NCBI GenBank assembly: GCA_003963305.1
Contig: RXJR01000028.1
Location: forward strand, 186,001 to 250,000
DNA length: 64,000 nucleotides
From: Candidatus Melainabacteria bacterium
GTDB taxonomy: Bacteria; Cyanobacteriota; Vampirovibrionia; Obscuribacterales; Obscuribacteraceae
Direction: 5' to 3'
The translations under genes were made by a program, and so were the position numbers. The stretch's first letter is position 1; each line of letters begins with the position of its first letter. Under the pieces are notes generated by a model, which saw only the letters and a list, made by a program, of their open reading frames with translations, searched no databases and was not told the DNA's origin. This document shows, in pieces, positions 1 to 64,000 of the stretch.

Positions 1-369
1 ATTTTCATAATTTGATGCCAGCAGATCGAGCTCCAGGGCTTCACCACCTGGCTCGGCATTTAGCGTTTTCTTTGCGTATGCGGTACTCAAAATAGCAACG
101 CAATATTTTTTCTTGAGAGATTTGCTTGTCCAGCCTAGAGCTTCCATATCAAAATTGACAGCATCGGTTACCATTGCCGCTACAGCTTTGGCTTCAGCCT
201 TCGGAATCCGACAATCTGACACAACCCGTGCGAAACTACTCTCATAGACAGTGGGCAGATTATAGAGTTGCTTATTTTCTGGTTGGCCAAACGAGGCGAA
301 TACGGGCGCGCAGGCAGAGCCTGTAAAAACGATTGCCATGATAGCCAGGAGGTTTCTTCCAAATTTCAT
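1..369 (-). CDS. secreted protein of unknown function, cut by left window edge
   Basis: An open frame runs from ATG at 369 leftward off the window, about 123 residues visible and no stop. The N-terminus is a signal peptide: a Lys/Arg-containing start, a hydrophobic core (LLAIMAIVFTGSA), then a likely signal peptidase I site after PVFA near residue 26. The cysteine in the core lacks a good lipobox, so a lipoprotein is possible but less likely. The mature part seen here is mixed polar with two cysteines and matches no family I know. The start codon overlaps the stop of the upstream ndh gene by one base (TAATG), so the two are probably translated together. Export is inferred; function is unknown. 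Confidence 0.75.
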   Translation of the reverse strand, partial: MKFGRNLLAIMAIVFTGSACAPVFASFGQPENKQLYNLPTVYESSFARVVSDCRIPKAEAKAVAAMVTDAVNFDMEALGWTSKSLKKKYCVAILSTAYAKKTLNAEPGGEALELDLLASNYEN

Positions 370-1643
370 TACTCTTCCAATTGGTCATGATCGCACACAA
401 TCTCGGTTTCGGTAATTAATTGCGCTCCCCGCTGGCATGTAGTGAAGGTCCACAACCACTGACAAAAAACGAGAAATCGACTACGCAGTCCAATCAGAAA
501 AAATATGTGGATTATCAACCAGCTCAGCCAGGCCAATACGCCTCGTGCATGAGCATTGAATGGCCATTTGATATTAGCGACTGCCCGCATGCGGCCGATG
601 GTTGCCATATCGCCTTTGTCAAAGTATCTAAACGGCTTACGCGGCTGGTTGGCTAAGTCTCCGACTATTTGTTCCGCTGCATAAACGCCCATCTGCATGG
701 CTGTCTGCGCCACCCCCGGCAACAACTTCCCATTTAGTTCAAGGTGCGCCAGGTCTCCGCAAATGAATATTTCAGGATGGTGCGGCGGGTTTAAAAACTC
801 GTCCACTATCACACAGCCGCGTTTATCGACTGGAAAGCCCAATGACTTACCGAGCGGCGAAGCCTGCACTCCTGCAGCCCAGATAATCACAGCCGCGTCA
901 ATTCGCCCGCTGCTGGTCATGACATAAGAATCTTGCACGTCAGTTACCTGAGTATTAGTCATAACTTCAACGCCGCAATCCTTCAATTGCTTGGTCGCGC
1001 TGGCGGACAGGTCCTCTGGATACGGTCCTAATACCTTCGGCATCGCCTCCAGCAATATCACCCTTGCTTTGGTGGTATCAATGTGACGAAATTCATCGCG
1101 CAGATAGACGTGACAGGTATCGGCAAGCGCCCCGGCAACTTCAACTCCAGTGGGTCCTCCGCCAATAACAACAAAATTCAAGGGCTTGTGCGTATTGGTT
1201 CGAACCATATCGCGTTCTGCTTCTTCGAAAGCAGAGAACGTTCTTCCTCTAATTCGAAGTGCGTCCTCTATAGTTTTAAGGCCAGGCGCATATCGCTCCC
1301 ATTCATGATGTCCGAAGTAAGAGTGAGTAGCTCCTGTCGCTAATATCAGATAGTCGAACTGCAAAACATCTTCGTTCTTCAAATGAACAAGTCGTTTTTC
1401 CGGATCGATGGATAGAACTTCATCCATCAGCACAGTGGTGTTTGCCTGCTTCTGCAAAATGGCACGGATGGGTTGAGCAATATCTGCCGGCGACAGAGTT
1501 GCAGTTGCCACCTGATAAAGCAAAGGCTGAAACGTGTGGTGATTTTTTCTGTCTACAACAGTGACACTGACTGGCGCTGAACTCAGCGTCTTGGCTGCAC
1601 GCATTCCAGCAAAACCACCACCGATGATCACAACTTTCTTCAT
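369..1643 (-). CDS. ndh: type II NADH:quinone oxidoreductase (NDH-2)
   Basis: NDH-2 is a single-subunit, non-proton-pumping flavoprotein that passes electrons from NADH to quinone at the inner face of the membrane. The 424-residue protein has the FAD-binding Rossmann motif at the start (VVIIGGGFAG, residues 4-13), a second nucleotide-binding GGGPTG for NADH near residue 160, the family ATGA and WAAG turns, and a GD near residue 290 that contacts FAD. A hydrophobic stretch close to the C-terminus (about residues 367-395) is the expected membrane anchor. A longer frame begins at 1688, but ATG 1643 has GGAAG five bases upstream and begins directly with the Rossmann strand. Its stop overlaps the next gene's start by one base, while the kinase gene upstream ends 143 bp away. 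It supports aerobic or at least quinone-linked respiration. Confidence 0.95.
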   Translation of the reverse strand: MKKVVIIGGGFAGMRAAKTLSSAPVSVTVVDRKNHHTFQPLLYQVATATLSPADIAQPIRAILQKQANTTVLMDEVLSIDPEKRLVHLKNEDVLQFDYLILATGATHSYFGHHEWERYAPGLKTIEDALRIRGRTFSAFEEAERDMVRTNTHKPLNFVVIGGGPTGVEVAGALADTCHVYLRDEFRHIDTTKARVILLEAMPKVLGPYPEDLSASATKQLKDCGVEVMTNTQVTDVQDSYVMTSSGRIDAAVIIWAAGVQASPLGKSLGFPVDKRGCVIVDEFLNPPHHPEIFICGDLAHLELNGKLLPGVAQTAMQMGVYAAEQIVGDLANQPRKPFRYFDKGDMATIGRMRAVANIKWPFNAHARGVLAWLSWLIIHIFFLIGLRSRFLVFCQWLWTFTTCQRGAQLITETEIVCDHDQLEE

Positions 1644-1786
1644 AAAGGCTTCCATAAAGACATACCAAATACTATCACCTGGAAACACCTCTTTTCGATG
1701 GCTGCACGTACAACTCAGCCACGGACCAGCTTCAAATCCACAACGCGCAGAGACATTTCGACCAGCTACCGTTCTAAACGTGGCTG

Positions 1787-3229
1787 TCAGCTAACACTGC
1801 TCATCTGCAAAAAATTGGCTCGCAATTCCTCGATGCGCACAAGAGCTTCCTCAGCAGAACCAATTCGTTTTTCCAAATCCATGGCAGTCAAGTCAGCAAC
1901 TAACCTATCCATTCCCTCTGATATGTTTTCATCGAGGCTTCTAGGAGATGTGACTGACAAAGGAACAGGCTCCTGGGCAGTAAGCAAAAAACTCAGGGTA
2001 CAGCCCATGGCGTATAAGTCACTCTGGCTGGTGGCATGCCCCCTGAATTGTTCAGGCGCGATGAACGATTGCTTACCAACGAGAGTACCAGTAGCATTAC
2101 CTAGAAATTCGTTGGCAGCACCAAAATCGATCATCACCAATTCACCGTCACTATCTAACACCAGGTTGTCCGGCGTCACATCCCGATGAACGATAGGCGG
2201 GTCTTGACTGTGCAAATATGCCAAAATTTCTGCGATTCTCGCAGCCCAAACTAAGACCTTATCTTCGCGTTGAGGACCGTTTTGCTTAACGAATTGGCTG
2301 AGGTCTTGCCCACCCCTATATTCGATTAATAGATATTGCCTCGACTCTTCAACAAAGCAATCGATCACTCGCACAATCGAAGGGTGATTGATTTTCATGA
2401 GCAGCCGCGCCTCACGCTCGAACAGCTCAGAGGCCTTCTGCTTGAGTTGCTCATCACTATCTTCGGGAACGACCGATTCTTTAAGCACAACCAGTTCACG
2501 GTCTTTGTACTGACATAAGTAAACGGCGGACAACCCGCCAAAAGAAAGCTGACTGACGACTTTCAAACGACCATCCTGCAAGGTCTGGTTAGGCTCTAAA
2601 GGCACGTATGCAGTTGCAGTAAAGCGACGCGACAACTCATCGTCCCACATCGCCGTGTAGCTAGGCAGGAGAGCCTGATCCGATTGTTTTTGCAACTCCT
2701 CCTGCAGATATTCAAGTTCCGGCGTTCTCTTGCAATTAATAGCCCAAACATTCAAAGCAACAAGAAATTGTTCGAGTTCCTCCGGTGCGAAGCACTTCAC
2801 GTCGAAATACATTGGAAAACCGTCCGTTGTATGAATGACAATCTCGCGCTTCACCTGCGAGTCAACCAGCTGAGCGGAGTTGATAGCACTCCAAACGAAG
2901 TTTCTCCGCAATCCAAAGGTGCTGCCAAGAAAGAAAGGCAATTCAATGCCACTTTTGCTCAAAACAATTCGGTTATCAGATAAATTCAGTACGCTTTTGA
3001 CGCCGAGAACGGTAATCAACAGCATCCCGGTGACAATGCCAACTGTCTGCATCAACGAATAAGAGAGAACTCGCCATGAATCGACGGGATTAATACAAAA
3101 GTAAACGAGCAGCCAGATCAAAAGGCCAGGAATGATGATTCCCCACAACGGCAGAAACAGAACCACTACGGCAAGCATTAGCTTCGCCGGGCGACTGTTA
3201 TATCGCACTACAATCTCAAGATCAGCCAT
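1787..3229 (-). CDS. membrane-anchored Ser/Thr protein kinase (second of overlapping pair)
   Basis: A 480-residue kinase with two hydrophobic membrane stretches at about residues 18-48 and 55-80, a PH/DUF-like linker, and a Hanks-type kinase domain from about residue 223. Visible catalytic elements are the Lys in VVLKE (K250), the Glu of FEREAR, HRD (D350) with N354, DFG (D368) and PEQ. The glycine loop reads SFGGLSAVY, so the first and third glycines of the usual GxGxxG are missing. The start is ATG 3229, with GAGG eight bases upstream; the frame is open to 3310. It overlaps the upstream kinase gene by 8 bp, so they are translationally coupled. The two share the hydrophobic N-terminal layout and the unusual HRD-x-TPDN catalytic loop, showing tandem duplication. 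Substrate unknown. Confidence 0.9.
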   Translation of the reverse strand: MADLEIVVRYNSRPAKLMLAVVVLFLPLWGIIIPGLLIWLLVYFCINPVDSWRVLSYSLMQTVGIVTGMLLITVLGVKSVLNLSDNRIVLSKSGIELPFFLGSTFGLRRNFVWSAINSAQLVDSQVKREIVIHTTDGFPMYFDVKCFAPEELEQFLVALNVWAINCKRTPELEYLQEELQKQSDQALLPSYTAMWDDELSRRFTATAYVPLEPNQTLQDGRLKVVSQLSFGGLSAVYLCQYKDRELVVLKESVVPEDSDEQLKQKASELFEREARLLMKINHPSIVRVIDCFVEESRQYLLIEYRGGQDLSQFVKQNGPQREDKVLVWAARIAEILAYLHSQDPPIVHRDVTPDNLVLDSDGELVMIDFGAANEFLGNATGTLVGKQSFIAPEQFRGHATSQSDLYAMGCTLSFLLTAQEPVPLSVTSPRSLDENISEGMDRLVADLTAMDLEKRIGSAEEALVRIEELRANFLQMSSVS

Positions 3230-5564
3230 GAGAAGACCTCGACTTCCAGTCACGATTCTTGAATCTGCGCACTTCAGGCATCGGCTCAACGCTCTGCAAA
3301 TCGATGACATCCGACCCAGCTACGTCTAATTTCAATATAGATATCACGTTATCAGGCAGCTTCACCTCCGTGCCTTGCAGGGCAGCGAGAGCCTCACGCA
3401 CCTCGATCGCAGACTGATATCGTTGTTCAGGTTCCGTGTGCGTTAGCTTCGACACTATTTCATCGAACTGAGGGATCACATTCGCATCAAAATCACTGGG
3501 ATGAGAACTCGTAATCGGTTCAGGATCTCGCCCCGAAAACAAATAAAACAGTGTCGCTCCCATGGCATACAAATCACTCTGCGGAACCGGTTTGCCTCTA
3601 AACTGCTCAGCAGGCAAGTAGGCATGTTTCCCAACGACAGTGCTGGTTGTAGTCCACTGTTTCTGCTGCGCAACGTTGAAATCGATCAAAACAAGTCGCC
3701 CGGATGCATCAAGAATGAGATTATCGGGTGTGAAATCGCGGTGCACTACCGATGGCGTCAGTGCATGCAAATAATGCAGAACATCACACATTTGCAGTGA
3801 CAGGGCAATAATGTCGTCTAAAGACAATGGTCCGCACTTCTGGACAATCTGCCTGAGCGACAATCCATCGATGTGCTCTAACACAAGATAAGCGCGATGA
3901 TCCTCTAAAAAGAAATCGGTCAACTTCACAATCTGTGGGTGATTCAACTCCTCCAGAATTCTCGCTTCATTCTCAAAACGCTCCAGAGCTTGCTTTCTCA
4001 CATTGCGACTTGTGTAAACGGGCAAAACGAACTCTTTCAGCACGACCGTAGAGCCAGACTTGCCGCGCAGCAACTCCTTTTCATTCGAATCTGAGCGTTC
4101 GCACTCATTCTGCAGATAAGGACCGCAGTCTCGCGCGATATACGCAACTCCCTGACCGCCTGTAGCCAACTGGCGCTCAATTACATAACGACCCGACTTC
4201 AGTTTCACTCCATCGGTAAGAGGTGTGAGTCGGTTACGATTAGGTGGTGTTGTTAAAGATTGCAGCCAAAGTTCAGTGTAACTCTCTCTCTGCGGAGGCA
4301 TCAAAGCTCGAATCAAGGCAGGGTCTTGCACTGCATTCGGTGCCATCTCGGTAATCGTTCTCAACAATGTTTCGCGCGAAACATGACCCTTAATCGATTC
4401 GATATTCAAATTAACCGTCGTCTTATCCTGCATCCTAATTTGCATGCGCCACTTTTCAGGGTTAGCAACATCGCCAAATTGATCAAGCTCAAAAGCAAGC
4501 ATGTCTTCCCATCGATAGCTTCGACGGAAAAGAGGAATCTTTTTCCATCTAAAAAACAATTGCAAACAATCAGATTTCAGCCGAATACCATTAGGTTGAA
4601 AAACAAACATGCCCAACGCAATAGTTGAAATCCACATTACCCCAAGACAAAGGCAAATAAAGAATGGATTGGTCGCAACGGATACATACACTTCAGAGGC
4701 GCTTCCAAGACCGTTTAGCAAAAGTCCGAGCACGAATGACTCGAGTGCATCTATAGTTCTCACAAAAACGGGTACGTCAACGAAACGTTCCACATGTCGT
4801 GCGTCTGCTATGAACCCCCAGACGATATCAGGAATTCTCATCAGATAGGCGAGCAGCAAACCTGCGACCCAGCAATACCAGAAGTATTTCTCATTTTCGC
4901 TCAACGACTGTTTGAATTTATCAAACTGTTCGTGAGGATTATATGGAATCTCGAGAAAGTCCGATTTCGACTCAGGTCCTGTCGTATGCAGTCGTCTTTT
5001 CGGTTTATAAAACCTCTCCCGAAGCGCGGTCAGGTCTTCAAGATCCTCCGGTTCTGCCTCCCACCGGCATTTCGGAGACCACTTTCTCAAGGCCGCGCGA
5101 AGATTCAGCAACTTCCTGACTGAAAGCCTCGAATGGTGTATGTCGACGTGATCCGATCCAACCCAGAAACGCAGGTATATTTCCTTCTCATAGTCATCCC
5201 AATGCCAGCACAGGCGGTCGACGTCGACAATTGGAACCTGCATAGCCTTGAGCGGCGGAAAGGAAATTTTCGATTTTGTCAAAACTAGAGTATTGATTAG
5301 CAGCGCAGCGGTACTAACAGAGCCTAGAGCGAAACTACCAAGCAGCAGGTAGATACGCTCATTCACATCGAAGAAGACAGGAACAAGATAGAAACCGAAT
5401 ATTCCAAGGAAGAGCGCGGGAATGTACACCGCCCAGAGAGGCGCGAGCAACGCCGCCAGACGAAGGGCTGTTCGCATGGTGGAGTTATGCGTGCTGATTA
5501 CGACCCGTTCTTTTTTCACGTGGTCCGTCGCTAGTCCGCTATCGCCTTGAAAGCCTATATCCAT
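3222..5564 (-). CDS. multi-pass membrane Ser/Thr protein kinase with DFN in place of DFG
   Basis: About 780 residues from ATG 5564; a TTG at 5576 is an alternative, and neither has a clear ribosome binding site. The N-terminal 320 residues hold several membrane segments (about 33-63, 72-95, 228-250, 270-290 and 298-322) and the kinase domain spans about 458-710. It has a near-normal glycine loop (LATGGQGVAY), a roughly 30-residue insertion before the ATP-anchoring Lys (K510), HRD (D610) with N614, and PAEQ. The magnesium-binding DFG is DFN (D628-N630); the aspartate needed for catalysis remains. It lies upstream of, overlaps and is paralogous to the next kinase. The gene starts facing the divergent hydrolase gene across about 215 bp, which should hold both promoters. 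Probably a sensor kinase; the ligand is not evident. Confidence 0.9.
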   Translation of the reverse strand: MDIGFQGDSGLATDHVKKERVVISTHNSTMRTALRLAALLAPLWAVYIPALFLGIFGFYLVPVFFDVNERIYLLLGSFALGSVSTAALLINTLVLTKSKISFPPLKAMQVPIVDVDRLCWHWDDYEKEIYLRFWVGSDHVDIHHSRLSVRKLLNLRAALRKWSPKCRWEAEPEDLEDLTALRERFYKPKRRLHTTGPESKSDFLEIPYNPHEQFDKFKQSLSENEKYFWYCWVAGLLLAYLMRIPDIVWGFIADARHVERFVDVPVFVRTIDALESFVLGLLLNGLGSASEVYVSVATNPFFICLCLGVMWISTIALGMFVFQPNGIRLKSDCLQLFFRWKKIPLFRRSYRWEDMLAFELDQFGDVANPEKWRMQIRMQDKTTVNLNIESIKGHVSRETLLRTITEMAPNAVQDPALIRALMPPQRESYTELWLQSLTTPPNRNRLTPLTDGVKLKSGRYVIERQLATGGQGVAYIARDCGPYLQNECERSDSNEKELLRGKSGSTVVLKEFVLPVYTSRNVRKQALERFENEARILEELNHPQIVKLTDFFLEDHRAYLVLEHIDGLSLRQIVQKCGPLSLDDIIALSLQMCDVLHYLHALTPSVVHRDFTPDNLILDASGRLVLIDFNVAQQKQWTTTSTVVGKHAYLPAEQFRGKPVPQSDLYAMGATLFYLFSGRDPEPITSSHPSDFDANVIPQFDEIVSKLTHTEPEQRYQSAIEVREALAALQGTEVKLPDNVISILKLDVAGSDVIDLQSVEPMPEVRRFKNRDWKSRSSHG

Positions 5565-5779
5565 TATGCACGTCAAGTGAAATCGCGCTATGGAGAATAC
5601 CCTGACAATCTAACGTGCTAAGCTTTCCAGACTTAAGGCGCTCGGAACAAACAGGCTAACGGTTTCAGCACAGCAATTGGAAGACGCACACCGGATTGGA
5701 TGCTCACCAGATGGTGATCGTGGCACACGGGCTTATCCGATTAAAACTACCGACAACTGACCCAATACAGGTAACCAGA
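5565..5779. promoter_or_regulatory. divergent intergenic region between kinase pair and serine hydrolase
   Basis: This 215 bp space separates two divergently transcribed genes and so should hold both promoters. I could not identify a convincing pair of promoter hexamers with normal spacing. A TTG-started extension of the hydrolase frame reaches back to 5696, but it would place 28 non-hydrophobic residues before a good signal peptide, so I treat it as untranslated. Confidence 0.4.
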
Positions 5780-7426
5780 ATGAAGACAAAATCGAATTTG
5801 ACGCTTTTATCCGGTCAGCAGACAACCGGGTCAAGAATTGCAATCTCTCTGGTTTCCTTGTCTATTCTGGCATTCTCTCTGACAACATATCCATCTTCCG
5901 CAAAGACAAGCGCTACGCAAAAGCAGGGCGACAAAACCACTCCTGCAGATGCTGCAGTAAACACTGTTACAGAAGCGAAATTGCAATCAGCTCTGGCAAC
6001 GCTAGAGAAGATGTCACAACAGCTCGTCACCGATCAATCTGTACCCGGGCTTGCGGTAGGTGTGGTTTATAAAGACAAATTGGTTTACGCCAGAGGTTTC
6101 GGTGTCAGAGAAGTCGGAAAATCAGAACCTGTCGACGCAGACACAGTATTCCAACTCGCGTCAGTCTCCAAGCCAATCGCATCGACCGTCGTCGCGGCGT
6201 TAGTAGGAGAAGGAAAAATCAATTGGGACTCAAAAATCAGCGAATTGGATCCTCAGTTCAAAATGTTCGATCCGTGGGTAACAAGCCAAATTACCATTCG
6301 TGACTTCTTTGCTCATCGCAGCGGACTGCCGGATCACGCAGGTGATCTGCTTGAAGATCTAGGCGGCGACCGCGCGCAGGTTCTGCACAGCCTGCGCTAT
6401 CAAAAACCTGACAGCAGTTTCAGGTCGCATTACGAATACACAAATTTTGGTATCACAGAAGGTGCCGTGGCGGCAGCGAAAGCTTATGGATTAACCTGGG
6501 AAGAAGCCTCGGAACAGAAGTTGTTTCGCCCCCTGGGAATGAACTCCAGCAGCGCTCGCTACAATGATTTTATGGCGCGACCAAACAAAGCCCTCGGTCA
6601 CGTCAAAGAAAACAATCAATGGGTCCATAGAGATCAGCGCCAACCAGATGCTCAGTCACCGGCAGGTGGCGTCAGTTCATCAGTGACCGACATGGCTAAA
6701 TGGATGCGACTGCAAATCGACAGCGGCAAGTTTGAAGGGAAGCAGATCGTAAACGAAAATGCACTTGCTGAAACTCACCATCCAACCATGTTGACTCAAT
6801 TCAATCCTTTCAACGGAACTCCCGGTTTTTATGGACTGGGTTTCAATGTTTCTTACGATGAACACGGACGTCTGCGCCTCAACCATTCAGGTGCATTTGG
6901 AATGGGTGCGGCTACATGTGTAACGATAATGCCGGGCGAACAACTTGGCGTGATTGCGCTCACAAATGGGAGTCCAAGCGGAATTCCTGAGGCAATAAAT
7001 GCAACTTTTGTCGACATAGCTCAAAACGGTGCGCCTCAACACGATTGGCTGGCAATATTCAAAAAAGCATTTCAAAATCCTGCCCTGTTAGGAGAGGTGA
7101 AAGGCGTAGACTACTCAAAAGCACCGATATCGGTGGCTCCACAATCGGCAAGCTCAGTCTATGTCGGCAAGTACCGCAATGATTTCTTCGGCGATTTAGA
7201 AATCAAAGAAACTAATGGCAAACTATCAATGATTGTTGGTCCGAAGAACATCAGCTCGCCCCTCACGCATTACAACCGGGATATTTTCACTTACATGCCG
7301 ATTGGTGAGAACGCTGATGGCCTGAGCGGTGTTACATTTCTAGTCGGTCCAGGAGAGCACGCTTCAGAAATATTCGTAGAACATTTGAACAAGTGCGGCG
7401 AAGGCACTTTCAAACTGGTTAAGTAG
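5780..7426 (+). CDS. secreted serine hydrolase, beta-lactamase/penicillin-binding fold with C-terminal DUF3471-like domain
   Basis: A 548-residue exported enzyme. A signal peptide covers about residues 1-41 (hydrophobic core IAISLVSLSILAFSL). The serine beta-lactamase-related domain has the nucleophile motif SVSK (S128, K131), the YTN triad element (220-222) and an HSG element in the KTG position (LNHSGAF). The last 80 residues (VGKYRNDFFGDLEI onwards) resemble the small beta-strand domain attached to many esterase-type members of this family. With HSG rather than KTG and this extra domain it is more probably a peptidase, esterase or amidase acting in the periplasm than a resistance enzyme. 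The start is ATG 5780, chosen for the signal peptide. It converges on the next gene with only a 3 bp gap and no terminator is visible. Confidence 0.88.
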   Translation: MKTKSNLTLLSGQQTTGSRIAISLVSLSILAFSLTTYPSSAKTSATQKQGDKTTPADAAVNTVTEAKLQSALATLEKMSQQLVTDQSVPGLAVGVVYKDKLVYARGFGVREVGKSEPVDADTVFQLASVSKPIASTVVAALVGEGKINWDSKISELDPQFKMFDPWVTSQITIRDFFAHRSGLPDHAGDLLEDLGGDRAQVLHSLRYQKPDSSFRSHYEYTNFGITEGAVAAAKAYGLTWEEASEQKLFRPLGMNSSSARYNDFMARPNKALGHVKENNQWVHRDQRQPDAQSPAGGVSSSVTDMAKWMRLQIDSGKFEGKQIVNENALAETHHPTMLTQFNPFNGTPGFYGLGFNVSYDEHGRLRLNHSGAFGMGAATCVTIMPGEQLGVIALTNGSPSGIPEAINATFVDIAQNGAPQHDWLAIFKKAFQNPALLGEVKGVDYSKAPISVAPQSASSVYVGKYRNDFFGDLEIKETNGKLSMIVGPKNISSPLTHYNRDIFTYMPIGENADGLSGVTFLVGPGEHASEIFVEHLNKCGEGTFKLVK

Positions 7427-7429
7427 TCC

Positions 7430-8347
7430 CTACCAAAATGCTTTTCGAATCAGGTAGTGTTCAGGGTCTAATTTATTCATCTCCTGATCGGTAAATCCAC
7501 ATTTGGAAATCGTCTCGAGATCCATTGCACCACTTCGAAACGACTTAGCTTCAAGCAAACTTCGAGCACTTTTACACGTCAGGTTTGGATTGCGGATTGC
7601 CTTGACGTATTCAATATGGGGCATTTTTGCAATGTCTCTCAAATCGTCATCGGATAAGTCGCAGCGTTCCACGTTGATACAAAAGGCAGTGCTACCGGCC
7701 AGTCCCCTAAATGCCCCCGAGGCAAATCGAGTTCTCTCAACATCGAGAAAACTAAGGTGGTTCAAATCGCACAAGGGGACGAGATCAGCAGCAATAAACT
7801 TGCCATCATTCTTAATGCTCTTAGATGAACGAATTTCCAACCATCTTATGTTCGAGCCGGCTAACTGTCGCAGCGCTGAGGGTTCGATGTCACAAGCAAT
7901 CATGCCAAAATGTCTCACTGTCGGCATACGTGCGATACCCCCAAGACTGTCATCAGATATGGTGCCATCCTCGATGCGCAGTATCTCAAACGGATGCGTA
8001 GAAAGAGTCTGAAAGTCAGATCGTTTGAATTCACAGCGCTTCAAGCAAAGCTCACGTAAATTATCTATCGCCAGGACCTTGCGTAAAATCGCGTCGGTTA
8101 ACTTCGCGTCTGACACCACGCATGCAACAAAATTCGGACGATTGATCAGCGTAATCGAAGTCAGTTCATCTTCATCGACCATTAGCGGTGCAACCCGAGT
8201 CGGTAAGTCCACTTTGGTTTGCTTGATCTCGTTGATGTGCTCACTTGAACGATCAACGATATGAACCATAAAAGCAGCCAGAAGCACCGCAACCAGCGCT
8301 AACACCCCCAGCACCGCGACAGTAGTCTTATCGAGTCTTTCAAACAC
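7430..8347 (-). CDS. membrane-anchored leucine-rich-repeat-like protein
   Basis: A 305-residue protein starting at GTG 8347, with GGAG nine bases upstream. One N-terminal membrane segment (about residues 10-28, AVLGVLALVAVLLAAFM) leaves the rest probably outside the cytoplasm. The body has irregular repeats of about 24 residues that combine leucine-rich positions with Cys/Asp-rich turns (LRELCLKRCEF, LEIRSSKSI, LDVERTRF, INVERCDL), as in cysteine-containing leucine-rich repeats. Such folds usually bind proteins. It stands alone, converging on the hydrolase gene. The repeat assignment is made by eye and should be treated as provisional. Confidence 0.7.
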   Translation of the reverse strand: MFERLDKTTVAVLGVLALVAVLLAAFMVHIVDRSSEHINEIKQTKVDLPTRVAPLMVDEDELTSITLINRPNFVACVVSDAKLTDAILRKVLAIDNLRELCLKRCEFKRSDFQTLSTHPFEILRIEDGTISDDSLGGIARMPTVRHFGMIACDIEPSALRQLAGSNIRWLEIRSSKSIKNDGKFIAADLVPLCDLNHLSFLDVERTRFASGAFRGLAGSTAFCINVERCDLSDDDLRDIAKMPHIEYVKAIRNPNLTCKSARSLLEAKSFRSGAMDLETISKCGFTDQEMNKLDPEHYLIRKAFW

Positions 8348-8492
8348 AGTTACTGACTCCGGGTTTCCAAATCAAAGCGTATTCCCGTAATTTCCCCAAT
8401 GACGGGCCGGAGAACCCAAGCTAAAGTCAGGTATCCCTAAGCAATTATATGAAATTCCGCCGCAAACACGGCATGATGGAGCTGCAAATCGT

Positions 8493-8966
8493 ATGGCAGA
8501 CATTCTCAAATTGGTTGAAAAACCAACTGGTTCGGATAAAACAGACAATTCAATCGGAATCAACCTGGTCGATTTAGCTCAGAACGGAGCCGAAAACTCA
8601 GATTCTGGAGCCTCCGCACATTCGAAAGGGAAACAATCAGCCGAAGTGGTGACCCTACCAGCCACATCGCCTGACACCTATCACCTGCCCACACCGGACA
8701 CATTGCATTTAACGCGTCCGCAAATCGATGCTGACCTGAACCGAAAATACCAACCGCTCAATCCCGGCAACTGGAATAATGATTCACCATTGCACGACTA
8801 CTACGAAAACGGGTTGTTGAAATTACAAGGCGACCCTGACGGAAAACGCCTGTTCGGTATTAGAATTTCCGCTCAGAAAAATGAGCGTATTCCGTTTGTG
8901 CCGATAGGAAGACAACACTTAGATGAGAAAGGCGTCGCTCTCGAACTGCGTCTGAAGTTTCCGTAG
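8493..8966 (+). CDS. hypothetical polar protein, 157 residues
   Basis: An intact frame starting at ATG 8493 with GGAG eleven bases before it. There is no signal peptide or membrane segment. The first 70 residues are acidic, Ser/Thr-rich and probably disordered, followed by a Pro/Thr/His stretch with repeated TPDT-type turns (DTYHLPTPDTLHL). The last 60 residues look folded, with several short beta-like runs (RLFGIRIS, VALELRLKF). I recognise no family. It converges on the TPR gene, whose stop is 26 bp away. Its divergent neighbour at 8347 lies 145 bp upstream, so it is probably transcribed alone. Confidence 0.6.
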   Translation: MADILKLVEKPTGSDKTDNSIGINLVDLAQNGAENSDSGASAHSKGKQSAEVVTLPATSPDTYHLPTPDTLHLTRPQIDADLNRKYQPLNPGNWNNDSPLHDYYENGLLKLQGDPDGKRLFGIRISAQKNERIPFVPIGRQHLDEKGVALELRLKFP

Positions 8967-8992
8967 AAGCGATCTAACGCACTGGAATCAAA

Positions 8993-9676
8993 CTAATACG
9001 GCTGATTTTTAGGATTTGCTTCCGTGAGGTCTTTGACATGGTTTTCGATGTCTTCGGCATCCTCATTCTTATTGAGCTTGCGCAATAACTCGGCGTAGTT
9101 TGTAGCTACCAGGGTGCTGAGCGCATACAGATGCTGGTCACCACTCGGCGGATACTCGATAGCCGCAAAAGCTCGTTCAAAAAATTTCTCAGCTTCGTCG
9201 TGCTTTTGCTGCTGCATCATGAGAACACCCAGTCCGTTCGTGGCGCGCGCTGATTCGGGCAGGCTACTGTCATGAACACCGATGCTTTCCATACTCGTTA
9301 AAGCCTGGCGATAAAGTTTTTCAGCTTCTTCGTCTTTTCCCGTCAGGCGCCTGACATCACCGAGTCCCATTGCAACATCGATCGATTCTAAATCACATGA
9401 GTGTGGATTATCTTTTGACGCCTTTTCGCAGAGGACCTGAGCGCTTTCAAAATGTACTTCGGCCTTGTCGAGAGCGTTCAACGCTAAATGCGAACCGGCG
9501 ATGATGCAAAGGGCCCGAACCTCACCTCTGTCATCCTCAATGCTCTTAAACACCTGCTGTGCTTTGGTGGCAATATCGATCGCGGCTTGATAATTTTCCC
9601 GCCGCATTGCTTCACGGGCGTCGTCAAGCTGACCACTTGCGGTCATACCAGTAATTTTTTTCTGCAACCAATTCAT
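8993..9676 (-). CDS. cytoplasmic tetratricopeptide-repeat (TPR) protein
   Basis: A 227-residue soluble protein made almost wholly of TPR helices, about five repeats. Visible repeats include EAMRRENYQAAIDIATKAQQ, the stretch beginning LAGSHLALNALDKAEVHF, the one with MGLGDVRRLTGKDEEAEKLY, and NGLGVLMMQQQKHDEAEKFF. TPR arrays act as protein-protein adaptors. No signal peptide is present with the ATG at 9676; a TTG-started extension to 9730 adds no signal sequence either. A 235 bp gap separates it from the gene upstream on the same strand, and a strong terminator lies in that gap, so it has its own promoter. Partner unknown. Confidence 0.8.
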   Translation of the reverse strand: MNWLQKKITGMTASGQLDDAREAMRRENYQAAIDIATKAQQVFKSIEDDRGEVRALCIIAGSHLALNALDKAEVHFESAQVLCEKASKDNPHSCDLESIDVAMGLGDVRRLTGKDEEAEKLYRQALTSMESIGVHDSSLPESARATNGLGVLMMQQQKHDEAEKFFERAFAAIEYPPSGDQHLYALSTLVATNYAELLRKLNKNEDAEDIENHVKDLTEANPKNQPY

Positions 9677-9846
9677 AGCGTTTAAATCCGTTCTGTTGTC
9701 GATAAACCATAGGCAGAAGCTACTCAACAATACAAAATAACATCGTTTTTCTGATTAGTCATTAATTAGCTCAGGGTCAAGGACAGCTTGTCAAACACGA
9801 ATTGTTCTGCCGATACCGAGCAATTGGGAAATCGAAACTAATAAAC

Positions 9847-9880
9847 TCAACAAAACGAGCACCATTGCTGGTGCTCGTTT
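9847..9880 (-). terminator. intrinsic terminator of the 9912-10259 gene
   Basis: A perfect 11 bp stem (9853-9863 with 9870-9880) encloses a 6-base loop. Read on the reverse strand the stem ends in GTTT and runs on TGTTGAG, giving a moderately U-rich tail. It lies 32 bp beyond the stop of the small secreted protein gene and before the TPR gene. Confidence 0.75.
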
Positions 9881-9911
9881 AAACGGTTCAACGATTTATA
9901 GACTTGCCAAA

Positions 9912-10259
9912 CTAAGGAGTTGAAGTCTTAGTCGAACTGTTTACTGTTGTGCTTGAGCCGTCGGGACCGACCGTTGTAGCCGAAGCTGACTTCTTATGTG
10001 TAGCTCCGGCAGCATCGATGGCATGACTTTCATGCTGCTTAGTTGCGCTGACGCTGCCATCACCGTTAGCTTGCACGGCTGTCTTTGTGTGCGACACTTT
10101 GGCTCCAGCCGGACCGCTGGTAGCTTTGTAGCTATCAGAAGCAGATCCTGCTCCCGACGAAGTTGTCTGTGTCGACACAGAAGTTTCATCAGCCAGTGCG
10201 GACTGACCGAGGGTAACTCCAAGCGCTGCAACTACTGCTAAGTTGATTACTTTGTTCAT
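9912..10259 (-). CDS. small secreted Ser/Thr-rich protein
   Basis: A 115-residue protein with a textbook signal peptide (MNKVINLAVVAALGVTLG, cleavage after SALA near residue 23). The mature 92 residues are about one-third Ser and Thr, with Gly, Ala, Lys and His, no cysteine and almost no large hydrophobics. Weak internal periodicity is seen (SGPAGAKVSHTKTAVQANGDG, SHAIDAAGATHKKSASATTV, VGPDGSSTTVNSSTKTS). This suggests an unfolded or beta-fibrous extracytoplasmic protein. It is monocistronic, closed by the terminator at 9847-9880. I do not recognise a family. It resembles in style, though not in alignable sequence, the secreted protein at 48364-48852. Confidence 0.75.
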   Translation of the reverse strand: MNKVINLAVVAALGVTLGQSALADETSVSTQTTSSGAGSASDSYKATSGPAGAKVSHTKTAVQANGDGSVSATKQHESHAIDAAGATHKKSASATTVGPDGSSTTVNSSTKTSTP

Positions 10260-10405
10260 TTTGGGAATACTCCAGTTCCAGTAAGTGGACTGAAGATGGC
10301 GTCAAGTGCTCATCTGTTCCCAAATGAAAGCAAATTGAAAGGAATTTAAGATTTCACTCAGTGGATTTCCTCTTTTGCACACAAACTGAGTGGCTTGCTC
10401 TTGAG

Positions 10406-10885
10406 CTAAGTAGCACCTCCAGTAATGCGTACACGCACTTTCTGAGCGAATTCTTCATCACCGGTATCATGCAACGCCTGTCTCTGAAAATTATGATCTC
10501 GAACGGCAAGTTCTTCTGCCGCATGTTCATCTCTTTCTTTCAGTTCCTGAAAAAGCTCAGGTGTAGCATTAAGAGACATCAGCTGTTTCACCTGATCCGT
10601 GTCGGCATTCATTCCTTTGATTGCTTCTGTACTGCCGGAAACGTTAGCGGCAAGCTCACTGGTAATTTTCGGTGATGAGGAAGTAATGGTTAGCGAGGGC
10701 AGACTATCGGTAGACATTTCCGGGCCTGTTTTGGAAAAACATGATCGCCCAGATGGTCCGCTCAAGTCACCATTCGCCTGTCTCTGAAAACAATCACTAC
10801 TGGCAGAACGACGCTCTGGAGCAGGTTCTGCATCGCGAAAAAACGATCGATTCTGATTCTTTTTGTTTGGACCTTGTGGATACAT
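10406..10885 (-). CDS. hypothetical cytoplasmic protein, 159 residues
   Basis: The start is ATG 10885, which has an excellent ribosome binding site (GGAGGA, six bases away); the frame is also open to a GTG at 10915. There is no signal peptide. The first 80 residues are Pro/Ser/Arg/Gln-rich and likely disordered. The C-terminal 70 residues are predicted helical and charged (QELKERDEHAAEELAVRDHNF), possibly a short coiled coil. I recognise no family. It stands alone between 146 and 191 bp intergenic spaces in which I see no further gene. Confidence 0.6.
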   Translation of the reverse strand: MYPQGPNKKNQNRSFFRDAEPAPERRSASSDCFQRQANGDLSGPSGRSCFSKTGPEMSTDSLPSLTITSSSPKITSELAANVSGSTEAIKGMNADTDQVKQLMSLNATPELFQELKERDEHAAEELAVRDHNFQRQALHDTGDEEFAQKVRVRITGGAT

Positions 10886-11076
10886 GTTTGGTCCTCCAAG
10901 TCGGACATAGGTCACTCAATGATTGCGAAAGGAGATTACCAAATGGTGACGAAAACAAATTCGCAACCACAATATCCAAACAACGTGGTGCACTGCTCAG
11001 AAACAATCAATTAATTCATACTGCCGAGATTTGGTGACTGAATTTATGCGAACATGTGATGTTCCGCTCCACACAT

Positions 11077-12153
11077 CTATTCAGTGATCTTAAAGCTTGC
11101 CAAAATGCGATCGAAGACACTTCGCATCTCACGTTCGCTCCAAATACCGCCAGTTAGCGCTACAGCGTAGTAGTACTTACCTTCTGCAAAAAATGCAGTT
11201 AAATGACGAAAGTGATGCCCTTCAGATGTAAAAGTCGACGAGGTCAGTGAACCTTCATGCCTCGTCACACCAAATGCGGTGTGCGTACTCGACAACTTCT
11301 GGTAATTTTGCAATGGCTTCAAATATGTCTTCTCGTAGGTGTCGAAAAATTGGTCCAGAGTATAGGCAGGATCACGCTCGAGACGAGTAACAACCAATTC
11401 AGCACCCAGCCCAGCTTTATTAGCACCGTGAAATTTGACCTCAAACTCTTTGCCAGGGTCTTGTTCCAGCTTCCATCCTTCTGGATAGTCGAAAGAGACC
11501 TGCCGGGCAGCGTCATTATACTTACTAAAGGACCAACCACCGGCATCCTGCACCCTTGATGCGGAAGAATAAGGCGACTGCTGACGAATGCTGGCAACAA
11601 CTTGTTCAAACACTGACTTCGCAACTGCACTGTCACGGGCGGTGCCAATGAAAGTCAGCATGTACGATTGATCTCGATTTGAAAACAACACGACGCGAGC
11701 AGAATAGATATCATCGCCAACACTGAAGTTAAAGACCTGCTCAGCTCCTGTGTACGCGAGACCTTTTCCGAAACGTATGTCTCGACGGGAAACAGGTTTA
11801 CATCCTGGAAGCCCTTTTTGAAAGTTCGACGAAACCATCTGTTCAGCAAGATGTAGATCAGTGACACCTTCAAGCTTCGTCAACTTAACTTCAACATGTT
11901 TCTGATCTATGACTCCAGCCAATTTGACAATCAGATCTTTTTCCGAGTCAGCAACCTTAGTAAGAGCCTTTGGATAGTCGAATTCGATGTTAACTGCCGA
12001 ATCTCTGAAACGCGCCAAATTTGTCGGCACTTCTTGTTTCGCGTAAATACTCACATACTTGCCTTGCTGTGCGCCGACGATCAGACCGGATTGCAGGAAC
12101 GCAGTAATCGATAGAGCAACCGCTGGAATAATCAATTTCCCTGTCACGTTCAC
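11077..12153 (-). CDS. secreted protein with two tandem PsbP/DcrB-like domains
   Basis: 358 residues from GTG 12153, supported by AAGGAG six bases upstream that itself overlaps the preceding gene's stop codon. A signal peptide covers about residues 1-28. Two similar halves follow, each opening with a beta-strand motif of the form (I/S)FDYP (NIEFDYPKALTKV and VSFDYPEGWKLEQD), then an ExxVKL/VKF strand, a long helix and a closing strand (VVASIRQQ and ILASFKI). This plan resembles the PsbP/MOG1/DcrB fold, a small extracytoplasmic domain. It is last in a three-gene operon behind a class C beta-lactamase and a thioredoxin-like protein, so a periplasmic role is likely. The fold call is inference; the duplication is visible directly. 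Confidence 0.75.
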   Translation of the reverse strand: MNVTGKLIIPAVALSITAFLQSGLIVGAQQGKYVSIYAKQEVPTNLARFRDSAVNIEFDYPKALTKVADSEKDLIVKLAGVIDQKHVEVKLTKLEGVTDLHLAEQMVSSNFQKGLPGCKPVSRRDIRFGKGLAYTGAEQVFNFSVGDDIYSARVVLFSNRDQSYMLTFIGTARDSAVAKSVFEQVVASIRQQSPYSSASRVQDAGGWSFSKYNDAARQVSFDYPEGWKLEQDPGKEFEVKFHGANKAGLGAELVVTRLERDPAYTLDQFFDTYEKTYLKPLQNYQKLSSTHTAFGVTRHEGSLTSSTFTSEGHHFRHLTAFFAEGKYYYAVALTGGIWSEREMRSVFDRILASFKITE

Positions 12154-12163
12154 TGCAAACTCC

Positions 12164-12565
12164 TTACTTTTCTAGTGCTTTCAATGCGTCTACAAAAACC
12201 GGTGCATTCGTGTAACCGCGAATCTTACCAACGAATTCTCCATCCCGAAATACGAGGAAAGCCGGATAAGCAAATATTTTGTACTGTTTTCGCAATTTCT
12301 TGCCTTCGGCACTGCCTTGATTAACTCGAGCGCAAGTGTAGCGGCTCAAGTTTTTGGACAGAAGAGGAACATATGCAATTTCCTCATCAAAATTCTTACA
12401 ATAACCGCACCAATCAGCGTGCACCTTCACAAGCAGAGGCTTATCCGAATTTTTCGCCTCCTCAGAAGCTGCGGACATAGAGTCAAACCACCCCTGTGGT
12501 AAGGGTGTTTGATTCGAAAGGGTGCCGAAGTTTACGAAGGAAACCAACTTGGAGAGAATATTCAT
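12164..12565 (-). CDS. thioredoxin-like protein
   Basis: A 133-residue thioredoxin fold with the active-site WCGYC (C53, C56) and the cis-proline loop FAYPAFLVF about 50 residues later; spacing and length fit the family. These proteins reduce or exchange disulfides. The N-terminus (MNILSKLVSFVNFGTL) is weakly hydrophobic and does not make a convincing signal peptide, so location is uncertain. Two starts compete: TTG 12571 and ATG 12565, with GAGG lying directly against the ATG. It sits 31 bp after the beta-lactamase gene and 10 bp before the secreted two-domain gene, in one operon. Servicing cysteines of the exported partners is possible but not shown. Confidence 0.85.
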   Translation of the reverse strand: MNILSKLVSFVNFGTLSNQTPLPQGWFDSMSAASEEAKNSDKPLLVKVHADWCGYCKNFDEEIAYVPLLSKNLSRYTCARVNQGSAEGKKLRKQYKIFAYPAFLVFRDGEFVGKIRGYTNAPVFVDALKALEK

Positions 12566-12596
12566 CCTCAAATTTTAACCGAAATTGGCACTCTAC

Positions 12597-13769
12597 TCAA
12601 AAATTGCCGCCTAGTGATTTAAAAATTGCACGTGCTGCAAGAATTCTATCTTCGATCGGATACGTTTTATTAGCCAGCAGAACCAGACCTAATTTTTCTC
12701 TGGGAATAAAAGCAGCGTAGGCGGCAAAACCTGCTGTTGAACCAGTTTTATGAATCCACACATCTGTGCGGGGTTTCTCAGGTGGAATGATTTTGGTTAC
12801 CGTGGGACTCTCGAAAATCATGGCGTGCGAACTTCCATCAAGCAAGTCCTTTTCAGAGACAGGCAACGGATACTGCTCCCAGATCAGATCCTGAGTCATG
12901 GCCCGAGCCTTAAAATAGCCTGTGTGCGTAGACTCTATAGCCCGACGCAAATTTCCGTCTGCAAGCCCATCGCCCATATTGCAGCGCAAGAAGTGAAGCA
13001 AGTCGGACGCGGTAGTCCGAACACCATAAGCTTCGGATGCAAGCACCGCCTTTTTCATACGCACCGGCACATCTTTTTCAGTGTAGCCTTGCGCATAGAA
13101 CTCTGATGCTGAATCTGGAATCTGCAGGTAACTCTCTTTCATTCCGAGAGGCTTGAACAACGCCGTGGGCATCAGTTCATCAAAACTTTGTTTCAAAACT
13201 TTCGCCGTGATATATCCCAGCATTCCGATTCCAGGATTCGCATAATTCCTGACTGTGCCGGGCTTATGTTTGGGCTTCCATGACTGCAAATACTGCATCA
13301 ATTTTTCATTAGTTGTGACAAACTCCGGCAACTGCAATGGCAAACCACCAGATGTATGAGTTCCCAGATTCAACAATGTCAGGTCACCAAATTCGGTGCC
13401 GGATAGTGCCGGAAGAAAGACACTCACTTTATCAGCCAGCGAAAATTTTCCTTCGATCAGCGCGAGGGAAGCAAGGGTTGCTGTCATTGTTTTGGAAATC
13501 GAACCGATTTCAAAAATAGAGTGATCAGTAATGGACTTCTTAGTTGAACGGGATGCGACGCCGTAGTTGAAAATGTAAGACTTTCCACCGACGGTAATGC
13601 CAACGGACATTCCGGGGATGCCATGCTTTTTCATCAGAGGTAAAACCGACGCATCGACAACCTTTCTGCAGCTTTCTTCATTGCTTTCCCCAGCAAGACA
13701 AGGGGTCAGGTTCATCATCATGAACAGCAAGACCGCAAATGCCAGCAGTCGACCAGGGATTGTGCGCAC
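12597..13769 (-). CDS. ampC: class C (AmpC-type) serine beta-lactamase
   Basis: With the start at GTG 13769 (AAGG five bases upstream, followed at once by a perfect signal peptide ending LTPCLA) the protein has 390 residues. Key motifs are SISK (S90, K93), YAN (Y176, N178) and KTG (K341-G343). The intervals S to Y (86) and Y to K (165) equal those of E. coli AmpC (S64, Y150, K315). Other family stretches are present: LGTHTSGGLPLQLP, the EAYGV loop, and HKTGSTAGFAAYAAFIP. Class C enzymes hydrolyse cephalosporins and penicillins in the periplasm through a serine acyl-enzyme. The frame extends to 13850 with ATGs at 13844 and 13832, which would lengthen the signal region. It leads an operon with the thioredoxin-like gene. 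No AmpR-type regulator is adjacent. Substrate range unknown. Confidence 0.9.
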   Translation of the reverse strand: MRTIPGRLLAFAVLLFMMMNLTPCLAGESNEESCRKVVDASVLPLMKKHGIPGMSVGITVGGKSYIFNYGVASRSTKKSITDHSIFEIGSISKTMTATLASLALIEGKFSLADKVSVFLPALSGTEFGDLTLLNLGTHTSGGLPLQLPEFVTTNEKLMQYLQSWKPKHKPGTVRNYANPGIGMLGYITAKVLKQSFDELMPTALFKPLGMKESYLQIPDSASEFYAQGYTEKDVPVRMKKAVLASEAYGVRTTASDLLHFLRCNMGDGLADGNLRRAIESTHTGYFKARAMTQDLIWEQYPLPVSEKDLLDGSSHAMIFESPTVTKIIPPEKPRTDVWIHKTGSTAGFAAYAAFIPREKLGLVLLANKTYPIEDRILAARAIFKSLGGNF

Positions 13770-14078
13770 TCGTACCTTAAGTTCATGATGGAAATCTCCG
13801 CAGCAACTAGTCAAGATATACAACGACCTCATGTTCTGCCGCATAACCAATCCGGCGGTTAATTACAGGACAGCATATTGCATCAAACGACAAAGCGATA
13901 TCGTCCGCCAAGAAAGGTGAACCTGAACAGCTAGTATTTCCTTCTCATTTTTCGCCTAAATCTTGATACTCTTCCGTTGATAAGGAGTCCTCGGATCAAG
14001 TTTTGCAAAACTGTCGCGCAGGAATCTAAAATAGGCACGGCAAAATAGCCAAAAGACTACAGGAAGTTGCAAATCAAT
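13770..14078. promoter_or_regulatory. divergent intergenic region, beta-lactamase operon / thioredoxin-fold gene
   Basis: About 310 bp between the two preferred starts (230 bp if the upstream ATGs of the beta-lactamase are used). It must contain promoters in both directions. I saw no inverted repeat, no LysR-type binding box and no additional gene in it. Confidence 0.4.
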
Positions 14079-15236
14079 ATGAAAGCAAATTTTTGGTGCA
14101 AGCTCGCTTTATCCGGACTAATTTCCATCGTCAGTTCCGGTCAGGCATGGTCGCATCCCGAAATATTTTCAGACCTGAGCCTCGAACAGGCAAAGCAAGA
14201 AGCAGCCAAAAACAACAAATTCTTGCTCATAGATTTCACGGCTAGCTGGTGTCCGCCGTGTAGGCGAATGGAAGCTTCTACCTGGACCAACGCAACCGTG
14301 CAAGATTGGATCAAAGCAAATGCCGTCGCCATCCAAATTGATGTGGATAAAGATGAGAAAACAAGTGCAGAGCTTCACGTCGAAGCGATGCCAACTATGG
14401 TCTTGTTCAAGCCACAAGATAGATCGACGGAGTTTGGGCGGCAAGTCGGCTACATGGACTCTTCTGAGCTGCTGCAGTGGCTGGAAGGAATTAAAAGCGG
14501 CAAGTCAGACCAGGAGATAGCCAAAGAGGCGAACGGCTCAAACGGCAATGAAGTTTTTGAGCACGTTACAAAAGCCCAAAATCTACAAGCCGAAGGGAAG
14601 AATGACGAGGCGTGCGAAGAGTATCTCTGGATCTGGAACAATGTTTCGAGTAACGCCCCCAACATCGGGCAAATTCGCACAGGTCTCGTGCCCAATGAAC
14701 TGAAAAGACTAGCACTGACTTCACCGACTGTTCGTACCAAATGTGGAGCCCTGAGAGATGCGGCCGAAAAGAATAACAACCGAAACGATTGGATCATTTT
14801 GAACGGCATTCTCAACGAAAATGTGCGTACTTTAGCCTGGTTTGACAAAGCAAAACTAGACCCTAATCTCCGTACAGAGCTGCAAAAACAGAGCACCCTT
14901 ATTGAACCCGTGCTGTGTTCCGAAGCTCGCTGGAACGACATAGTTACTTATCTCTATCCAGATCCAATCGCCAAGTTGAATGAGTACTTCAAACGTGCAC
15001 AAGAAATGAAAAAACCAAGTGCAGATACGGAAGTGTCGAAAACGTTCGATCCATTCCCGACAATGGTGATGACCATTTATGCTGCATACATTGGCGCAGG
15101 AAAAAATGTTGAGGCCCAGAAAATAGCAAGCGAGTGCATGCGTCTGGACGACTCTGCAGACATGAAAGATAGCCTGAATAGAATTGAAACGGTAATGAAA
15201 ACTGTGCGCAGCACTCCAGCAAAACCAGCGAAATAA
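14079..15236 (+). CDS. secreted thioredoxin-fold protein with long C-terminal domain (DsbD-gamma/TlpA-like)
   Basis: 385 residues from ATG 14079 (a TTG at 14067 is also open; AGGAAG lies 12 bases before the ATG). A signal peptide spans about 1-24. A thioredoxin domain at about 30-140 has WCPPC (C58, C61) and the cis-proline stretch EAMPTMVLF, like thiol:disulfide exchange domains of the DsbD C-terminal type (LSLEQAKQEAAKNNKFLLIDF). The remaining 230 residues are helical (QNLQAEGKNDEACEEYLWIW looks TPR-like) and contain two further cysteines, C227 in RTKCGA and one in EPVLCSE. It probably works as a periplasmic disulfide reductase or isomerase with an adaptor domain. It is the second thioredoxin-fold protein within 2 kb. 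Confidence 0.85.
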   Translation: MKANFWCKLALSGLISIVSSGQAWSHPEIFSDLSLEQAKQEAAKNNKFLLIDFTASWCPPCRRMEASTWTNATVQDWIKANAVAIQIDVDKDEKTSAELHVEAMPTMVLFKPQDRSTEFGRQVGYMDSSELLQWLEGIKSGKSDQEIAKEANGSNGNEVFEHVTKAQNLQAEGKNDEACEEYLWIWNNVSSNAPNIGQIRTGLVPNELKRLALTSPTVRTKCGALRDAAEKNNNRNDWIILNGILNENVRTLAWFDKAKLDPNLRTELQKQSTLIEPVLCSEARWNDIVTYLYPDPIAKLNEYFKRAQEMKKPSADTEVSKTFDPFPTMVMTIYAAYIGAGKNVEAQKIASECMRLDDSADMKDSLNRIETVMKTVRSTPAKPAK

Positions 15237-15237
15237 T

Positions 15238-16572
15238 CTATTCTTTTCGTCGATCGTGGACATTCCATGTCAACGCCAATAAAAGAGTAGCGATCAAGCC
15301 TGCAGCTATTATTAGAATGAATCCGGCATTCCAGCCATATTGCTGAACTGTGTATCCAATGCCAACCTCAGCGACGGTCGCACCGAGATAACCAAAAAGC
15401 CCCGTTAGCCCAGCAGCAGTTCCTACGGCTTTTTTCGGCACCAGGTCGCAGGCTGCCACGCCGATAAGCATTACCGGACCATAAATTAGAAATCCAATCG
15501 CAATAAGAGAAACAGAATCAAGGATAAAATTGCCTTTGGGATTTTGCCAGTAAAGCACCACAGCAAGTGCCACCAAAATCATAGAAATCACCATGATCGG
15601 CGAACGTCGACCGTGGAAGAGCCTGTCACTAGCCCAGCCGCAAAAGAGCATGCCGGGAATTCCGGCAAATTCATACAAGCTCGATTGCCATGCCGTATCA
15701 GTTATGGAATACCCCTTCACCTCGGTCAAGTAAGTCGGAGCCCAATTCACCACTCCGTACCGGACGATGTAGACAAAAACGTTTGCTATGGCATAAATCC
15801 AGAGAAATTTGTTATTCAAGACGTACTGAAGCAAGATCTCTTTGGCGCTCAACTCGCGCTCCCGATCTTCAACAGCAGTTGATGGATAATCATTCTTATG
15901 CTCTTCTATGCTCGGCAAACCAACAGACTGAGGCGTATCGCGCAGGTATGCCACCACAAGAAATCCAGTACCTATCGAAAGAAGGGCTGGCACGTAAAAG
16001 GCACTTTTCCAGCTGGCTGTAATTAGAATCGAATAGCTGGCGATAACCGGCGCAAGCATTCCGCCGACGTTATGAGCAAGATTCCAGATGGCCATTTTTG
16101 TGCCCCGCTCTCTATCCGAGAACCAGTGCACCATAGTCCTGCCGCAGGGAGGCCAGCCCATGCCCTGAAACCACCCGTTCAAGGACCAGAAAAAAATCAT
16201 GAAATATAAGCCGGGAACGAATCCGAACGCCAGATTCACGACGCCTGAGCAAATCAGCCCGGTAGCCAGAAAAAATCGTGGATTCGATCGATCCGAAAAA
16301 TTTCCCATGACAAATTTAGAGACGCCATAGGCAATTGTCAGACCTGCGGCAAGAAGTCCAACATCGCCTTTAGTCATGCCAAGATCATTTATAAGATACG
16401 GCTTGGCGACATTCATATTGGAACGCACCAGGTAGTAGCCGGCGTATCCGACAAAAATAGTAGTGAGAATCTGAAGCCGGTGTCGCCTGTACTCAGCGTC
16501 AATCTTTTCAGCGGGCAAACGCTCGATATGAGGCGCGGGTTGAAATATTCGTGATATCTTGGCGACTGGCAA
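15238..16572 (-). CDS. glpT: GlpT-family organophosphate:phosphate antiporter
   Basis: A 444-residue major facilitator with 12 membrane segments, strongly similar to E. coli GlpT, which exchanges glycerol-3-phosphate for inorganic phosphate across the inner membrane. Shared landmarks are YYLVRSN (substrate Arg of helix 1), the cytoplasmic NGWFQGMGWPPCGRTMVHW stretch, IWNLAHNVGG, VRYGVVNWAPTYL (second substrate Arg), YEFAGIPGMLFCGW and the FLIYGPVMLIG segment. The start is TTG 16572: it yields an N-terminus IFQPAPHIERLPAEKIDAEYRR that matches GlpT from near its own start, while no ATG is close. UhpT or PgtP specificity is possible from sequence alone. It ends 1 bp from the convergent thioredoxin-fold gene. 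Confidence 0.88.
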   Translation of the reverse strand: MPVAKISRIFQPAPHIERLPAEKIDAEYRRHRLQILTTIFVGYAGYYLVRSNMNVAKPYLINDLGMTKGDVGLLAAGLTIAYGVSKFVMGNFSDRSNPRFFLATGLICSGVVNLAFGFVPGLYFMIFFWSLNGWFQGMGWPPCGRTMVHWFSDRERGTKMAIWNLAHNVGGMLAPVIASYSILITASWKSAFYVPALLSIGTGFLVVAYLRDTPQSVGLPSIEEHKNDYPSTAVEDRERELSAKEILLQYVLNNKFLWIYAIANVFVYIVRYGVVNWAPTYLTEVKGYSITDTAWQSSLYEFAGIPGMLFCGWASDRLFHGRRSPIMVISMILVALAVVLYWQNPKGNFILDSVSLIAIGFLIYGPVMLIGVAACDLVPKKAVGTAAGLTGLFGYLGATVAEVGIGYTVQQYGWNAGFILIIAAGLIATLLLALTWNVHDRRKE

Positions 16573-17075
16573 ACGCTTCTAACTCGGCAGGGGTCATATA
16601 ATGATACGCTGCCAGGGGTTGCAAACGTGTCTTCCATAGACACACTTTAGTCACTCCTTTTGTTTAAATTCGAAATTGGAGTCAACTCAATCAAATTCCT
16701 CCGAGTCAGAACGTCGTCGTCATGTCGGCGTATCAGTTCGGCGTGCTTGAAAGAACCATTTCAATTCGACTATGACCAGCGCCATCAATTTAACGCCGAC
16801 GGCGCGGTAATGCACATGGCCAATTGCCACCGCTTATAGTGCCATAACAATTTGGACCATTAGCGCTAAAGCAAAACACAATTCAACCAGGACTTCCACT
16901 TAGAAGCCCTGCTTTTGCGCATTCCAAGCCCATCTCGGAACCGTTAGCGCGATGAAAAAAAATAAAAAGACAGTCAGTGCTGTCCAATTTTTCTACGAAC
17001 CGAATAAATCCAAATGTCAATGAAACAAATTGTTCTCGCGAGATACCACAGAAAAGAATTCCAAGAGGGCTTAGT
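16573..17075. other. 503 bp intergenic region upstream of glpT
   Basis: No convincing gene lies here; a frame open from 16977 is only the upstream extension of the 17076 gene. A small perfect inverted repeat (GTGTCT, 5-base loop, AGACAC) lies at 16627-16643, about 55 bp before the glpT start, and could be an operator. On the reverse strand TTGCAA (16624-16619) is followed after 17 bases by TTATAT (16601-16596), a weak candidate promoter for glpT. Nothing else stands out. Confidence 0.4.
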
Positions 17076-17765
17076 ATGAGCGAACGATACAGTCTAAGAT
17101 GCGGACCACACGCAGAACCAAACACAGAAAGTCAGATAGAGCAATTAGCAGGCGTGCGAATTCAAAGCCAAAGAATTGGCAAGCGCAGAAGCCCGTTGGA
17201 AGCCATCAGCATAAGCGCCGCCTGCAAAGAAGAATTGCCTACCCTTTCGATTTACGCCTCCAGTGAAGCGCCAAGTCCAATTGATGAACTACGGAAGTAC
17301 ATTCGAAATAACGATCACATCAAACCGTTCTCTTCAGTGCTGGGACATCTACCCATAACTTTTACCATATACGATCAGGACAGAGACAACTATTGGAAAA
17401 GAGTTGAAGCACAAATAGAAAGCAGAAAACATCCAATGTGCATAAATCCGTGGCCTCGAGCTGACCACGACGACGGTTTCAAATACAAGCTTAATCCAAA
17501 CACTGGAAAAATCGAACTACGGCGAGAGACCGGCACACTGGAGTATCGGCCGGATCGAGACGGCTATAACGATGGCCGCCCCCAATATGAAATCGACCCG
17601 AATACAGGCGAGATTGTACAGCAAAGAAAAATTCGCACTCTCGAATGGAGAGAGCATCGCGATGGATGGATGAGAAAAGATCACCACTATGGTCTTAACC
17701 CCGAGACTGGAAGAATTGAATTAATTCCCAATATTCAGCTGATGGATTTCCGCTCCCGTTCATAA
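17076..17765 (+). CDS. hypothetical protein with three C-terminal ~30-residue repeats
   Basis: 229 residues from ATG 17076, which has GAGGG seven bases upstream; the frame is open from 16977 but that part lacks a start signal. There is no signal peptide. The C-terminal 95 residues hold three tandem repeats built on D(H/R)DG(F/Y/W), then a polar run, Y(K/E/G)(L/I)(N/D)P(N/E)TG(K/E/R)I, and a closing (T/I)(L/Q)(E/M)(Y/W/F)R. The NPNTG/DPNTG/NPETG turns repeat at intervals of 32 and 30 residues. Repeats of this hairpin type often form beta structures that bind partners, but I do not recognise the family. A good terminator follows directly, so the gene is probably monocistronic. Confidence 0.75.
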   Translation: MSERYSLRCGPHAEPNTESQIEQLAGVRIQSQRIGKRRSPLEAISISAACKEELPTLSIYASSEAPSPIDELRKYIRNNDHIKPFSSVLGHLPITFTIYDQDRDNYWKRVEAQIESRKHPMCINPWPRADHDDGFKYKLNPNTGKIELRRETGTLEYRPDRDGYNDGRPQYEIDPNTGEIVQQRKIRTLEWREHRDGWMRKDHHYGLNPETGRIELIPNIQLMDFRSRS

Positions 17766-17777
17766 GTTTCCAGAGAA

Positions 17778-17813
17778 TAGAAGACCACTCACCAGTAGTG
17801 GTCTTCTAGTTTA
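17778..17813 (+). terminator. intrinsic terminator after the repeat protein gene
   Basis: A perfect 12 bp stem (17778-17789 with 17797-17808) encloses a 7-base loop and is followed by GTTTAG, a short U-tract. It begins 13 bp after the stop codon at 17765. Confidence 0.75.
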
Positions 17814-17897
17814 GAAACACCGAAACGCACTTACCCGGAAGTCTCTGCAGCGGGTGCAGCAATGCTATGATCGGTGGCTCAAAAGGAGAACCCGACC

Positions 17898-19145
17898 ATG
17901 CTTACCATTCGCTCGACAAACTGCGCTCTAATCACAGCTATTGCGTTTCAATTCAACGCCAATCTTATCTTTCCTTTCAGTGCCATTGCAGCACCTGCAC
18001 CCAGCCAAGCTGATGCCATAGAAAAGCGCGGAGACGAATCAGCTGCGTCAGCGAAGATAGCACCCGGAATAACACCAGCACAGGAACAAGCGATTGTAGA
18101 TGCTGCCAAAAAGCAACTGAAGGCGTTCGGAGGAAAGGAGCCCATCCCCGGGGTCTACATAGGCATCTACATGCCAGGCAAAGCGCCCTACCTGAAGGGC
18201 GTAGGAGTGGCGGATCTCAAAAACAAAAAACCGTTTGAAGAGCTGGATCGCTTCCGCATTGGCAGCAACACAAAAACTTTCGTAGTCTCAGTTCTCCTTC
18301 AATTGCAAGACGAACATCTGCTCAAGGTCGACGACCCGATCAGCAAGTACGATATCGGGGTAAAAATTCCAAACGCTAAGAACATCACAATCAGACAACT
18401 TGCTGAGATGCGCAGCGGACTTTTCGAAGCCTACGACACAAAGGAATTCAACGCCCTCAAGATCAAACCAACCACCAATCTTTCAGCCAATAAATTGATT
18501 GACTGGGCCGTAGCGCATAAAGCGCTTTTCGCACCAGGAACAAAATACAACTACAGTAATACAAACTATCTTATCCTCGGTCGGATAATAGAACTGATCA
18601 CCCATGACACGGTAGGCAACCAAATCCGCAAAAGGTTGATCGATAAACTCGGCTTATCGGCGACGACATTCCCTGAGACAGTGGCGATGCCGAAACCGTA
18701 TGCGCACGGATATGGACCAGCCAAGAATGGAAGTTGGGAAGACGTCTCTGAAACGCTGCCGCCCTGCATTACCTGGGCCGCAGGCAATATGATTTCAGAC
18801 ATTCCAGACATGGCCAGATGGGTCAAAGCGTACGTTACCGGCACTACCAATAGTGCCGATTCGCAAAAGGACAGGCTGAAGTGTTTGCCGATCGCCCCAG
18901 GTTCTACAATGACATTTGGTATGGGCATCGGTCATCATGCCGGCTGGTATGGCTATACAGGCGGCTTGCCCGGCTATCACACAGCGGCATACTATCTGCC
19001 CGAAAAAGACATCACCATGATTGCTTTTGTAACAGCCCAGAAAGAAAAGCCTGCTCCTGGTGCAGCCAACGTTATCGTTCGAGAAATATCTCGAATAATA
19101 ACTCCTGACCATGTAATCTTCGCACCAATACCGAAGCCGCACTAA
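17898..19145 (+). CDS. secreted serine hydrolase, D-Ala-D-Ala carboxypeptidase (R61)-like
   Basis: 415 residues from ATG 17898, which has AGGAG nine bases upstream (the frame opens at GTG 17874). A signal peptide spans about residues 1-32 (cleavage after AIAA). Beta-lactamase-related fold motifs are SNTK (S123, K126), YSN (219-221) and a GYTGGLPGY element where KTG/HTG stands in relatives. FRIGSNTKTFVVSVLLQLQD resembles the Streptomyces R61 DD-peptidase type. It probably acts on peptidoglycan or small peptides or esters in the periplasm. It is the third member of this fold in 14 kb. It converges on the response-regulator gene 14 bp downstream. Confidence 0.87.
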   Translation: MLTIRSTNCALITAIAFQFNANLIFPFSAIAAPAPSQADAIEKRGDESAASAKIAPGITPAQEQAIVDAAKKQLKAFGGKEPIPGVYIGIYMPGKAPYLKGVGVADLKNKKPFEELDRFRIGSNTKTFVVSVLLQLQDEHLLKVDDPISKYDIGVKIPNAKNITIRQLAEMRSGLFEAYDTKEFNALKIKPTTNLSANKLIDWAVAHKALFAPGTKYNYSNTNYLILGRIIELITHDTVGNQIRKRLIDKLGLSATTFPETVAMPKPYAHGYGPAKNGSWEDVSETLPPCITWAAGNMISDIPDMARWVKAYVTGTTNSADSQKDRLKCLPIAPGSTMTFGMGIGHHAGWYGYTGGLPGYHTAAYYLPEKDITMIAFVTAQKEKPAPGAANVIVREISRIITPDHVIFAPIPKPH

Positions 19146-19159
19146 GAACACAGCTCATA

Positions 19160-19627
19160 CTAAATGCACGATGTGCAACAGCCACATTTAGGCAGTTCGC
19201 GTTCAAACTTATCGCGAGAGTGACGCTCGAACAATAGCTGGTAGAGAACATCGACCACTTTAGTGAAACCAACCGGTTTCATCAGGTAGTCATTCATGCC
19301 GGCATCAAAACATTGCTCAGGCGTCGCGCCACCTGCGGTAGTGGCAATGATGTAAGCAGGGGCATGTCCGTGCTCCAGCTCATGACTCCTTATCGTCTCC
19401 GCCGCAAGAATGCCGTTCATATTAGGCATCTGAATATCCATGAAAATGACGTCATAGCGGCACCCCAGTACAAGCTGAACCGCTTGCACCCCGTCATGTG
19501 CAACATCAACTCTCAACCCGAAGATTTTCAGTTGAATCTGCATGATCTTTCGAATAGTCTGATCATCATCGACGACCAGAAACTTCAAGCCACGTTTCCC
19601 AGTGTCATTACAAGTCATAGTTTGCAT
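19160..19627 (-). CDS. stand-alone CheY-like response regulator with cysteine-rich tail
   Basis: 155 residues, a single receiver domain: acidic pocket DDD (20-22), phosphoacceptor D64 in MDIQMP, T96, and K117 in KPVG. There is no output domain, so it probably works by protein binding, as CheY or Spo0F do. The last residues read CGCCTSC, four cysteines in seven positions, following a charged helix. This is unusual for a receiver and could bind metal or respond to redox state. The start is ATG 19627 with GGGGGG five bases upstream. No histidine kinase is adjacent, so its partner must lie elsewhere; hybrid kinases often release receivers like this (MPNMNG motif). The divergent neighbour is fumA, 226 bp away. 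Confidence 0.88.
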   Translation of the reverse strand: MQTMTCNDTGKRGLKFLVVDDDQTIRKIMQIQLKIFGLRVDVAHDGVQAVQLVLGCRYDVIFMDIQMPNMNGILAAETIRSHELEHGHAPAYIIATTAGGATPEQCFDAGMNDYLMKPVGFTKVVDVLYQLLFERHSRDKFERELPKCGCCTSCI

Positions 19628-19853
19628 TTTTGCCCCCCGGCGCAGGCGAACACTGCAAATAGATGCTGTTCAATTTCGCGCTCTATTACCGTTATAGTCA
19701 GAGCTGTTGGCAGACATATGGCAAAATCTGACGCAAATAGAATCCTTTGGAAAAAGGTGACAATGCAGTCATAGCGGGCCTTGGCTCGCCTAAATGCGGT
19801 AAAATTTCCACCGATGTGCCGGGTGCGGCACGGTGAAAGTGATGAGGTAAACC

Positions 19854-21488
19854 ATGTCATCTAATGGACACGGGCTTTTTCAGCTCGGGAAGAGAGATAC
19901 ACAATATCGGTTGATCAGCAAAGATCAGGTCTCAGTGGAGAAATTCGGCGACAAAGAGATGTTGGTCGTCAAGCCTGAAGCCCTGGAAGAACTGAGTAAA
20001 GCAGCATTTCATGACATCGCGCATTACCTGAGAGCTTCCCATCTGCAAAATCTCCGTGCCATTCTGGACGATAAAGAAGCCTCATCGAACGACCACTTCG
20101 TAGCGCTGGAACTTCTCAAGAACGCGAGTATTGCGGCTGGCGGCACCCTGCCAATGTGCCAGGACACCGGCACAGCTATAGTCGTGGCCCACAAAGGCGA
20201 CCGGGTCTGGACAGGCGCAGACGACGCCGAGCTGCTTCAAGAAGGCGTCAAGAAAACTTACCTTGACTGTAACTTGCGTTACAGCCAGATGGCACCGATC
20301 GACATGTATAAGGAAGCGAATACAGGCAGCAATTTGCCAGCCCAGATCGACATTCTCTCCGAACCAGGCGAAGAGTACGAATTCCTCTTTATCGCCAAAG
20401 GCGGCGGCTCGGCGAACAAAACATTCCTTTTGCAGGAAACTAAATCGGTTTTGAATCCCACCTCTTTGCGGCAGCTGCTCACAGAAAAGATTGCCGGGCT
20501 CGGTACCTCCGCATGTCCGCCCTATCATCTAGCCATTGTCATTGGCGGACTTTCAGCCGAGATGACCTTGAAAACCGTAAAATTGGCTAGCTGCCACTAT
20601 CTCGACACCCTGCCAAGAGAAGGTGACAAGACGGGGCGAGCCTTCCGCGACATAGCACTGGAGAAGGAGATACTGGAAATCACACGCGAGCTGGGTATAG
20701 GTGCCCAGTTTGGCGGCAAGTATTTCTGCCACGATGTGCGCGTCATCCGCCTGCCTCGCCATGGCGCCAGTTTACCGATCGGCATCGGAGTTTCATGCAG
20801 TGCCGACCGTCAAATACTCGGTCGAATCGACAGAAACGGTGTCTGGCTCGAACAGCTGGAAGTCGACCCGGCTAAATATCTGCCTGAAATTGAAGACGAC
20901 AGTCTGCTCAGCCAGACCATACATGTCGACCTCAATCAACCCATGGAAGAAGTGCGCAAATTGCTCTCCGGCAAGCCGGCAGGCACGCGGCTGATGCTGA
21001 GCGGCACCCTGCTTGTCGCACGCGACATCGCCCACGCAAAATGGAAGGAGATGATCGAGCGCGGTGAGGAACTGCCTCAATACACCCGCCAGCACCCAAT
21101 CTACTATGCTGGCCCAGCCAAGACTCCTACCGGTTACGCATCTGGTTCGTTTGGACCGACGACCGCGGGGCGCATGGACTCCTACGCAGATCTGCTGATG
21201 TCGCGTGGTGCCAGTTTGATTACGCTCGCTAAAGGCAATCGCGGTAAAAATGTGAAAGAAGCGTGCGCTAAATATGGCGGCTTCTATCTCGGCACCATCG
21301 GCGGTGCGGCGGCGCGGTTAGCCAAAGATTCAATTCGCAAAGTTGAAGTGATCGACTTTCCTGAATTGGGTATGGAAGCAGTTCACAAAGTAGAGATCGA
21401 GGAATTTCCTGCATTCATCGTCATAAACGATAAAGGCGAAGACTTCTATGCGTCCATTTCTGAAAGCCGAGTCGCTATCGCTCACTAA
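19854..21488 (+). CDS. fumA: class I fumarate hydratase (iron-sulfur fumarase)
   Basis: 544 residues, the full length of two-domain class I fumarases, which interconvert fumarate and malate in the citric acid cycle using an oxygen-labile [4Fe-4S] cluster. Three candidate cluster cysteines stand in expected surroundings: C102 (LPMCQDTGT), C221 (GTSACPPYH) and C292 or C314 ([20 protein letters not shown]). The C-terminal beta domain has the family stretches [31 protein letters not shown] and KGNRGKNV. The start is ATG 19854 with GAGG seven bases upstream. The next gene overlaps its 3' end by 41 bp. An oxygen-sensitive fumarase beside respiratory genes fits a microaerobic or facultative life, which is inference only. 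Confidence 0.95.
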
Positions 21489-22029
21489 AGCTCTGGCCTG
21501 TTTTGTTATGACAGTTCAGGTTGGTTCTCTGTATCTCTGGTGCCGAAGTTCAATTGCTGCAGATGTAGTTCCAACACAGAAAAATTCAGCCCAGCACAGC
21601 AAAATGGACAAGGAAAAGACGAACAAGGAAATCACACTGATAGAGACCACCTTGCAGTCTCAAGCCGATGCCTGGAACGCAGGCGATCTGGACAAATTTA
21701 TGACTGCCTATTTGAACTCGCCAGAAATCACTTTTGTTTCAGCCGATGGTGAGATGAAAGGTTACGAAGCGTTGGAGGCAAGGTACCGTAAAAAATACGG
21801 AACCAGTCGCGACACCATGGGTAAACTGTCATTCTCAGATTTGCAGATCAAATTGCTCGAAAAACAACACGCCCTCTGCATCGGGCACTGGCTGGTCGAA
21901 CGACCGGACCATTCGAAGTTGCAAGGCATGTTCAGCCTCGTGCTAGACAAAGTCGATGGTGCCTGGAAAATCATTCACGATCATACGTCTTTATTTCCTG
22001 CTGCGGCTTCGAACGAATCGAAGTCTTAG
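21448..22029 (+). CDS. secreted SnoaL-like/DUF4440 protein
   Basis: 193 residues. The C-terminal 125 residues fit the NTF2-like DUF4440 pattern: [18 protein letters not shown], the [23 protein letters not shown] region, and a closing strand pair around [22 protein letters not shown]. Proteins with this cone-shaped fold bind or turn over small molecules. The N-terminus holds a hydrophobic run ([17 protein letters not shown]) and a plausible cleavage after IAA, so export is likely. The start at ATG 21448 lies inside fumA (41 bp overlap); ATG 21508 would shorten the signal but has no better ribosome binding site. It is probably co-transcribed with fumA. Confidence 0.8.
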
Positions 22030-22135
22030 CCAACTACACTCGGCATCTGAGTCGGTAATCACAAACGTTGCTGAAGATTAATTTTTAAGCGAGATCTTAG
22101 GCGCATAATATCACTTGCAAATTTAACGGCGGCCC

Positions 22136-23008
22136 ATGAAATTACTTCTATCAATAGACAATTCGGAACATTCGCAAGTCGCCATTGAGGACGTGTCACA
22201 CGGACTTTGGCCGGACGGCACCGAAGTTATGATCGCAACGGCGGTCTGGTCTCCTTTCGGTTTCGTTGGTTCGAAAGAACACTCCAACGAAGCAGCTCAA
22301 AAATTATTGAACGATGCTGCTGAGATTATTCGAAGCAATCAATATATAACGAAGGTAGAAACACAGATACTGGCAGGAAATCCAAAGAATGAAATCATTG
22401 GGGTGCTCGCCGAGAAACACTTCGACCTGCTCGTAATGGGTTCGCGTCGCCCGTCGATGCAAAAAATACTTTTTGGCAGCGTCTCTCATGCCTTGCTGCT
22501 TGGCTCACCTTGTTCGGTGCGCATAGCCCGACGCGCCATTGTCAGAAAAAAGCGTCGCGTGCTTGTCGGATTTGACGGCTCGGAATTTTGCTGGCGAGCA
22601 CTGTCCATAGTGGCTGGTCGCCATGTACCAGACGGCACCGAAATATTTATTGTCAATGCGGTGCCGACTGTTGACGAAAGTGCTTATGATAACCCTCATG
22701 TTTTTTCGCAAGAACAGCTCGAACAAGGGCGCAGCCGTTTGTTGGATGTTGCTCAAGACGGGTTGGCCGAGGCCAAAGCTAAACTCTCTGCTCAGTTACC
22801 TCACTGTATCGTCAACACTAAGATTCTCAACGGTCATCCACGAAAAGCGCTAATTGCAGCGTGCGAAGACTTCGATGCCGACATCATTTTTGTTGGCACC
22901 CAGGGCCGAAATTTTTCCGCTCTCATTGCAATTGGCAGCGTGTCGGAAGCCGTAGCAGTTGGGGCACCATGTACCGTCGAAATTATCAAAACACCAAATG
23001 CTTCCTGA
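22136..23008 (+). CDS. tandem-domain universal stress protein (UspA family)
   Basis: 290 residues with two Usp domains (about 1-137 and 138-288). The second retains the ATP-binding signature G-2X-G-9X-G-S exactly (GTQG, nine residues, GS). The first is degenerate (GSRR, eight residues, GS), so only the second is expected to bind nucleotide well. Both begin with the typical LLSIDNSEHS and VLVGFDGSEFC strand-loop. Such proteins help survival under starvation, acid or oxidative stress and are cytoplasmic. The start is ATG 22136. It precedes the SbtA-like pair by 53 bp on the same strand and could share their transcript. Confidence 0.92.
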   Translation: MKLLLSIDNSEHSQVAIEDVSHGLWPDGTEVMIATAVWSPFGFVGSKEHSNEAAQKLLNDAAEIIRSNQYITKVETQILAGNPKNEIIGVLAEKHFDLLVMGSRRPSMQKILFGSVSHALLLGSPCSVRIARRAIVRKKRRVLVGFDGSEFCWRALSIVAGRHVPDGTEIFIVNAVPTVDESAYDNPHVFSQEQLEQGRSRLLDVAQDGLAEAKAKLSAQLPHCIVNTKILNGHPRKALIAACEDFDADIIFVGTQGRNFSALIAIGSVSEAVAVGAPCTVEIIKTPNAS

Positions 23009-23061
23009 AAAATAAGATGGACCTGTCTTAGTCACTCTTGCTCTCGAGATCAAATATACAA

Positions 23062-24786
23062 ATGCTTCCCTTCGGTAATCTAATCAGGCGATTGAATTTC
23101 GAATCAAATTTCGCACGCCTTTCAGCCTGTTTTCTCACACTGATTTGCATGGTGTGCATAGGAAAAGGAGTGATAGCTTATGCAGCCAGCGATTCACAAG
23201 CAGCCGACGCGACTGCAGCCTCGTCGCATGCGAACGCGGGAGAGACACCACCGCCAGAGAAAGGCAAGCTGACGGATTTCTCCGACGGCGAACCAACTAT
23301 AAATTTGACCGGCGAGAGCGAATCAGACAATCAGAAATATCGATTGCCAAAAGATGTAGCTGTAGAAATCAACGGCTTGCCCTCTAAGCTTTCCGACCTG
23401 AAGCATGGCGATGAGTGCACAGTCACCAGAGACGCCAGTGGAAATGTCACCAAAATCACAGTAACAAGAACTACCTCTGGCATAATCGTGGACTCCACGC
23501 CAAACTCCCTGGTGCTTTCCTCTGACATGGTGAAAAAGGAAACGTATCAGATGGCGCCTGGAGCCAGGGTGCTGGCAGACGGCAAGCCTGCTTCGCTCGA
23601 TTCGCTAGTCAAAGGCGACGACGTGACCTTGCTTCTCGACAATAACCAAAACATTCTCAAGGTCGAATCGATACACTTCAGTCTGTTCGCCAAGTTCTGG
23701 AATAACTTCCGTTCGAACCTATTCAAGCCGCTTCTGCTTTTCTTCTATGTCGGATTTTGCATTCCGCTTCTGCGCGTCGCCTTTGACTTTCCAAAGGCAA
23801 TCTATCAGGGTCTGACGATTTACTTGCTCGTATCAATCGGCTGGCACGGCGGAGAAGAGCTTGCCATGCTGAGCAGCAAGTCCTTTAATCAAGCCTTTGC
23901 ATTCATGATTGTCGGATTCTTGACCAACGCAGTCATTGCGCTTCTTGCATACGGCATGCTGCGGCTTTTCGTCCCGAAATTGCGCAAAGTCGATGCAGCT
24001 ACAGTGGCCGCCTATTACGGTTCTGACTCAGCAGGAACATTCGTCACATGTCTGGGCGTATTGCAGGCTGCTCACATCGCCGCTGCCGCTTATATGCCGG
24101 TAATGCTGGCGATCATGGAAATTCCAGGATGTCTTGTCGGGCTTCTGCTGGTCAACCAGTTGCGCTTAAAAGGCATGGATCGTCGCGGAAACATGCCGGA
24201 TGAACCAAACTACAAACCGCGAACAGACGAAGAGCAAGCTTCAGCTAAAAAGCAGAAGTGGGGTCATGTTTTCCACGAGATCTTCTTTAATCCTGGATCT
24301 TTCCTGCTTTTTGGCGGCATTTTTATCGGCTATGTAAGCCGATTACAAGGTCTGAAAGTGGTTCAACAAGACGACGCAGTTTTCATCTCACTCTTCCAGG
24401 GTTTCCTTTGCTTGTTCCTGCTCGAGATGGGCATGACCGCATCGCGACGTCTGGCCGACTTGCGATCAGTAAACTGGACGTTCATTGCCTTCGGGCTCGT
24501 CGCACCGAACATCTTTGCTATCTTCGGAATGGCTGTGGCGCAGCTTCTCAGTCACGCACTGCACCAGCCCTTCCAACTTGGCACCTATACGTTGTTCGCC
24601 GTGCTCTGCGCTGCGGCGTCATACATTGCTGTTCCCGCCGTGCAACGACTGGCAATTCCCGAAGCGAGTCCATCACTTCCACTGGCAGCCAGTCTCGGTC
24701 TGACATTTTCCTACAACGTAACTGTTGGAATTCCGCTCTACATGCTGATTGCGCAAATTCTGATGCGCCAATTCCCGGTTAGTTAA
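23062..24786 (+). CDS. sbtA: SbtA-family bicarbonate transporter fused to signal peptide and duplicated extracytoplasmic domain (copy 1)
   Basis: 574 residues from ATG 23062 (a TTG at 23038 is open). Residues 1-42 form a signal peptide. About 95-205 carry two copies of a module with the pattern NG-x-P-(S/A)-(K/S)-L-x-(D/S)-L-x-x-G-D, a beta-rich domain of unknown role. The core from about 210 to 574 (365 residues) aligns by eye with cyanobacterial SbtA, a sodium-dependent bicarbonate importer of about 374 residues: VDAATVAAYYGSDSAGTFVT, PVMLAIMEIPGCLVG, LLEMGMTASRRLADLR and IPEASPSLPLAASLGL occupy the places of SbtA's family motifs. The cytoplasmic central loop is short. Its paralogue follows 227 bp downstream. 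No SbtB-type PII regulator gene is near. Transport of bicarbonate itself is inference; another anion is possible. Confidence 0.85.
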   Translation: MLPFGNLIRRLNFESNFARLSACFLTLICMVCIGKGVIAYAASDSQAADATAASSHANAGETPPPEKGKLTDFSDGEPTINLTGESESDNQKYRLPKDVAVEINGLPSKLSDLKHGDECTVTRDASGNVTKITVTRTTSGIIVDSTPNSLVLSSDMVKKETYQMAPGARVLADGKPASLDSLVKGDDVTLLLDNNQNILKVESIHFSLFAKFWNNFRSNLFKPLLLFFYVGFCIPLLRVAFDFPKAIYQGLTIYLLVSIGWHGGEELAMLSSKSFNQAFAFMIVGFLTNAVIALLAYGMLRLFVPKLRKVDAATVAAYYGSDSAGTFVTCLGVLQAAHIAAAAYMPVMLAIMEIPGCLVGLLLVNQLRLKGMDRRGNMPDEPNYKPRTDEEQASAKKQKWGHVFHEIFFNPGSFLLFGGIFIGYVSRLQGLKVVQQDDAVFISLFQGFLCLFLLEMGMTASRRLADLRSVNWTFIAFGLVAPNIFAIFGMAVAQLLSHALHQPFQLGTYTLFAVLCAAASYIAVPAVQRLAIPEASPSLPLAASLGLTFSYNVTVGIPLYMLIAQILMRQFPVS

Positions 24787-25013
24787 GCAGATTTCCACTT
24801 TCTTGACACAGGAATAATCTTTACGACCTGCTGCAAAGAAGGCAGGTTGAACTAATATTGTGCTAACTCCGAGACTTCGCTGAGTGTAATTTTGAGCGAA
24901 TTCCTCACCGTCACTCAATCAAGATCATTTCGCAGCAGCAAGTGTGCATCGACCTGCGTCAAGCTTTTTGGATTATCGCATCCGCCTTTTGCCAGATTCG
25001 TTCTGGAGGTCAA

Positions 25014-27020
25014 ATGAGTTTCATTAGCCGCTCAAAATTTCTACTTTTATCGGTGTTTTTACTGACCCTGCCCCTCGTTCAAGAAGCACATGCTGCCAAA
25101 AGTCCAAACCAATACGACAGCGACCTGATTGTGCAAGACAGGGTCGTAGCTAAGCCTTACGGTGCTTCGTCGATGAACGCCAGGCTGGAACACGCAACCG
25201 AAGGAGCGGCACACCTGACTCTGGCTCCTGCTTCACCGGAAGAGAAAGCCCAGGAAATTTCGCTCAAGCCTGACACAAGAATCACACTGAATGGTGCTCT
25301 CGCTGCGGTATCTGATTTGAAGTCGGGAGACGCTCTGGAACTTATAAACGATTCTGACGGCAAGGTAACCGAAGTCAAAGCAATTCGAGCGATATCGGCG
25401 ATCGTAGTAAACAGTAACAGTAACGATCTCAAATGCACGAGCGACTATCTCGACAAATTCTCTTTCGCAGTTGGAAATGACACTTCGGTCATGATAAATG
25501 GCTTACCTGCCAGCCTGGCTGATCTTAAAATCGGAGACCAGGCCACGGTGGTGGCAAGCCAAAATGGCACAGCAAAGACAATAACAGTTGTGCGCAAAAC
25601 TCTTATCGAAAGTTTCTGGGACAACTTTCGCACGAATCTGTTCAAACCTCTACTTCTATTTTTCTATTTGGGCTTTGCAATCGCGCTCCTGAAGATAGCC
25701 TTTGAATTTCCTCAGCCTGTTTATCAAGGACTGACAATATACCTGTTGCTGGCGATTGGGTGGAACGGCGGTGAGGAACTGGCGGCGCTTAGTGGTGGTA
25801 CGATGGCGCAAGCAGTAAGTTTTATGGTGATTGGGTTCATAACAAACGCTGTTGTAACTGTTGCTGCCTACTTCATCCTGCGGGCAATAATTCCGAAGAT
25901 GCGTCGCATAGACTCAGCCACGGTAGCAGCATTTTACGGTTCCGATTCAGCAGGTACATTTGTCACGTGCCTGGGAGTGCTGCAAGCGGCGCACATCGCT
26001 TTCGCTGCTTACATGCCGGTGATGTTGGCTGTTATGGAAATTCCAGGATGTCTTGTCGGGCTGTACATAGTCTCGAAATTGCGCAAAGGATACATGGATG
26101 CCCACGGCAATATGCCGGGTGAATATGGTTACGACTCCGATGCCATGCCTGAAAGTCACACTGAAAGCGCTGCCACGATAGGAGGACATAGTGCGTCTAT
26201 CGACGACACTGTTCGTCCGCAAATTGCCGGCGCAACCGCGCTCGTATCAAAAGAATTAGTTGGAGCAGGATTCAGAAGCGGAAGTGCACTCGGAGTCGGT
26301 GTCGGTATCAGAAGCGAAGGTGCAAGCGGAGTTGGAATAGCAAGCGAAGTCGTGAACGGTTCTAGTGCTCGTGCAAATTCTCTATCAAGACGCAGCGGTG
26401 ATGACTACGCGGCACCAGCAAGTTTCAGATCGCGAAGAAGAGATGGCATGCCCCTGTCAGTAAGCCCATTGAGCAACTACGACCCCAATCCATCCCTCGT
26501 ACTCAGAGAAGTTTTTCTCAACCCGGGAATCGCTCTATTATTCGGCGGCATCATAATCGGCTTCCTGAGCCGCAGCCAGGGTTACACAGTCGCTCAGCCC
26601 AGTGACCAACTTTTTGTCAATCTATTTCAAGGTATGCTCTGCCTCTTCTTACTCGAGATGGGCATGACGGCTGCCAGAAGACTGCAAGACTTGAGAAACG
26701 CGAACTGGCGCTTTGTGCTTTTCGGCTTAATAGCACCAAATGTATTCGCCATTGCTGGGATGTGCATCGCGAGCCTGTTCAGTCATGTCGCCAACCAACC
26801 GCTCCAGCTCGGCACATACGTCTTGTTTGCTGTGCTATGTGGATCAGCATCCTATATTGCCTTGCCGGCAATTCAACGACTGGCCATTCCTGAATCGAGC
26901 CCCACATTGCCCCTGGCTGCATCACTGGGTCTGACCTTTTCGTACAACGTAACGATTGGCATACCGATTTATCTGATGATCGCTCAGGAGTTGCTTAAGG
27001 CGTTTCCCGTAAGCATTTAA
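25014..27020 (+). CDS. sbtA: SbtA-family transporter fused to extracytoplasmic domain (copy 2, with Gly/Ser-rich loop)
   Basis: 668 residues from ATG 25014, which has a strong GGAGG five bases upstream (the frame opens at GTG 24942). A signal peptide covers about 1-27. Two NG-type modules lie at about 85-195 (GALAAVSDLKSGD and NGLPASLADLKIGD), and the SbtA-like core follows from about 200. It is clearly paralogous to the gene before it, with identical stretches such as SATVAAFYGSDSAGTFVTCL-type residues and a shared run at DNA level around 26040. The difference is a roughly 130-residue central loop, Gly/Ser/Val-rich and then Arg/Ser-rich, where copy 1 has about 45 residues. In SbtA this loop is cytoplasmic. 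The gene converges on the next one with a 1 bp gap. Confidence 0.85.
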   Translation: MSFISRSKFLLLSVFLLTLPLVQEAHAAKSPNQYDSDLIVQDRVVAKPYGASSMNARLEHATEGAAHLTLAPASPEEKAQEISLKPDTRITLNGALAAVSDLKSGDALELINDSDGKVTEVKAIRAISAIVVNSNSNDLKCTSDYLDKFSFAVGNDTSVMINGLPASLADLKIGDQATVVASQNGTAKTITVVRKTLIESFWDNFRTNLFKPLLLFFYLGFAIALLKIAFEFPQPVYQGLTIYLLLAIGWNGGEELAALSGGTMAQAVSFMVIGFITNAVVTVAAYFILRAIIPKMRRIDSATVAAFYGSDSAGTFVTCLGVLQAAHIAFAAYMPVMLAVMEIPGCLVGLYIVSKLRKGYMDAHGNMPGEYGYDSDAMPESHTESAATIGGHSASIDDTVRPQIAGATALVSKELVGAGFRSGSALGVGVGIRSEGASGVGIASEVVNGSSARANSLSRRSGDDYAAPASFRSRRRDGMPLSVSPLSNYDPNPSLVLREVFLNPGIALLFGGIIIGFLSRSQGYTVAQPSDQLFVNLFQGMLCLFLLEMGMTAARRLQDLRNANWRFVLFGLIAPNVFAIAGMCIASLFSHVANQPLQLGTYVLFAVLCGSASYIALPAIQRLAIPESSPTLPLAASLGLTFSYNVTIGIPIYLMIAQELLKAFPVSI

Positions 27021-27021
27021 A

Positions 27022-29271
27022 TTATTGAACAGAAGGCAACGGCGGTCTGCGCATAACCGGCAGATAGTCTGGCGGAAGGCTGCCATCAACTCTCTGTTCG
27101 CGTCGCAGTTCATCAACCATTTGCTCACGAATGCGCTTGGCAAAGAGGAATTGGTCGACCTGCTCTGGTGTCAAACCTACATATCGAAGCTCACTCCAGC
27201 GTTGCTGTTGCTCCGGCGTTCGCTCAGAAATTTTGTGAAGCTTCCACCACTCATTTTCCAACGGTCCACGGTCCGGATATGCCAGTTCCGAATTCCAAAA
27301 TGGAATGTCAGGCAATGGCTCACCGGCAGGCACCTTAAGTTCTTCACGCAACCACTGTTCGGTTCGTTCACGAGCACGTTCGATCGCCTGGTCCGTTTTT
27401 GCTAACTCTGCATCGGCCAGAGCTTTTCCTTCAGGAGTCATAATGTCGTAAGCGAATCCAAAACTGCGTCGTGGACTGGCAAGGGACTCGTTCATTGTTT
27501 TGTCACGGAAAAATATGTCGGTCTCCGGACCATTCATGCCTACTAACTTGCTAAATCCACCAGGAGTGGCGTAATTATCGATCGAATCAGCATTGATAAG
27601 GGATCTCGAGGCTGCGTACCAGGGCGTGCTTTCATGCGGAACGTACCAATTATCGTTGCCGGTTCGTTGCAAAAGAGAACGTTCCAGGTCGGTCAGCTCG
27701 ACCGCTTTGCCACCATATGCAGTATCGACAACTCTCTGGTCTAGAGGTTTGGCAATCTTCTCACCAAGTGAAGTGATCGCCGCCGCCTCTTCGTCACTGA
27801 CGAACCGTCCAAAAGCCTGTCTGGTTGCCAACTGTGCCCACTCGGCTCCGGAGCCGTTGAAACTTGCCAATTGAGAGGCACGCGAATCATACTCGTTGGA
27901 CAATCTTTGTAGCCTCTCCAACTCAGCTTGTTCGCTCGCTGATCTCTGACCGGCAGGCTTTTCAGAGACTGCTGAAAGCTCGTTTCCTCTGGTCAGATTT
28001 AAATCAGCAGCAATATTGTTTGCGTAGATCATACGCATAAATCCAGGTGGTCCGATCTGGTGCTCCAAAATCATGTTGCCGATTCCGTTAACTCGCTCTG
28101 GACTCAGCCCCTGCTCCTTCATGAATGAAAGAAAAGCCAGTGCCCCTTCACGCCCATCACGATGGTGCACCATAAAGTTGGATTTGTGTTTGACCGCATC
28201 TGAAAACATCGATCCAATCAGGGAATCTTCGGTCTGCTCAGGAGTGAGACCCATTCTCTGAGCGGAATCGATATTTCGCCCGAATTCACCTTGAGTGTGA
28301 ATCCAGTTCTTCTCCTGATCCGGATCTATAGAGCCATCACGCTGGCGAGTTGAAACATGATTCTCACGCACCGCAGCCAGTGCATTCAATACACGCTCCT
28401 TCTGTGCATCGGAAAGGTTCGAGTCGTTAAACTTATCCCAGACACTGATCGAGCGCCCATCCTCAGCAGAGGCTTTCACCTGTGCCAGTTCATTTCTGAC
28501 AGCAGTCCTACCAATATCAAGTTGTTGTTCGGAATAGCGGGGAAATCTTGCCCGCATTTCACTCGGCGAAGCAATCTCACTCTTCTTTCCAAATGCCTCT
28601 ATGCCACCAAAAGCGGCACCAAGTAAAGCGAAAGAAGCGATGTCATCACGCAGCTCTGTTCCAGAGGCAAGTTTGCCTTTGTGCACTATTGAATTCAACT
28701 CCGCGTTCGTAAAACCACCCGGAATACCGCTGCCTATTCCAAAAAGTGAGCTGCGCATGATGCGACTTGCGAGTGGAAGTTCGCCAGTCGATGCAAAGCT
28801 GGACGCAAGTTTCGAACTTGCAGCACCCATAACGCCGAAAGTACCGGCATCGACAAGACCGTTTTTCAGGCGTCCGCTAAAACCATCGTCTGATGGAGTA
28901 AGCGCAAAACCCATAAGTGCGCCGGTCGCTGCCTGCTCGCCAGTGCGGGATAGCATAGAACCAGTGAACTCAATATTCAATTTCGAAGCGCCAAACCCGA
29001 CTGCTTTGTGGGCGACCATAAATGGCACGAGCATGCCAACAACATTGCCGGCCTGCTGGGCGAATTTGGCGGTGCCGTCAGAAGAAACATAGGGGTCGAA
29101 GTAGTGTAACTCCGGCAGCTTCAGACCGGATACCTCGCTTCCTATCTGACTGAGGCTGTTGATGGGATTCTGAATCGCGGAATTGATCAGCGATTTGCCG
29201 AAAGTTTCCAGCACCGAATCACTGTCATGCTTGTCAGCAGTGGCTTTAGGGATTTCAAACTCTGGAGGCAT
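27022..29271 (-). CDS. large protein of unknown function, possibly with a degenerate HD-like domain
   Basis: 749 residues from ATG 29271 (GGAG eight bases upstream; the frame opens at GTG 29280). There is no signal peptide. The first 260 residues alternate Gly/Ala/Ser-rich hydrophobic stretches (VGMLVPFMVAHKAVGFGASK, ATGALMGFALTP, GVMGAASSKLAS) that could be amphipathic or membrane-inserting helices. About 330-430 has the spacing of histidines and acidic residues seen in HD hydrolase folds (WIHTQGEF, SMFSDAVKHK, MVHHRDG, LEHQIG), but the HD pair itself reads SD, so the assignment is speculative. The C-terminal third is charged and helical, rich in Glu, Arg and Gln. I recognise no full-length family. 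It is divergent from the protease gene, 293 bp away. Confidence 0.7.
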   Translation of the reverse strand: MPPEFEIPKATADKHDSDSVLETFGKSLINSAIQNPINSLSQIGSEVSGLKLPELHYFDPYVSSDGTAKFAQQAGNVVGMLVPFMVAHKAVGFGASKLNIEFTGSMLSRTGEQAATGALMGFALTPSDDGFSGRLKNGLVDAGTFGVMGAASSKLASSFASTGELPLASRIMRSSLFGIGSGIPGGFTNAELNSIVHKGKLASGTELRDDIASFALLGAAFGGIEAFGKKSEIASPSEMRARFPRYSEQQLDIGRTAVRNELAQVKASAEDGRSISVWDKFNDSNLSDAQKERVLNALAAVRENHVSTRQRDGSIDPDQEKNWIHTQGEFGRNIDSAQRMGLTPEQTEDSLIGSMFSDAVKHKSNFMVHHRDGREGALAFLSFMKEQGLSPERVNGIGNMILEHQIGPPGFMRMIYANNIAADLNLTRGNELSAVSEKPAGQRSASEQAELERLQRLSNEYDSRASQLASFNGSGAEWAQLATRQAFGRFVSDEEAAAITSLGEKIAKPLDQRVVDTAYGGKAVELTDLERSLLQRTGNDNWYVPHESTPWYAASRSLINADSIDNYATPGGFSKLVGMNGPETDIFFRDKTMNESLASPRRSFGFAYDIMTPEGKALADAELAKTDQAIERARERTEQWLREELKVPAGEPLPDIPFWNSELAYPDRGPLENEWWKLHKISERTPEQQQRWSELRYVGLTPEQVDQFLFAKRIREQMVDELRREQRVDGSLPPDYLPVMRRPPLPSVQ

Positions 29272-29564
29272 GACTGCCACTCCACAGAAAACGGCCCACT
29301 ACCTCTATTCCCGCCAGAATAAGTCTCCCGCCGCTTTACAGCCCGTTGCCGGTTCGAATGGACCGAATTAATCAGGTGTAGTCCTCTGGCGTCGACTCTG
29401 CACACGACGCACCCAAATCATGCGCACTGGGGACGTAAGAAATCGCGAACCTACAGTTTGGTAATAAATTCGTAAGACCGCTCAGATATTGTTCAATCAC
29501 GCCCGAACCAGATCATTTCCGCAAATGGGCGGGCGCCATCTTACCAGGAACCCAGGGGTGTGCC

Positions 29565-30548
29565 GTGGCATCAAACGCTCCATTAGACATACGTCCCGAA
29601 GCTCAGCGCAGAGCCGAACAGCACGCCGCGCCCAATATAGACGTGATCGAACTTCAAAGAAACGCGCACGATCGCCCCAGAAAAGGTGCACGCGTTCCTT
29701 CCGAGCAACCTAAAGAGTTAACGTACGATTCCATCGAAGAGCTGCTCAAGAAAAACGTCACTGACAGAAGAAACGTGGCTTGTAAGGTATCGCCCAGGTC
29801 CGGTGAAATTCCTGTTTTGCAGCCCGGGAAAGAAAGCAAAGGATGCGAATATACAAACTCCACGAAAGACCCTCTGGCAGTGTCGATCTATAAGCAGCAT
29901 AGAGATCAAACCGTACAGATCAATGCAAAAAGTGAGAGTGGTCCTCGCAAGGGCAGCGGCGTAATAGTGGGTCAGGAGAAGGGCACCTGTCTCGTCTTGA
30001 CTGATGCTCACGTCACAAACGGGCTTAATGTCGACAAGAAAGTCTCGTCTGTTTCCGTAATCACGGCAGCCGGTGAAAAGTTTCCTGCCACAGTGAAAAA
30101 ACTGGATCCGAGCCAGGATCTTGCCCTACTGTCTGTAAAAACCGGTGCCGAGACAGAGCGTGTGTGTAAGCCCGTCAAAGTTGCAGAAGACTTGAGCAGC
30201 ACCCGTACCGGAGAGCCGCTTGTTACCCTTGGTTCGCCCGAGTACTCAACGAGTGTCTATGCATCACCTGGCAAATCGCTTGGAACGAACCAACTGATCA
30301 ACACCTTTGGCGAAGTCAGCAATATTCCAGGTCACCCTTATGTCAGCCAGTTCAGCGAAGTTGTACGTGGCGAAGACACCGGCAGACCTGTAATCGAACA
30401 AAATGCTCAGGTATATCCGGGCAATTCGGGTGGACCGACCTTCAACAAAGCAGGCGAACTGGTGGGAGTGCTAAGCCGCACGAAAGGACCAGCCCACTCC
30501 TTGACCACTCCTGTCACTGCCTCGACAATCGAAGCATTGCGTAAATAG
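29565..30548 (+). CDS. HtrA-like trypsin-fold serine protease without signal peptide or PDZ domain
   Basis: 327 residues from GTG 29565, with GGGG six bases upstream. The catalytic triad is H149 (TDAHVTN), D185 (DPSQDLALL) and S288 (GNSGGP), in the order and spacing of DegP/HtrA proteases. The oxyanion-forming GNSGG and the closing GELVGVLSRT strand are present. The first 100 residues are polar, Arg/Glu-rich and not a signal peptide, and no PDZ domain follows the protease. HtrA enzymes are normally exported quality-control proteases; this one as read would be cytoplasmic. I found no upstream in-frame hydrophobic extension. A weak 6 bp inverted repeat lies at 30578-30594 between it and the transporter gene. 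Confidence 0.87.
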   Translation: MASNAPLDIRPEAQRRAEQHAAPNIDVIELQRNAHDRPRKGARVPSEQPKELTYDSIEELLKKNVTDRRNVACKVSPRSGEIPVLQPGKESKGCEYTNSTKDPLAVSIYKQHRDQTVQINAKSESGPRKGSGVIVGQEKGTCLVLTDAHVTNGLNVDKKVSSVSVITAAGEKFPATVKKLDPSQDLALLSVKTGAETERVCKPVKVAEDLSSTRTGEPLVTLGSPEYSTSVYASPGKSLGTNQLINTFGEVSNIPGHPYVSQFSEVVRGEDTGRPVIEQNAQVYPGNSGGPTFNKAGELVGVLSRTKGPAHSLTTPVTASTIEALRK

Positions 30549-30577
30549 CGACGGCGAAAAGAAAAATGCTTCTATAC

Positions 30578-30594
30578 TGAGTGAAAATCACTCA
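30578..30594. repeat. small inverted repeat between protease and POT transporter genes
   Basis: TGAGTG and CACTCA surround a 5-base loop (AAAAT). No U-run follows, so it is not a good terminator. Its place 27 bp before the transporter start suggests a possible operator or mRNA hairpin. Confidence 0.35.
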
Positions 30595-30620
30595 AGCTTG
30601 GGCGTGGAGCAATTCTTGAC

Positions 30621-32006
30621 ATGACCGCCGTTACCGATTATCCAGCAATCGCTGAAGAAACCTTCGCTGGGCACCCGAAAGGCTTGTTCAATCTCTTTTT
30701 CACTGAGATGTGGGAACGCTTTAGCTATTACGGAATGCGTGCCATCCTGGTACTGTATATGGTGACAGCAGTAGCCGATGGCGGGCTCGCCATGACAAAT
30801 GCTCAAGCTGGACAAATCTACGGTCTCTATACAATGGCAGTCTACCTGAGCGCGCTGCCGGGCGGCTTTCTCGGAGACAAGGTTTTTGGTGCTCGCCGCG
30901 CAGTTTTAATTGGCGGCATCGTCATTGCACTCGGTCATTTCACTATTGCTTTTCCAAGCACCACTTCACTTTTTCTCGGCATGCTCATGATTGTCCTCGG
31001 CACCGGGCTGCTCAAGCCAAACATGGCAACTATGGTCGGTGCACTCTATGGTCCTGGCGATGTCAGACGCGATGCCGGGTTCTCCATTTTCTATATGGGT
31101 GTCAATCTCGGCGCCATGTTTGCACCGCTCGTTTGCGGTTACCTGGCTCAAGGAACAGAGTTCAAAACATGGCTAACCAGCATCGGAGTATCGCCTCACA
31201 TCAGCTGGCATTTCGGTTTTGCAGCGGCAGGTATTGGTATGGTTGTGGGGCTGATCATCTTTCTTTTGAACGCCCGACTGCTCGGTAACGCCGGGTTAAA
31301 AATCGCCAGATCTGAAGCCGCAGAGTCGGACAAAAAGCAAACCAACGGCGAGTTCTTAAGCAAAGATGAATGGAGACGAATTGGTGCTATCGGTCTGCTC
31401 TTCCTTTTCAATATTCTCTTCTGGGCCATTTACGAACAGGGCGGATCGAGCCTCAACATTTTCGCCAGTAAGTGCGTTAACACAACAATTTTCGGTTGGT
31501 CATTTCCATCTACCTGGTTGCAAACCTTTCAAGCACTATTCATCATAATTTTCGCACCGATAATTTCGTGGATATGGCTCAAACTCGGCGAAAAACAACC
31601 GACGGCACCATCCAAATTCGGCATTGGAATTTTTCTTCTCGGGCTGGGCATTTCGCTTATGGTGCCTGCAAGTATGTTAGCGGCGCACGACAAAGTAAGT
31701 CCGCTGTGGCTGGTTGGTGTATTCCTGCTTGAATGCCTGGGTGAACTTTGCTTGAGCCCTGTAGGACTGAGTACGGTAACTAAACTGGCACCAGCCCGGT
31801 TTGGCTCATTAACCATGGGCGCCTGGTATCTGAGCATTTCAATCGGCAATTACGTCGCCGGCAGTTTAAGCGGATTTTTCGATGAAAAGAACATCAGCGG
31901 CATGAACACGCTGTTTGGAGCAATGGCAGTATCGGCCATGGTGGCGACAGGACTGATGGCATTGCTGGTGCCTACGATTAAAAAACTGATGGGCGGCATT
32001 AAGTAG
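30621..32006 (+). CDS. proton-dependent oligopeptide transporter (POT/PTR2 family)
   Basis: 461 residues with about 12-14 membrane segments. Family signatures are clear: the helix 1 proton-coupling motif E-x-x-E-R (FTEMWERFSYYGMRAILVLY), GGFLGDKVFG after helix 2, and the PTR signature region LGTGLLKPNMATMVG with FSIFYMGVNLGA. The second half has LFNILFWAIYEQGGSSLN. These symporters import di- and tripeptides with protons. The start is ATG 30621; GGAG lies 11 bases upstream. A lone transporter beside a protease gene would fit peptide scavenging, though they need not be functionally linked. It converges with a 5 bp gap on the small gene that follows. Confidence 0.93.
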   Translation: MTAVTDYPAIAEETFAGHPKGLFNLFFTEMWERFSYYGMRAILVLYMVTAVADGGLAMTNAQAGQIYGLYTMAVYLSALPGGFLGDKVFGARRAVLIGGIVIALGHFTIAFPSTTSLFLGMLMIVLGTGLLKPNMATMVGALYGPGDVRRDAGFSIFYMGVNLGAMFAPLVCGYLAQGTEFKTWLTSIGVSPHISWHFGFAAAGIGMVVGLIIFLLNARLLGNAGLKIARSEAAESDKKQTNGEFLSKDEWRRIGAIGLLFLFNILFWAIYEQGGSSLNIFASKCVNTTIFGWSFPSTWLQTFQALFIIIFAPIISWIWLKLGEKQPTAPSKFGIGIFLLGLGISLMVPASMLAAHDKVSPLWLVGVFLLECLGELCLSPVGLSTVTKLAPARFGSLTMGAWYLSISIGNYVAGSLSGFFDEKNISGMNTLFGAMAVSAMVATGLMALLVPTIKKLMGGIK

Positions 32007-32011
32007 CTCTA

Positions 32012-32368
32012 TCACACCTCAGGTAAGTTACCTATGGGCTGTGCGTAGATGAAGTTGATCACTGAAATTCGGCGTTCATTGTAGCTTTTAGCAGTTTCGT
32101 CGATTGCTTTAGATAAAGTAGCTTTCGGCAGGTACTTGTAGCGATGCTCATGATCTACATGCAAAATATTTTGCTCGGCAAAATCTCTCAGGCAGTCTTC
32201 AACCGCTCGCGGCTCGAGCTGCAATGCCCTTGATACCTCAACAATAGTTAGCGCCTTCTCGCATTTCTTGAGATACAGAAGTAGCTCGAGTTGCCAGACC
32301 GCCTTAATGTGCTGCCTTATGAATGCTTGCGCTGCCGGAGTAATCTCAGCCGTAACACTCCCTCCCAT
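32012..32368 (-). CDS. small winged-helix-like protein
   Basis: 118 residues, soluble. Residues about 20-85 show the helix-turn-helix and wing pattern of transcription factors (LELLLYLKKCEKALTIVEVSRALQL, PRAVEDCLRDFAEQNILHVD, then YKYLP as the wing). The remainder is one helix and a short tail. It may be a small DNA-binding regulator. ATG 32368 has no clear ribosome binding site. It is divergent from the 60-residue leader ORF and GT20 gene across 238 bp, so regulation of that pair is a reasonable guess and nothing more. Confidence 0.65.
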   Translation of the reverse strand: MGGSVTAEITPAAQAFIRQHIKAVWQLELLLYLKKCEKALTIVEVSRALQLEPRAVEDCLRDFAEQNILHVDHEHRYKYLPKATLSKAIDETAKSYNERRISVINFIYAQPIGNLPEV

Positions 32369-32606
32369 GTGATCTAAATCGAGATTGCCAGTGCTTCTTT
32401 TCTAACGAGTTTCGATTTCCACTGTGTAAACAGCGAACATTTCAGACTTTTCTTCCGCCGGACTGGCCAAAAGAAACGCTTTTGAAAGCTTCGTCACTGG
32501 ATAACTAGAAATAGTGAGCGTTTCAGCGTTTTCGGAATGTGTCTATTCGAAACGTATTTGAAAAATTCATTGACTACCTTGAAAACAGATATCCAGAGGA
32601 GACACG

Positions 32607-32789
32607 ATGAACGACGCGCAAGAACGCAATCAACCCTTCCTCGCCTACTCGATCGGCGTCAGATTGAAATCACTTTTAGAAGAGCAGGAAAGTGATGAAG
32701 CTGAGCAAGCCTCGTTATTTAACTGCAAACCATACTCCCCACTGAGAACATCAGACACAGAACAAGGCAGCATCGAGAGGTACCAATAG
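32607..32789 (+). CDS. 60-residue leader protein upstream of GT20 gene
   Basis: A short frame with a strong ribosome binding site (GAGGAG five bases before ATG 32607). It is polar and acidic with no hydrophobic segment. Its TAG stop overlaps the GTG start of the glycosyltransferase by one base (TAGTG), which would couple translation of the two. It does not look like a missing N-terminus of the enzyme, whose own start region already aligns with the family. It could be a real small protein or a leader that controls the downstream gene. I recognise no homologue. Confidence 0.55.
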   Translation: MNDAQERNQPFLAYSIGVRLKSLLEEQESDEAEQASLFNCKPYSPLRTSDTEQGSIERYQ

Positions 32790-34135
32790 TGCAAATGCTC
32801 TCCTACCGTGGACCAAATGCCGCAGGAGGTGTTTCAAGCGCTCTCGGGCATATGTTCACCAGAGAAACCGGCATGAACTGGTGGTACTTGAAAGACGATC
32901 GATTATGTCGTCACTCCAGTCAAGCACAGCAAACAGTAAGTTCCTTCAGCAACGAGATTAAGGACAATCATTATCGTTACTGCAACAATTTTTTGTGGCC
33001 GGTCCTGCATGACCTTCCACAATTCGCACATTACAGCGAATTTGAGCGCCGCTGTTATCGCGCCTTCAACGGGGCAGTAGCCGCGCAAGCGCAGGAAATT
33101 GAACTAGAAGGCGATATCTGGTTCATCAACGATTATCAGTTTGCGATTATGCCTCGCTTGCTGCAGCAAGACTCAGATAGTCTGGTATTCTGGCACATCC
33201 CCTGGCCAAAACATGTTCTTGCTCAACATGTGGAACCTTTGACAGAGCTCGCGCTTTGTCTCATGAATGCACGAGTCATAGGCTTTCATACACAGGAGTA
33301 CGTAGACAATTTTTTCAATTTTGTAGAAGCACACCTGGATCATTTGCATGTGGAGAGAACTGCGCAGTCAATTTCACTGAAGCATGGGAAGAACAGGGCA
33401 AGAGCAACAACCATGTTTGTGGTCGCGCCTTTAGGTGTTGACATGGACTACTGGAGAAGAATAGTCCGGGAGACAAAACCAACCTTTCCAAAGCAACCGC
33501 AAACTTCAATGGTTCTCAGCGTCGATCGCTGTGATTACACAAAAGGCATGCTGGAGCGCTTCGAAACGATAGACCTGTTTCTTGAGATGTATCCGGAATG
33601 GCATGAAAACATCCAGTTTGTACAAATCGGGGCCCGATCGCGACCTGGACTGATCGAATTCGATCAGTATTGGCAAAGGTGCCGACTGCAAGCCGACGCG
33701 GTCAACGCTCGATTCGCCAGCTCAACATGGCAACCTCTGCTCTGGCTAGAGGATCCAATAGGAAGCGAGGGGCTAGCTCAACTGTACAGTCGAGCTGACG
33801 TGATGCTGGTCAATCCGCTTCGCGACGGTCTGAATTTGACAGCAAAAGAATTCGCAGCCTGTCAGCAAGGCGTTCCCGGGGTGCTGGCGCTATCGAAATC
33901 GGCTGGGGCCTGGCATGAATTGAAAAACGGATGCGTGTCGATAGATCCGACCGACAAATATTCCTTGGCAATAAGTATAAATGACTGCCTACTGATGAGT
34001 GAAACCGAAAAGTACCGTCGCATGCACGCTCTCAAAGATCAGCTGGAAGAGAACTTGCTCCACGAATGGTGGCAGAAATTGCTGCGTTTGTATGTGCCAC
34101 GGGCCAGCGTCGTTGCGGAAAAAGTGTGTAGTTAA
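32789..34135 (+). CDS. GT20 glycosyltransferase (trehalose-6-phosphate / glucosylglycerol-phosphate synthase type)
   Basis: 448 residues, the family's usual length. Donor- and acceptor-site features known from OtsA are present: the N-terminal GG loop (AAGGVSSAL), D115 in INDYQ, H136 in FWHIPWP, R247 and K252 in SVDRCDYTKGM, and D346 with the NPLRDGLNLTAKEF phosphate-binding stretch. The enzyme would join an activated glucose to a sugar or glycerol phosphate to make a compatible solute. OtsA and GgpS cannot be separated here by eye, so no symbol is given. No phosphatase (OtsB) gene is adjacent. GTG 32789 has AGAGG eight bases upstream; ATG 32795 is an alternative. Osmoprotection would suit the nearby Na+/H+ antiporter. 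Confidence 0.87.
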   Translation: MQMLSYRGPNAAGGVSSALGHMFTRETGMNWWYLKDDRLCRHSSQAQQTVSSFSNEIKDNHYRYCNNFLWPVLHDLPQFAHYSEFERRCYRAFNGAVAAQAQEIELEGDIWFINDYQFAIMPRLLQQDSDSLVFWHIPWPKHVLAQHVEPLTELALCLMNARVIGFHTQEYVDNFFNFVEAHLDHLHVERTAQSISLKHGKNRARATTMFVVAPLGVDMDYWRRIVRETKPTFPKQPQTSMVLSVDRCDYTKGMLERFETIDLFLEMYPEWHENIQFVQIGARSRPGLIEFDQYWQRCRLQADAVNARFASSTWQPLLWLEDPIGSEGLAQLYSRADVMLVNPLRDGLNLTAKEFAACQQGVPGVLALSKSAGAWHELKNGCVSIDPTDKYSLAISINDCLLMSETEKYRRMHALKDQLEENLLHEWWQKLLRLYVPRASVVAEKVCS

Positions 34136-34158
34136 GCGGAAAGCCAGAGTAGAGTAAA

Positions 34159-34872
34159 ATGAACTTGAGAGAACTAATTGACAATCCCATCGGCGACCAA
34201 ACTACGACTATGGTGTACATACTTTTAGCAGAAGACGATCAGTTTTTGTCCGATGGGTTATCGAGAACTCTTCGTCACAACGGCTACAAAATCGATCAAG
34301 CACACAATGGTTTAGACGCTGAAGCAGCCATGTTAGCCAACCAATATGACCTCGTCATTCTAGATCTTGGTTTGCCCGATATGGACGGGTTGACTCTGCT
34401 TGCAAATTTACGGCGAGAGGGAAAAGCACTACCTGTTCTAATTCTTACCGCACGAGACGCGCCCAACGATCGGATACGCGGGCTCGACCTGGGTGCGAAC
34501 GACTATCTGTGCAAACCGTTCAACATGGGAGAACTGGAAGCAAGAATTCGCGCACTTCTGCGCAAAGAGAAGTGGGGCAATCGTATGGCAATAAGAGTTG
34601 GCTCCCTGCTATTCGATACTCATGCGAATAAATTTTTCATTGATGAACAGCCACTGGAGCTCTCCTCTCGTGAGTTTCTCGTTCTAGAGATGCTCCTGCA
34701 GCGCAAAGGACGTGTGGTTATGAAAACAGACTTGATTGAGCATCTAAGTAATCTGGAGAAAGATATGACCACGAATGCTCTCGACATAGTCATTCACCGG
34801 TTGCGAAAGAAGATTGATGATTCAGGCTGCATTATTCAAACCGTCAAAGGACTCGGATTTATTATTGAATAA
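34159..34872 (+). CDS. OmpR/PhoB-family response regulator
   Basis: 237 residues: a receiver domain (acidic pair D26-D27, phosphoacceptor D69 in LDLGLPDMDG, T97, K119) followed by a winged-helix DNA-binding domain (SSREFLVLEML, NALDIVIHRLRKKI, TVKGLGFIIE). Phosphorylation by its partner kinase should switch DNA binding. ATG 34159 is preceded by AGAG four bases away; ATG 34210 would trim 17 residues to the usual family start but lacks a ribosome binding site. Two bases separate its stop from the histidine kinase gene, so these form a two-gene operon. Confidence 0.93.
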   Translation: MNLRELIDNPIGDQTTTMVYILLAEDDQFLSDGLSRTLRHNGYKIDQAHNGLDAEAAMLANQYDLVILDLGLPDMDGLTLLANLRREGKALPVLILTARDAPNDRIRGLDLGANDYLCKPFNMGELEARIRALLRKEKWGNRMAIRVGSLLFDTHANKFFIDEQPLELSSREFLVLEMLLQRKGRVVMKTDLIEHLSNLEKDMTTNALDIVIHRLRKKIDDSGCIIQTVKGLGFIIE

Positions 34873-34874
34873 CG

Positions 34875-36275
34875 ATGCGAAAGCCTGCCTCTATCCGTCG
34901 GCAATTACTTTTGTGGCTTTTAATTCCACTCCTCAGTCTGGCCATCGTAAGCAGTATCGTTGCTAATTTCCTCGGTTTGCAATTAGCCCGAAACATTTAT
35001 GACAAACAGCTGCTCAATTCGGCCGACTCAGTAGTGGCTCGAATAAAAATACACGATGGCAACTTGACCGTCGATCTCCCACCTGCCGCCCTGGCAATCT
35101 TACGACACAACAATCGTGACGACTTTTCATTCCAGGTGCTTTCGCCAGACGGAAAAAACATCTCGGGAGATCCACGACTTCCGGCTCCAGAGGCAGCGGA
35201 TACAAACACAGCGGAACCGACATTCAGAACTGTACAAATTAAAGGCAAACAGATGCGCGTGGTTTGCTTCTCTATGCCGACTCCCGATTTTCAATTCGAT
35301 CATGTCATCGTGCAAGCGGCGGAAACGCGGAATACTCGCACAGAATTAGCCGGGCAAATCACAATGAGCATTTTGTTTGCTCAACTGCTGCTAATTATTA
35401 GTGGTGCCGCCTCGATCTGGTTCGGTGTGAAACGCGGTCTGCTACCGCTAATGCGAGTTGAGAAAGCAGTGGAGGCAAGAGGACCAAGCGATTTCAGCCC
35501 GATAGATGTAGAGGAACCAGTCGAAATCAACTCGCTCATCAAAGCATTGAATCGCATGTTCAAACAGCTGAAAGACGACCGGGACATGCAAGAGAGATTC
35601 ATTTCCAATGCCGCCCACCAGTTACGCACACCGCTTGCGGTGCTTGGGACCTATTGCGATCTGGCCAGAAAGACAACCAGTGATCTATCTATCCACAGCG
35701 TGCTGGATGACCTGGATGCGGGGGTGAATCGCATGAGTAAACTAGTGAACCGACTGCTGTCCCTGGCTCGCTCTGAACCTCATGTTGCCGCAACACGCAC
35801 GAGCACAGTTTTCGATTTAAACACATCCGCTTCGGTAATGTCGGCAGCACATGTACCACAGGCGTTGAAAAAGAAAATCGATATCGAGTTTCTGTCAGCC
35901 AAAGATCCGGCGCTTGTCTACGGCGATCCCAATGCTATAGACGAACTGATAGCGAACTTGATTGAAAACGCGGTTATCTATGGACCACCCGGCGGCAACG
36001 TAACAGTAAAAGTCATAAATGAAGAGGGACATGCTTCCGTGCTTGTTGAAGACGATGGACCTGGAATTCCGCCGGAAGAAAGAGGTCGCGTCTTCGAACG
36101 CTTCTATCGCATGCCAGGCACTGACAAGCCCGGCACGGGACTTGGTCTTGCGATCGTACGTGAAATAGCAGCCAGTCACAATGCACTTGTTGACATAACC
36201 ACTGGTCCTGCCTCTAAAGGCACTTGCATTCGAGTTGACTTCCCAGAGATCGTCACTAACGGCAAACACCGATAA
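34875..36275 (+). CDS. sensor histidine kinase (QseC/TctE-like)
   Basis: 466 residues, partner of the preceding regulator. Membrane segments at about 10-35 and 163-185 enclose an extracytoplasmic sensor of about 125 residues. A HAMP linker follows, then the dimerisation helix with the phosphoacceptor histidine H248 (SNAAHQLRTPLAVL), the N box (NLIENAVIYGPPGG), the G1 box (DDGPGIPPEE), the F box (FERFYR) and the G2 box (GTGLGLAIV). All elements needed for autophosphorylation are intact. The stimulus cannot be read from sequence; the sensor shows no PAS or Cache motif that I recognise. Confidence 0.94.
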   Translation: MRKPASIRRQLLLWLLIPLLSLAIVSSIVANFLGLQLARNIYDKQLLNSADSVVARIKIHDGNLTVDLPPAALAILRHNNRDDFSFQVLSPDGKNISGDPRLPAPEAADTNTAEPTFRTVQIKGKQMRVVCFSMPTPDFQFDHVIVQAAETRNTRTELAGQITMSILFAQLLLIISGAASIWFGVKRGLLPLMRVEKAVEARGPSDFSPIDVEEPVEINSLIKALNRMFKQLKDDRDMQERFISNAAHQLRTPLAVLGTYCDLARKTTSDLSIHSVLDDLDAGVNRMSKLVNRLLSLARSEPHVAATRTSTVFDLNTSASVMSAAHVPQALKKKIDIEFLSAKDPALVYGDPNAIDELIANLIENAVIYGPPGGNVTVKVINEEGHASVLVEDDGPGIPPEERGRVFERFYRMPGTDKPGTGLGLAIVREIAASHNALVDITTGPASKGTCIRVDFPEIVTNGKHR

Positions 36276-36316
36276 TTGATTGTTTATTGATGAGATAAAG
36301 TGATCCAACGGGTATC

Positions 36317-38314
36317 ATGTTCTTGTTGCCGACTGAACAATTGAGATCCGGAACTTACCATTCAATGACGCTCGAACAAACCAACGATTCTTCGTTCAAA
36401 AGAGATTTCCGCGCCTGGTTCTTTGAGGGCATGCAACCAAGCGCCAAGGTTCGCGATGAGAAATCGCCCTGGTATAACGTCATGTGCTTAACCGGGCTTG
36501 ACTACTTCGGCAGCCTGGGATATGCGCCAGGAATAGCAGCAATTTCAGCAGGTTTGTTAGCTCCACAAGCAACAGTCGTGCTGGTGTTGCTCACCCTCTT
36601 GGGCGCTTTGCCCATGTACAAAAGGGTTGCAGAGAAAAGCCCTTACGGACAGGGCAGTATTTCCATGCTGGAAAAACTTGTGCCGGGGTGGATTGGCAAA
36701 GCACTTATTCTTTGCTTGCTCGGTTTTGCAGCCACCGATTTTATCATCACCATCACCCTGTCGACAGCAGATGCGGCAGCCCATATTGCCGAAAACACTT
36801 ACGTAAAACAGTTGATTAGTGAGCAAAATTTCTATGCCTTCCTTCAAAATCGCATGGGTGTAACAATTGCACTATTGACCGTTCTCACGCTTGTCTTCTT
36901 GAAGGGCTTCAAAGAGGCTGTACAAGTAGCAGTGGCAATCGTCGCATCATATCTGGTGCTCAACGTCGGTGTTTCGATTATCGGATGCTATGAAGTTGCT
37001 AAAACACCTGACCTGTGGAATCAGTGGCAATCTCATTTGCTCGAAACATTCAAAAGTCCGTTGAACATGACGATTCGTTCGCTCATAGTATTTCCAGCGT
37101 TGGCACTGGGTATGTCGGGTTTTGAAACCGGCGTCACTGTTATGCCAATCATAAAAACGGATGATTCAGGAGGCAAGGAAAAATCTCTCGAAGACCGAAT
37201 TCACAAGACGAAGAAGCTGCTTACTTCAGCCGCTTTAATCATGTCAAGCTTTTTGCTTTTAAGCAGTCTGATGACCACGCTGCTGATCCCACAAGCTGCG
37301 TTCCAGCCCGGTGGTGAAGCAAATGGAAGAGCACTTGCATACATCGCTCACAAATATCTGGGCAGCATTTATGGAACCTGTTATGACATATCGACAATCG
37401 CCATCCTCTGGTTTTCCGGAGCCTCTTCCATGGCCGGTCTGCTCAGTCTGGTGCCTCGCTACTTGCCTCGGTTCGGAATGGCGCCGACGTGGGCAAAAGC
37501 CACAAGGCCGCTGGTCATATTCTTTGGCTTAGTATCATATGTAGTGACTTACCTATTCAAAGCCGACGTCGATGCCCAAGGCGGAGCATATGCGACCGGC
37601 GTTCTGGTCTTGATGAGCTCAGCAGCAGTGGCTGTATTTTTCTCAATACCGAAAGAGAAGAAAGGAAACCGCGCTTTCTATCTCTCAATCTCGGCAATTT
37701 TCATCTATACGACAATAATGAACATTTTCCAGAGACCTGAGGGACTGAAGATAGCTTGCTTCTTTATAGCCTGCATTTTTACGATCTCGTTAATTTCCCG
37801 GGCTGTCAGGTCGACAGAGCTGCGCACACAGATAGTCAAATTCGATGAAACTGCCACCGAAGTTATAGAAAAACACAAGAACGCGGTGATGCACATTGTT
37901 GCCCACACTCCAGGCAAATACGACTATCGCTTCTGCGATAAACAAGCACGCGCCCTTCACTATCTAGATCTGATCGAAGCACCAGATCTGGTATTTCTAG
38001 AAATCACCATAAACGATGCCTCCGATTTTTCCGAAAAGCAACTGCTCGTCACCGCCGAAAAAATTGATGACAATTATGTATTTCGCTGTTCCAGCGCAGC
38101 CGCACCAAATGCTATTGCTTCAATCTTGTTTGCCATCCGCGATCAAACAGGGCTGGTGCCCCACGCTTTTCTATACTGGAGCGAAGGCAATCCGATTTTC
38201 TCAACCCTGAAATATCTATTTCTTGGAGTGGGTCTGACCGGTCCGGTAACACGCGAAATTCTGCGCGAAGCAGAACCGGACGTGAGCCGCCGACCGAGAA
38301 TTCATGTAACGTGA
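36317..38314 (+). CDS. APC-superfamily amino-acid permease-like transporter with C-terminal cytoplasmic domain
   Basis: 665 residues. After a roughly 45-residue polar N-terminus the first membrane helix carries the unwound glycine motif of APC carriers (GLDYFGSLGYAPGIAAIS), and about 12 membrane segments follow to about residue 495. GMSGFETGVTVMPII matches helix 6 of this superfamily. The last 165 residues are soluble, ending with a conserved-looking alternation of strands and helices. The substrate could be amino acids, or potassium in the related KUP family. ATG 36317 and ATG 36365 are both possible; neither has a clear ribosome binding site. It follows the kinase by 41 bp and may be its target operon. 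It converges on the antiporter gene. Confidence 0.8.
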   Translation: MFLLPTEQLRSGTYHSMTLEQTNDSSFKRDFRAWFFEGMQPSAKVRDEKSPWYNVMCLTGLDYFGSLGYAPGIAAISAGLLAPQATVVLVLLTLLGALPMYKRVAEKSPYGQGSISMLEKLVPGWIGKALILCLLGFAATDFIITITLSTADAAAHIAENTYVKQLISEQNFYAFLQNRMGVTIALLTVLTLVFLKGFKEAVQVAVAIVASYLVLNVGVSIIGCYEVAKTPDLWNQWQSHLLETFKSPLNMTIRSLIVFPALALGMSGFETGVTVMPIIKTDDSGGKEKSLEDRIHKTKKLLTSAALIMSSFLLLSSLMTTLLIPQAAFQPGGEANGRALAYIAHKYLGSIYGTCYDISTIAILWFSGASSMAGLLSLVPRYLPRFGMAPTWAKATRPLVIFFGLVSYVVTYLFKADVDAQGGAYATGVLVLMSSAAVAVFFSIPKEKKGNRAFYLSISAIFIYTTIMNIFQRPEGLKIACFFIACIFTISLISRAVRSTELRTQIVKFDETATEVIEKHKNAVMHIVAHTPGKYDYRFCDKQARALHYLDLIEAPDLVFLEITINDASDFSEKQLLVTAEKIDDNYVFRCSSAAAPNAIASILFAIRDQTGLVPHAFLYWSEGNPIFSTLKYLFLGVGLTGPVTREILREAEPDVSRRPRIHVT

Positions 38315-38351
38315 CGGCGAAGCTAATGTCTTTGAAGTAAACATCCTGTGC

Positions 38352-39938
38352 TCAACCTTCCACGCTGTGAGGCTGATTATGACTATTAGACCCAGCTTCC
38401 AGGCTTTCGATTTCAGCGTCGACCTCTACTCTAATTTCATGCAGTGCTTCTTCCGATAACTTTCCTTCTTTGACAAGTTGCGCCAACTTTTCTTTACGGA
38501 ATTTGGCCAGTTCGAGCTGAGTTTGCCTGAGATGGAGATCCTGAATCGTAGTAGCAGTAAGTGAAACTGTTGTCAGCTCAGCCTCGGTCTGCACGGTGCG
38601 AACTTTGTTCTTTTCATTGAGAACTTCGTAAATCTCAGATGATATCTGTCCGCCAGCTCTCATTTCTTCAATGCGTTTTGATTCTGCCTTATACACAGAA
38701 AGCAACGATTGACACTTTTGATAGTCTTTGAGTTCTTGATCCTTGGTCATCATGCCTAGCAATCGAACCAAAGTACCCATTGTCAAACCAGGAACGAGAA
38801 GCGTAAATAAAACAACACCGAAAGTAAGATTTATAACCGCTTCACGATCTGGAAAATCTAACGGCAAGCTCAACGCCATTGCCATTACCAGAGCACCTCT
38901 TAGACCGCCCCATGCAAGCAAATGCCGCCATGCATCAGGGATAGGTAATCGCTTACTGGAAACGAAGGGACACAACCCATACACGACCAACATCCGGGAA
39001 ACAAGAACTGCCAGTACGCCATAAGCGATAAGCTGAGAATGTTTCTGAATCAAATCTACATTGATCTGCAGACCAATCAACAAGAACAGCAAGGAATTGA
39101 CGAGAAAGGCGGCATACTCCCAAAAAGAATTGACCGCCAACCGGGTCGTAACTGACATGCCGGTACGACTACCGTAGTTGCCCAAAACAATTCCCGCACC
39201 CACCACGGCGATAACCGGTGAAACACCCAACCGTTCTGCTAACAAAAACGAACCATATGCTGTCACCATGGTTAATGTAATTTCCAGCAAGTGGTCGTCG
39301 AAAGCACTGGTAATTCGTGATGCGAAGTAACCAAGCGTCGCCCCAAGAGCAGCACCGCCAAACACGACGATGAAGAAGCTGACCACAGAATCAGTAATTG
39401 ACCAGTGACCACCGGACAAAATAATTGCCAGAACTATGCGAAAGAGAACGACGGCGGTGCCATCGTTGAACAAACTCTCACCTTCAAGAATCATCGTCAA
39501 ACGCTTGTCGATGCCCATCTTTCTAAACAAAGCTACAACTGACACAGGGTCAGTTGCAGAAACCATTGCACCGAACAACAACGCAGTCTGAATGTTCATG
39601 CCACCAACAAAATGCAGAATGGCAGCCACGGCGAACATGCACACAATCACACCGATTGTGGCCAGAACACTAATGGAAAGCCAATCGCGCCTTAATGCCT
39701 TTATATCCATATTCCAGGAAGCTTCAAAGAGCAAAGCAGGCAAGAATATCATTAGCACCAGATCCGGTGTCATCGTAATCGGTGGCATGACCCGAAAAAT
39801 ACCGATACTCAAACCAGCAATAACAAGTGCAACAGCATATGGAACTCGCACCCATTTAACAATTACAGCGGTTGCAGAAGCCGCCAGCAAAAGAGCCAGC
39901 AAACTATCGACAGGAATATGTGGGTGAGTTGTATCCAT
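38352..39938 (-). CDS. CPA1-family Na+/H+ antiporter (NhaP-like)
   Basis: 528 residues, with 12-13 membrane segments to about residue 410. The ion-binding SATDPVSVVALF motif and the following EGESLFNDGTAVVLF segment mark the CPA1 family, in which the Asp of TDP binds cations. GAGIVLGNYG and WGGLRGALVMAMALSLP are further landmarks. The C-terminal 110 residues are charged, helical and cytoplasmic, probably regulatory. The protein exports sodium (or potassium) in exchange for protons and controls internal pH. The start is ATG 39938. The region upstream carries repeated AATTACT(T/C)A elements, which may be a regulatory site. Confidence 0.93.
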   Translation of the reverse strand: MDTTHPHIPVDSLLALLLAASATAVIVKWVRVPYAVALVIAGLSIGIFRVMPPITMTPDLVLMIFLPALLFEASWNMDIKALRRDWLSISVLATIGVIVCMFAVAAILHFVGGMNIQTALLFGAMVSATDPVSVVALFRKMGIDKRLTMILEGESLFNDGTAVVLFRIVLAIILSGGHWSITDSVVSFFIVVFGGAALGATLGYFASRITSAFDDHLLEITLTMVTAYGSFLLAERLGVSPVIAVVGAGIVLGNYGSRTGMSVTTRLAVNSFWEYAAFLVNSLLFLLIGLQINVDLIQKHSQLIAYGVLAVLVSRMLVVYGLCPFVSSKRLPIPDAWRHLLAWGGLRGALVMAMALSLPLDFPDREAVINLTFGVVLFTLLVPGLTMGTLVRLLGMMTKDQELKDYQKCQSLLSVYKAESKRIEEMRAGGQISSEIYEVLNEKNKVRTVQTEAELTTVSLTATTIQDLHLRQTQLELAKFRKEKLAQLVKEGKLSEEALHEIRVEVDAEIESLEAGSNSHNQPHSVEG

Positions 39939-40222
39939 TAGATCTCAGATCAAGCCCAAACTGCACATGTCAAGAACAGGAGACATTCAAAAGTGAGCAT
40001 TACATGCTGATTCAAGTTTATACCGGAACCACATCATTTTCAGTGCATTTTTGTGGCAAGTTCTTACCAATTACTTAGTTTCGAAACGAGTTTGAAACTA
40101 AATATTGCCCTTCCAACTGCATACGCAATTACTCAACTAAAGAGTAACTGGCGATCAGCTCGTCCAATTACTCAGTGGCCACGACTGGCCAAATCCAGCC
40201 CGATGCATAGAGGCCTCAATCA
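39939..40222. promoter_or_regulatory. repeat-bearing intergenic region upstream of antiporter gene
   Basis: 284 bp without a gene. The 9-mer AATTACT(T/C)A occurs at 40069-40077, 40127-40135 and 40166-40174, the first and third within a longer CCAATTACT(T/C)AGT. Overlapping these are inverted repeats: TTAGTTTC/GAAACTAA at 40075-40101 with a nested AAAC/GTTT, and TTACTC/GAGTAA at 40129-40147. The arrangement could be an operator array or a hairpin at the end of the methyltransferase transcript. Neither is proven. Confidence 0.45.
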
Positions 40223-41185
40223 TCAAGACGGCTTTAGCGTCCACAAATTCATGCGCGGTCTCAATCGATCTAAGATTGCCTGATTTATATCTAGAGCTTC
40301 GACACAAGATAATTTCTTAACGACATCCATCTGATTTTCGCATTCACTTCGAAATCCCATCGAACTAAAGAAGCGCTCCATTTCGGTCTCATTTTCAAAA
40401 GCTGACTCGAAAAGCTGTCTTTCAGTCCTCCCCAGAATCGCACTGCGGAAACGTTTGACTGCGTCAGGGACATTATCTGCAAGAGAACGAGTAGTGAAGT
40501 CAGGGGTAATCCAGGCGCCACCGCCAAATCGCTTGAGCAATGAATAAACGTTCTCAGCGACGCGAGCCCGCTCTTCGACTGAAAGGTACATAAGCAGACC
40601 TTCAGTGACCACTATCAATTTCTCATCGATGCTGAAGCAATCAATCAAACCTTCCAGGTCTGAAAGACTTAAAGCGTTAGCGTCAGCTAAATGGTGGTTT
40701 CCAAGATCCGGCAAATTGAACTTAGCGCGGATCGAGCGAACAAGCTCTCTTTTCTCAGAATTGAGCTCTTGCAAATCTGATTCTACATAAACAAGGTTCG
40801 GATCGCTTGTCATCGCCAAACCCCGTAGTGAAAACCCACTTGCCAACTCGAGAACCTGTCTAAGCCCTGACTGTCGTATCAATTCTGCGATGCTCTTGTA
40901 ACGCGCTTCGAACAACGGCGCGTAAATATCACCGTCGGAGATCTGAGCGCGGCGCTGATAATGCTTCTCATCAACAGTTTCGCTTAAATCAGCTGCGGAA
41001 CGCGGACGAGGCATTATGTCGATGTCTGATTTCTCTACAATCTTCCGCACCGCGTCTTCAGCGCCAATGAGCTCAGCCACCTCAGAAGCAAAAGGAATAT
41101 CTGAGAATCCACGAAAGAACGCGACTAATTTAGCTGTAACACTGATCTTTCCAAAATCGAACTTTTGTGCGGAATCTTCGGTCAT
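40223..41185 (-). CDS. leucine carboxyl methyltransferase-family SAM-dependent methyltransferase
   Basis: 320 residues. The SAM-binding strand-loop is VLELASGFSLRG (about 113-124), with the acidic strand end VYVESDL and the TEGLLMYL motif typical of the LCM/COG3315 family. The N-terminal RYKSIAEL and LTRGN-like entry loop are also of this type. Members methylate carboxyl or hydroxyl groups of proteins or small metabolites, and the substrate here is unknown. ATG 41185 lies 6 bp after the secreted protein gene's stop, so it is the last gene of a four-gene operon running from 42876. No membrane segment is present. Confidence 0.85.
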   Translation of the reverse strand: MTEDSAQKFDFGKISVTAKLVAFFRGFSDIPFASEVAELIGAEDAVRKIVEKSDIDIMPRPRSAADLSETVDEKHYQRRAQISDGDIYAPLFEARYKSIAELIRQSGLRQVLELASGFSLRGLAMTSDPNLVYVESDLQELNSEKRELVRSIRAKFNLPDLGNHHLADANALSLSDLEGLIDCFSIDEKLIVVTEGLLMYLSVEERARVAENVYSLLKRFGGGAWITPDFTTRSLADNVPDAVKRFRSAILGRTERQLFESAFENETEMERFFSSMGFRSECENQMDVVKKLSCVEALDINQAILDRLRPRMNLWTLKPS

Positions 41186-41191
41186 GAGTGT

Positions 41192-41869
41192 CTACTGGTA
41201 TTTCTTTCTCTTAAGCAGTTTTCTGACGAACAGCGCAAGTAAGAGGGCAACAAAGAACGGAATAGTCAAACCGATAATCTTTCCGAACCGACGTCCCTCT
41301 TCGAACGGTGTATCAGCAGTAGCATTTTTAGGGTCAACAAGACCACCAAATGTCTGGTCGGAAGGATCAGCTTTGGGAATATGCACAACAAACGATTCAA
41401 AAAATTCTTTCGTTTGAGAGTCATTCGAAGGACCATTCGTAACAAGGGTGTATCCCAATGGCGCATCATTTGCGTGCGAAACCAGGTAACAGAATTTGGA
41501 CTCTCCTTTCTGCGCCTCGATCAGTGATCCATTCCAACCTGTACCAGCCGCGGGAGTTGACGAGACAATATCTGCCTTTTCGTCTTTGATACTGTCTTTG
41601 ATACCGTCCAAAAATCCTTCGACAGATTTTGCATCAGACGGCACGGTCGTGGCACTGATTACAAAATTTCGAGTTCCTTTCGTCGCTTTGTAAATGCGAA
41701 TACTAATGCCTCTTGCATCCTTTGACTGGCTATCAACGGAAGCCGGCATTTCAACCTCAAAATCCTTGGTTTCCGGAGCGAACTTAGTCCAATCATTGCC
41801 GGCCGCAAGAGCAGGAGCAACTGATAGTAAAAGCGAGATGACGACCGAGCGATATAAAGTGACTTGCAT
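41192..41869 (-). CDS. secreted, C-terminally membrane-anchored protein of unknown function
   Basis: 225 residues from ATG 41869, with AGGTGG three bases upstream; the frame is open to 41908 but that part lies in a hairpin. A signal peptide ends near PALAA (about residue 22). The body to about 165 is beta-rich, and FAPETKDFEVEMPA with the SFVVHIPKAD close recalls PsbP/DcrB-like domains. A C-terminal membrane helix (KIIGLTIPFFVALLLALFV) followed by Arg/Lys residues anchors it with the tail inside. It sits between the isochorismatase-type and methyltransferase genes. A very strong hairpin precedes its ribosome binding site by two bases. Confidence 0.78.
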   Translation of the reverse strand: MQVTLYRSVVISLLLSVAPALAAGNDWTKFAPETKDFEVEMPASVDSQSKDARGISIRIYKATKGTRNFVISATTVPSDAKSVEGFLDGIKDSIKDEKADIVSSTPAAGTGWNGSLIEAQKGESKFCYLVSHANDAPLGYTLVTNGPSNDSQTKEFFESFVVHIPKADPSDQTFGGLVDPKNATADTPFEEGRRFGKIIGLTIPFFVALLLALFVRKLLKRKKYQ

Positions 41870-41880
41870 AACCCACCTGG

Positions 41881-41935
41881 TGAATTTAACAGCGTCTAAG
41901 CCTAACACGTTTAGGCTAAAACGCTGTTAAATTCA
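41881..41935 (-). other. long intercistronic hairpin between isochorismatase and membrane-anchored protein genes
   Basis: The outer arms TGAATTTAACAGCGT (41881-41895) and ACGCTGTTAAATTCA (41921-41935) pair perfectly over 15 bp. An inner 7 bp stem (41899-41905 with 41911-41917) and a 5-base loop complete it. On the reverse-strand transcript the structure begins exactly at the UGA stop of the upstream gene and ends two bases before the next gene's AGGUGG. No U-tract follows, so it is not a standard terminator. It may stabilise or process the operon mRNA or alter the start of the downstream gene. Confidence 0.7.
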
Positions 41936-42517
41936 ACTGTCAGTCAACGAATCAAGAAAGTTCGCAGCGATGAGTTCCCCAGCTGTCCTTGTATCAGCTT
42001 TAAGCAGCGTAGACATTTGCAATAAGGCCCAATCATTTTCCGTCTTGCTATTCGAAGCAATACAATCAGCAGGGACGACTATTTTGTATTCGCGCATGTA
42101 CGCGTCATTGCCTGTGAACAAAACGCAGATGTTGCCGGCGAATCCACAAAGTATCAGGGTTTCACACATTAGAAACTCTAGAAGTGGATCCAATGAGGTG
42201 CAATAAAAACCGGAGTGTTTTGGCTTCAATACGAAATAGTCGTTGGCTGAAGGAACCAATCGATTGCTAATCTCGCTTCCCTTACTCGACTGCGAAGTGC
42301 AATGCTTTACTACTTGCGCAAAGTCAGAACGCCACACGCCAAAGTTGTCGTTGACATAAATGACAGGAACCTCAGCTTTATGACAGTAATTGCGCATATT
42401 CAGTATGTTTATGGAAGCAGCGATCCCTTGCTGCAAAAAAGCATCGGACTCTGGGAAGTTCAGATCGTTTATTACATCAATAAGCAACAGTGCGGTCTTT
42501 GTTCTGTTGTTTTGCAT
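41933..42517 (-). CDS. isochorismatase-family cysteine hydrolase
   Basis: 194 residues, the usual size. The catalytic triad of the family is visible: D14 (LLIDVINDL), K98 (LKPKHSGF) and C131 (GNICVLFTGNDAY). The oxyanion-side CGFAGNICV turn is also family-like. Members hydrolyse isochorismate, nicotinamide, N-carbamoyl compounds and similar amides; the substrate cannot be fixed here. It is cytoplasmic. The start is ATG 42517. It follows the zinc-ribbon gene by 20 bp, and the long hairpin begins at its stop codon. Confidence 0.88.
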   Translation of the reverse strand: MQNNRTKTALLLIDVINDLNFPESDAFLQQGIAASINILNMRNYCHKAEVPVIYVNDNFGVWRSDFAQVVKHCTSQSSKGSEISNRLVPSANDYFVLKPKHSGFYCTSLDPLLEFLMCETLILCGFAGNICVLFTGNDAYMREYKIVVPADCIASNSKTENDWALLQMSTLLKADTRTAGELIAANFLDSLTDS

Positions 42518-42537
42518 AAAAATTCTCGACTACGTAA

Positions 42538-42876
42538 TCAATGGTTGCGAAGCTTAGATCGAAGAAAAAGTTGTGCCAAGCCGAACAAGTGCCACATTCT
42601 CTTCTTATAGAACTTCAGGAAAGCATGAAAACGCAATTGCTCCTGATCGGTGCTCTCGATTGACCGCACGCTGTCCACAAACAAGCCCACTGCACCGCAG
42701 GTAGTGCAAACAATCTTTGAGCTCTGAACTCGGAACAGACACCTGGAACAAATTTTGTACATATGTGCCCTCGTCGCCCCGTCGAAATGGAACGTGCTTT
42801 CAATATATGTAGAGGGACGATTACTTCTGCTGGTTCCACAAATCTGACAAGTTGGTCCGATATCGGTGCAAATCAT
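42538..42876 (-). CDS. small cysteine-rich (zinc-ribbon-like) protein
   Basis: 112 residues from ATG 42876. Three Cys-x-x-Cys pairs (CQICG near residue 10, CSRC near 43, CTTCG near 57) plus an early cysteine suggest one or two zinc ribbons. The C-terminal 35 residues are basic and helical. Small proteins of this form bind nucleic acid or proteins, but no known family is evident. It heads the operon with the isochorismatase-type gene. The 259 bp up to the heat-shock gene, which is divergent, should hold both promoters; I saw no CIRCE repeat there. Confidence 0.65.
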   Translation of the reverse strand: MICTDIGPTCQICGTSRSNRPSTYIESTFHFDGATRAHMYKICSRCLFRVQSSKIVCTTCGAVGLFVDSVRSIESTDQEQLRFHAFLKFYKKRMWHLFGLAQLFLRSKLRNH

Positions 42877-43135
42877 AAAAATTTGGTTTAAAAATCTGAC
42901 TACTAAAACAAACTTCTGATATCAAAAATAGTGTGAGTTCGATGCAAATCGCTCGCAGACTCAACCGACAACTTCATCACTAACACACCTTTGGTAGTTA
43001 AATTTCGGGGGTGCGAGAATGGAAGCTGCTGACTTCTCGTTACATAGCCATTAATACAATTTGGAAATCGGCAGTGCAGTGTGGCTTGACGAACTATAGA
43101 AATTTTGCAAATTAGTAAAACGGAGGAACTTGACT

Positions 43136-43708
43136 ATGACCCTGAATAATATCGTTCAACGCCGAAGAACAGTTCCGAGACAATCTGAACTTTATTCTTT
43201 GCCTCGCCTTATGGCTGGTTACGGTGCACCCTGGCAAGATGTTGAGAGAATTTTCGAACGCGCTTTCAACCTGACACCTGTGCAGCTGAACGGTACTGAT
43301 TCCCAAGATTTCACTCCTGCATTGGACTTACATGAAACCGAAAGGGAATTTCAAGTCAGACTTGAGCTACCGGGAATGAACGAAAGTGACATCGATATAT
43401 CTCTCTCAAAAGACACGCTCACGATCAGTGGTGAGAAGAAGGAAGAGGTCGAAGAAAATGCTCGTGGCATTTATCGCATGGAAAGACGCTTTGGTTCGTT
43501 CTCACGTACAGTCCGCTTGCCTGAAAATGTAGTCGACGCAGATAAAGTCGAAGCCGCCTACAAAGACGGTGTTCTAACAGTCAAGCTACCCAAAATGGCG
43601 GAAGTGAAAGAGAGCGTCAAAAAGATAAGCATCGGCGAAGGCAAGAGCTGCGTTAGCGACAAAATTAGCGGCTGCCAAGCACAACTGGAAGCGGCCGAGA
43701 ACAACTAG
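43136..43708 (+). CDS. Hsp20-family small heat-shock protein
   Basis: 190 residues with a central alpha-crystallin domain at about 60-155. Typical stretches are FTPALDLHETEREFQVRLEL, PGMNESDIDISLSKDTLTIS, RMERRFGSFSRTVRLP, and the closing AAYKDGVLTVKLPK. A C-terminal ISI motif of the I-x-I type mediates assembly of oligomers. The protein holds unfolding proteins in a refoldable state. ATG 43136 is used because GGAGG lies nine bases upstream; the TTG at 43130 is too close. No CIRCE element was found in the upstream 250 bp. A good terminator follows. Confidence 0.95.
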   Translation: MTLNNIVQRRRTVPRQSELYSLPRLMAGYGAPWQDVERIFERAFNLTPVQLNGTDSQDFTPALDLHETEREFQVRLELPGMNESDIDISLSKDTLTISGEKKEEVEENARGIYRMERRFGSFSRTVRLPENVVDADKVEAAYKDGVLTVKLPKMAEVKESVKKISIGEGKSCVSDKISGCQAQLEAAENN

Positions 43709-43737
43709 ATCGATCTTCAACGGAACCCCAACGCACG

Positions 43738-43776
43738 GCAAGACAATGTCTGCACAGCAGCCATGTCTTGCTTTTT
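43738..43776 (+). terminator. intrinsic terminator after the hsp20 gene
   Basis: GCAAGACA (43738-43745) pairs with TGTCTTGC (43764-43771) across an 18-base loop and is followed by TTTTTG. It lies 30 bp past the stop codon. Confidence 0.7.
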
Positions 43777-43915
43777 GCTTTCAAGTTTAACGACAACATA
43801 AGAGTTTGCAGGGAACCAGATTTTTCAGGCAGAGTCTCTTCCTTCGATAGAGTCTGATCCGCATGTCTAGCGGTGGAAAAGTAACAAGTATTCGCGCGTG
43901 AGCGAGGGAGACAAA

Positions 43916-44125
43916 ATGAAGAAAAAAGACGTTAAGAAGTTGATTGACAAGGAAATACGGAAATCTATCTCAAAAAACCTTGAAAAACCGATGCGCGAAG
44001 TGGAAGTCCAAACGCATGCTATCGATCTGGTCTTTCCAGTTCATCAGCCATTATCAAGCTCCGAATTCTTCGATGGTACAGAAAGCACGGCGCATCCATT
44101 CTTTGACGGACGCGCCGGTGCATGA
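43916..44125 (+). CDS. small basic/acidic protein, 69 residues
   Basis: The start is ATG 43916, with AGGGAG six bases upstream; the frame opens at GTG 43898. The N-terminal 35 residues are Lys/Arg/Glu-rich and helical (MKKKDVKKLIDKEIRKSISK), and the tail is acidic with Phe, Ser and His. There is no signal peptide. It has its own ribosome binding site and follows a terminator, so it is probably expressed alone. I recognise no family. It converges on the alcohol dehydrogenase gene with a 31 bp gap. Confidence 0.55.
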   Translation: MKKKDVKKLIDKEIRKSISKNLEKPMREVEVQTHAIDLVFPVHQPLSSSEFFDGTESTAHPFFDGRAGA

Positions 44126-44156
44126 TGAATAATTGCCCGAACTGACAAAAGTATTC

Positions 44157-45365
44157 CTAAACCGCAAGCAATTCCACTTTAGTCCATCCGGGCTCTCGCT
44201 TATCGAAATGCTCATAGCACTCGATTACTCCAGTTATGTTGCTGATACGCGAGATCACTTGAGACGGATAAAATCCGGATTCAACAGCTTTCAAACAGAT
44301 TGGAATATACTTCGCATGACTGCAATTGGCAGCACGCACAGTTAAGCATTTCTGCATCGCTAACCCGATTGGAAAAAACTTGGCTGTTTGCGGATAGACA
44401 CCAATAATCGAAACCACTCCACTCTTCCTCACCGCTTCAACAGCCCACATGAGAACCTGACCCGGGGCATCGCCCTGTCGCCACTGCTCGCCGAACATGA
44501 CCGACTGTGGTGCCACTATTTTCTGATCGATGACGTTTTCGAGTGCACCCATAACAGAACGATCAGCAGCCGGCCCATGATGCGCACCCTGCGCGTCAAC
44601 GCCGACAGCATCAATCACGGCATCTGGTCCAAAACCGTTGGTTCTATCTTTCAAAGCCTTGATGGGATCTGCCTTTTCGTAGTCTATGGTCACAGCACCC
44701 AATTTCGCCGCTAGCGCCAGCCGATCAGAGATAGTGTCGATGGCAAATATCTGACTGGCACCACGCAACTTTGCGCTCGCGATCGCCATCAATCCGACCG
44801 GTCCGCAGCCAAACACCGCAACCGAGTCGCCCTCTTTTACATCAGCAATGTCAGCGCCCATATAACCAGTTGGAAAAATGTCAGAGCACAACAGAGCATC
44901 ATCGTCGCTGATGGTATCAGGCAGTTTAATTAACACGGTATCGGCAAAAGGAATGCGAGCCCGTTCAGCCTGTAACCCGTGATATGCTCCGGTCGGAGCA
45001 GGTCCCCCAAAGAAAGCACCTCCCGCTTCCGGTCCAACCGGGTTCGAGTTGTCGCAGGAGGCAAACTCACCAGCTTGACAGTAAACGCATTCACCGCAAG
45101 CAATGGTCGAGCAGACCACAACGCGATCACCGACTTTTATGTCCTGCACGGAAGGGCCCACCTGCTCCACGATACCCACCGCTTCGTGCCCAAGTATTGT
45201 TCCAGGCTTCATGGGAGAAAGCGTTCCACGTACCATGTGCAAATCAGTACCGCATATGGAGCTAGCTACCATCTTAATGACCGCATCGGTTGGGTCTTCA
45301 ATCTGCGGCTCCGCTACTTCGTCAAGAGTAATTTTTCCAATACCATGCCAGACTACTGCTTTCAT
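44157..45365 (-). CDS. zinc-dependent medium-chain alcohol/formaldehyde dehydrogenase
   Basis: 402 residues. Catalytic-zinc residues lie in SSICGTDLH and LGHEAVG; the structural zinc is bound by the C-x2-C-x2-C-x7-C set (ACGECVYCQAGEFASC). NAD is bound by VAVFGCGPVGLMA with the acidic FAIDTISDRL strand after it. The roughly 400-residue length and the inserted segment (DAQGAHHGPAADRSVMGALE) resemble glutathione-independent formaldehyde dehydrogenases rather than simple alcohol dehydrogenases. It oxidises an aldehyde or alcohol with NAD+; the substrate is not certain. ATG 45365 has GAGG five bases upstream. Confidence 0.92.
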   Translation of the reverse strand: MKAVVWHGIGKITLDEVAEPQIEDPTDAVIKMVASSICGTDLHMVRGTLSPMKPGTILGHEAVGIVEQVGPSVQDIKVGDRVVVCSTIACGECVYCQAGEFASCDNSNPVGPEAGGAFFGGPAPTGAYHGLQAERARIPFADTVLIKLPDTISDDDALLCSDIFPTGYMGADIADVKEGDSVAVFGCGPVGLMAIASAKLRGASQIFAIDTISDRLALAAKLGAVTIDYEKADPIKALKDRTNGFGPDAVIDAVGVDAQGAHHGPAADRSVMGALENVIDQKIVAPQSVMFGEQWRQGDAPGQVLMWAVEAVRKSGVVSIIGVYPQTAKFFPIGLAMQKCLTVRAANCSHAKYIPICLKAVESGFYPSQVISRISNITGVIECYEHFDKREPGWTKVELLAV

Positions 45366-45660
45366 ATACACCTCGCTGCCGCAGTTTGCACCGCCTTACG
45401 AAGCTCTGTGCGAACTGTCTCTATCTCAACGAGAGCATGACGAGGTACAAAACCCAAAGTTCCTCTAGATATTTCACCAGAGGCGAATGAGCGGGCAACA
45501 ATAGATTGTGAGTCTCATGGTGCTTGCGGCCAGGACTGTTTCAAAATAGATGTACAAAAAAGCAAGTCTCTCGAATGCCGTCCAGGTTGACACATTGCCG
45601 ACACAGCAAACGATTATGCTCGTACTCCCCAATGTTCAAGGGTAAGGTAGGAGCGAAACT
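45366..45660. other. intergenic region, divergent promoters expected
   Basis: 295 bp between the dehydrogenase start and the 45661 gene. No gene, hairpin or repeat stood out. It must supply promoters in both directions. Confidence 0.35.
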
Positions 45661-46083
45661 ATGCGTGAATTCGAACAAGCCCCGGGAAGCCCAGACACCA
45701 GTGACTCACTGATTGCCAGCGCTAAACTCATTTTCTCTCTCGATGATCCGGACATACGACGTATTGCAGCTACCAAATTCGGTCAACTTAACGGCTCGAG
45801 AAGTGACCTCCCTGAGATCCTGATAGCAGGGCAGGCACTTTCGCAGTCATCACACGAAAGTGCACCAGCCTGCGCTGGTAAATTGTCCAGTGAGCACGAT
45901 GAGCGACTGGCGAATAGTTTAGCGCAGGTGATTCTACTGGAAGACCCTAACCTGAGTGCGTCAATCGTTACAGATGCTTCGAACATCATTGCCTTCAAGT
46001 CAGAGGATCCTGGCTCAACATTGAAACGCACTAATCAGATAGCCAACTGTCTTCGCCAGTCTAGGATTGATCGCAGGTTCTAA
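45661..46083 (+). CDS. hypothetical cytoplasmic protein, 140 residues
   Basis: The start is ATG 45661, with AGGAG seven bases upstream. The protein is soluble, mixed helical, and has no signal or membrane segment. Residues 15-45 (DSLIASAKLIFSLDDPDIRRIAATKFGQL) resemble a HEAT-like helix pair, and LANSLAQVILLEDPNLSASIV later repeats the style, hinting at a small alpha-helical repeat protein. I recognise no family. Its stop abuts the next ATG with no gap, so the two genes are translated together. Confidence 0.6.
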   Translation: MREFEQAPGSPDTSDSLIASAKLIFSLDDPDIRRIAATKFGQLNGSRSDLPEILIAGQALSQSSHESAPACAGKLSSEHDERLANSLAQVILLEDPNLSASIVTDASNIIAFKSEDPGSTLKRTNQIANCLRQSRIDRRF

Positions 46084-46485
46084 ATGGTACAAGACACGGG
46101 CAAATCTATGAAAAACTGCGATTACGACTCACCGAACGATGAATTCAAAAACTTTAAGTCACCGACTGTACGCGGTCCGGCTTCTCTCTTCAAACACGCG
46201 CAGAGAACAGCAGTTAACATGGTCGCATTTGAGGAAAACATCATAATAGAGGTCGGGAGAATCTTGGGCCGACTCACCCTGATTTTTCTATTGTTTGACA
46301 TTGGGCAAAAATTCCTCAATGCACAGTGGGCGGGACTCTATAGCGCATCGGCGACTCTGCTGCTGGTTCTTGCTCTGTTACTATGGCGGAAAAAAAGATC
46401 GCTGCTTGAACGCAAAGCCAACAGATCTTCGTCTCAAATTGCTAAATGCGAAAATAATGATTTTTCCAGCCGAACTGGTCAATGA
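46084..46485 (+). CDS. small inner-membrane protein with two transmembrane helices
   Basis: 133 residues. Two hydrophobic helices (about 61-78, GRLTLIFLLFDIGQKFL, and 83-102, GLYSASATLLLVLALLLW) are followed by a basic loop (RKKRSLLERKANR), placing the C-terminus inside. The first 55 residues are polar. ATG 46084 follows directly on the upstream stop codon, so it is coupled with the 140-residue gene. Function unknown. Confidence 0.6.
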   Translation: MVQDTGKSMKNCDYDSPNDEFKNFKSPTVRGPASLFKHAQRTAVNMVAFEENIIIEVGRILGRLTLIFLLFDIGQKFLNAQWAGLYSASATLLLVLALLLWRKKRSLLERKANRSSSQIAKCENNDFSSRTGQ

Positions 46486-46826
46486 CCTTCGAACCCCAGC
46501 ACTATCGAAAAGCCCCTGAAACCTGAAACCGCTGCGTCTTTCGAAAGCGCGCTGAATTTTCGAGCATCTTGGCAATAAGCAAAGTGCTGGATCACATAGA
46601 AGAAACTCTGTCTAAAGAGACATCTGGTGGACTGGAGATAACTTTCAGTCCACCAGAATATCCATGAATCTTGCAAGAAATTTGAGATTCGGCAAGGCTC
46701 TAGAAGTCAGGTTGTCATGCACGGCATCACGAAAACATTACTGCTGAGTTGAGGTAAAATCACAATCTTCAATTAGGGCCTACTTGGGCGATCTACGCAA
46801 TGTCTCAAACTTCACTAGGAGAAACC
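46486..46826. other. intergenic region with two adjacent hairpins
   Basis: 341 bp without a gene. TGTCT/AGACA (46609-46622, 4-base loop) is directly followed by a perfect 12 bp stem TCTGGTGGACTG/CAGTCCACCAGA (46623-46634 with 46646-46657, 11-base loop). Neither is followed by a U-tract on the forward strand. They may end the transcript of the two small genes or mark a structured leader before the OmpA-family gene. Confidence 0.5.
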
Positions 46827-48350
46827 ATGAAACCGCACTGGAAGATGATTATTCTGCCTCTCGCCTGCCTGGCATCGACAAACTCGGTCTGTCATGCCCT
46901 GATCGAGAAACAGGAACCAGCGGTGAACGTGATTAAAGGTACAGTCGCTGCTATCGGTTACCACATGGGCGCTAACACGCGCATTGACCTGCACGGCTCG
47001 CGTCACGCGACTCAAGCAAGTGGCGAAGCCAGAGTCTCCGCAAGACCAAAAGGTACCGAGATCGATTTAAGGGTGTCTGATTTGCGCCCACCATCCACAC
47101 TGGGAGGACAGTTCCTGACCTATGTGGCATGGACCGTTACACCAGATGGCACAACGAAAAATCTTGGAGAAATCCAAATCAATCAAAACGGATCGGGCAG
47201 ATTGGAAGCCCGTACCCTGTCGCCAACTTTCGCTCTCATCGTCACAGCTGAACCTTATTTCGCCGTGCGCATGCCTAGCGAATTGGTCGTTCTCAAGAAC
47301 GTAACAAACAATAGAACGAGAGGACAGATTTTCCCGAACAACAGTTACAAGCTGATGAAGGTAAGCGAATACTCAAGGTCTGGCAATCCTCTTTCCCTGA
47401 TACCGGACTTGAAGAAAGCACCTCTGGAAGTTTATCAAGCCCGCAACGCAATTGAGATAGCAAGATTGAGAGGTGCCGAACAGCGCTCTCAACGAATTTT
47501 TGCTGAGGCTAATGCAGCTCTTCAGCGCATGGAAAACTCACTTAAACAGAACTCGGGTAGGAATCAACTGATATCGGATGCTCGCCAGACCATCCAGCTT
47601 GCCGAAGATGCTCGCGCTCTTGCAGTGCAACACGAAGAGCTGGAACGCATCGAGTCCGAGAAACAAGCAGCTGCTGCTGCCGCTGCCGCCAAAGCCAAAG
47701 CTGAGGCAGACAGAAGAGCCGCTGTGGAAGCCAGGCACCAGGCCGAGCTAGCAGCCGTTCGTGAAGCTCAGATCGCAGCAGTGGCTGCAGCACATGCTGC
47801 GGAGCAGCGAGCTCAGGCACAAGCGGCAGCAGCGGCGGCGGCTGCGGAGCAAGCGGCTTTGCAGGCGAAGGCCGATGCCGCAAAGGAAGAAGCAGCCAGA
47901 GCACATGCTGCTACTATCGCGCTGCGAGCGCAATTACTGCAGCAACTGAACTCGGTTCTTCAGACAACAGATACACCACGCGGTCTGGTAGTGCAGATGG
48001 CTGATGTGCTGTTTGACATTGGCAAATTTACCTTGAGCAAAGATGCACAGCTGAAGTTAGCCAGGCTCTCGGGAATCATTCTCGCTCACCCGGGATTGAA
48101 CTTGACTATCGAAGGACATACCGACAACACTGGCAGCGACGCTCTCAACATGACTCTGTCTGATCAGAGAGCTTCTACCGTGCGACAATTCTTAATTTCG
48201 CAGGGTCTATCGGCAAACGCGATTTCGTCTAAGGGCTTCGGATTATCGAAACCGATAGCAGACAACAGCACTGCCGACGGACGCAGGCAAAATCGTCGCG
48301 TCGAAATCATTGTCAGCGGACAAGCGATAGGCGCAGATATCGCTAAGTAG
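46827..48350 (+). CDS. OmpA-family outer-membrane protein with Ala-rich coiled coil
   Basis: 507 residues from ATG 46827 (AGGAG five bases upstream; the frame opens at 46800). A signal peptide ends near CHA (about residue 24). Residues about 25-185 are a beta-rich region of unknown type. About 205-375 is a long Ala/Glu/Lys/Arg-rich coiled coil. About 385-507 is an OmpA-like peptidoglycan-binding domain (VLFDIGKFTLSKDAQLKLARL, IEGHTDNTGSD, QRASTVRQFLISQG, GRRQNRRVEI), with the Asp and Arg that hold diaminopimelate. It should span the periplasm and tie an outer-membrane or surface part to the wall, which supports a diderm envelope. Nothing indicates a beta-barrel, so the N-terminal region may lie in the periplasm. 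Confidence 0.9.
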   Translation: MKPHWKMIILPLACLASTNSVCHALIEKQEPAVNVIKGTVAAIGYHMGANTRIDLHGSRHATQASGEARVSARPKGTEIDLRVSDLRPPSTLGGQFLTYVAWTVTPDGTTKNLGEIQINQNGSGRLEARTLSPTFALIVTAEPYFAVRMPSELVVLKNVTNNRTRGQIFPNNSYKLMKVSEYSRSGNPLSLIPDLKKAPLEVYQARNAIEIARLRGAEQRSQRIFAEANAALQRMENSLKQNSGRNQLISDARQTIQLAEDARALAVQHEELERIESEKQAAAAAAAAKAKAEADRRAAVEARHQAELAAVREAQIAAVAAAHAAEQRAQAQAAAAAAAAEQAALQAKADAAKEEAARAHAATIALRAQLLQQLNSVLQTTDTPRGLVVQMADVLFDIGKFTLSKDAQLKLARLSGIILAHPGLNLTIEGHTDNTGSDALNMTLSDQRASTVRQFLISQGLSANAISSKGFGLSKPIADNSTADGRRQNRRVEIIVSGQAIGADIAK

Positions 48351-48363
48351 GAGACAACAGTCC

Positions 48364-48852
48364 CTAGCGGTGTAGAGTTAACCACCGGTACGTACGTGTT
48401 ACAACGTGAGGAGCAGGGCGTCGCGACGCTTTCGCAACCTTTGCGGGTCGATTGGAATTATCAGGTGGTGACGCAGGCAATGTCATGCTTGGGCTACCAA
48501 CCATACCAGGCTTGTTGCCCGCTACATTTCTGTCACCAGTGTTGTTTTGTGCTGCCGGCACCATAGATCCGGGTTTACTGTGGGTCAGAGGACCACCAGC
48601 TGATTCAATCCGTGCCTGTGAAAAGTTCTCCGTACCTGCATGACTGTTCTGTTGATTAGCCGCCTGCGAATTATTCGAGGAATTCGCATGGGAATTATTT
48701 TCACTGGTAGATTGAGTGTCATTCATCGATCCAGCCATCGAGCCAGCTTGGAAGCCTGCCATACTTTCGGCCCATGCCGGCATCATTGATACGACACTGA
48801 TTGTGGCGAAAGATGTGACCGCCATAAACCGTCTTTCTCTCTGCTTCATCAT
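48364..48852 (-). CDS. small secreted Asn/Ser-rich protein
   Basis: 162 residues from ATG 48852 with an excellent GGAGGAG seven bases upstream. A signal peptide ends near AWA (about residue 28). The mature part is unusual: tandem AGS(M) units (AGFQAGSMAGSMNDTQS), then an Asn/Ser/Gln/His-rich stretch (NNSHANSSNNSQAANQQNSH), a Pro/Met/Ser part, and a basic tail rich in Arg and Pro. It is probably unfolded or adhesive and lies outside the cytoplasm. The promoter region contains tandem repeats (48913-48974). It converges on the OmpA-family gene 13 bp away. No family known. Confidence 0.7.
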   Translation of the reverse strand: MMKQRERRFMAVTSFATISVVSMMPAWAESMAGFQAGSMAGSMNDTQSTSENNSHANSSNNSQAANQQNSHAGTENFSQARIESAGGPLTHSKPGSMVPAAQNNTGDRNVAGNKPGMVGSPSMTLPASPPDNSNRPAKVAKASRRPAPHVVTRTYRWLTLHR

Positions 48853-48912
48853 AATTCTTCTCCTCCGTTTAGCTATCGGACAGCCAAATAGAGAGAACGG
48901 TTCCCGTTATCT

Positions 48913-48974
48913 ACAACAGTCGACAACAGTCGAATCTCAGCAGTGACGACAGAACCAACCAACCAACCAACCAA
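48913..48974. repeat. tandem repeats upstream of the Asn/Ser-rich secreted protein gene
   Basis: ACAACAGTCG occurs twice head-to-tail at 48913-48932, and the tetranucleotide AACC occurs five times at 48953-48972. Both lie 60-120 bp upstream of the gene that starts at 48852 on the reverse strand. Short repeats of this kind can change copy number by slippage and alter promoter spacing. Confidence 0.7.
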
Positions 48975-49074
48975 AAACCCACCACCAATATCCAGGCAAT
49001 AGACTTTTGTGATCAGTATTTTCATTGAACCAACATATCAGCGACTATCAGCTCAACGTTTAAGACGCGTTCGA

Positions 49075-50271
49075 CTACTTTGCGGTTGGTAAAAAATTCG
49101 AAGGCGCCGAATTTACTGGTACTGTATGCAGTGGCGTACCGGCAGTAACATTTCTCAGAACCACCGCTGCAAGGGCGACCGCAATCAACAAACCAATTGT
49201 GAGTCCAACCTTGATGCCGCGTTTTTCCTCGCGAACTACGATCGCTTTCAATGGAAGTTTTTGAGATGTCGCATATGTTGCCTTAGAGACACGCGGCCCG
49301 TCATCGGCCAGGGCACTTTCCAAATCCCTGGCCAATTCACGCATAGATTGCGGGCGATCCGACTTTTTCTTCTGAAGAGCTTTAAAAACGACAGCTTCAA
49401 GCGACCCTGGCAAAGTGAGATCAGGTCTCTTTGCAGAAAAAGCCATTGGTGCAGTTTGAACTTGCATTTCAACCGTTTCTTGCAGTGTTCGACCAATAAA
49501 AGGAACTTTACCCATCAGAGTTTCGTAAAGCACAACGCCCAGAGAATAGATGTCTGATCTTCCGTCCAGTTCCCGACCCAAACACTGTTCCGGACTCATA
49601 TACAGAGGACTACCGAGAACTTCACCCTCTTGCTCTATCTGAGTTTCATCAATGTCTCCTTCGGGCATCAGCAACTTTGCAATACCAAAATCAACAAGCT
49701 TCACATAATCCTTCTCGTCTCCAACTTCGGTCAACAAAATATTGCCAGGCTTCAGATCTCGATGAATAACACCCTGCTGATGCGCATGATCCAACGCATC
49801 ACACACTTGTTTGATAATGTGCACCGTTCTCACTGGAGTCAGAGATCGTCTCTCATGAACGATTTTCGCAAGCGACTTGCCATCAATAATCTCCATTACC
49901 ATGAACAAATAACCATCGACAGTAGAGCCGTAATCGTGCATGGCAACAATGTTAGGATGTGACAAACGAGTGGTGGCAACAGCTTCGTGCTTAAATCGCC
50001 TCGCTGCAATTTCATCATGCATATACTGCTGGCGCAGAATTTTTACAGCAACTGCTTCCTTCGTCGTGGTATTCACAGCACGGTAGACAACACCCATGCC
50101 TCCTTCACCGATAATACTTTCAACAAGAAAGCGGTCCGCAATTGTGCGGCCGACAAACGGGTCCGCATTTTGCTCTCCACAGTTTGGACAAACTTTCAGA
50201 TTGACAAAATAACTTTTCTTGCATTTCGTGCAAGATTTACGGTCAACCTTCTGCGATTTTTCGTCAGGCAA
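49075..50271 (-). CDS. zinc-ribbon Ser/Thr protein kinase (PknB type) with C-terminal membrane anchor
   Basis: 398 residues. A zinc ribbon opens the protein (C14, C17, C28, C31), then a complete Hanks kinase domain follows at about 48-310: IGEGGMGVVY glycine loop, K77, HRDLKPGN (D172), DFG (D194) and SPEQ. A single membrane helix (about 353-372) leads to a short extracytoplasmic tail of about 25 residues. All catalytic residues are standard, unlike the kinase pair at 1.8-5.6 kb. The start is uncertain: TTG 50271 is used, and no ATG or clear ribosome binding site exists nearby. It is likely a regulatory kinase; the substrate is unknown. Confidence 0.9.
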   Translation of the reverse strand: MPDEKSQKVDRKSCTKCKKSYFVNLKVCPNCGEQNADPFVGRTIADRFLVESIIGEGGMGVVYRAVNTTTKEAVAVKILRQQYMHDEIAARRFKHEAVATTRLSHPNIVAMHDYGSTVDGYLFMVMEIIDGKSLAKIVHERRSLTPVRTVHIIKQVCDALDHAHQQGVIHRDLKPGNILLTEVGDEKDYVKLVDFGIAKLLMPEGDIDETQIEQEGEVLGSPLYMSPEQCLGRELDGRSDIYSLGVVLYETLMGKVPFIGRTLQETVEMQVQTAPMAFSAKRPDLTLPGSLEAVVFKALQKKKSDRPQSMRELARDLESALADDGPRVSKATYATSQKLPLKAIVVREEKRGIKVGLTIGLLIAVALAAVVLRNVTAGTPLHTVPVNSAPSNFLPTAK

Positions 50272-50530
50272 TGTCGGAACCGATTCGAATGCGCCAATAA
50301 ATGAACTCTTCAGCTAAATATTAGTCTAGCACTGCAGCCGGCCCGACATTACCTTTGCAACCAGCTTCAGCATTAGGGCTGTGACGGATTCGCAGCAATG
50401 TTCCACGCTCTAATGTTCAAGTCGATCAAGGACTGTAACCGGAGTTAAGGCGCAATATGGGTTGAGGTTTCAGCTCGAATTACCTCTCAGGCGCTAAACT
50501 ATAACAGTGCATCAAACTCGGATTTATTGA

Positions 50531-52114
50531 ATGAATTCACTGGAAAAATTTTACTACTCAGCGATCCTCTTAGCTGCCCTTGCCATGCCTTGTTCGCTAG
50601 AGGCTAACGGCAGTAATCCCCCTGCAAGTTTGACATGGAGACAAGTTTATTCCCAGGCGCAAGAAAAGCTCGATCAGCAGAAATTCAGTGAAGCAGAAAG
50701 GCTCTTGCGCCAGGCCCTGGACACGATGCCGAACGACAACGCCCATGAAGAATATCGCTCACAGCTTTATCTAAAACTAGCTAATACATTAACTCTCAGC
50801 GATCAAACTAACGAAGCGCAAAATTACTATCGAAAGTTGCTGGACCTCGAAACACAACACCACGGCAGTGACAGCGTCCACATTGTTCCCGCACTTCTGG
50901 CTCTTGGATCAATTCAGGAGGCGGAAGGAAATCATACTCTCGCGATGCAGTATTATCGTCGCGCACTTCAAATCAACGAACGCAATTATGGTCCGTATAG
51001 CCCCGCTGTGGCAGACAATTTACATCGCATAGGTCGAGCTGGATGGCACAACGGCGACAGAACACAATCAGCAGTGGATTACAAACAATCGCTAAATATT
51101 CTGCTACAACAGCCGACACTGACGGCAAGCGATCAACTCTTGCGCGTCATGAATGATTATTCCGACAAACTAAAAGGTAATGACAATTCTAGTCGAGACC
51201 TGCTTCTCGACTTCAAGAAGGAAATACAAAGTAAATCAACACCGATTACATCGATACCGGTCACATCAGTACCAGTTTCATCAACTCCGTCTCCAACATC
51301 AGCACCGGTTGTTCCAACTCAGGCTACAATACCCACGCCATCGAATGGTGCATCACAAAGCGCAAGCAGCTCCGGAAGTGCGCAGACGTCCTTCACCGAT
51401 CAGGATCGATTGAGATTGAATGCCGTCAAAGAGCAGCAAACGGAGACGGATCCGGGCGTGACTCTTCGTGGAATCGCTGCGCCATATTCCAATCAGACTT
51501 TAGACCCAGCCTACAAGATCGTAAATTCGAGTCTCAGCAATCAGGTAAGGTACGGTCAAAGCGCCGATAACCTGGAGCGCAGCATCGCCGCAGATGTCGA
51601 CGCACTCGGTCCCAACCATCCAACCGTAGCAAACGATTTGACCAGCCTGGCGCAGATTAGAATCGCCGAGGGCAAGTACTCTGAGGCTAGAAACTTGCTG
51701 AACAGAGCGCTTCCCATTTACGAAAAAGTGTATGGGGTGAACAACAACCTGACCATTTCGGCGTTAGCATCACTCGCCTTTGTCGAAGGACAAACAGGAA
51801 ATGTCGAAACAGCCATAGGAATGTACAAAAGAGCACTGGCAGCCGGACAGTCTGTGCTCGGTCCCAACAGTCTGGAGACTGCCCGCATATTGAACGAGAT
51901 GGCACACCTGTATTACGCACAGGGCAAACTGAACGAAGCACGCACTTACTATGAATGGGCTGTAGCCAGCACAGAAGCTGCAGTCGGCGAACATGACTCA
52001 TTGCTTGCGGCTTGCCTCCGCGATTATGCACAGGTCTTACGTACTATGGGCAAAGACGATGAGGCAAGCAGTGCCGAGCTAAAAGCCAGTCGTGTCGTAG
52101 CGACTGTACAATAA
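50531..52114 (+). CDS. secreted TPR protein (paralogue of 60078-61712)
   Basis: 527 residues. A signal peptide ends near SLEA (about residue 25). TPR repeats occupy about 38-215 (the stretch SQAQEKLDQQKFSEAERLLR and others). A Pro/Ser/Thr-rich linker follows at about 238-290, and a second TPR block lies at about 348-515 with the kinesin-light-chain-like sequence LGPNHPTVANDLTSLAQIRI. The architecture and the LGPNHP block are shared with the TPR protein at 60078-61712, so the two are paralogues. ATG 50531 has only a weak upstream signal. Such exported TPR proteins usually scaffold envelope complexes. Confidence 0.87.
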   Translation: MNSLEKFYYSAILLAALAMPCSLEANGSNPPASLTWRQVYSQAQEKLDQQKFSEAERLLRQALDTMPNDNAHEEYRSQLYLKLANTLTLSDQTNEAQNYYRKLLDLETQHHGSDSVHIVPALLALGSIQEAEGNHTLAMQYYRRALQINERNYGPYSPAVADNLHRIGRAGWHNGDRTQSAVDYKQSLNILLQQPTLTASDQLLRVMNDYSDKLKGNDNSSRDLLLDFKKEIQSKSTPITSIPVTSVPVSSTPSPTSAPVVPTQATIPTPSNGASQSASSSGSAQTSFTDQDRLRLNAVKEQQTETDPGVTLRGIAAPYSNQTLDPAYKIVNSSLSNQVRYGQSADNLERSIAADVDALGPNHPTVANDLTSLAQIRIAEGKYSEARNLLNRALPIYEKVYGVNNNLTISALASLAFVEGQTGNVETAIGMYKRALAAGQSVLGPNSLETARILNEMAHLYYAQGKLNEARTYYEWAVASTEAAVGEHDSLLAACLRDYAQVLRTMGKDDEASSAELKASRVVATVQ

Positions 52115-52215
52115 GAAGTTAAGTTTACAGGCAACCTTCACCTAATATGGTGGCAAGGGCAACCTACAAGTAGCGTGGCAGAAAGGCAAATTTTGGCGGC
52201 ACAAAATCTAGAAGG

Positions 52216-52533
52216 CTAGGTGAGCACTTCGAGCCCGTGTTTTTTAGCTACGCATAGAAGTTTCAGAGCGGCTCCGGTCGGCTTGGTCGCGCCAGTTTCC
52301 CATTTTTCTACCGTGCTTTCACTTGTGTTGAGATAACGAGCGAAGACGGGCTGGCTCAAATGGAAGCTATTGCGCAATGCCTTGATCTGCTTTGGTCCTA
52401 ATTTTTCAGGCACTTCAAGACAGCTTTCATCAAAGCGGCGCATGGTCTCTTTGGATACAACTCCAATTTTGTGCAAGCCAGAAACATGGCTGTGAATTGC
52501 TTCGAAAGCATCGCTTTTAAACTTTTTTGCCAT
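52216..52533 (-). CDS. higA: HigA-type antitoxin, XRE-family helix-turn-helix
   Basis: 105 residues. The C-terminal half is a Cro/C1-type helix-turn-helix (LGPKQIKALRNSFHLSQPVFA, YLNTSESTVEKWETGATKPT, then AALKLLCVAKKHG). The N-terminal 40 residues presumably wrap the toxin. GGAG lies seven bases before ATG 52533, inside the toxin gene, which it overlaps by 17 bp. Toxin-first order is typical for higBA. The protein should neutralise the toxin and, with it, repress the promoter that lies before the toxin gene. Confidence 0.9.
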   Translation of the reverse strand: MAKKFKSDAFEAIHSHVSGLHKIGVVSKETMRRFDESCLEVPEKLGPKQIKALRNSFHLSQPVFARYLNTSESTVEKWETGATKPTGAALKLLCVAKKHGLEVLT

Positions 52534-52894
52534 GACATATCTCCACTAAAATGCCGGTTGTCTTTTCCAGTTCAATGTCTTCGTCTGTGATATTTGTATA
52601 GATGTCGGCCAGTTCTCGAAAAACTTTTAGCTCTTCTTGAGTGATGTTTTCACGATCTTTTTTTGCAAACAAGTAAGAATAGATCCAGTATTTACCGCCT
52701 TTTGCAACAATTATGCTGCGGTACAAGTTCTTTTGCAGACGCTTTTTGAAAACCCCTCCGCCCAGGTCGTCGCACTGCCCGATCCGCACTTGAGCAATTG
52801 CCTTGCATAAATCAGCATCGGATATATTGGCTTTTTTGGCAGCCTTCGCGAACCATTCCGTTTTGAAAGTCCGGGGCGCGGCTGCTTCATTCAT
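52517..52894 (-). CDS. higB: RelE/HigB-type toxin
   Basis: 125 residues. The RelE-fold pattern is seen in LGGGVFKKRL, SIIVAKGGKYWIYSYLFAKKDR and the final helix NITQEELKVFRELADIYTN. Members cut mRNA at the ribosome and slow growth. ATG 52894 is the only methionine codon in the frame. No ribosome binding site precedes it, and the predicted transcription start falls on or beside the ATG, so the message may be leaderless. It is paired with the overlapping antitoxin gene. Cleavage activity is inferred from the family. Confidence 0.88.
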   Translation of the reverse strand: MNEAAAPRTFKTEWFAKAAKKANISDADLCKAIAQVRIGQCDDLGGGVFKKRLQKNLYRSIIVAKGGKYWIYSYLFAKKDRENITQEELKVFRELADIYTNITDEDIELEKTTGILVEICHGKKV

Positions 52895-52900
52895 TGAATA

Positions 52901-52929
52901 AATGTAGCAGGGAATGCTACCCTTGTCAA
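52901..52929 (-). promoter_or_regulatory. higBA promoter with palindromic operator
   Basis: On the reverse strand TTGACA (52929-52924) is separated by 17 bases from TACATT (52906-52901), a -35/-10 pair with the ideal spacing. The palindrome GTAGCA/TGCTAC (52920-52915 and 52909-52904, 5-base spacer) overlaps the spacer and the -10 element, as expected for a site bound by the antitoxin. Transcription would begin near 52894-52895, at the toxin start codon. Confidence 0.75.
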
Positions 52930-53016
52930 GCCGTAAAACTAATGAAACGCCCGCAGGTTGCGGGGTTTAAAGCAAATTGAGGGTGATCGGGGGGGGACTG
53001 GCTGGAAGTGTCGCGA

Positions 53017-54543
53017 CTAGTGTGGCGTTAATGGCACCTTCACCGGTGGTTTGGCTGTTTGCGGCGTGGGCATTAAATTAGGAGTTTGACCATCCGGGAC
53101 TTCTGTCGCGGCAGAGACATTAGCATCCTGAATTTCTTGCGGCGTTGCATTAATCGGAGTGACGAGACTCTGATTCTCTAGCTCTTCGCTGGCTTGCAGC
53201 GCTAGTACGTCTTTTGTAGTCAGGGGTCCAAAAATTTGAACATAGCCTTTCATGGTTTGACCTTTTCGCACATTGACCCACTCAACCTGCCCATTTTTGA
53301 CGCGACATACAAAGGTGCTTAACGGCGTAGAAACAACAGAAGATACTGGAACAAACAGCGACTCTTCACGACTGCGTGTCGGCCAGAAGATTTTGCAGAA
53401 CATGCCCGGCAGCACTTTGAAGTCGGGGTTGAAATAATTCAATTCAACAGGCATGGTTCTTGTTGCTTTGTCCAGGTCATTGCTGATTCTTGCGACCGTA
53501 CCAGTAAATTTCTGACCGGGGAATGACGACACCGTAAATTTCACCTCCGACCCAACTACAACACCCGCAGTATCTCGTTCTGGAACTGGTGCGATGATAC
53601 GCAGCAAGTCGATTTGCTTGACTCTGCAAATTGGTGGATAGGCACCAGTGCCATCTGGGCCAACAAAGCTGCCAACGTGCATGCGGCGTTCAGTCACATA
53701 GCCGTTGAATGGTGCCTTTATCTCCAGGTACGACGCAAAGTCGGAATAATTTTTGAAAGCATTCATCTCAGCCGTCACTTCTTCTCGACGGGCGGAGACC
53801 TCATGATCTTTGGCGTTCACGCGCTGAATTGCAGTGTTTACATCTTGTTGATCTTCTTCTACTGATTGCGACCACTGCACAACATCGTTATCAGCGATCA
53901 CTCCCGGCACCAGAGACGCGGCATAGACACGCTGATAGGTAGACTGATCGGCAAGCAAACTGGCCCTCTTCTTTTTCAGATCAGCTTGCAAGTCAGCCAG
54001 TTTAGATTGCTCCGCTGCCAGATCAGCTTTTGCAGCGGCAACCCTTGCAAGTTGCTCATTTCTTCGTGCCACATATTCTGGCGCATACATCTGCACCATT
54101 CGCTGATCTTTCTGCACCACGGAGCCACGATCCACCCCAATCCACTTAACAAAACCCGGAACCTTCGGATAAATCAATACATCCTGGTAGCCCTCGATCT
54201 CGCCTGGTATCTGATCTTCACGAAAAAGCGTTCTAGCCTCGATAGGCACAACCTTTACGGCAACTGGCTTTTCGTTAACAGGTTCCGGAACTTCCTTGTT
54301 TTTCTTCCAGGCAGCTAGAAGAGAGAAATATCCAACACTGGCGATTAATAGCACGATTCCGACGAATATCAGATTCTTCGGATCAGCGATTCGCGCCACT
54401 GGGAGCTTTCTGCCGTACTGGTCGACATGAACACGTTCAGAGTGAGCAGCTTCGCCACTGTCACCCTGACCGGGCGCAGGTTTACCACCACCAGTATTGG
54501 TTATTCGATCTGATGCCAAATTATCCTGTTCTTCTTCGCTCAT
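53017..54543 (-). CDS. RND efflux periplasmic adaptor (membrane fusion protein)
   Basis: 508 residues. A polar cytoplasmic N-terminus of about 55 residues precedes one membrane helix (LIFVGIVLLIASVGYFSLL). The lipoyl halves (PKVPGFVKWIGVDRGSVVQKDQ and EIKAPFNGYVTERRMHVGSFV) enclose a long coiled-coil hairpin of about 110 residues, followed by beta-barrel and membrane-proximal domains. Adaptors of this type link an RND pump to an outer-membrane channel. The uncleaved anchor and the long Pro-rich C-terminal tail of about 60 residues are notable. It lies 3 bp after the RND gene, third in the operon. Confidence 0.93.
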   Translation of the reverse strand: MSEEEQDNLASDRITNTGGGKPAPGQGDSGEAAHSERVHVDQYGRKLPVARIADPKNLIFVGIVLLIASVGYFSLLAAWKKNKEVPEPVNEKPVAVKVVPIEARTLFREDQIPGEIEGYQDVLIYPKVPGFVKWIGVDRGSVVQKDQRMVQMYAPEYVARRNEQLARVAAAKADLAAEQSKLADLQADLKKKRASLLADQSTYQRVYAASLVPGVIADNDVVQWSQSVEEDQQDVNTAIQRVNAKDHEVSARREEVTAEMNAFKNYSDFASYLEIKAPFNGYVTERRMHVGSFVGPDGTGAYPPICRVKQIDLLRIIAPVPERDTAGVVVGSEVKFTVSSFPGQKFTGTVARISNDLDKATRTMPVELNYFNPDFKVLPGMFCKIFWPTRSREESLFVPVSSVVSTPLSTFVCRVKNGQVEWVNVRKGQTMKGYVQIFGPLTTKDVLALQASEELENQSLVTPINATPQEIQDANVSAATEVPDGQTPNLMPTPQTAKPPVKVPLTPH

Positions 54544-54546
54544 GCC

Positions 54547-57500
54547 TTAATTTCCCAAATCCTCAGGGTGAATAGATCGCGAACCAACTGGCGCCCCTGC
54601 CTGCACCATAGAAAAAACCAGCGGCAGCAGAGTTAAAACCGACAGAGTCGACATTGTCAAACCACCAATTACAGCTCGTCCAAGAGAAGCACTCTGCCCA
54701 CCCGAAAGCGCCATTGGCACCATACCTGCCACCATAGCAATGGATGTCATCAAAATCGGTCGCATACGCGATTCGGCACCATGGATGGCCGCTTCCTGCG
54801 CACTCATGCCGGCGACACGATTCTCTTCAGCAAACACGACGAGCAGAATTGCGTTAGCGATGCCGACACCAACCGCCATAATCGCGCCCATGAATGACTG
54901 GACATTCAGTGTGGTGCCAGTAATAGTCAAAACAGTCAAAACTCCAAGGAAGATTGCCGGTGTGGTAGACATGACGATCAACACGACTCTGGCAGCCTGG
55001 AAGTAGGCGAGGAGCATCAATGTAATTACAACCACCGCGAGCAACAAACCCGTCAACAGGTGGAAAAATGTATCCTCGAGCAATGGCACTTGCCCCATCA
55101 CATCGACAAAAACCCCTGCTGGCGGCTTACCGGCGCGCTTGACGGCTTCCTTAACAGCAGCTCCAACCCGACCAAGATCGTGCCCCGATAAATTGGCAGT
55201 CAGAGAGACCATACGCATCATGTTGTAGCGATCGTATTCACCATTTGTAGTACCGTACGTTACTTTGGCCACATCACCTATCAGAGGTCGCTGAGGACGG
55301 CGCGTTCGATTTTCGAAATACATCTGGTCAACTTTAGGATCCTTGAAAGGATCGACTTCGGCCATTTGTTCTCGACGCAAACTGGACATAGTTGGAAAAC
55401 TTTCTATATCGTCTTTGGATTTGATCTGGTCTTGGGGCACTTGCACCTGCACCTGATAAGAGAATCCGCTGTTGGCATCACGCCATAAACTGAGGTTGAC
55501 GAAACGGCTAGAGAAGAATGCCGGCTGCAACGACATACCTACTTCTTCAGGAGTCACCCCTAGCTGACCTGCCACTTCCCTATCTATGTCTATGTTGCAA
55601 GTTGGATAATCGAGCGGCTGACCCCACTGCAAATCGCGCAGCAAATCAATCTTCTTCATTTCCTTCAAAACTTTGTTGGCGAAAAGTTTATCGGCAGTCA
55701 AATCAGGACCAGTAATCTGAACTTTGATCGGTGTGGGAGAGCCGATATTCATAATCTGACTGACTAGATCTCCCGGCTCAAACGAGAATTCGGTATCAGG
55801 AAGCGCCTTCTTGAAACGTTTTCGCAATTTGTCTTTCAGGCTGAAGACATCGATATGCGCGTCTTCTTTCAATTCCACATCCAGAACAGCCTGATGCGGG
55901 CCACTTGTCCATAAGAAGGCGGAACTGATGGGAAACATCGGAGGTTGCTGACCAGCATAGCCCAACGTCTTCTCAACGTTCCCGGGACCAACTTCTGCTT
56001 TGATTTCTTCTATCGTCTTTAAAACCCGTTGTTCCAGCGCCTCAACACGCATGCCTGTAGGCGCGCTGATGCGCATTCGAAATTGATTACTGGCAGCCGC
56101 AGGAAACATTTCCTTGCCAATCGTCATATACAAAGTCACTACAGTACCAACTGAAACTACCAGATAGACTGCAATAATCGGCACCCTCAAAGGCATGATG
56201 AAGTGCAGCAGATGCCCGAGACCTTCCTTCAACGTATCGACAAAATCGCGAGCATGTTCTTTGTGAGACGGCTTCAGAATCCAGACGCCCATAATTGGGG
56301 TCAGAGTAGATGCCAGTGTTGTAGAGGCGATCATGGCAAAACCAACGGCCAGAGAAAGAGGAATGAACAGTTCGCGCGTGATTCCAACCATGAAAAATGA
56401 CGGTATGAACACTGCCACCACGGACAACATCGCCAACAATCGAGGCACCATCGTTTCGACACAAGCATCGAAAACAGCTCTGGATAAAGGCTCGTGCCTG
56501 GCCAAATGACTGTGAATGTTCTCGATGCAGACGGTAGACTCATCTACCAGAATTCCGATAGCCAGCGCCAGACCACTCAGTGTCTGAATATTGATTGTTT
56601 GATTGCAAAGCCACAATCCAACAATCGCCGAAAGTAAGGAGAGCGGAATAGAGGCAACAACGATAAGAGTGCTTCTGAAATCGCGAAGAAACAGTAAGAT
56701 CATCAGCCCCGGCAGAAGAGTGCCCAGAAGTCCCTCGTGAAAGACATCATTGATCGCTTCACGCACGTACTTGGACTGGTCGAACTCATATGAAATCGTC
56801 ACGTCTTTAGGGAGCACAGCTTGCATTCGGGGCAGAGCCTTTTCCAGTGCATCGACAACCGAAACTGTAGACGCATCGGCTCTTTTGACAGCAGGAATGT
56901 AGACCGTTCGCCGCCCCTGAAACATTGCATAACCGGCGAGGATATCTGAGGAGTCGGAAATACTGCCGATATCCCGAATGAAGATCTGAGGACCATGCCC
57001 TGTGCGAACCGGCAGATAATCAAGCTGATGTATGTCAGGAAGATCTGAGTTGACAGGCGCAATACGCATGTAATCGCCTGTGCGCACGTTACCAGCCGGC
57101 AGCACCCGATTTCCACTCATAATCGCTTTGATTATTTCATCGCCGGAGATGTTGTACTGACGCATTTTATCCGCATCTACGTTGACAACAATACTGCGAA
57201 TATTGCCGCCGAAAGGAGGCGGCGCCTCGGCACCAGGAACAGTGGCAAGCATCGGGCGAATTCTCGTGTATGCGAGGTCTTCCAGCTCCTTCACATCACG
57301 AGTTTGAGACGAAAGCACAAGCTGCCCAACCGGCAAACTGCCCGCGTCAAATCGAAGTACAAACGGATTATAAGTGCCATGAGGCATCAAGCTGGTGGCA
57401 CGGTTGGCCATTGCAACAATCGCCGCCATGGCGCTTGCCATATCGGTATCAGGTTGAAAGTAAACCTTGATCAAGGTCAGGTTTTGAATCGACTGAGATT

Positions 57501-57741
57501 CGATATGCTCGATGCCCGGCACATACAAAAAGAAAAGCTCGTAGGTGGAGGTGATGTAACCTTCCATCTGCTCCGGCGACATACCACCGTAGCCCTCAAT
57601 CACGTAGATAGCAGGAATCTTCAGATCTGGAAATATGTCTCGTTTCATGCTCGTCAAGGCAAGCACGGAAATAAGGCAGATGCTCAAAATCGCCGCTATC
57701 ACGGTGATCGGTCGTTTCATCGCTGTAGAGACGATCCACAT
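54547..57741 (-). CDS. RND-family efflux pump, inner-membrane subunit
   Basis: 1064 residues, full length for AcrB/MexB-type pumps, with 12 membrane helices in two halves and two large periplasmic loops. Landmarks are MKRPITVIAAILSI at the start, SGLALAIGILVDESTVCIENI in helix 4, and FMGAIMAVGVGIANAIL in the second half. The proton-relay pair of AcrB (two aspartates in helix 4) reads Asp-Glu here. It pumps drugs, detergents or similar compounds (or metals) out of the cell using protons; the substrate is unknown. ATG 57741 has GGAAG nine bases upstream within the previous gene. It is second in the operon, 5 bp after the TolC-type gene. Confidence 0.95.
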   Translation of the reverse strand: MWIVSTAMKRPITVIAAILSICLISVLALTSMKRDIFPDLKIPAIYVIEGYGGMSPEQMEGYITSTYELFFLYVPGIEHIESQSIQNLTLIKVYFQPDTDMASAMAAIVAMANRATSLMPHGTYNPFVLRFDAGSLPVGQLVLSSQTRDVKELEDLAYTRIRPMLATVPGAEAPPPFGGNIRSIVVNVDADKMRQYNISGDEIIKAIMSGNRVLPAGNVRTGDYMRIAPVNSDLPDIHQLDYLPVRTGHGPQIFIRDIGSISDSSDILAGYAMFQGRRTVYIPAVKRADASTVSVVDALEKALPRMQAVLPKDVTISYEFDQSKYVREAINDVFHEGLLGTLLPGLMILLFLRDFRSTLIVVASIPLSLLSAIVGLWLCNQTINIQTLSGLALAIGILVDESTVCIENIHSHLARHEPLSRAVFDACVETMVPRLLAMLSVVAVFIPSFFMVGITRELFIPLSLAVGFAMIASTTLASTLTPIMGVWILKPSHKEHARDFVDTLKEGLGHLLHFIMPLRVPIIAVYLVVSVGTVVTLYMTIGKEMFPAAASNQFRMRISAPTGMRVEALEQRVLKTIEEIKAEVGPGNVEKTLGYAGQQPPMFPISSAFLWTSGPHQAVLDVELKEDAHIDVFSLKDKLRKRFKKALPDTEFSFEPGDLVSQIMNIGSPTPIKVQITGPDLTADKLFANKVLKEMKKIDLLRDLQWGQPLDYPTCNIDIDREVAGQLGVTPEEVGMSLQPAFFSSRFVNLSLWRDANSGFSYQVQVQVPQDQIKSKDDIESFPTMSSLRREQMAEVDPFKDPKVDQMYFENRTRRPQRPLIGDVAKVTYGTTNGEYDRYNMMRMVSLTANLSGHDLGRVGAAVKEAVKRAGKPPAGVFVDVMGQVPLLEDTFFHLLTGLLLAVVVITLMLLAYFQAARVVLIVMSTTPAIFLGVLTVLTITGTTLNVQSFMGAIMAVGVGIANAILLVVFAEENRVAGMSAQEAAIHGAESRMRPILMTSIAMVAGMVPMALSGGQSASLGRAVIGGLTMSTLSVLTLLPLVFSMVQAGAPVGSRSIHPEDLGN

Positions 57742-57746
57742 ACTGC

Positions 57747-59303
57747 TTAACTTCCCTGCCTCGTTTGATTGGAGCCTTGCATCAGATCAACTAATTGAAG
57801 AAACGGGCGCAAATCTCCCTGCACATAGGAAAGAGCGAGAATAGATCTCCACACATCGATTTGAGCAATTGCATCCTCGACCTGAGCAGAGGCCAGCGCT
57901 TTCTCCGCATCTGCGAGTGACACCATATTTGTCAAGCCCGTGCTGTACCGCTTGGACACTTTAATTTCACGCACTCTGGCAGCTTCAACAAGTATCGGAG
58001 TTTCGTCGGCTACTTTCTTTGCCTGCGCAAGTTCAATACGAGCGCGAACATCTTTCTTTTCCAGAATCTGTATCGCAAGGTTGTAATCAGCCTTGGCTGC
58101 ATTTTCGTTACTCCTTGCGATCTCCTTTTGAGCCTTGAGTGGAAAGTACTCCATGAACGGAAAACTGTAGCTCAGTCCAACCATGTAGTTAAACACTTGA
58201 GGCAACACCCCGCCACCGACCGGACGAATCGGATTGACACTATCGTTGCTGCCTTTTCCCCACAAGGACGCATTAAGCCAGAGGTGCGGTCTATATGCCT
58301 TGTCGAGCACCACTTCTTTGGCACGCCAACGCGATACTTCTGCAGTTTTCAGCAGGCTGAGAGGGTGCGCACTCAGATCTGTTGCAGCGTGAAAAGGCAC
58401 ATCAACAGTAGGATGCGAAATAATCGGATCACTGATGATATCAACATCTGCCGCCGCTGTTCCCATCTTTTCCGCTAGCTCTGCAAGCGCTACCCGCCTA
58501 TCTTTCTCCGCTTTGATCAAAGCTATCTTTGCCTTCGAGACCTCATAATCCCAATCAGCAGTGTCAACAGCAGGTCTCAAACCTTGAGACACGAGCGTGC
58601 GAGCCCGAACATCGGCCGCTTTCATGTGCTCGAGCGCAGCCTGTGTAGATACAATCACTTGCTTGGCCGCAGCAGCCGTAAGAAATGCATTAGCTACATC
58701 GAAAGCCACATCGAGCTTGACCAGATTCACGTCTGCCCTCGCCGCACGCGCATCTGCGTAAGCGTAATTATCATTGGCGTGACGAAGCCCCTGGTCGATC
58801 AATAACCAGTTGAAATTCAAACCCTGCAAATTATTCTGTAACGGTCTCAGCGAGCTGCGTTGCGACGGTGGACCTGAATCGACTGGAACAGTATCAAAGC
58901 CAGAGACGTTGTTCATGACGACACTGGCGACGCGATTGCCTGTAATTTCAGACTCTTGAATATCAATGTTCAAGTTCGGCAGATACTGCGTTTTGGCAAG
59001 AGTGACTCCACCTTTGGCGGCACGCAATTTGAATTGCTTCTGTGCGATCGCGGGATAGTTTCGAAGCGCAGTATCGACAGCCTCACGCAATGTTATCGCC
59101 CTCGTGGGCGCTTGAGCTGTGAATTGAAAGTCAGGAACGGGCGTCTCTCTACCAGCAGCTCGGCAAGGCAAAACAGCCATAGCAAAATATAGAAATACTG
59201 CTATGGCAATAAGAATGTTAGTCGGGAATCCGCTTATCATGAAAAATGTATATCTTCGTTTTCGAAAGACGTTTGAAAGATAGGTAAGATAGCCAAATTG
59301 CAA
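57747..59303 (-). CDS. TolC-family outer-membrane efflux channel
   Basis: 518 residues from TTG 59303 (GAGG four bases upstream) or 497 from ATG 59240, which has no binding site. A hydrophobic signal segment lies at about 30-45 (ILIAIAVFLYFAMAVL, then CRAAG). Two repeats of the outer-membrane efflux domain follow: helical stretches around ITLREAVDTALRNYPAIAQKQ, VNLVKLDVAFDVANAFLTAA and VARARI-like ARIELAQAKKV with RYSTGLTNMVSLADAEKALASAQ. The protein forms a trimeric channel across the outer membrane and periplasm. It is first gene of the tripartite operon, so the whole export route is encoded together. Confidence 0.92.
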   Translation of the reverse strand: MQFGYLTYLSNVFRKRRYTFFMISGFPTNILIAIAVFLYFAMAVLPCRAAGRETPVPDFQFTAQAPTRAITLREAVDTALRNYPAIAQKQFKLRAAKGGVTLAKTQYLPNLNIDIQESEITGNRVASVVMNNVSGFDTVPVDSGPPSQRSSLRPLQNNLQGLNFNWLLIDQGLRHANDNYAYADARAARADVNLVKLDVAFDVANAFLTAAAAKQVIVSTQAALEHMKAADVRARTLVSQGLRPAVDTADWDYEVSKAKIALIKAEKDRRVALAELAEKMGTAAADVDIISDPIISHPTVDVPFHAATDLSAHPLSLLKTAEVSRWRAKEVVLDKAYRPHLWLNASLWGKGSNDSVNPIRPVGGGVLPQVFNYMVGLSYSFPFMEYFPLKAQKEIARSNENAAKADYNLAIQILEKKDVRARIELAQAKKVADETPILVEAARVREIKVSKRYSTGLTNMVSLADAEKALASAQVEDAIAQIDVWRSILALSYVQGDLRPFLQLVDLMQGSNQTRQGS

Positions 59304-59380
59304 ACGTCCTCAGCGTAGATTATGCTAAACCGTAATCGCGCAGATTCCGTGGTTTCAATTGAAACAAAGGCTGAGCCATT

Positions 59381-60076
59381 TTGATCAAAACGACAGCTTA
59401 CTTATTTTTAGCCACCTTAGCCATTTTGCAAACATATACACCATGTATCGCTAACGACTACGAAGAGGCGCACAAATACCAGGGCTTGAATACCTCTAAC
59501 CTGTATGAGGACAATCAAAAAGCATATCGAGAGATGCGTGAACGACGTCATCGAGCCGCTGAGTATGAAGCAGATGAGAGAAGAAGAAGAGCTGAGGAAG
59601 CGGCTCAAGCGGACGATCACAAATTTCGCGACGAAGACACAGACAAAGGTTCACAAGTTGTCAGTGATGATGTGCCCTTTAAAAAACGCAAATCGGCAGT
59701 CGATGATTACAGTGGATCACAATTCAATGCACCGGATTTTTCAGGCACTGACTTTCAAAAAAGTAGTTTCGACGACCTCGATCGAGACATGCGCAAATTT
59801 GATAGCTCAAATGGTGCCGATCACTTATATATTGTCGACGAATTAGATATGCCAGGTCGTTCACTCGAAAGAGCCAGAGAAAAAGCTCGCAAAGAATTCG
59901 ACGATATATCGCATAGAGATAGAGTCATGCCCGGAGCAGATTGGGCACCTTCCAAGCTGGACCCGCTTGATAACGGTGGTTTCACAACCGCCGACGACAA
60001 TGGAGCACCAGTTCCTTACAAACTGAATGGACACGTCGATTGGCAAAGGCGACCAGCGTGGGAAGCTGCCGACTAA
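59381..60076 (+). CDS. secreted highly charged protein of unknown function
   Basis: 231 residues from TTG 59381, the only start that gives the clear signal peptide (YLFLATLAILQTYTPCIA). AAAGG lies ten bases upstream. The mature protein has a strongly charged helix (about 45-85, REMRERRHRAAEYEADERRR) and then Asp/Ser/Phe-rich repeats such as APDFSGTDFQKSSFDDLDRD. It looks elongated or disordered. It is divergent from the TolC-type gene (77 bp), so the promoters are shared, and convergent with the TPR gene, 1 bp apart. I recognise no family. Confidence 0.65.
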   Translation: MIKTTAYLFLATLAILQTYTPCIANDYEEAHKYQGLNTSNLYEDNQKAYREMRERRHRAAEYEADERRRRAEEAAQADDHKFRDEDTDKGSQVVSDDVPFKKRKSAVDDYSGSQFNAPDFSGTDFQKSSFDDLDRDMRKFDSSNGADHLYIVDELDMPGRSLERAREKARKEFDDISHRDRVMPGADWAPSKLDPLDNGGFTTADDNGAPVPYKLNGHVDWQRRPAWEAAD

Positions 60077-60077
60077 C

Positions 60078-61712
60078 TTACAATTTGGCCGTTGCTTTGC
60101 GAACAATGTTTGAGCGCACAATTGCGGCCGCGTCATTCTCATACTGAGTTGCAGTTTGAGAGTCGCTCGATGCTCGCAAAACACGAGCGTAATCGTTCAA
60201 ACAGCAGGCAGCAAGCATGCTCCTCTCACCTGCCGTTCGCGCTGTTGTTGCAAGAGCCCATGAATAGAGAACGAGAGCCTGATCGGTCTTTCCGTAACTC
60301 AGACACTGAAGGGCCAGATAATTTAGCCGCAAAGCAACTTCAGGAGTCTGGGCCGCAACAGGCACCACTGGTAGTTTGGAAACATACTCAGTGGCTGGCG
60401 GCTGACCGGCATCTCTGACCCGCTGTTCTTCACTGATCACACCGATCAGGGTTCTGGTTCGATCTGTCAGAGCTGATTTAGCACCGTATGACGATTCATA
60501 GATCACCAACGCTCGTTGAAGAAGTGGCTTTGCTTCGCTGAAATTGTTCTGCGCAAGGTAAACCGTGGCCAGACTGATCAGATCGCGCGCAACACTAGGA
60601 TGGTTAGGGCCAAGCGATTTTATGTCAACCGAAACCATACGCTCATAAAAATCGATACGCTGTTGAGAGACCTGCTGATCCAGAGCCAGGTCATTGAGTG
60701 GACGATCAGGATGGATAACGTTTGAACCTGGTAAACCATTACCAAAATTTTGCCCGGCGTCCCTGTCAGCATTTACCGAAACTGAGACTGAAGACCCCTC
60801 AGGACTTGTCAAACGATTACTGCTTGCTGAACTCGACGAGGTCTCCTGCTTGTTCTTCAACTGCAGACTCGCAACTGCCTGATCCGCGAGGCGCGCAGCT
60901 ACCGCTGCACTAAACGCAGAAGGAGCGACTCCTTTGCCATTACCAAACATCTTCGGATCATCTTTCAACAATTCACGCTGTACGCTCGACTCTCGCACAG
61001 CAGACTGATCGAAGTTGTTACGAAACAAATCCGTGTAATCAGCCAGAGCGTCGACAAGAAGAATGTTATTTGGCAAATCAGCTTGTACCATTAACTTGGA
61101 TATAACATCGTAATAGGCTTCAGCTGCGCCTTTCAAGTCGTCAATCTTGCACAAGACTTTTCCATAGCGCAACTGCAGACTGGCATACAGATAACTGGAC
61201 CTCTGATTAGCATCAGCAAGCACTTTCAATCCATCGGCAAACAGCTTCTTCGCTCGGGGATAATCGCCGTCGAAATAGGCTATATCAGCGAGATTTCCGT
61301 ACGTTTCAGCGAGCAGCGCAAAATTCTCGCGAGTATTTTTCTTCAAAAGGCGAAGGGCACGCTTGTAGTTTTGATTCGCATCTTCGGCGATATCTTGCTG
61401 AACAAAAATCTCACCAAGAGCTCGATAGCAAATTATCAAATCAGCATCACTGGCATGAACGCGCTTAGCTTCCTTCAGAGCAGCCTCGAAACATGACTGC
61501 GCAACCGTCAGATGTTTCAGTTCCTGCTGTTTGCGCCCTTCCAGAAGAGCCTCACGCCAGGCGAAAGAACCATTAGCAACAACGGATTCACCAGGTTTAA
61601 CAGGAGGATTTAATTTAGCCGTCTCGTCTGCCAACGCAACAAGTTGCTGACTCAGCAAAACAGATGCAGCAATCAGAAGACGAAATTTGATACCAAATGA
61701 GTTTCTAATCAT
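60078..61712 (-). CDS. secreted TPR protein (paralogue of 50531-52114)
   Basis: 544 residues from ATG 61712 (the frame opens at TTG 61754, which would precede a signal peptide by 14 residues). The signal peptide ends near ALA (about residue 29). TPR repeats lie at about 60-230 and 365-530, separated by a Ser/Asn/Gly-rich linker. The second block opens with LGPNHPSVARDLISLATVYLAQ, matching the same block in the paralogue, and both finish with a two-helix unit (MLAACCLNDYARVLRASSDS versus LLAACLRDYAQVLRTMGKDD). It likely scaffolds envelope proteins. Confidence 0.87.
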   Translation of the reverse strand: MIRNSFGIKFRLLIAASVLLSQQLVALADETAKLNPPVKPGESVVANGSFAWREALLEGRKQQELKHLTVAQSCFEAALKEAKRVHASDADLIICYRALGEIFVQQDIAEDANQNYKRALRLLKKNTRENFALLAETYGNLADIAYFDGDYPRAKKLFADGLKVLADANQRSSYLYASLQLRYGKVLCKIDDLKGAAEAYYDVISKLMVQADLPNNILLVDALADYTDLFRNNFDQSAVRESSVQRELLKDDPKMFGNGKGVAPSAFSAAVAARLADQAVASLQLKNKQETSSSSASSNRLTSPEGSSVSVSVNADRDAGQNFGNGLPGSNVIHPDRPLNDLALDQQVSQQRIDFYERMVSVDIKSLGPNHPSVARDLISLATVYLAQNNFSEAKPLLQRALVIYESSYGAKSALTDRTRTLIGVISEEQRVRDAGQPPATEYVSKLPVVPVAAQTPEVALRLNYLALQCLSYGKTDQALVLYSWALATTARTAGERSMLAACCLNDYARVLRASSDSQTATQYENDAAAIVRSNIVRKATAKL

Positions 61713-61863
61713 GACCAGAGCACAGACCGGTTGATTTATATATGGACCACGCAACCGGATAATCTATCATACTAGTTTTCCAACTAAAAATCTGGGTGCC
61801 TTCACTGCAATGGCTTCTGGTACTGCGGGCAGTGTAAGCGGAGGGACAAACCCTTGAATTCGG

Positions 61864-62595
61864 CTAGAATAGTTTAGCCAGCTCCTGCATAATCTTGGCG
61901 TCCGCGGCGGTTTTAATGCCGTTTTTATGATTTTTGGTGAAGTAATCGAGATTGGTTAAATCGTTGTGCCAGTACGCGCGGGCAATGTCATTTGCCGTCG
62001 GCATCTTTCTTTCGGGGAAGTTTGCCGTAGCTAGCAACAAATCCAGGTCCAATGCTTCGCCATTCGATTTCCTGGGCCAATCGATCAGAAGTCGCCCCGA
62101 ACTATCGACACTGGCACAGGTTTCATAATGGTCACGTTCTCTGGATACACGAGTTGCCCACCCTTTGAGCAGACTTTCCGGAATTTGACCGTCAAGCTCG
62201 CGGTCAGGGTGCGGAAGCAATGCCACACAACCCCACTTCGCCGATATTTCGTTAAATTGGTTGTCTCCGTTCAATTCGGCGGTCCAAAGGTGTGTTGCCT
62301 CCAGGATGAGGTCGCGAAGATGTCTAACTTGATTAACGCATGGAACGACCAGAGCTTGTCCCATCATATTAATTGCTGTATCAAAGACAATAGATGAATA
62401 GGTATTCCCGCGCGTTTTCGAACGCCTGCCGTAAGCAATCGGGACTTGGACTGCAATGGTCTCCTCCATCCGAAGCCTTGCCTGTCGCCAATGCGCTCGA
62501 CTGCATTGCCAGCAAGGTTTTTCGCAGACCGGCGCGCACATCCGACTGTCCCAATACAATGATCCTACGATAAGAATGCCTGTTTTCAGATCCAT
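61864..62595 (-). CDS. hypothetical protein with possible gamma-glutamylcyclotransferase-like N-terminus
   Basis: 243 residues from ATG 62595 (AGGGG nine bases upstream; the frame opens at GTG 62640). The start MDLKTGILIVGSLYWDSRM recalls the YGSL loop of the cyclotransferase-like fold. VPIAYGRRSKTRGNTYSSIVF continues in a beta-rich manner. A Cys-rich stretch (CAPVCEKPCWQC) may bind metal. The C-terminal part is helical with several Trp and His. The fold assignment is weak and no reaction can be claimed. It has no close neighbour on its strand. Confidence 0.6.
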   Translation of the reverse strand: MDLKTGILIVGSLYWDSRMCAPVCEKPCWQCSRAHWRQARLRMEETIAVQVPIAYGRRSKTRGNTYSSIVFDTAINMMGQALVVPCVNQVRHLRDLILEATHLWTAELNGDNQFNEISAKWGCVALLPHPDRELDGQIPESLLKGWATRVSRERDHYETCASVDSSGRLLIDWPRKSNGEALDLDLLLATANFPERKMPTANDIARAYWHNDLTNLDYFTKNHKNGIKTAADAKIMQELAKLF

Positions 62596-62749
62596 ATGAA
62601 ATGTCCCCTGTCCGAGATCCTCTGGCTTCTTTAGCGCCACTGCGCTATTCTTACTTGGATTGATCTCGTGCTTGTCTCAGGTCATCAGAGAATACGCCAC
62701 CTTTTTCAATCAGTCAGTCCACCACTTTTGAGAATAACTCATATCACAA

Positions 62750-63259
62750 ATGACTAAACTAATTATTGCGGCGTCACTAGCATTACTTTTTGACTCTGCA
62801 TTTGGATTTTGCAGTTTTGCGGCGGCGCCCAATATGCCGCTAACAAGCAATGAAGTAAAAAACGCAAAAGGATGTTTGCCGAGTCTTGCCGATCCACCTG
62901 ATGATATGGTGCAATTTAAAAACGGGAAGTTTAGCTCGAAAGATTATCCATTTGCCGAAATTCGTGCAACCGCATTTGGTGTACTAAACGGATCACAAGT
63001 AGCCGTCGCCGAAGTTTGCTGGAATACGGGCGGCAGCGGTAACTGGGAAGTCGTCGAACTATTCAGAAGAAAAAACGGGCACGTAGTCGGTGACAAAGTT
63101 TACTGGCCTGAGAATTTGCCCGATGGCGGCACAATGGTTGGTCGAATAGAGATAAAGAACAACAAAATATATCTCTATGGAGAAGCACCGATGGAAAACC
63201 GCAAAATCAAGAAACCCAAAATCATCAATGTTTCTGCATTCACGGATTTTCGGAAGTAG
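62750..63259 (+). CDS. secreted hypothetical protein, 169 residues
   Basis: A signal peptide (LIIAASLALLFDSAFGFCSFAAA) precedes about 145 residues of beta-rich sequence. Typical strands are FAEIRATAFGVLNGSQVAVAEVCW, WEVVELFRR and GRIEIKNNKIYLYGEA, compatible with a small beta sandwich or propeller-like fold. I know no matching family. ATG 62750 has no strong ribosome binding site. The partial gene at 63312 follows in the same direction after 52 bp and may be co-transcribed. Confidence 0.65.
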   Translation: MTKLIIAASLALLFDSAFGFCSFAAAPNMPLTSNEVKNAKGCLPSLADPPDDMVQFKNGKFSSKDYPFAEIRATAFGVLNGSQVAVAEVCWNTGGSGNWEVVELFRRKNGHVVGDKVYWPENLPDGGTMVGRIEIKNNKIYLYGEAPMENRKIKKPKIINVSAFTDFRK

Positions 63260-63311
63260 AATTGCTGCAAGTCACTGTGACTTGTTTTTACGGGCACTGG
63301 AGCAATATTAA

Positions 63312-64000
63312 ATGAAACAGCGCACGGAACCGGACACAAGAATATTTGCCATTCTTGCTCGACAATCGTCGCTCGCAACAATCTTTCGTCGCGGTCCACA
63401 TGACCACGTGCAGCTGATTTTATGGGACAGAAGAAATGACACCTTTCAACCTGGACAATGGTTTAGAGGCAGAATATATGAGCGCCGATGTGATTTGTCG
63501 CCTTCAGGCAAGTACCTTATTTATTTTGCAACTAATTTTAATCCCGAAGCAAATCGCGACAATTACTATGCCTGGACTGCAGTAAGTAAGACACCTTACC
63601 TCAGCGCATTGCTTCTCTGGCCGAAAAAGAGCACCTGGGGCGGTGGCGGGTTATTCCGAGAAGAGAAGGAAATTCTGCTCAATCACAACGAAATCGAAAT
63701 GCAACTCGGCACGCGGTGGCTAAAACCGAAGTCGATTACCGTTCGCCAAATAGCACCCTGGGCAGGCGGAGGGGAAGACAATCCGATTTTAGAAGAACGC
63801 TTGAGTCGTGATGGATGGAAGCTGGTACAACCAAGCAATGATTATGAGACGGTTGAGAATATGCAAATTCCATTCGAGACACCAATCACAATCGCCAAGC
63901 CAATCCCGATTTCCTCAACAGTAAAATACAGCTTAGAATGGATTTGGCTTGGAATGAAGGAACTGAACGGTCCGTGGTGGGTAACTCAGTTCATCGTCCG
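63312..64000 (+). CDS. hypothetical protein, cut by right window edge
   Basis: An open frame from ATG 63312 to the window end, 229 residues visible without a stop. It is Trp-rich (about 13) with a beta-like alternation (HVQLILWDRRNDTFQPGQWF, RCDLSPSGKYLIYFATNF, WKLVQPSNDYETV) that could be propeller blades or repeated sheets. There is no signal peptide at the visible start. I recognise no family. It follows the secreted protein gene by 52 bp, so the two may form an operon. Confidence 0.6.
   Translation, partial: MKQRTEPDTRIFAILARQSSLATIFRRGPHDHVQLILWDRRNDTFQPGQWFRGRIYERRCDLSPSGKYLIYFATNFNPEANRDNYYAWTAVSKTPYLSALLLWPKKSTWGGGGLFREEKEILLNHNEIEMQLGTRWLKPKSITVRQIAPWAGGGEDNPILEERLSRDGWKLVQPSNDYETVENMQIPFETPITIAKPIPISSTVKYSLEWIWLGMKELNGPWWVTQFIV

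Follow-up and report, generated by a model that had tools for sequence, protein, structure and literature searches.

Tandem SbtA-superfamily genes with predicted OB-type outer modules in a non-photosynthetic relative of Cyanobacteria

Two adjacent genes (A and B) in a 64,000-nucleotide stretch of a Candidatus Melainabacteria genome (the window) were each found to specify a signal peptide and two roughly 70-residue modules, followed by a complete PF05982 core. This core represents a third clade beside SbtA1 and SbtA2 and is not classical SbtA (SbtA1). The reading we prefer, with a probability of about 0.5, is that both proteins are bicarbonate (anion) elevator symporters of the SbtA superfamily that serve heterotrophic carboxylation and carry an accessory crown of OB-type barrels on the outside. 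SbtA is a leading candidate for enhancing the carbon uptake of crop plants and serves as a model of regulated elevator transport. The genes described here provide a natural version lacking SbtB, whose outer modules number two, one or none in close relatives, and thus a comparison set for the effect of an outer domain on the transporter. They also indicate that, beyond the photosynthetic cyanobacteria, the annotation "SbtA" can conceal a third clade whose substrate is putative.

Gene layout and N-terminal modules

Both genes lie on the forward strand, gene A at positions 23062..24786 (574 residues) and gene B at 25014..27020 (668 residues). ATG 23062 is likely to be the start of A, since the same start is conserved in its nearest relative, locus L009, and ATG 25014 is likely to be that of B, since it is preceded at a distance of 3 nt by the Shine-Dalgarno-like GGAGGT (25005..25010). 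The signal peptide of A (23062..23187) has its hydrophobic stretch at residues 20-38, where hydropathy peaks at 2.16, within a predicted helix spanning residues 16-41, and ends in AYA-ASD. It is followed by module 1 (23266..23472; 85.6 bits with the module profile) and module 2 (23476..23679; 81.1 bits), both modelled as OB-type barrels, and by the 10-TM core (23728..24756). Gene B repeats this order with a signal peptide at 25014..25097 (hydrophobic maximum at residues 4-22, AHA-AKS end), modules at 25182..25391 (73.4 bits) and 25398..25598 (80.7 bits), and a core at 25647..26987. The latter contains an expanded, low-complexity cytoplasmic loop between TM5 and TM6 (26076..26501), with 142 residues in B versus 38 in A. 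Long central loops were also seen in the translations of loci L004, L007/L046 and L115.

The predicted inside loops hold 19 Lys/Arg residues versus 4 in the outside loops, which bears out the N-terminus-out geometry proposed in the earlier note. The N-terminus of SbtA has been reported to be external (PMC13249358). Taken together, the signal peptide, the positive-inside count and the published SbtA topology would, as a matter of geometry, place the barrels on the extracytoplasmic side.

The earlier note had counted four modules in all, two in each exported region, and a genome-wide search sustained this count. Using a profile built with these four modules included, we recovered from the 7.5-Mb genome exactly four modules, all in A and B (E 1e-23 to 8e-20). 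A model of the module region obtained from a six-sequence alignment (pLDDT 88.9) consisted of two beta barrels, and Foldseek and VIA-align 2 gave OB/cold-shock-type folds among the listed matches. The best match to one module was 9fs9, an S-layer self-assembly domain (Z 9.2, 2.0 A, 67 residues), followed by periplasmic CusF (Z 7.4), PilY2 (Z 6.7) and cold-shock proteins. The modules are thus predicted to be tandem OB-type barrels, in line with the OB-type fold suggested beforehand; we claim the fold class and not kinship, because Z values of 7-9 are only slightly above the background of the tool. Like each module in the prediction, 9fs9, CusF and PilY2 are exported single OB-type barrels, but they share only 10-16% identity with the module and are not joined to a transporter.

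Sequence searches did not reveal kinship of the modules to 9fs9, CusF or PilY2. Against Pfam, NCBIfam and PDB sequences, the modules gave only weak, scattered matches (LysM_OapA, Hint_2, AbrB, cold-shock). LysM_OapA (PF04225) was weakly matched by five of the six module members (best E 1.6e-5); the first member scored 21.6 versus a gathering cut-off of 22.3 and covered only profile positions 31-69 of 85. Membership of DUF5666 (PF18914), also raised earlier, was not upheld, as no match was obtained at A or B at E values up to 10 and none appeared in the Pfam scans. A CusF-like metal chaperone was rejected as well: the fold is similar, but by inspection the alignment lacks the conserved His/Met/Trp set. 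The invariant module positions are a turn-type NG and GD and isolated D/R residues, and no conserved ligand-type residue set was evident in the alignment.

Family and clade of the core

That the core belongs to the SbtA superfamily, as the earlier note held, was supported by both sequence and predicted fold. PF05982 (Sbt_1) matched both proteins over all profile positions (1-308 of 308), with 325 bits for A and 313 bits for B (326.9 and 312.2 bits over the core coordinates given above), the cut-off being 27 bits. The A core, in a model from a 26-sequence alignment (pLDDT 75), superposed on SbtA 8zor with Z 39.1 (2.6 A, 326 residues) and on SbtA 7cye with Z 36.2, the next-best folds being of the LYCHOS/PIN type near Z 20-23. 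Compared with 8zor, the modelled A core displays the 5+5 fold of SbtA. An NCBIfam match to V-ATPase subunit C was rejected, as it reached 22.8 bits versus a cut-off of 61.

Identity with classical SbtA, by contrast, did not survive the comparison of residues and the tree. In Synechocystis SbtA, the published ion/bicarbonate positions are F110, G111, A112, A320 and S322, and S114, Y140, S324 and S327 (PMC8352866). Three of these nine are kept in A (G111, S114 and S324), and B additionally keeps S322; Tyr140 is replaced by Leu, Ser327 by Ala and the neighbouring Asp325 by Tyr. Since the Na+ contacts are made by the main chain, a change of side chain alone leaves the use of Na+ possible. When the same nine positions were compared with the short cyanobacterial rows of the L062 type, the SbtA2-type pattern was found at eight of nine positions in A and at all nine in B.

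The tree resolved three fully supported groups, namely SbtA1, SbtA2 and the clade of the window. The latter was split from the 12 SbtA1 rows at 100/100, with no grouping with Synechocystis SbtA, and formed a clade separate from the short cyanobacterial SbtA2 at 100/100. SbtA2 is the cyanobacterial type paired with SbtB2 (PMC13249358). We infer that the short type of about 330 residues is SbtA2, because it occurs in diverse cyanobacterial groups, some with genomes of 1.6-1.9 Mb, and stands beside a PII-like gene.

With SbtA1 (Slr1512; structures 7cye, 7cyf, 7egk, 7egl and 8zor), the window proteins have in common the PF05982 core, ten TM segments and the 5+5 inverted repeat, whereas identity is only 23-26% and the motifs differ (FGAVSGST in TM4 and SSSDISGPP in TM9 of SbtA1 versus YGSDSAGTF and ASYIAVPA). 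Unlike SbtA1, they lack SbtB and carry the exported OB modules. The TM9 motif ASYIAVPA is shared with SbtA2, from which they differ by a longer core and a longer central loop, by the OB modules and by the lack of SbtB2.

Distribution and evolution of the fusion

We surveyed 53 Obscuribacterales genomes, 13 of which contained a PF05982 gene, and assigned clades by inspecting the frames. The clade of the window was patchily distributed (12 of 53 genomes). The search for the fusion in other Melainabacteria advised in the earlier note was successful: the two-module form was found as nine genes in 8 of these 12 genomes, namely the window's own (G000, two genes), G001, G008, G009, G015, G421, G432 and G434. 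The other four (G013, G426, G427 and G429) encode a hydrophobic N-terminal segment without modules, and the thirteenth PF05982 genome, G016, has a short SbtA2-type gene. Within a named genome collection, the two-module fusion was also present in two MAGs labelled Planctomycetota (L010 and L011). A one-module form occurred in an Isosphaeraceae MAG and in Paludisphaera soli, and the core without modules in Mycolicibacter/Mycobacterium, Nitrosomonas marina and other Planctomycetota. These core-only or signal-only members share the motifs and, in their best-matching segment, are about 52-67% identical, but, unlike A and B, they have either neither signal peptide nor modules or the signal segment only. 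In a 386-genome sample of the phylum, which contains few if any other members of the window's taxonomic family, the two-module region was seen in the window genome only.

The fusion is therefore confirmed as a real, conserved architecture and not a chance or assembly artefact, because the same two-module form recurs beyond the window's genus, in six other Obscuribacterales genomes as well as the two Planctomycetota MAGs. Mis-binning of the latter is unlikely, as the tetranucleotide match of L010 to L015, on a second contig of the same MAG, was 0.96 and higher than to any Obscuribacterales locus. Separate N-terminal and core proteins in relatives would have spoken against the fusion; the modules were not found as separate proteins in the relatives surveyed, being present, reduced or absent. 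A literature search of incomplete coverage did not find this architecture described.

Between A and L009, identity was 69% in the modules and 92% in the core. Non-synonymous changes were far fewer than synonymous ones in modules and core alike (modules, pN 0.17 and pS 0.79, synonymous changes being saturated), showing that the modules are under purifying selection. In the tree rooted with SbtA2, whose sequences had been collected using A peptides, a sampling that favours near relatives, the two-module proteins formed a basal grade and the module number changed at least five times. This suits an ancestral fusion followed by repeated loss, though the count of changes cannot tell gain from loss. 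A and B share 67% identity in the core and 29% in the modules, and A grouped with L009 while B grouped with L004 and L115. This divergence and the separate groupings rule out a recent tandem duplication and indicate either an ancient duplication event or the acquisition of a second gene.

Genomic setting and proposed function

The lack of a nearby SbtB gene mentioned in the earlier note extended to the whole genome: neither SbtB nor SbtB2 was found near the genes or elsewhere by profile search (best E 0.42), with a profile that was positive in the cyanobacterial controls G072, G078 and G148 and in G016. The sole PII gene of this genome is of the GlnB type and lies beside amtB. Weaker PII-like genes occur in three more Obscuribacterales genomes, on contigs other than that of the transporter. 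A search for Rubisco was negative in all 12 clade genomes and positive in the cyanobacterial control; the window genome encodes three beta-carbonic anhydrases.

Directly upstream of A, a gene for a UspA-type tandem universal stress protein (22136..23008, forward strand; PF00582, 129 bits in two stretches) ends 53 nt before the start of A. A Usp gene adjoins the transporter gene on the same strand in 4 of the 12 genomes, from three genera; it lies upstream in the window, G001 and G008 and downstream, as a single-domain form, in G009, and it is missing in the other eight. These represent at most three separate cases, because the arrangement in G001 is shared with the window by descent. With about 29 Usp ORFs in the window genome, we roughly estimate at 0.4% the chance of one such placement directly upstream. 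Usp proteins inside transporter operons have been noted as an uncharacterised theme (PMC10710835).

In the model that we favour, the product of each gene would be an SbtA-superfamily secondary transporter, presumably trimeric, that moves a small anion, most likely bicarbonate, inward by an elevator mechanism. The signal peptide would export the two OB barrels, which would remain attached to the gate (scaffold) domain through TM1, giving a trimer six barrels in all on the outside. Dispensable and lying outside the transport path, these would form an accessory crown acting as a scaffold for the trimer or envelope or as a place where an extracytoplasmic partner docks. We favour such an accessory role because change is faster in the modules than in the core and some relatives have the transporter without modules. 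The imported bicarbonate would feed ordinary carboxylases, a destination proposed because no Rubisco was detected, and the adjacent UspA-type protein could plausibly be a cytoplasmic regulator.

By analogy, bicarbonate would be the likeliest substrate, because the ion/substrate positions match those of SbtA2, a reported bicarbonate transporter. According to a review, SbtA2 of marine Synechococcus gave chloride-dependent bicarbonate uptake in E. coli (PMC13249358); one study reported no bicarbonate uptake by a Labrenzia SbtA-like protein and by Prochlorococcus SbtA (PMC4275256). No assayed member of the window's clade was found in the literature. Transport of another small anion or solute by A and B seems somewhat unlikely to us. 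The altered binding positions speak for it, among them the published bicarbonate residues Tyr140 and Ser327, which are Leu and Ala in A, as do the nitrate/sirohaem-type genes or the ArsR-type regulator beside some relatives; however, the same residues occupy these positions in SbtA2-type proteins reported to transport bicarbonate, and a SulP transporter (the family of BicA) lies near the gene in some Mycolicibacter. As neighbourhoods vary among lineages, none is decisive on substrate.

OB folds often bind ligands. This property, the lack of SbtB in the genome and the direct attachment of the modules, on the outer face, to TM1 of the gate domain would suit a role of the modules as an extracytoplasmic sensor or gate through which the transporter is controlled in place of cytoplasmic SbtB, close to what the earlier note envisaged. 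We consider it unlikely, since the proposal gained no positive support: no conserved ligand-type residue set stands out among the invariant module positions, several relatives have lost or reduced the modules and retained the transporter, and Obscuribacterales genomes with only the signal segment likewise have no adjacent SbtB, so that SbtB loss and the modules are not linked. The fuller version, in which a third SbtA clade moved its control outside the membrane, with the six barrels of a trimer sensing an external signal and gating bicarbonate uptake while a UspA-type nucleotide-binding protein inside replaces SbtB, appears to us very improbable. It is also quite unlikely that the modules are a leftover or export aid of no present function, the signal peptide aiding N-out insertion and the barrels being merely tolerated. 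Their variable number across the clade, and the extra N-terminal hydrophobic segment that persists in module-less Obscuribacterales lineages, fit such a view, but purifying selection, the retention of fold-type residues despite large divergence and the presence of modules in both tandem copies argue against it.

To the earlier note, a transporter for carbon uptake was of interest in itself if its host was a non-photosynthetic relative of Cyanobacteria. The host is indeed of this type; the interest on that ground is weak, as SbtA-like proteins were already known in many heterotrophs (PMC10117731). In some Mycolicibacter, a small gene downstream of the transporter, considered as a possible mycobacterial SbtB, proved to encode a DUF732 protein and not a PII-like one.

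Regulatory genes near the transporter

In both Planctomycetota two-module loci, a gene for an ArsR-type regulator lies directly upstream of the PF05982 transporter gene (L010, 5447-5797; L011, 5567-5935), ending at the transporter start or just short of it. Genes of two-component systems, for a response regulator and a histidine kinase, were found near the transporter at loci L015, L052, L053, L018, L055 and L093, the hosts being several Planctomycetota, Nitrosomonas marina and one genome of the Obscuribacterales (G008). Homologues of this pair are encoded in the window at 34159-36275.

Surroundings of the core-only gene in Mycolicibacter

In some Mycolicibacter (L019, L021, L022 and L026), a divergent SulP-family transporter gene is located near the core-only gene, together with NarK-like and CbiX-like genes, both named from by-eye sequence calls. 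In other species of the genus (e.g. L031), a DUF732 gene follows the core-only gene.

Other observations

One Obscuribacteraceae genome, G016, differs from its relatives in carrying a short SbtA2-type gene, cut by the contig end and adjoined by an SbtB2-like PII gene (L008 and L144; G016:C593:2852-3891). In the genome of the window, many genes for universal stress proteins (Usp) are clustered (G000:C23:161655-222145), with a beta-carbonic anhydrase gene at one end.

One cytoplasmic loop of gene B (window 26076-26501) is Ser/Gly-rich and 142 residues long, against 38 for its equivalent in gene A. Long loops were also observed at three other loci, L004, L046 and L115, with little evident similarity.
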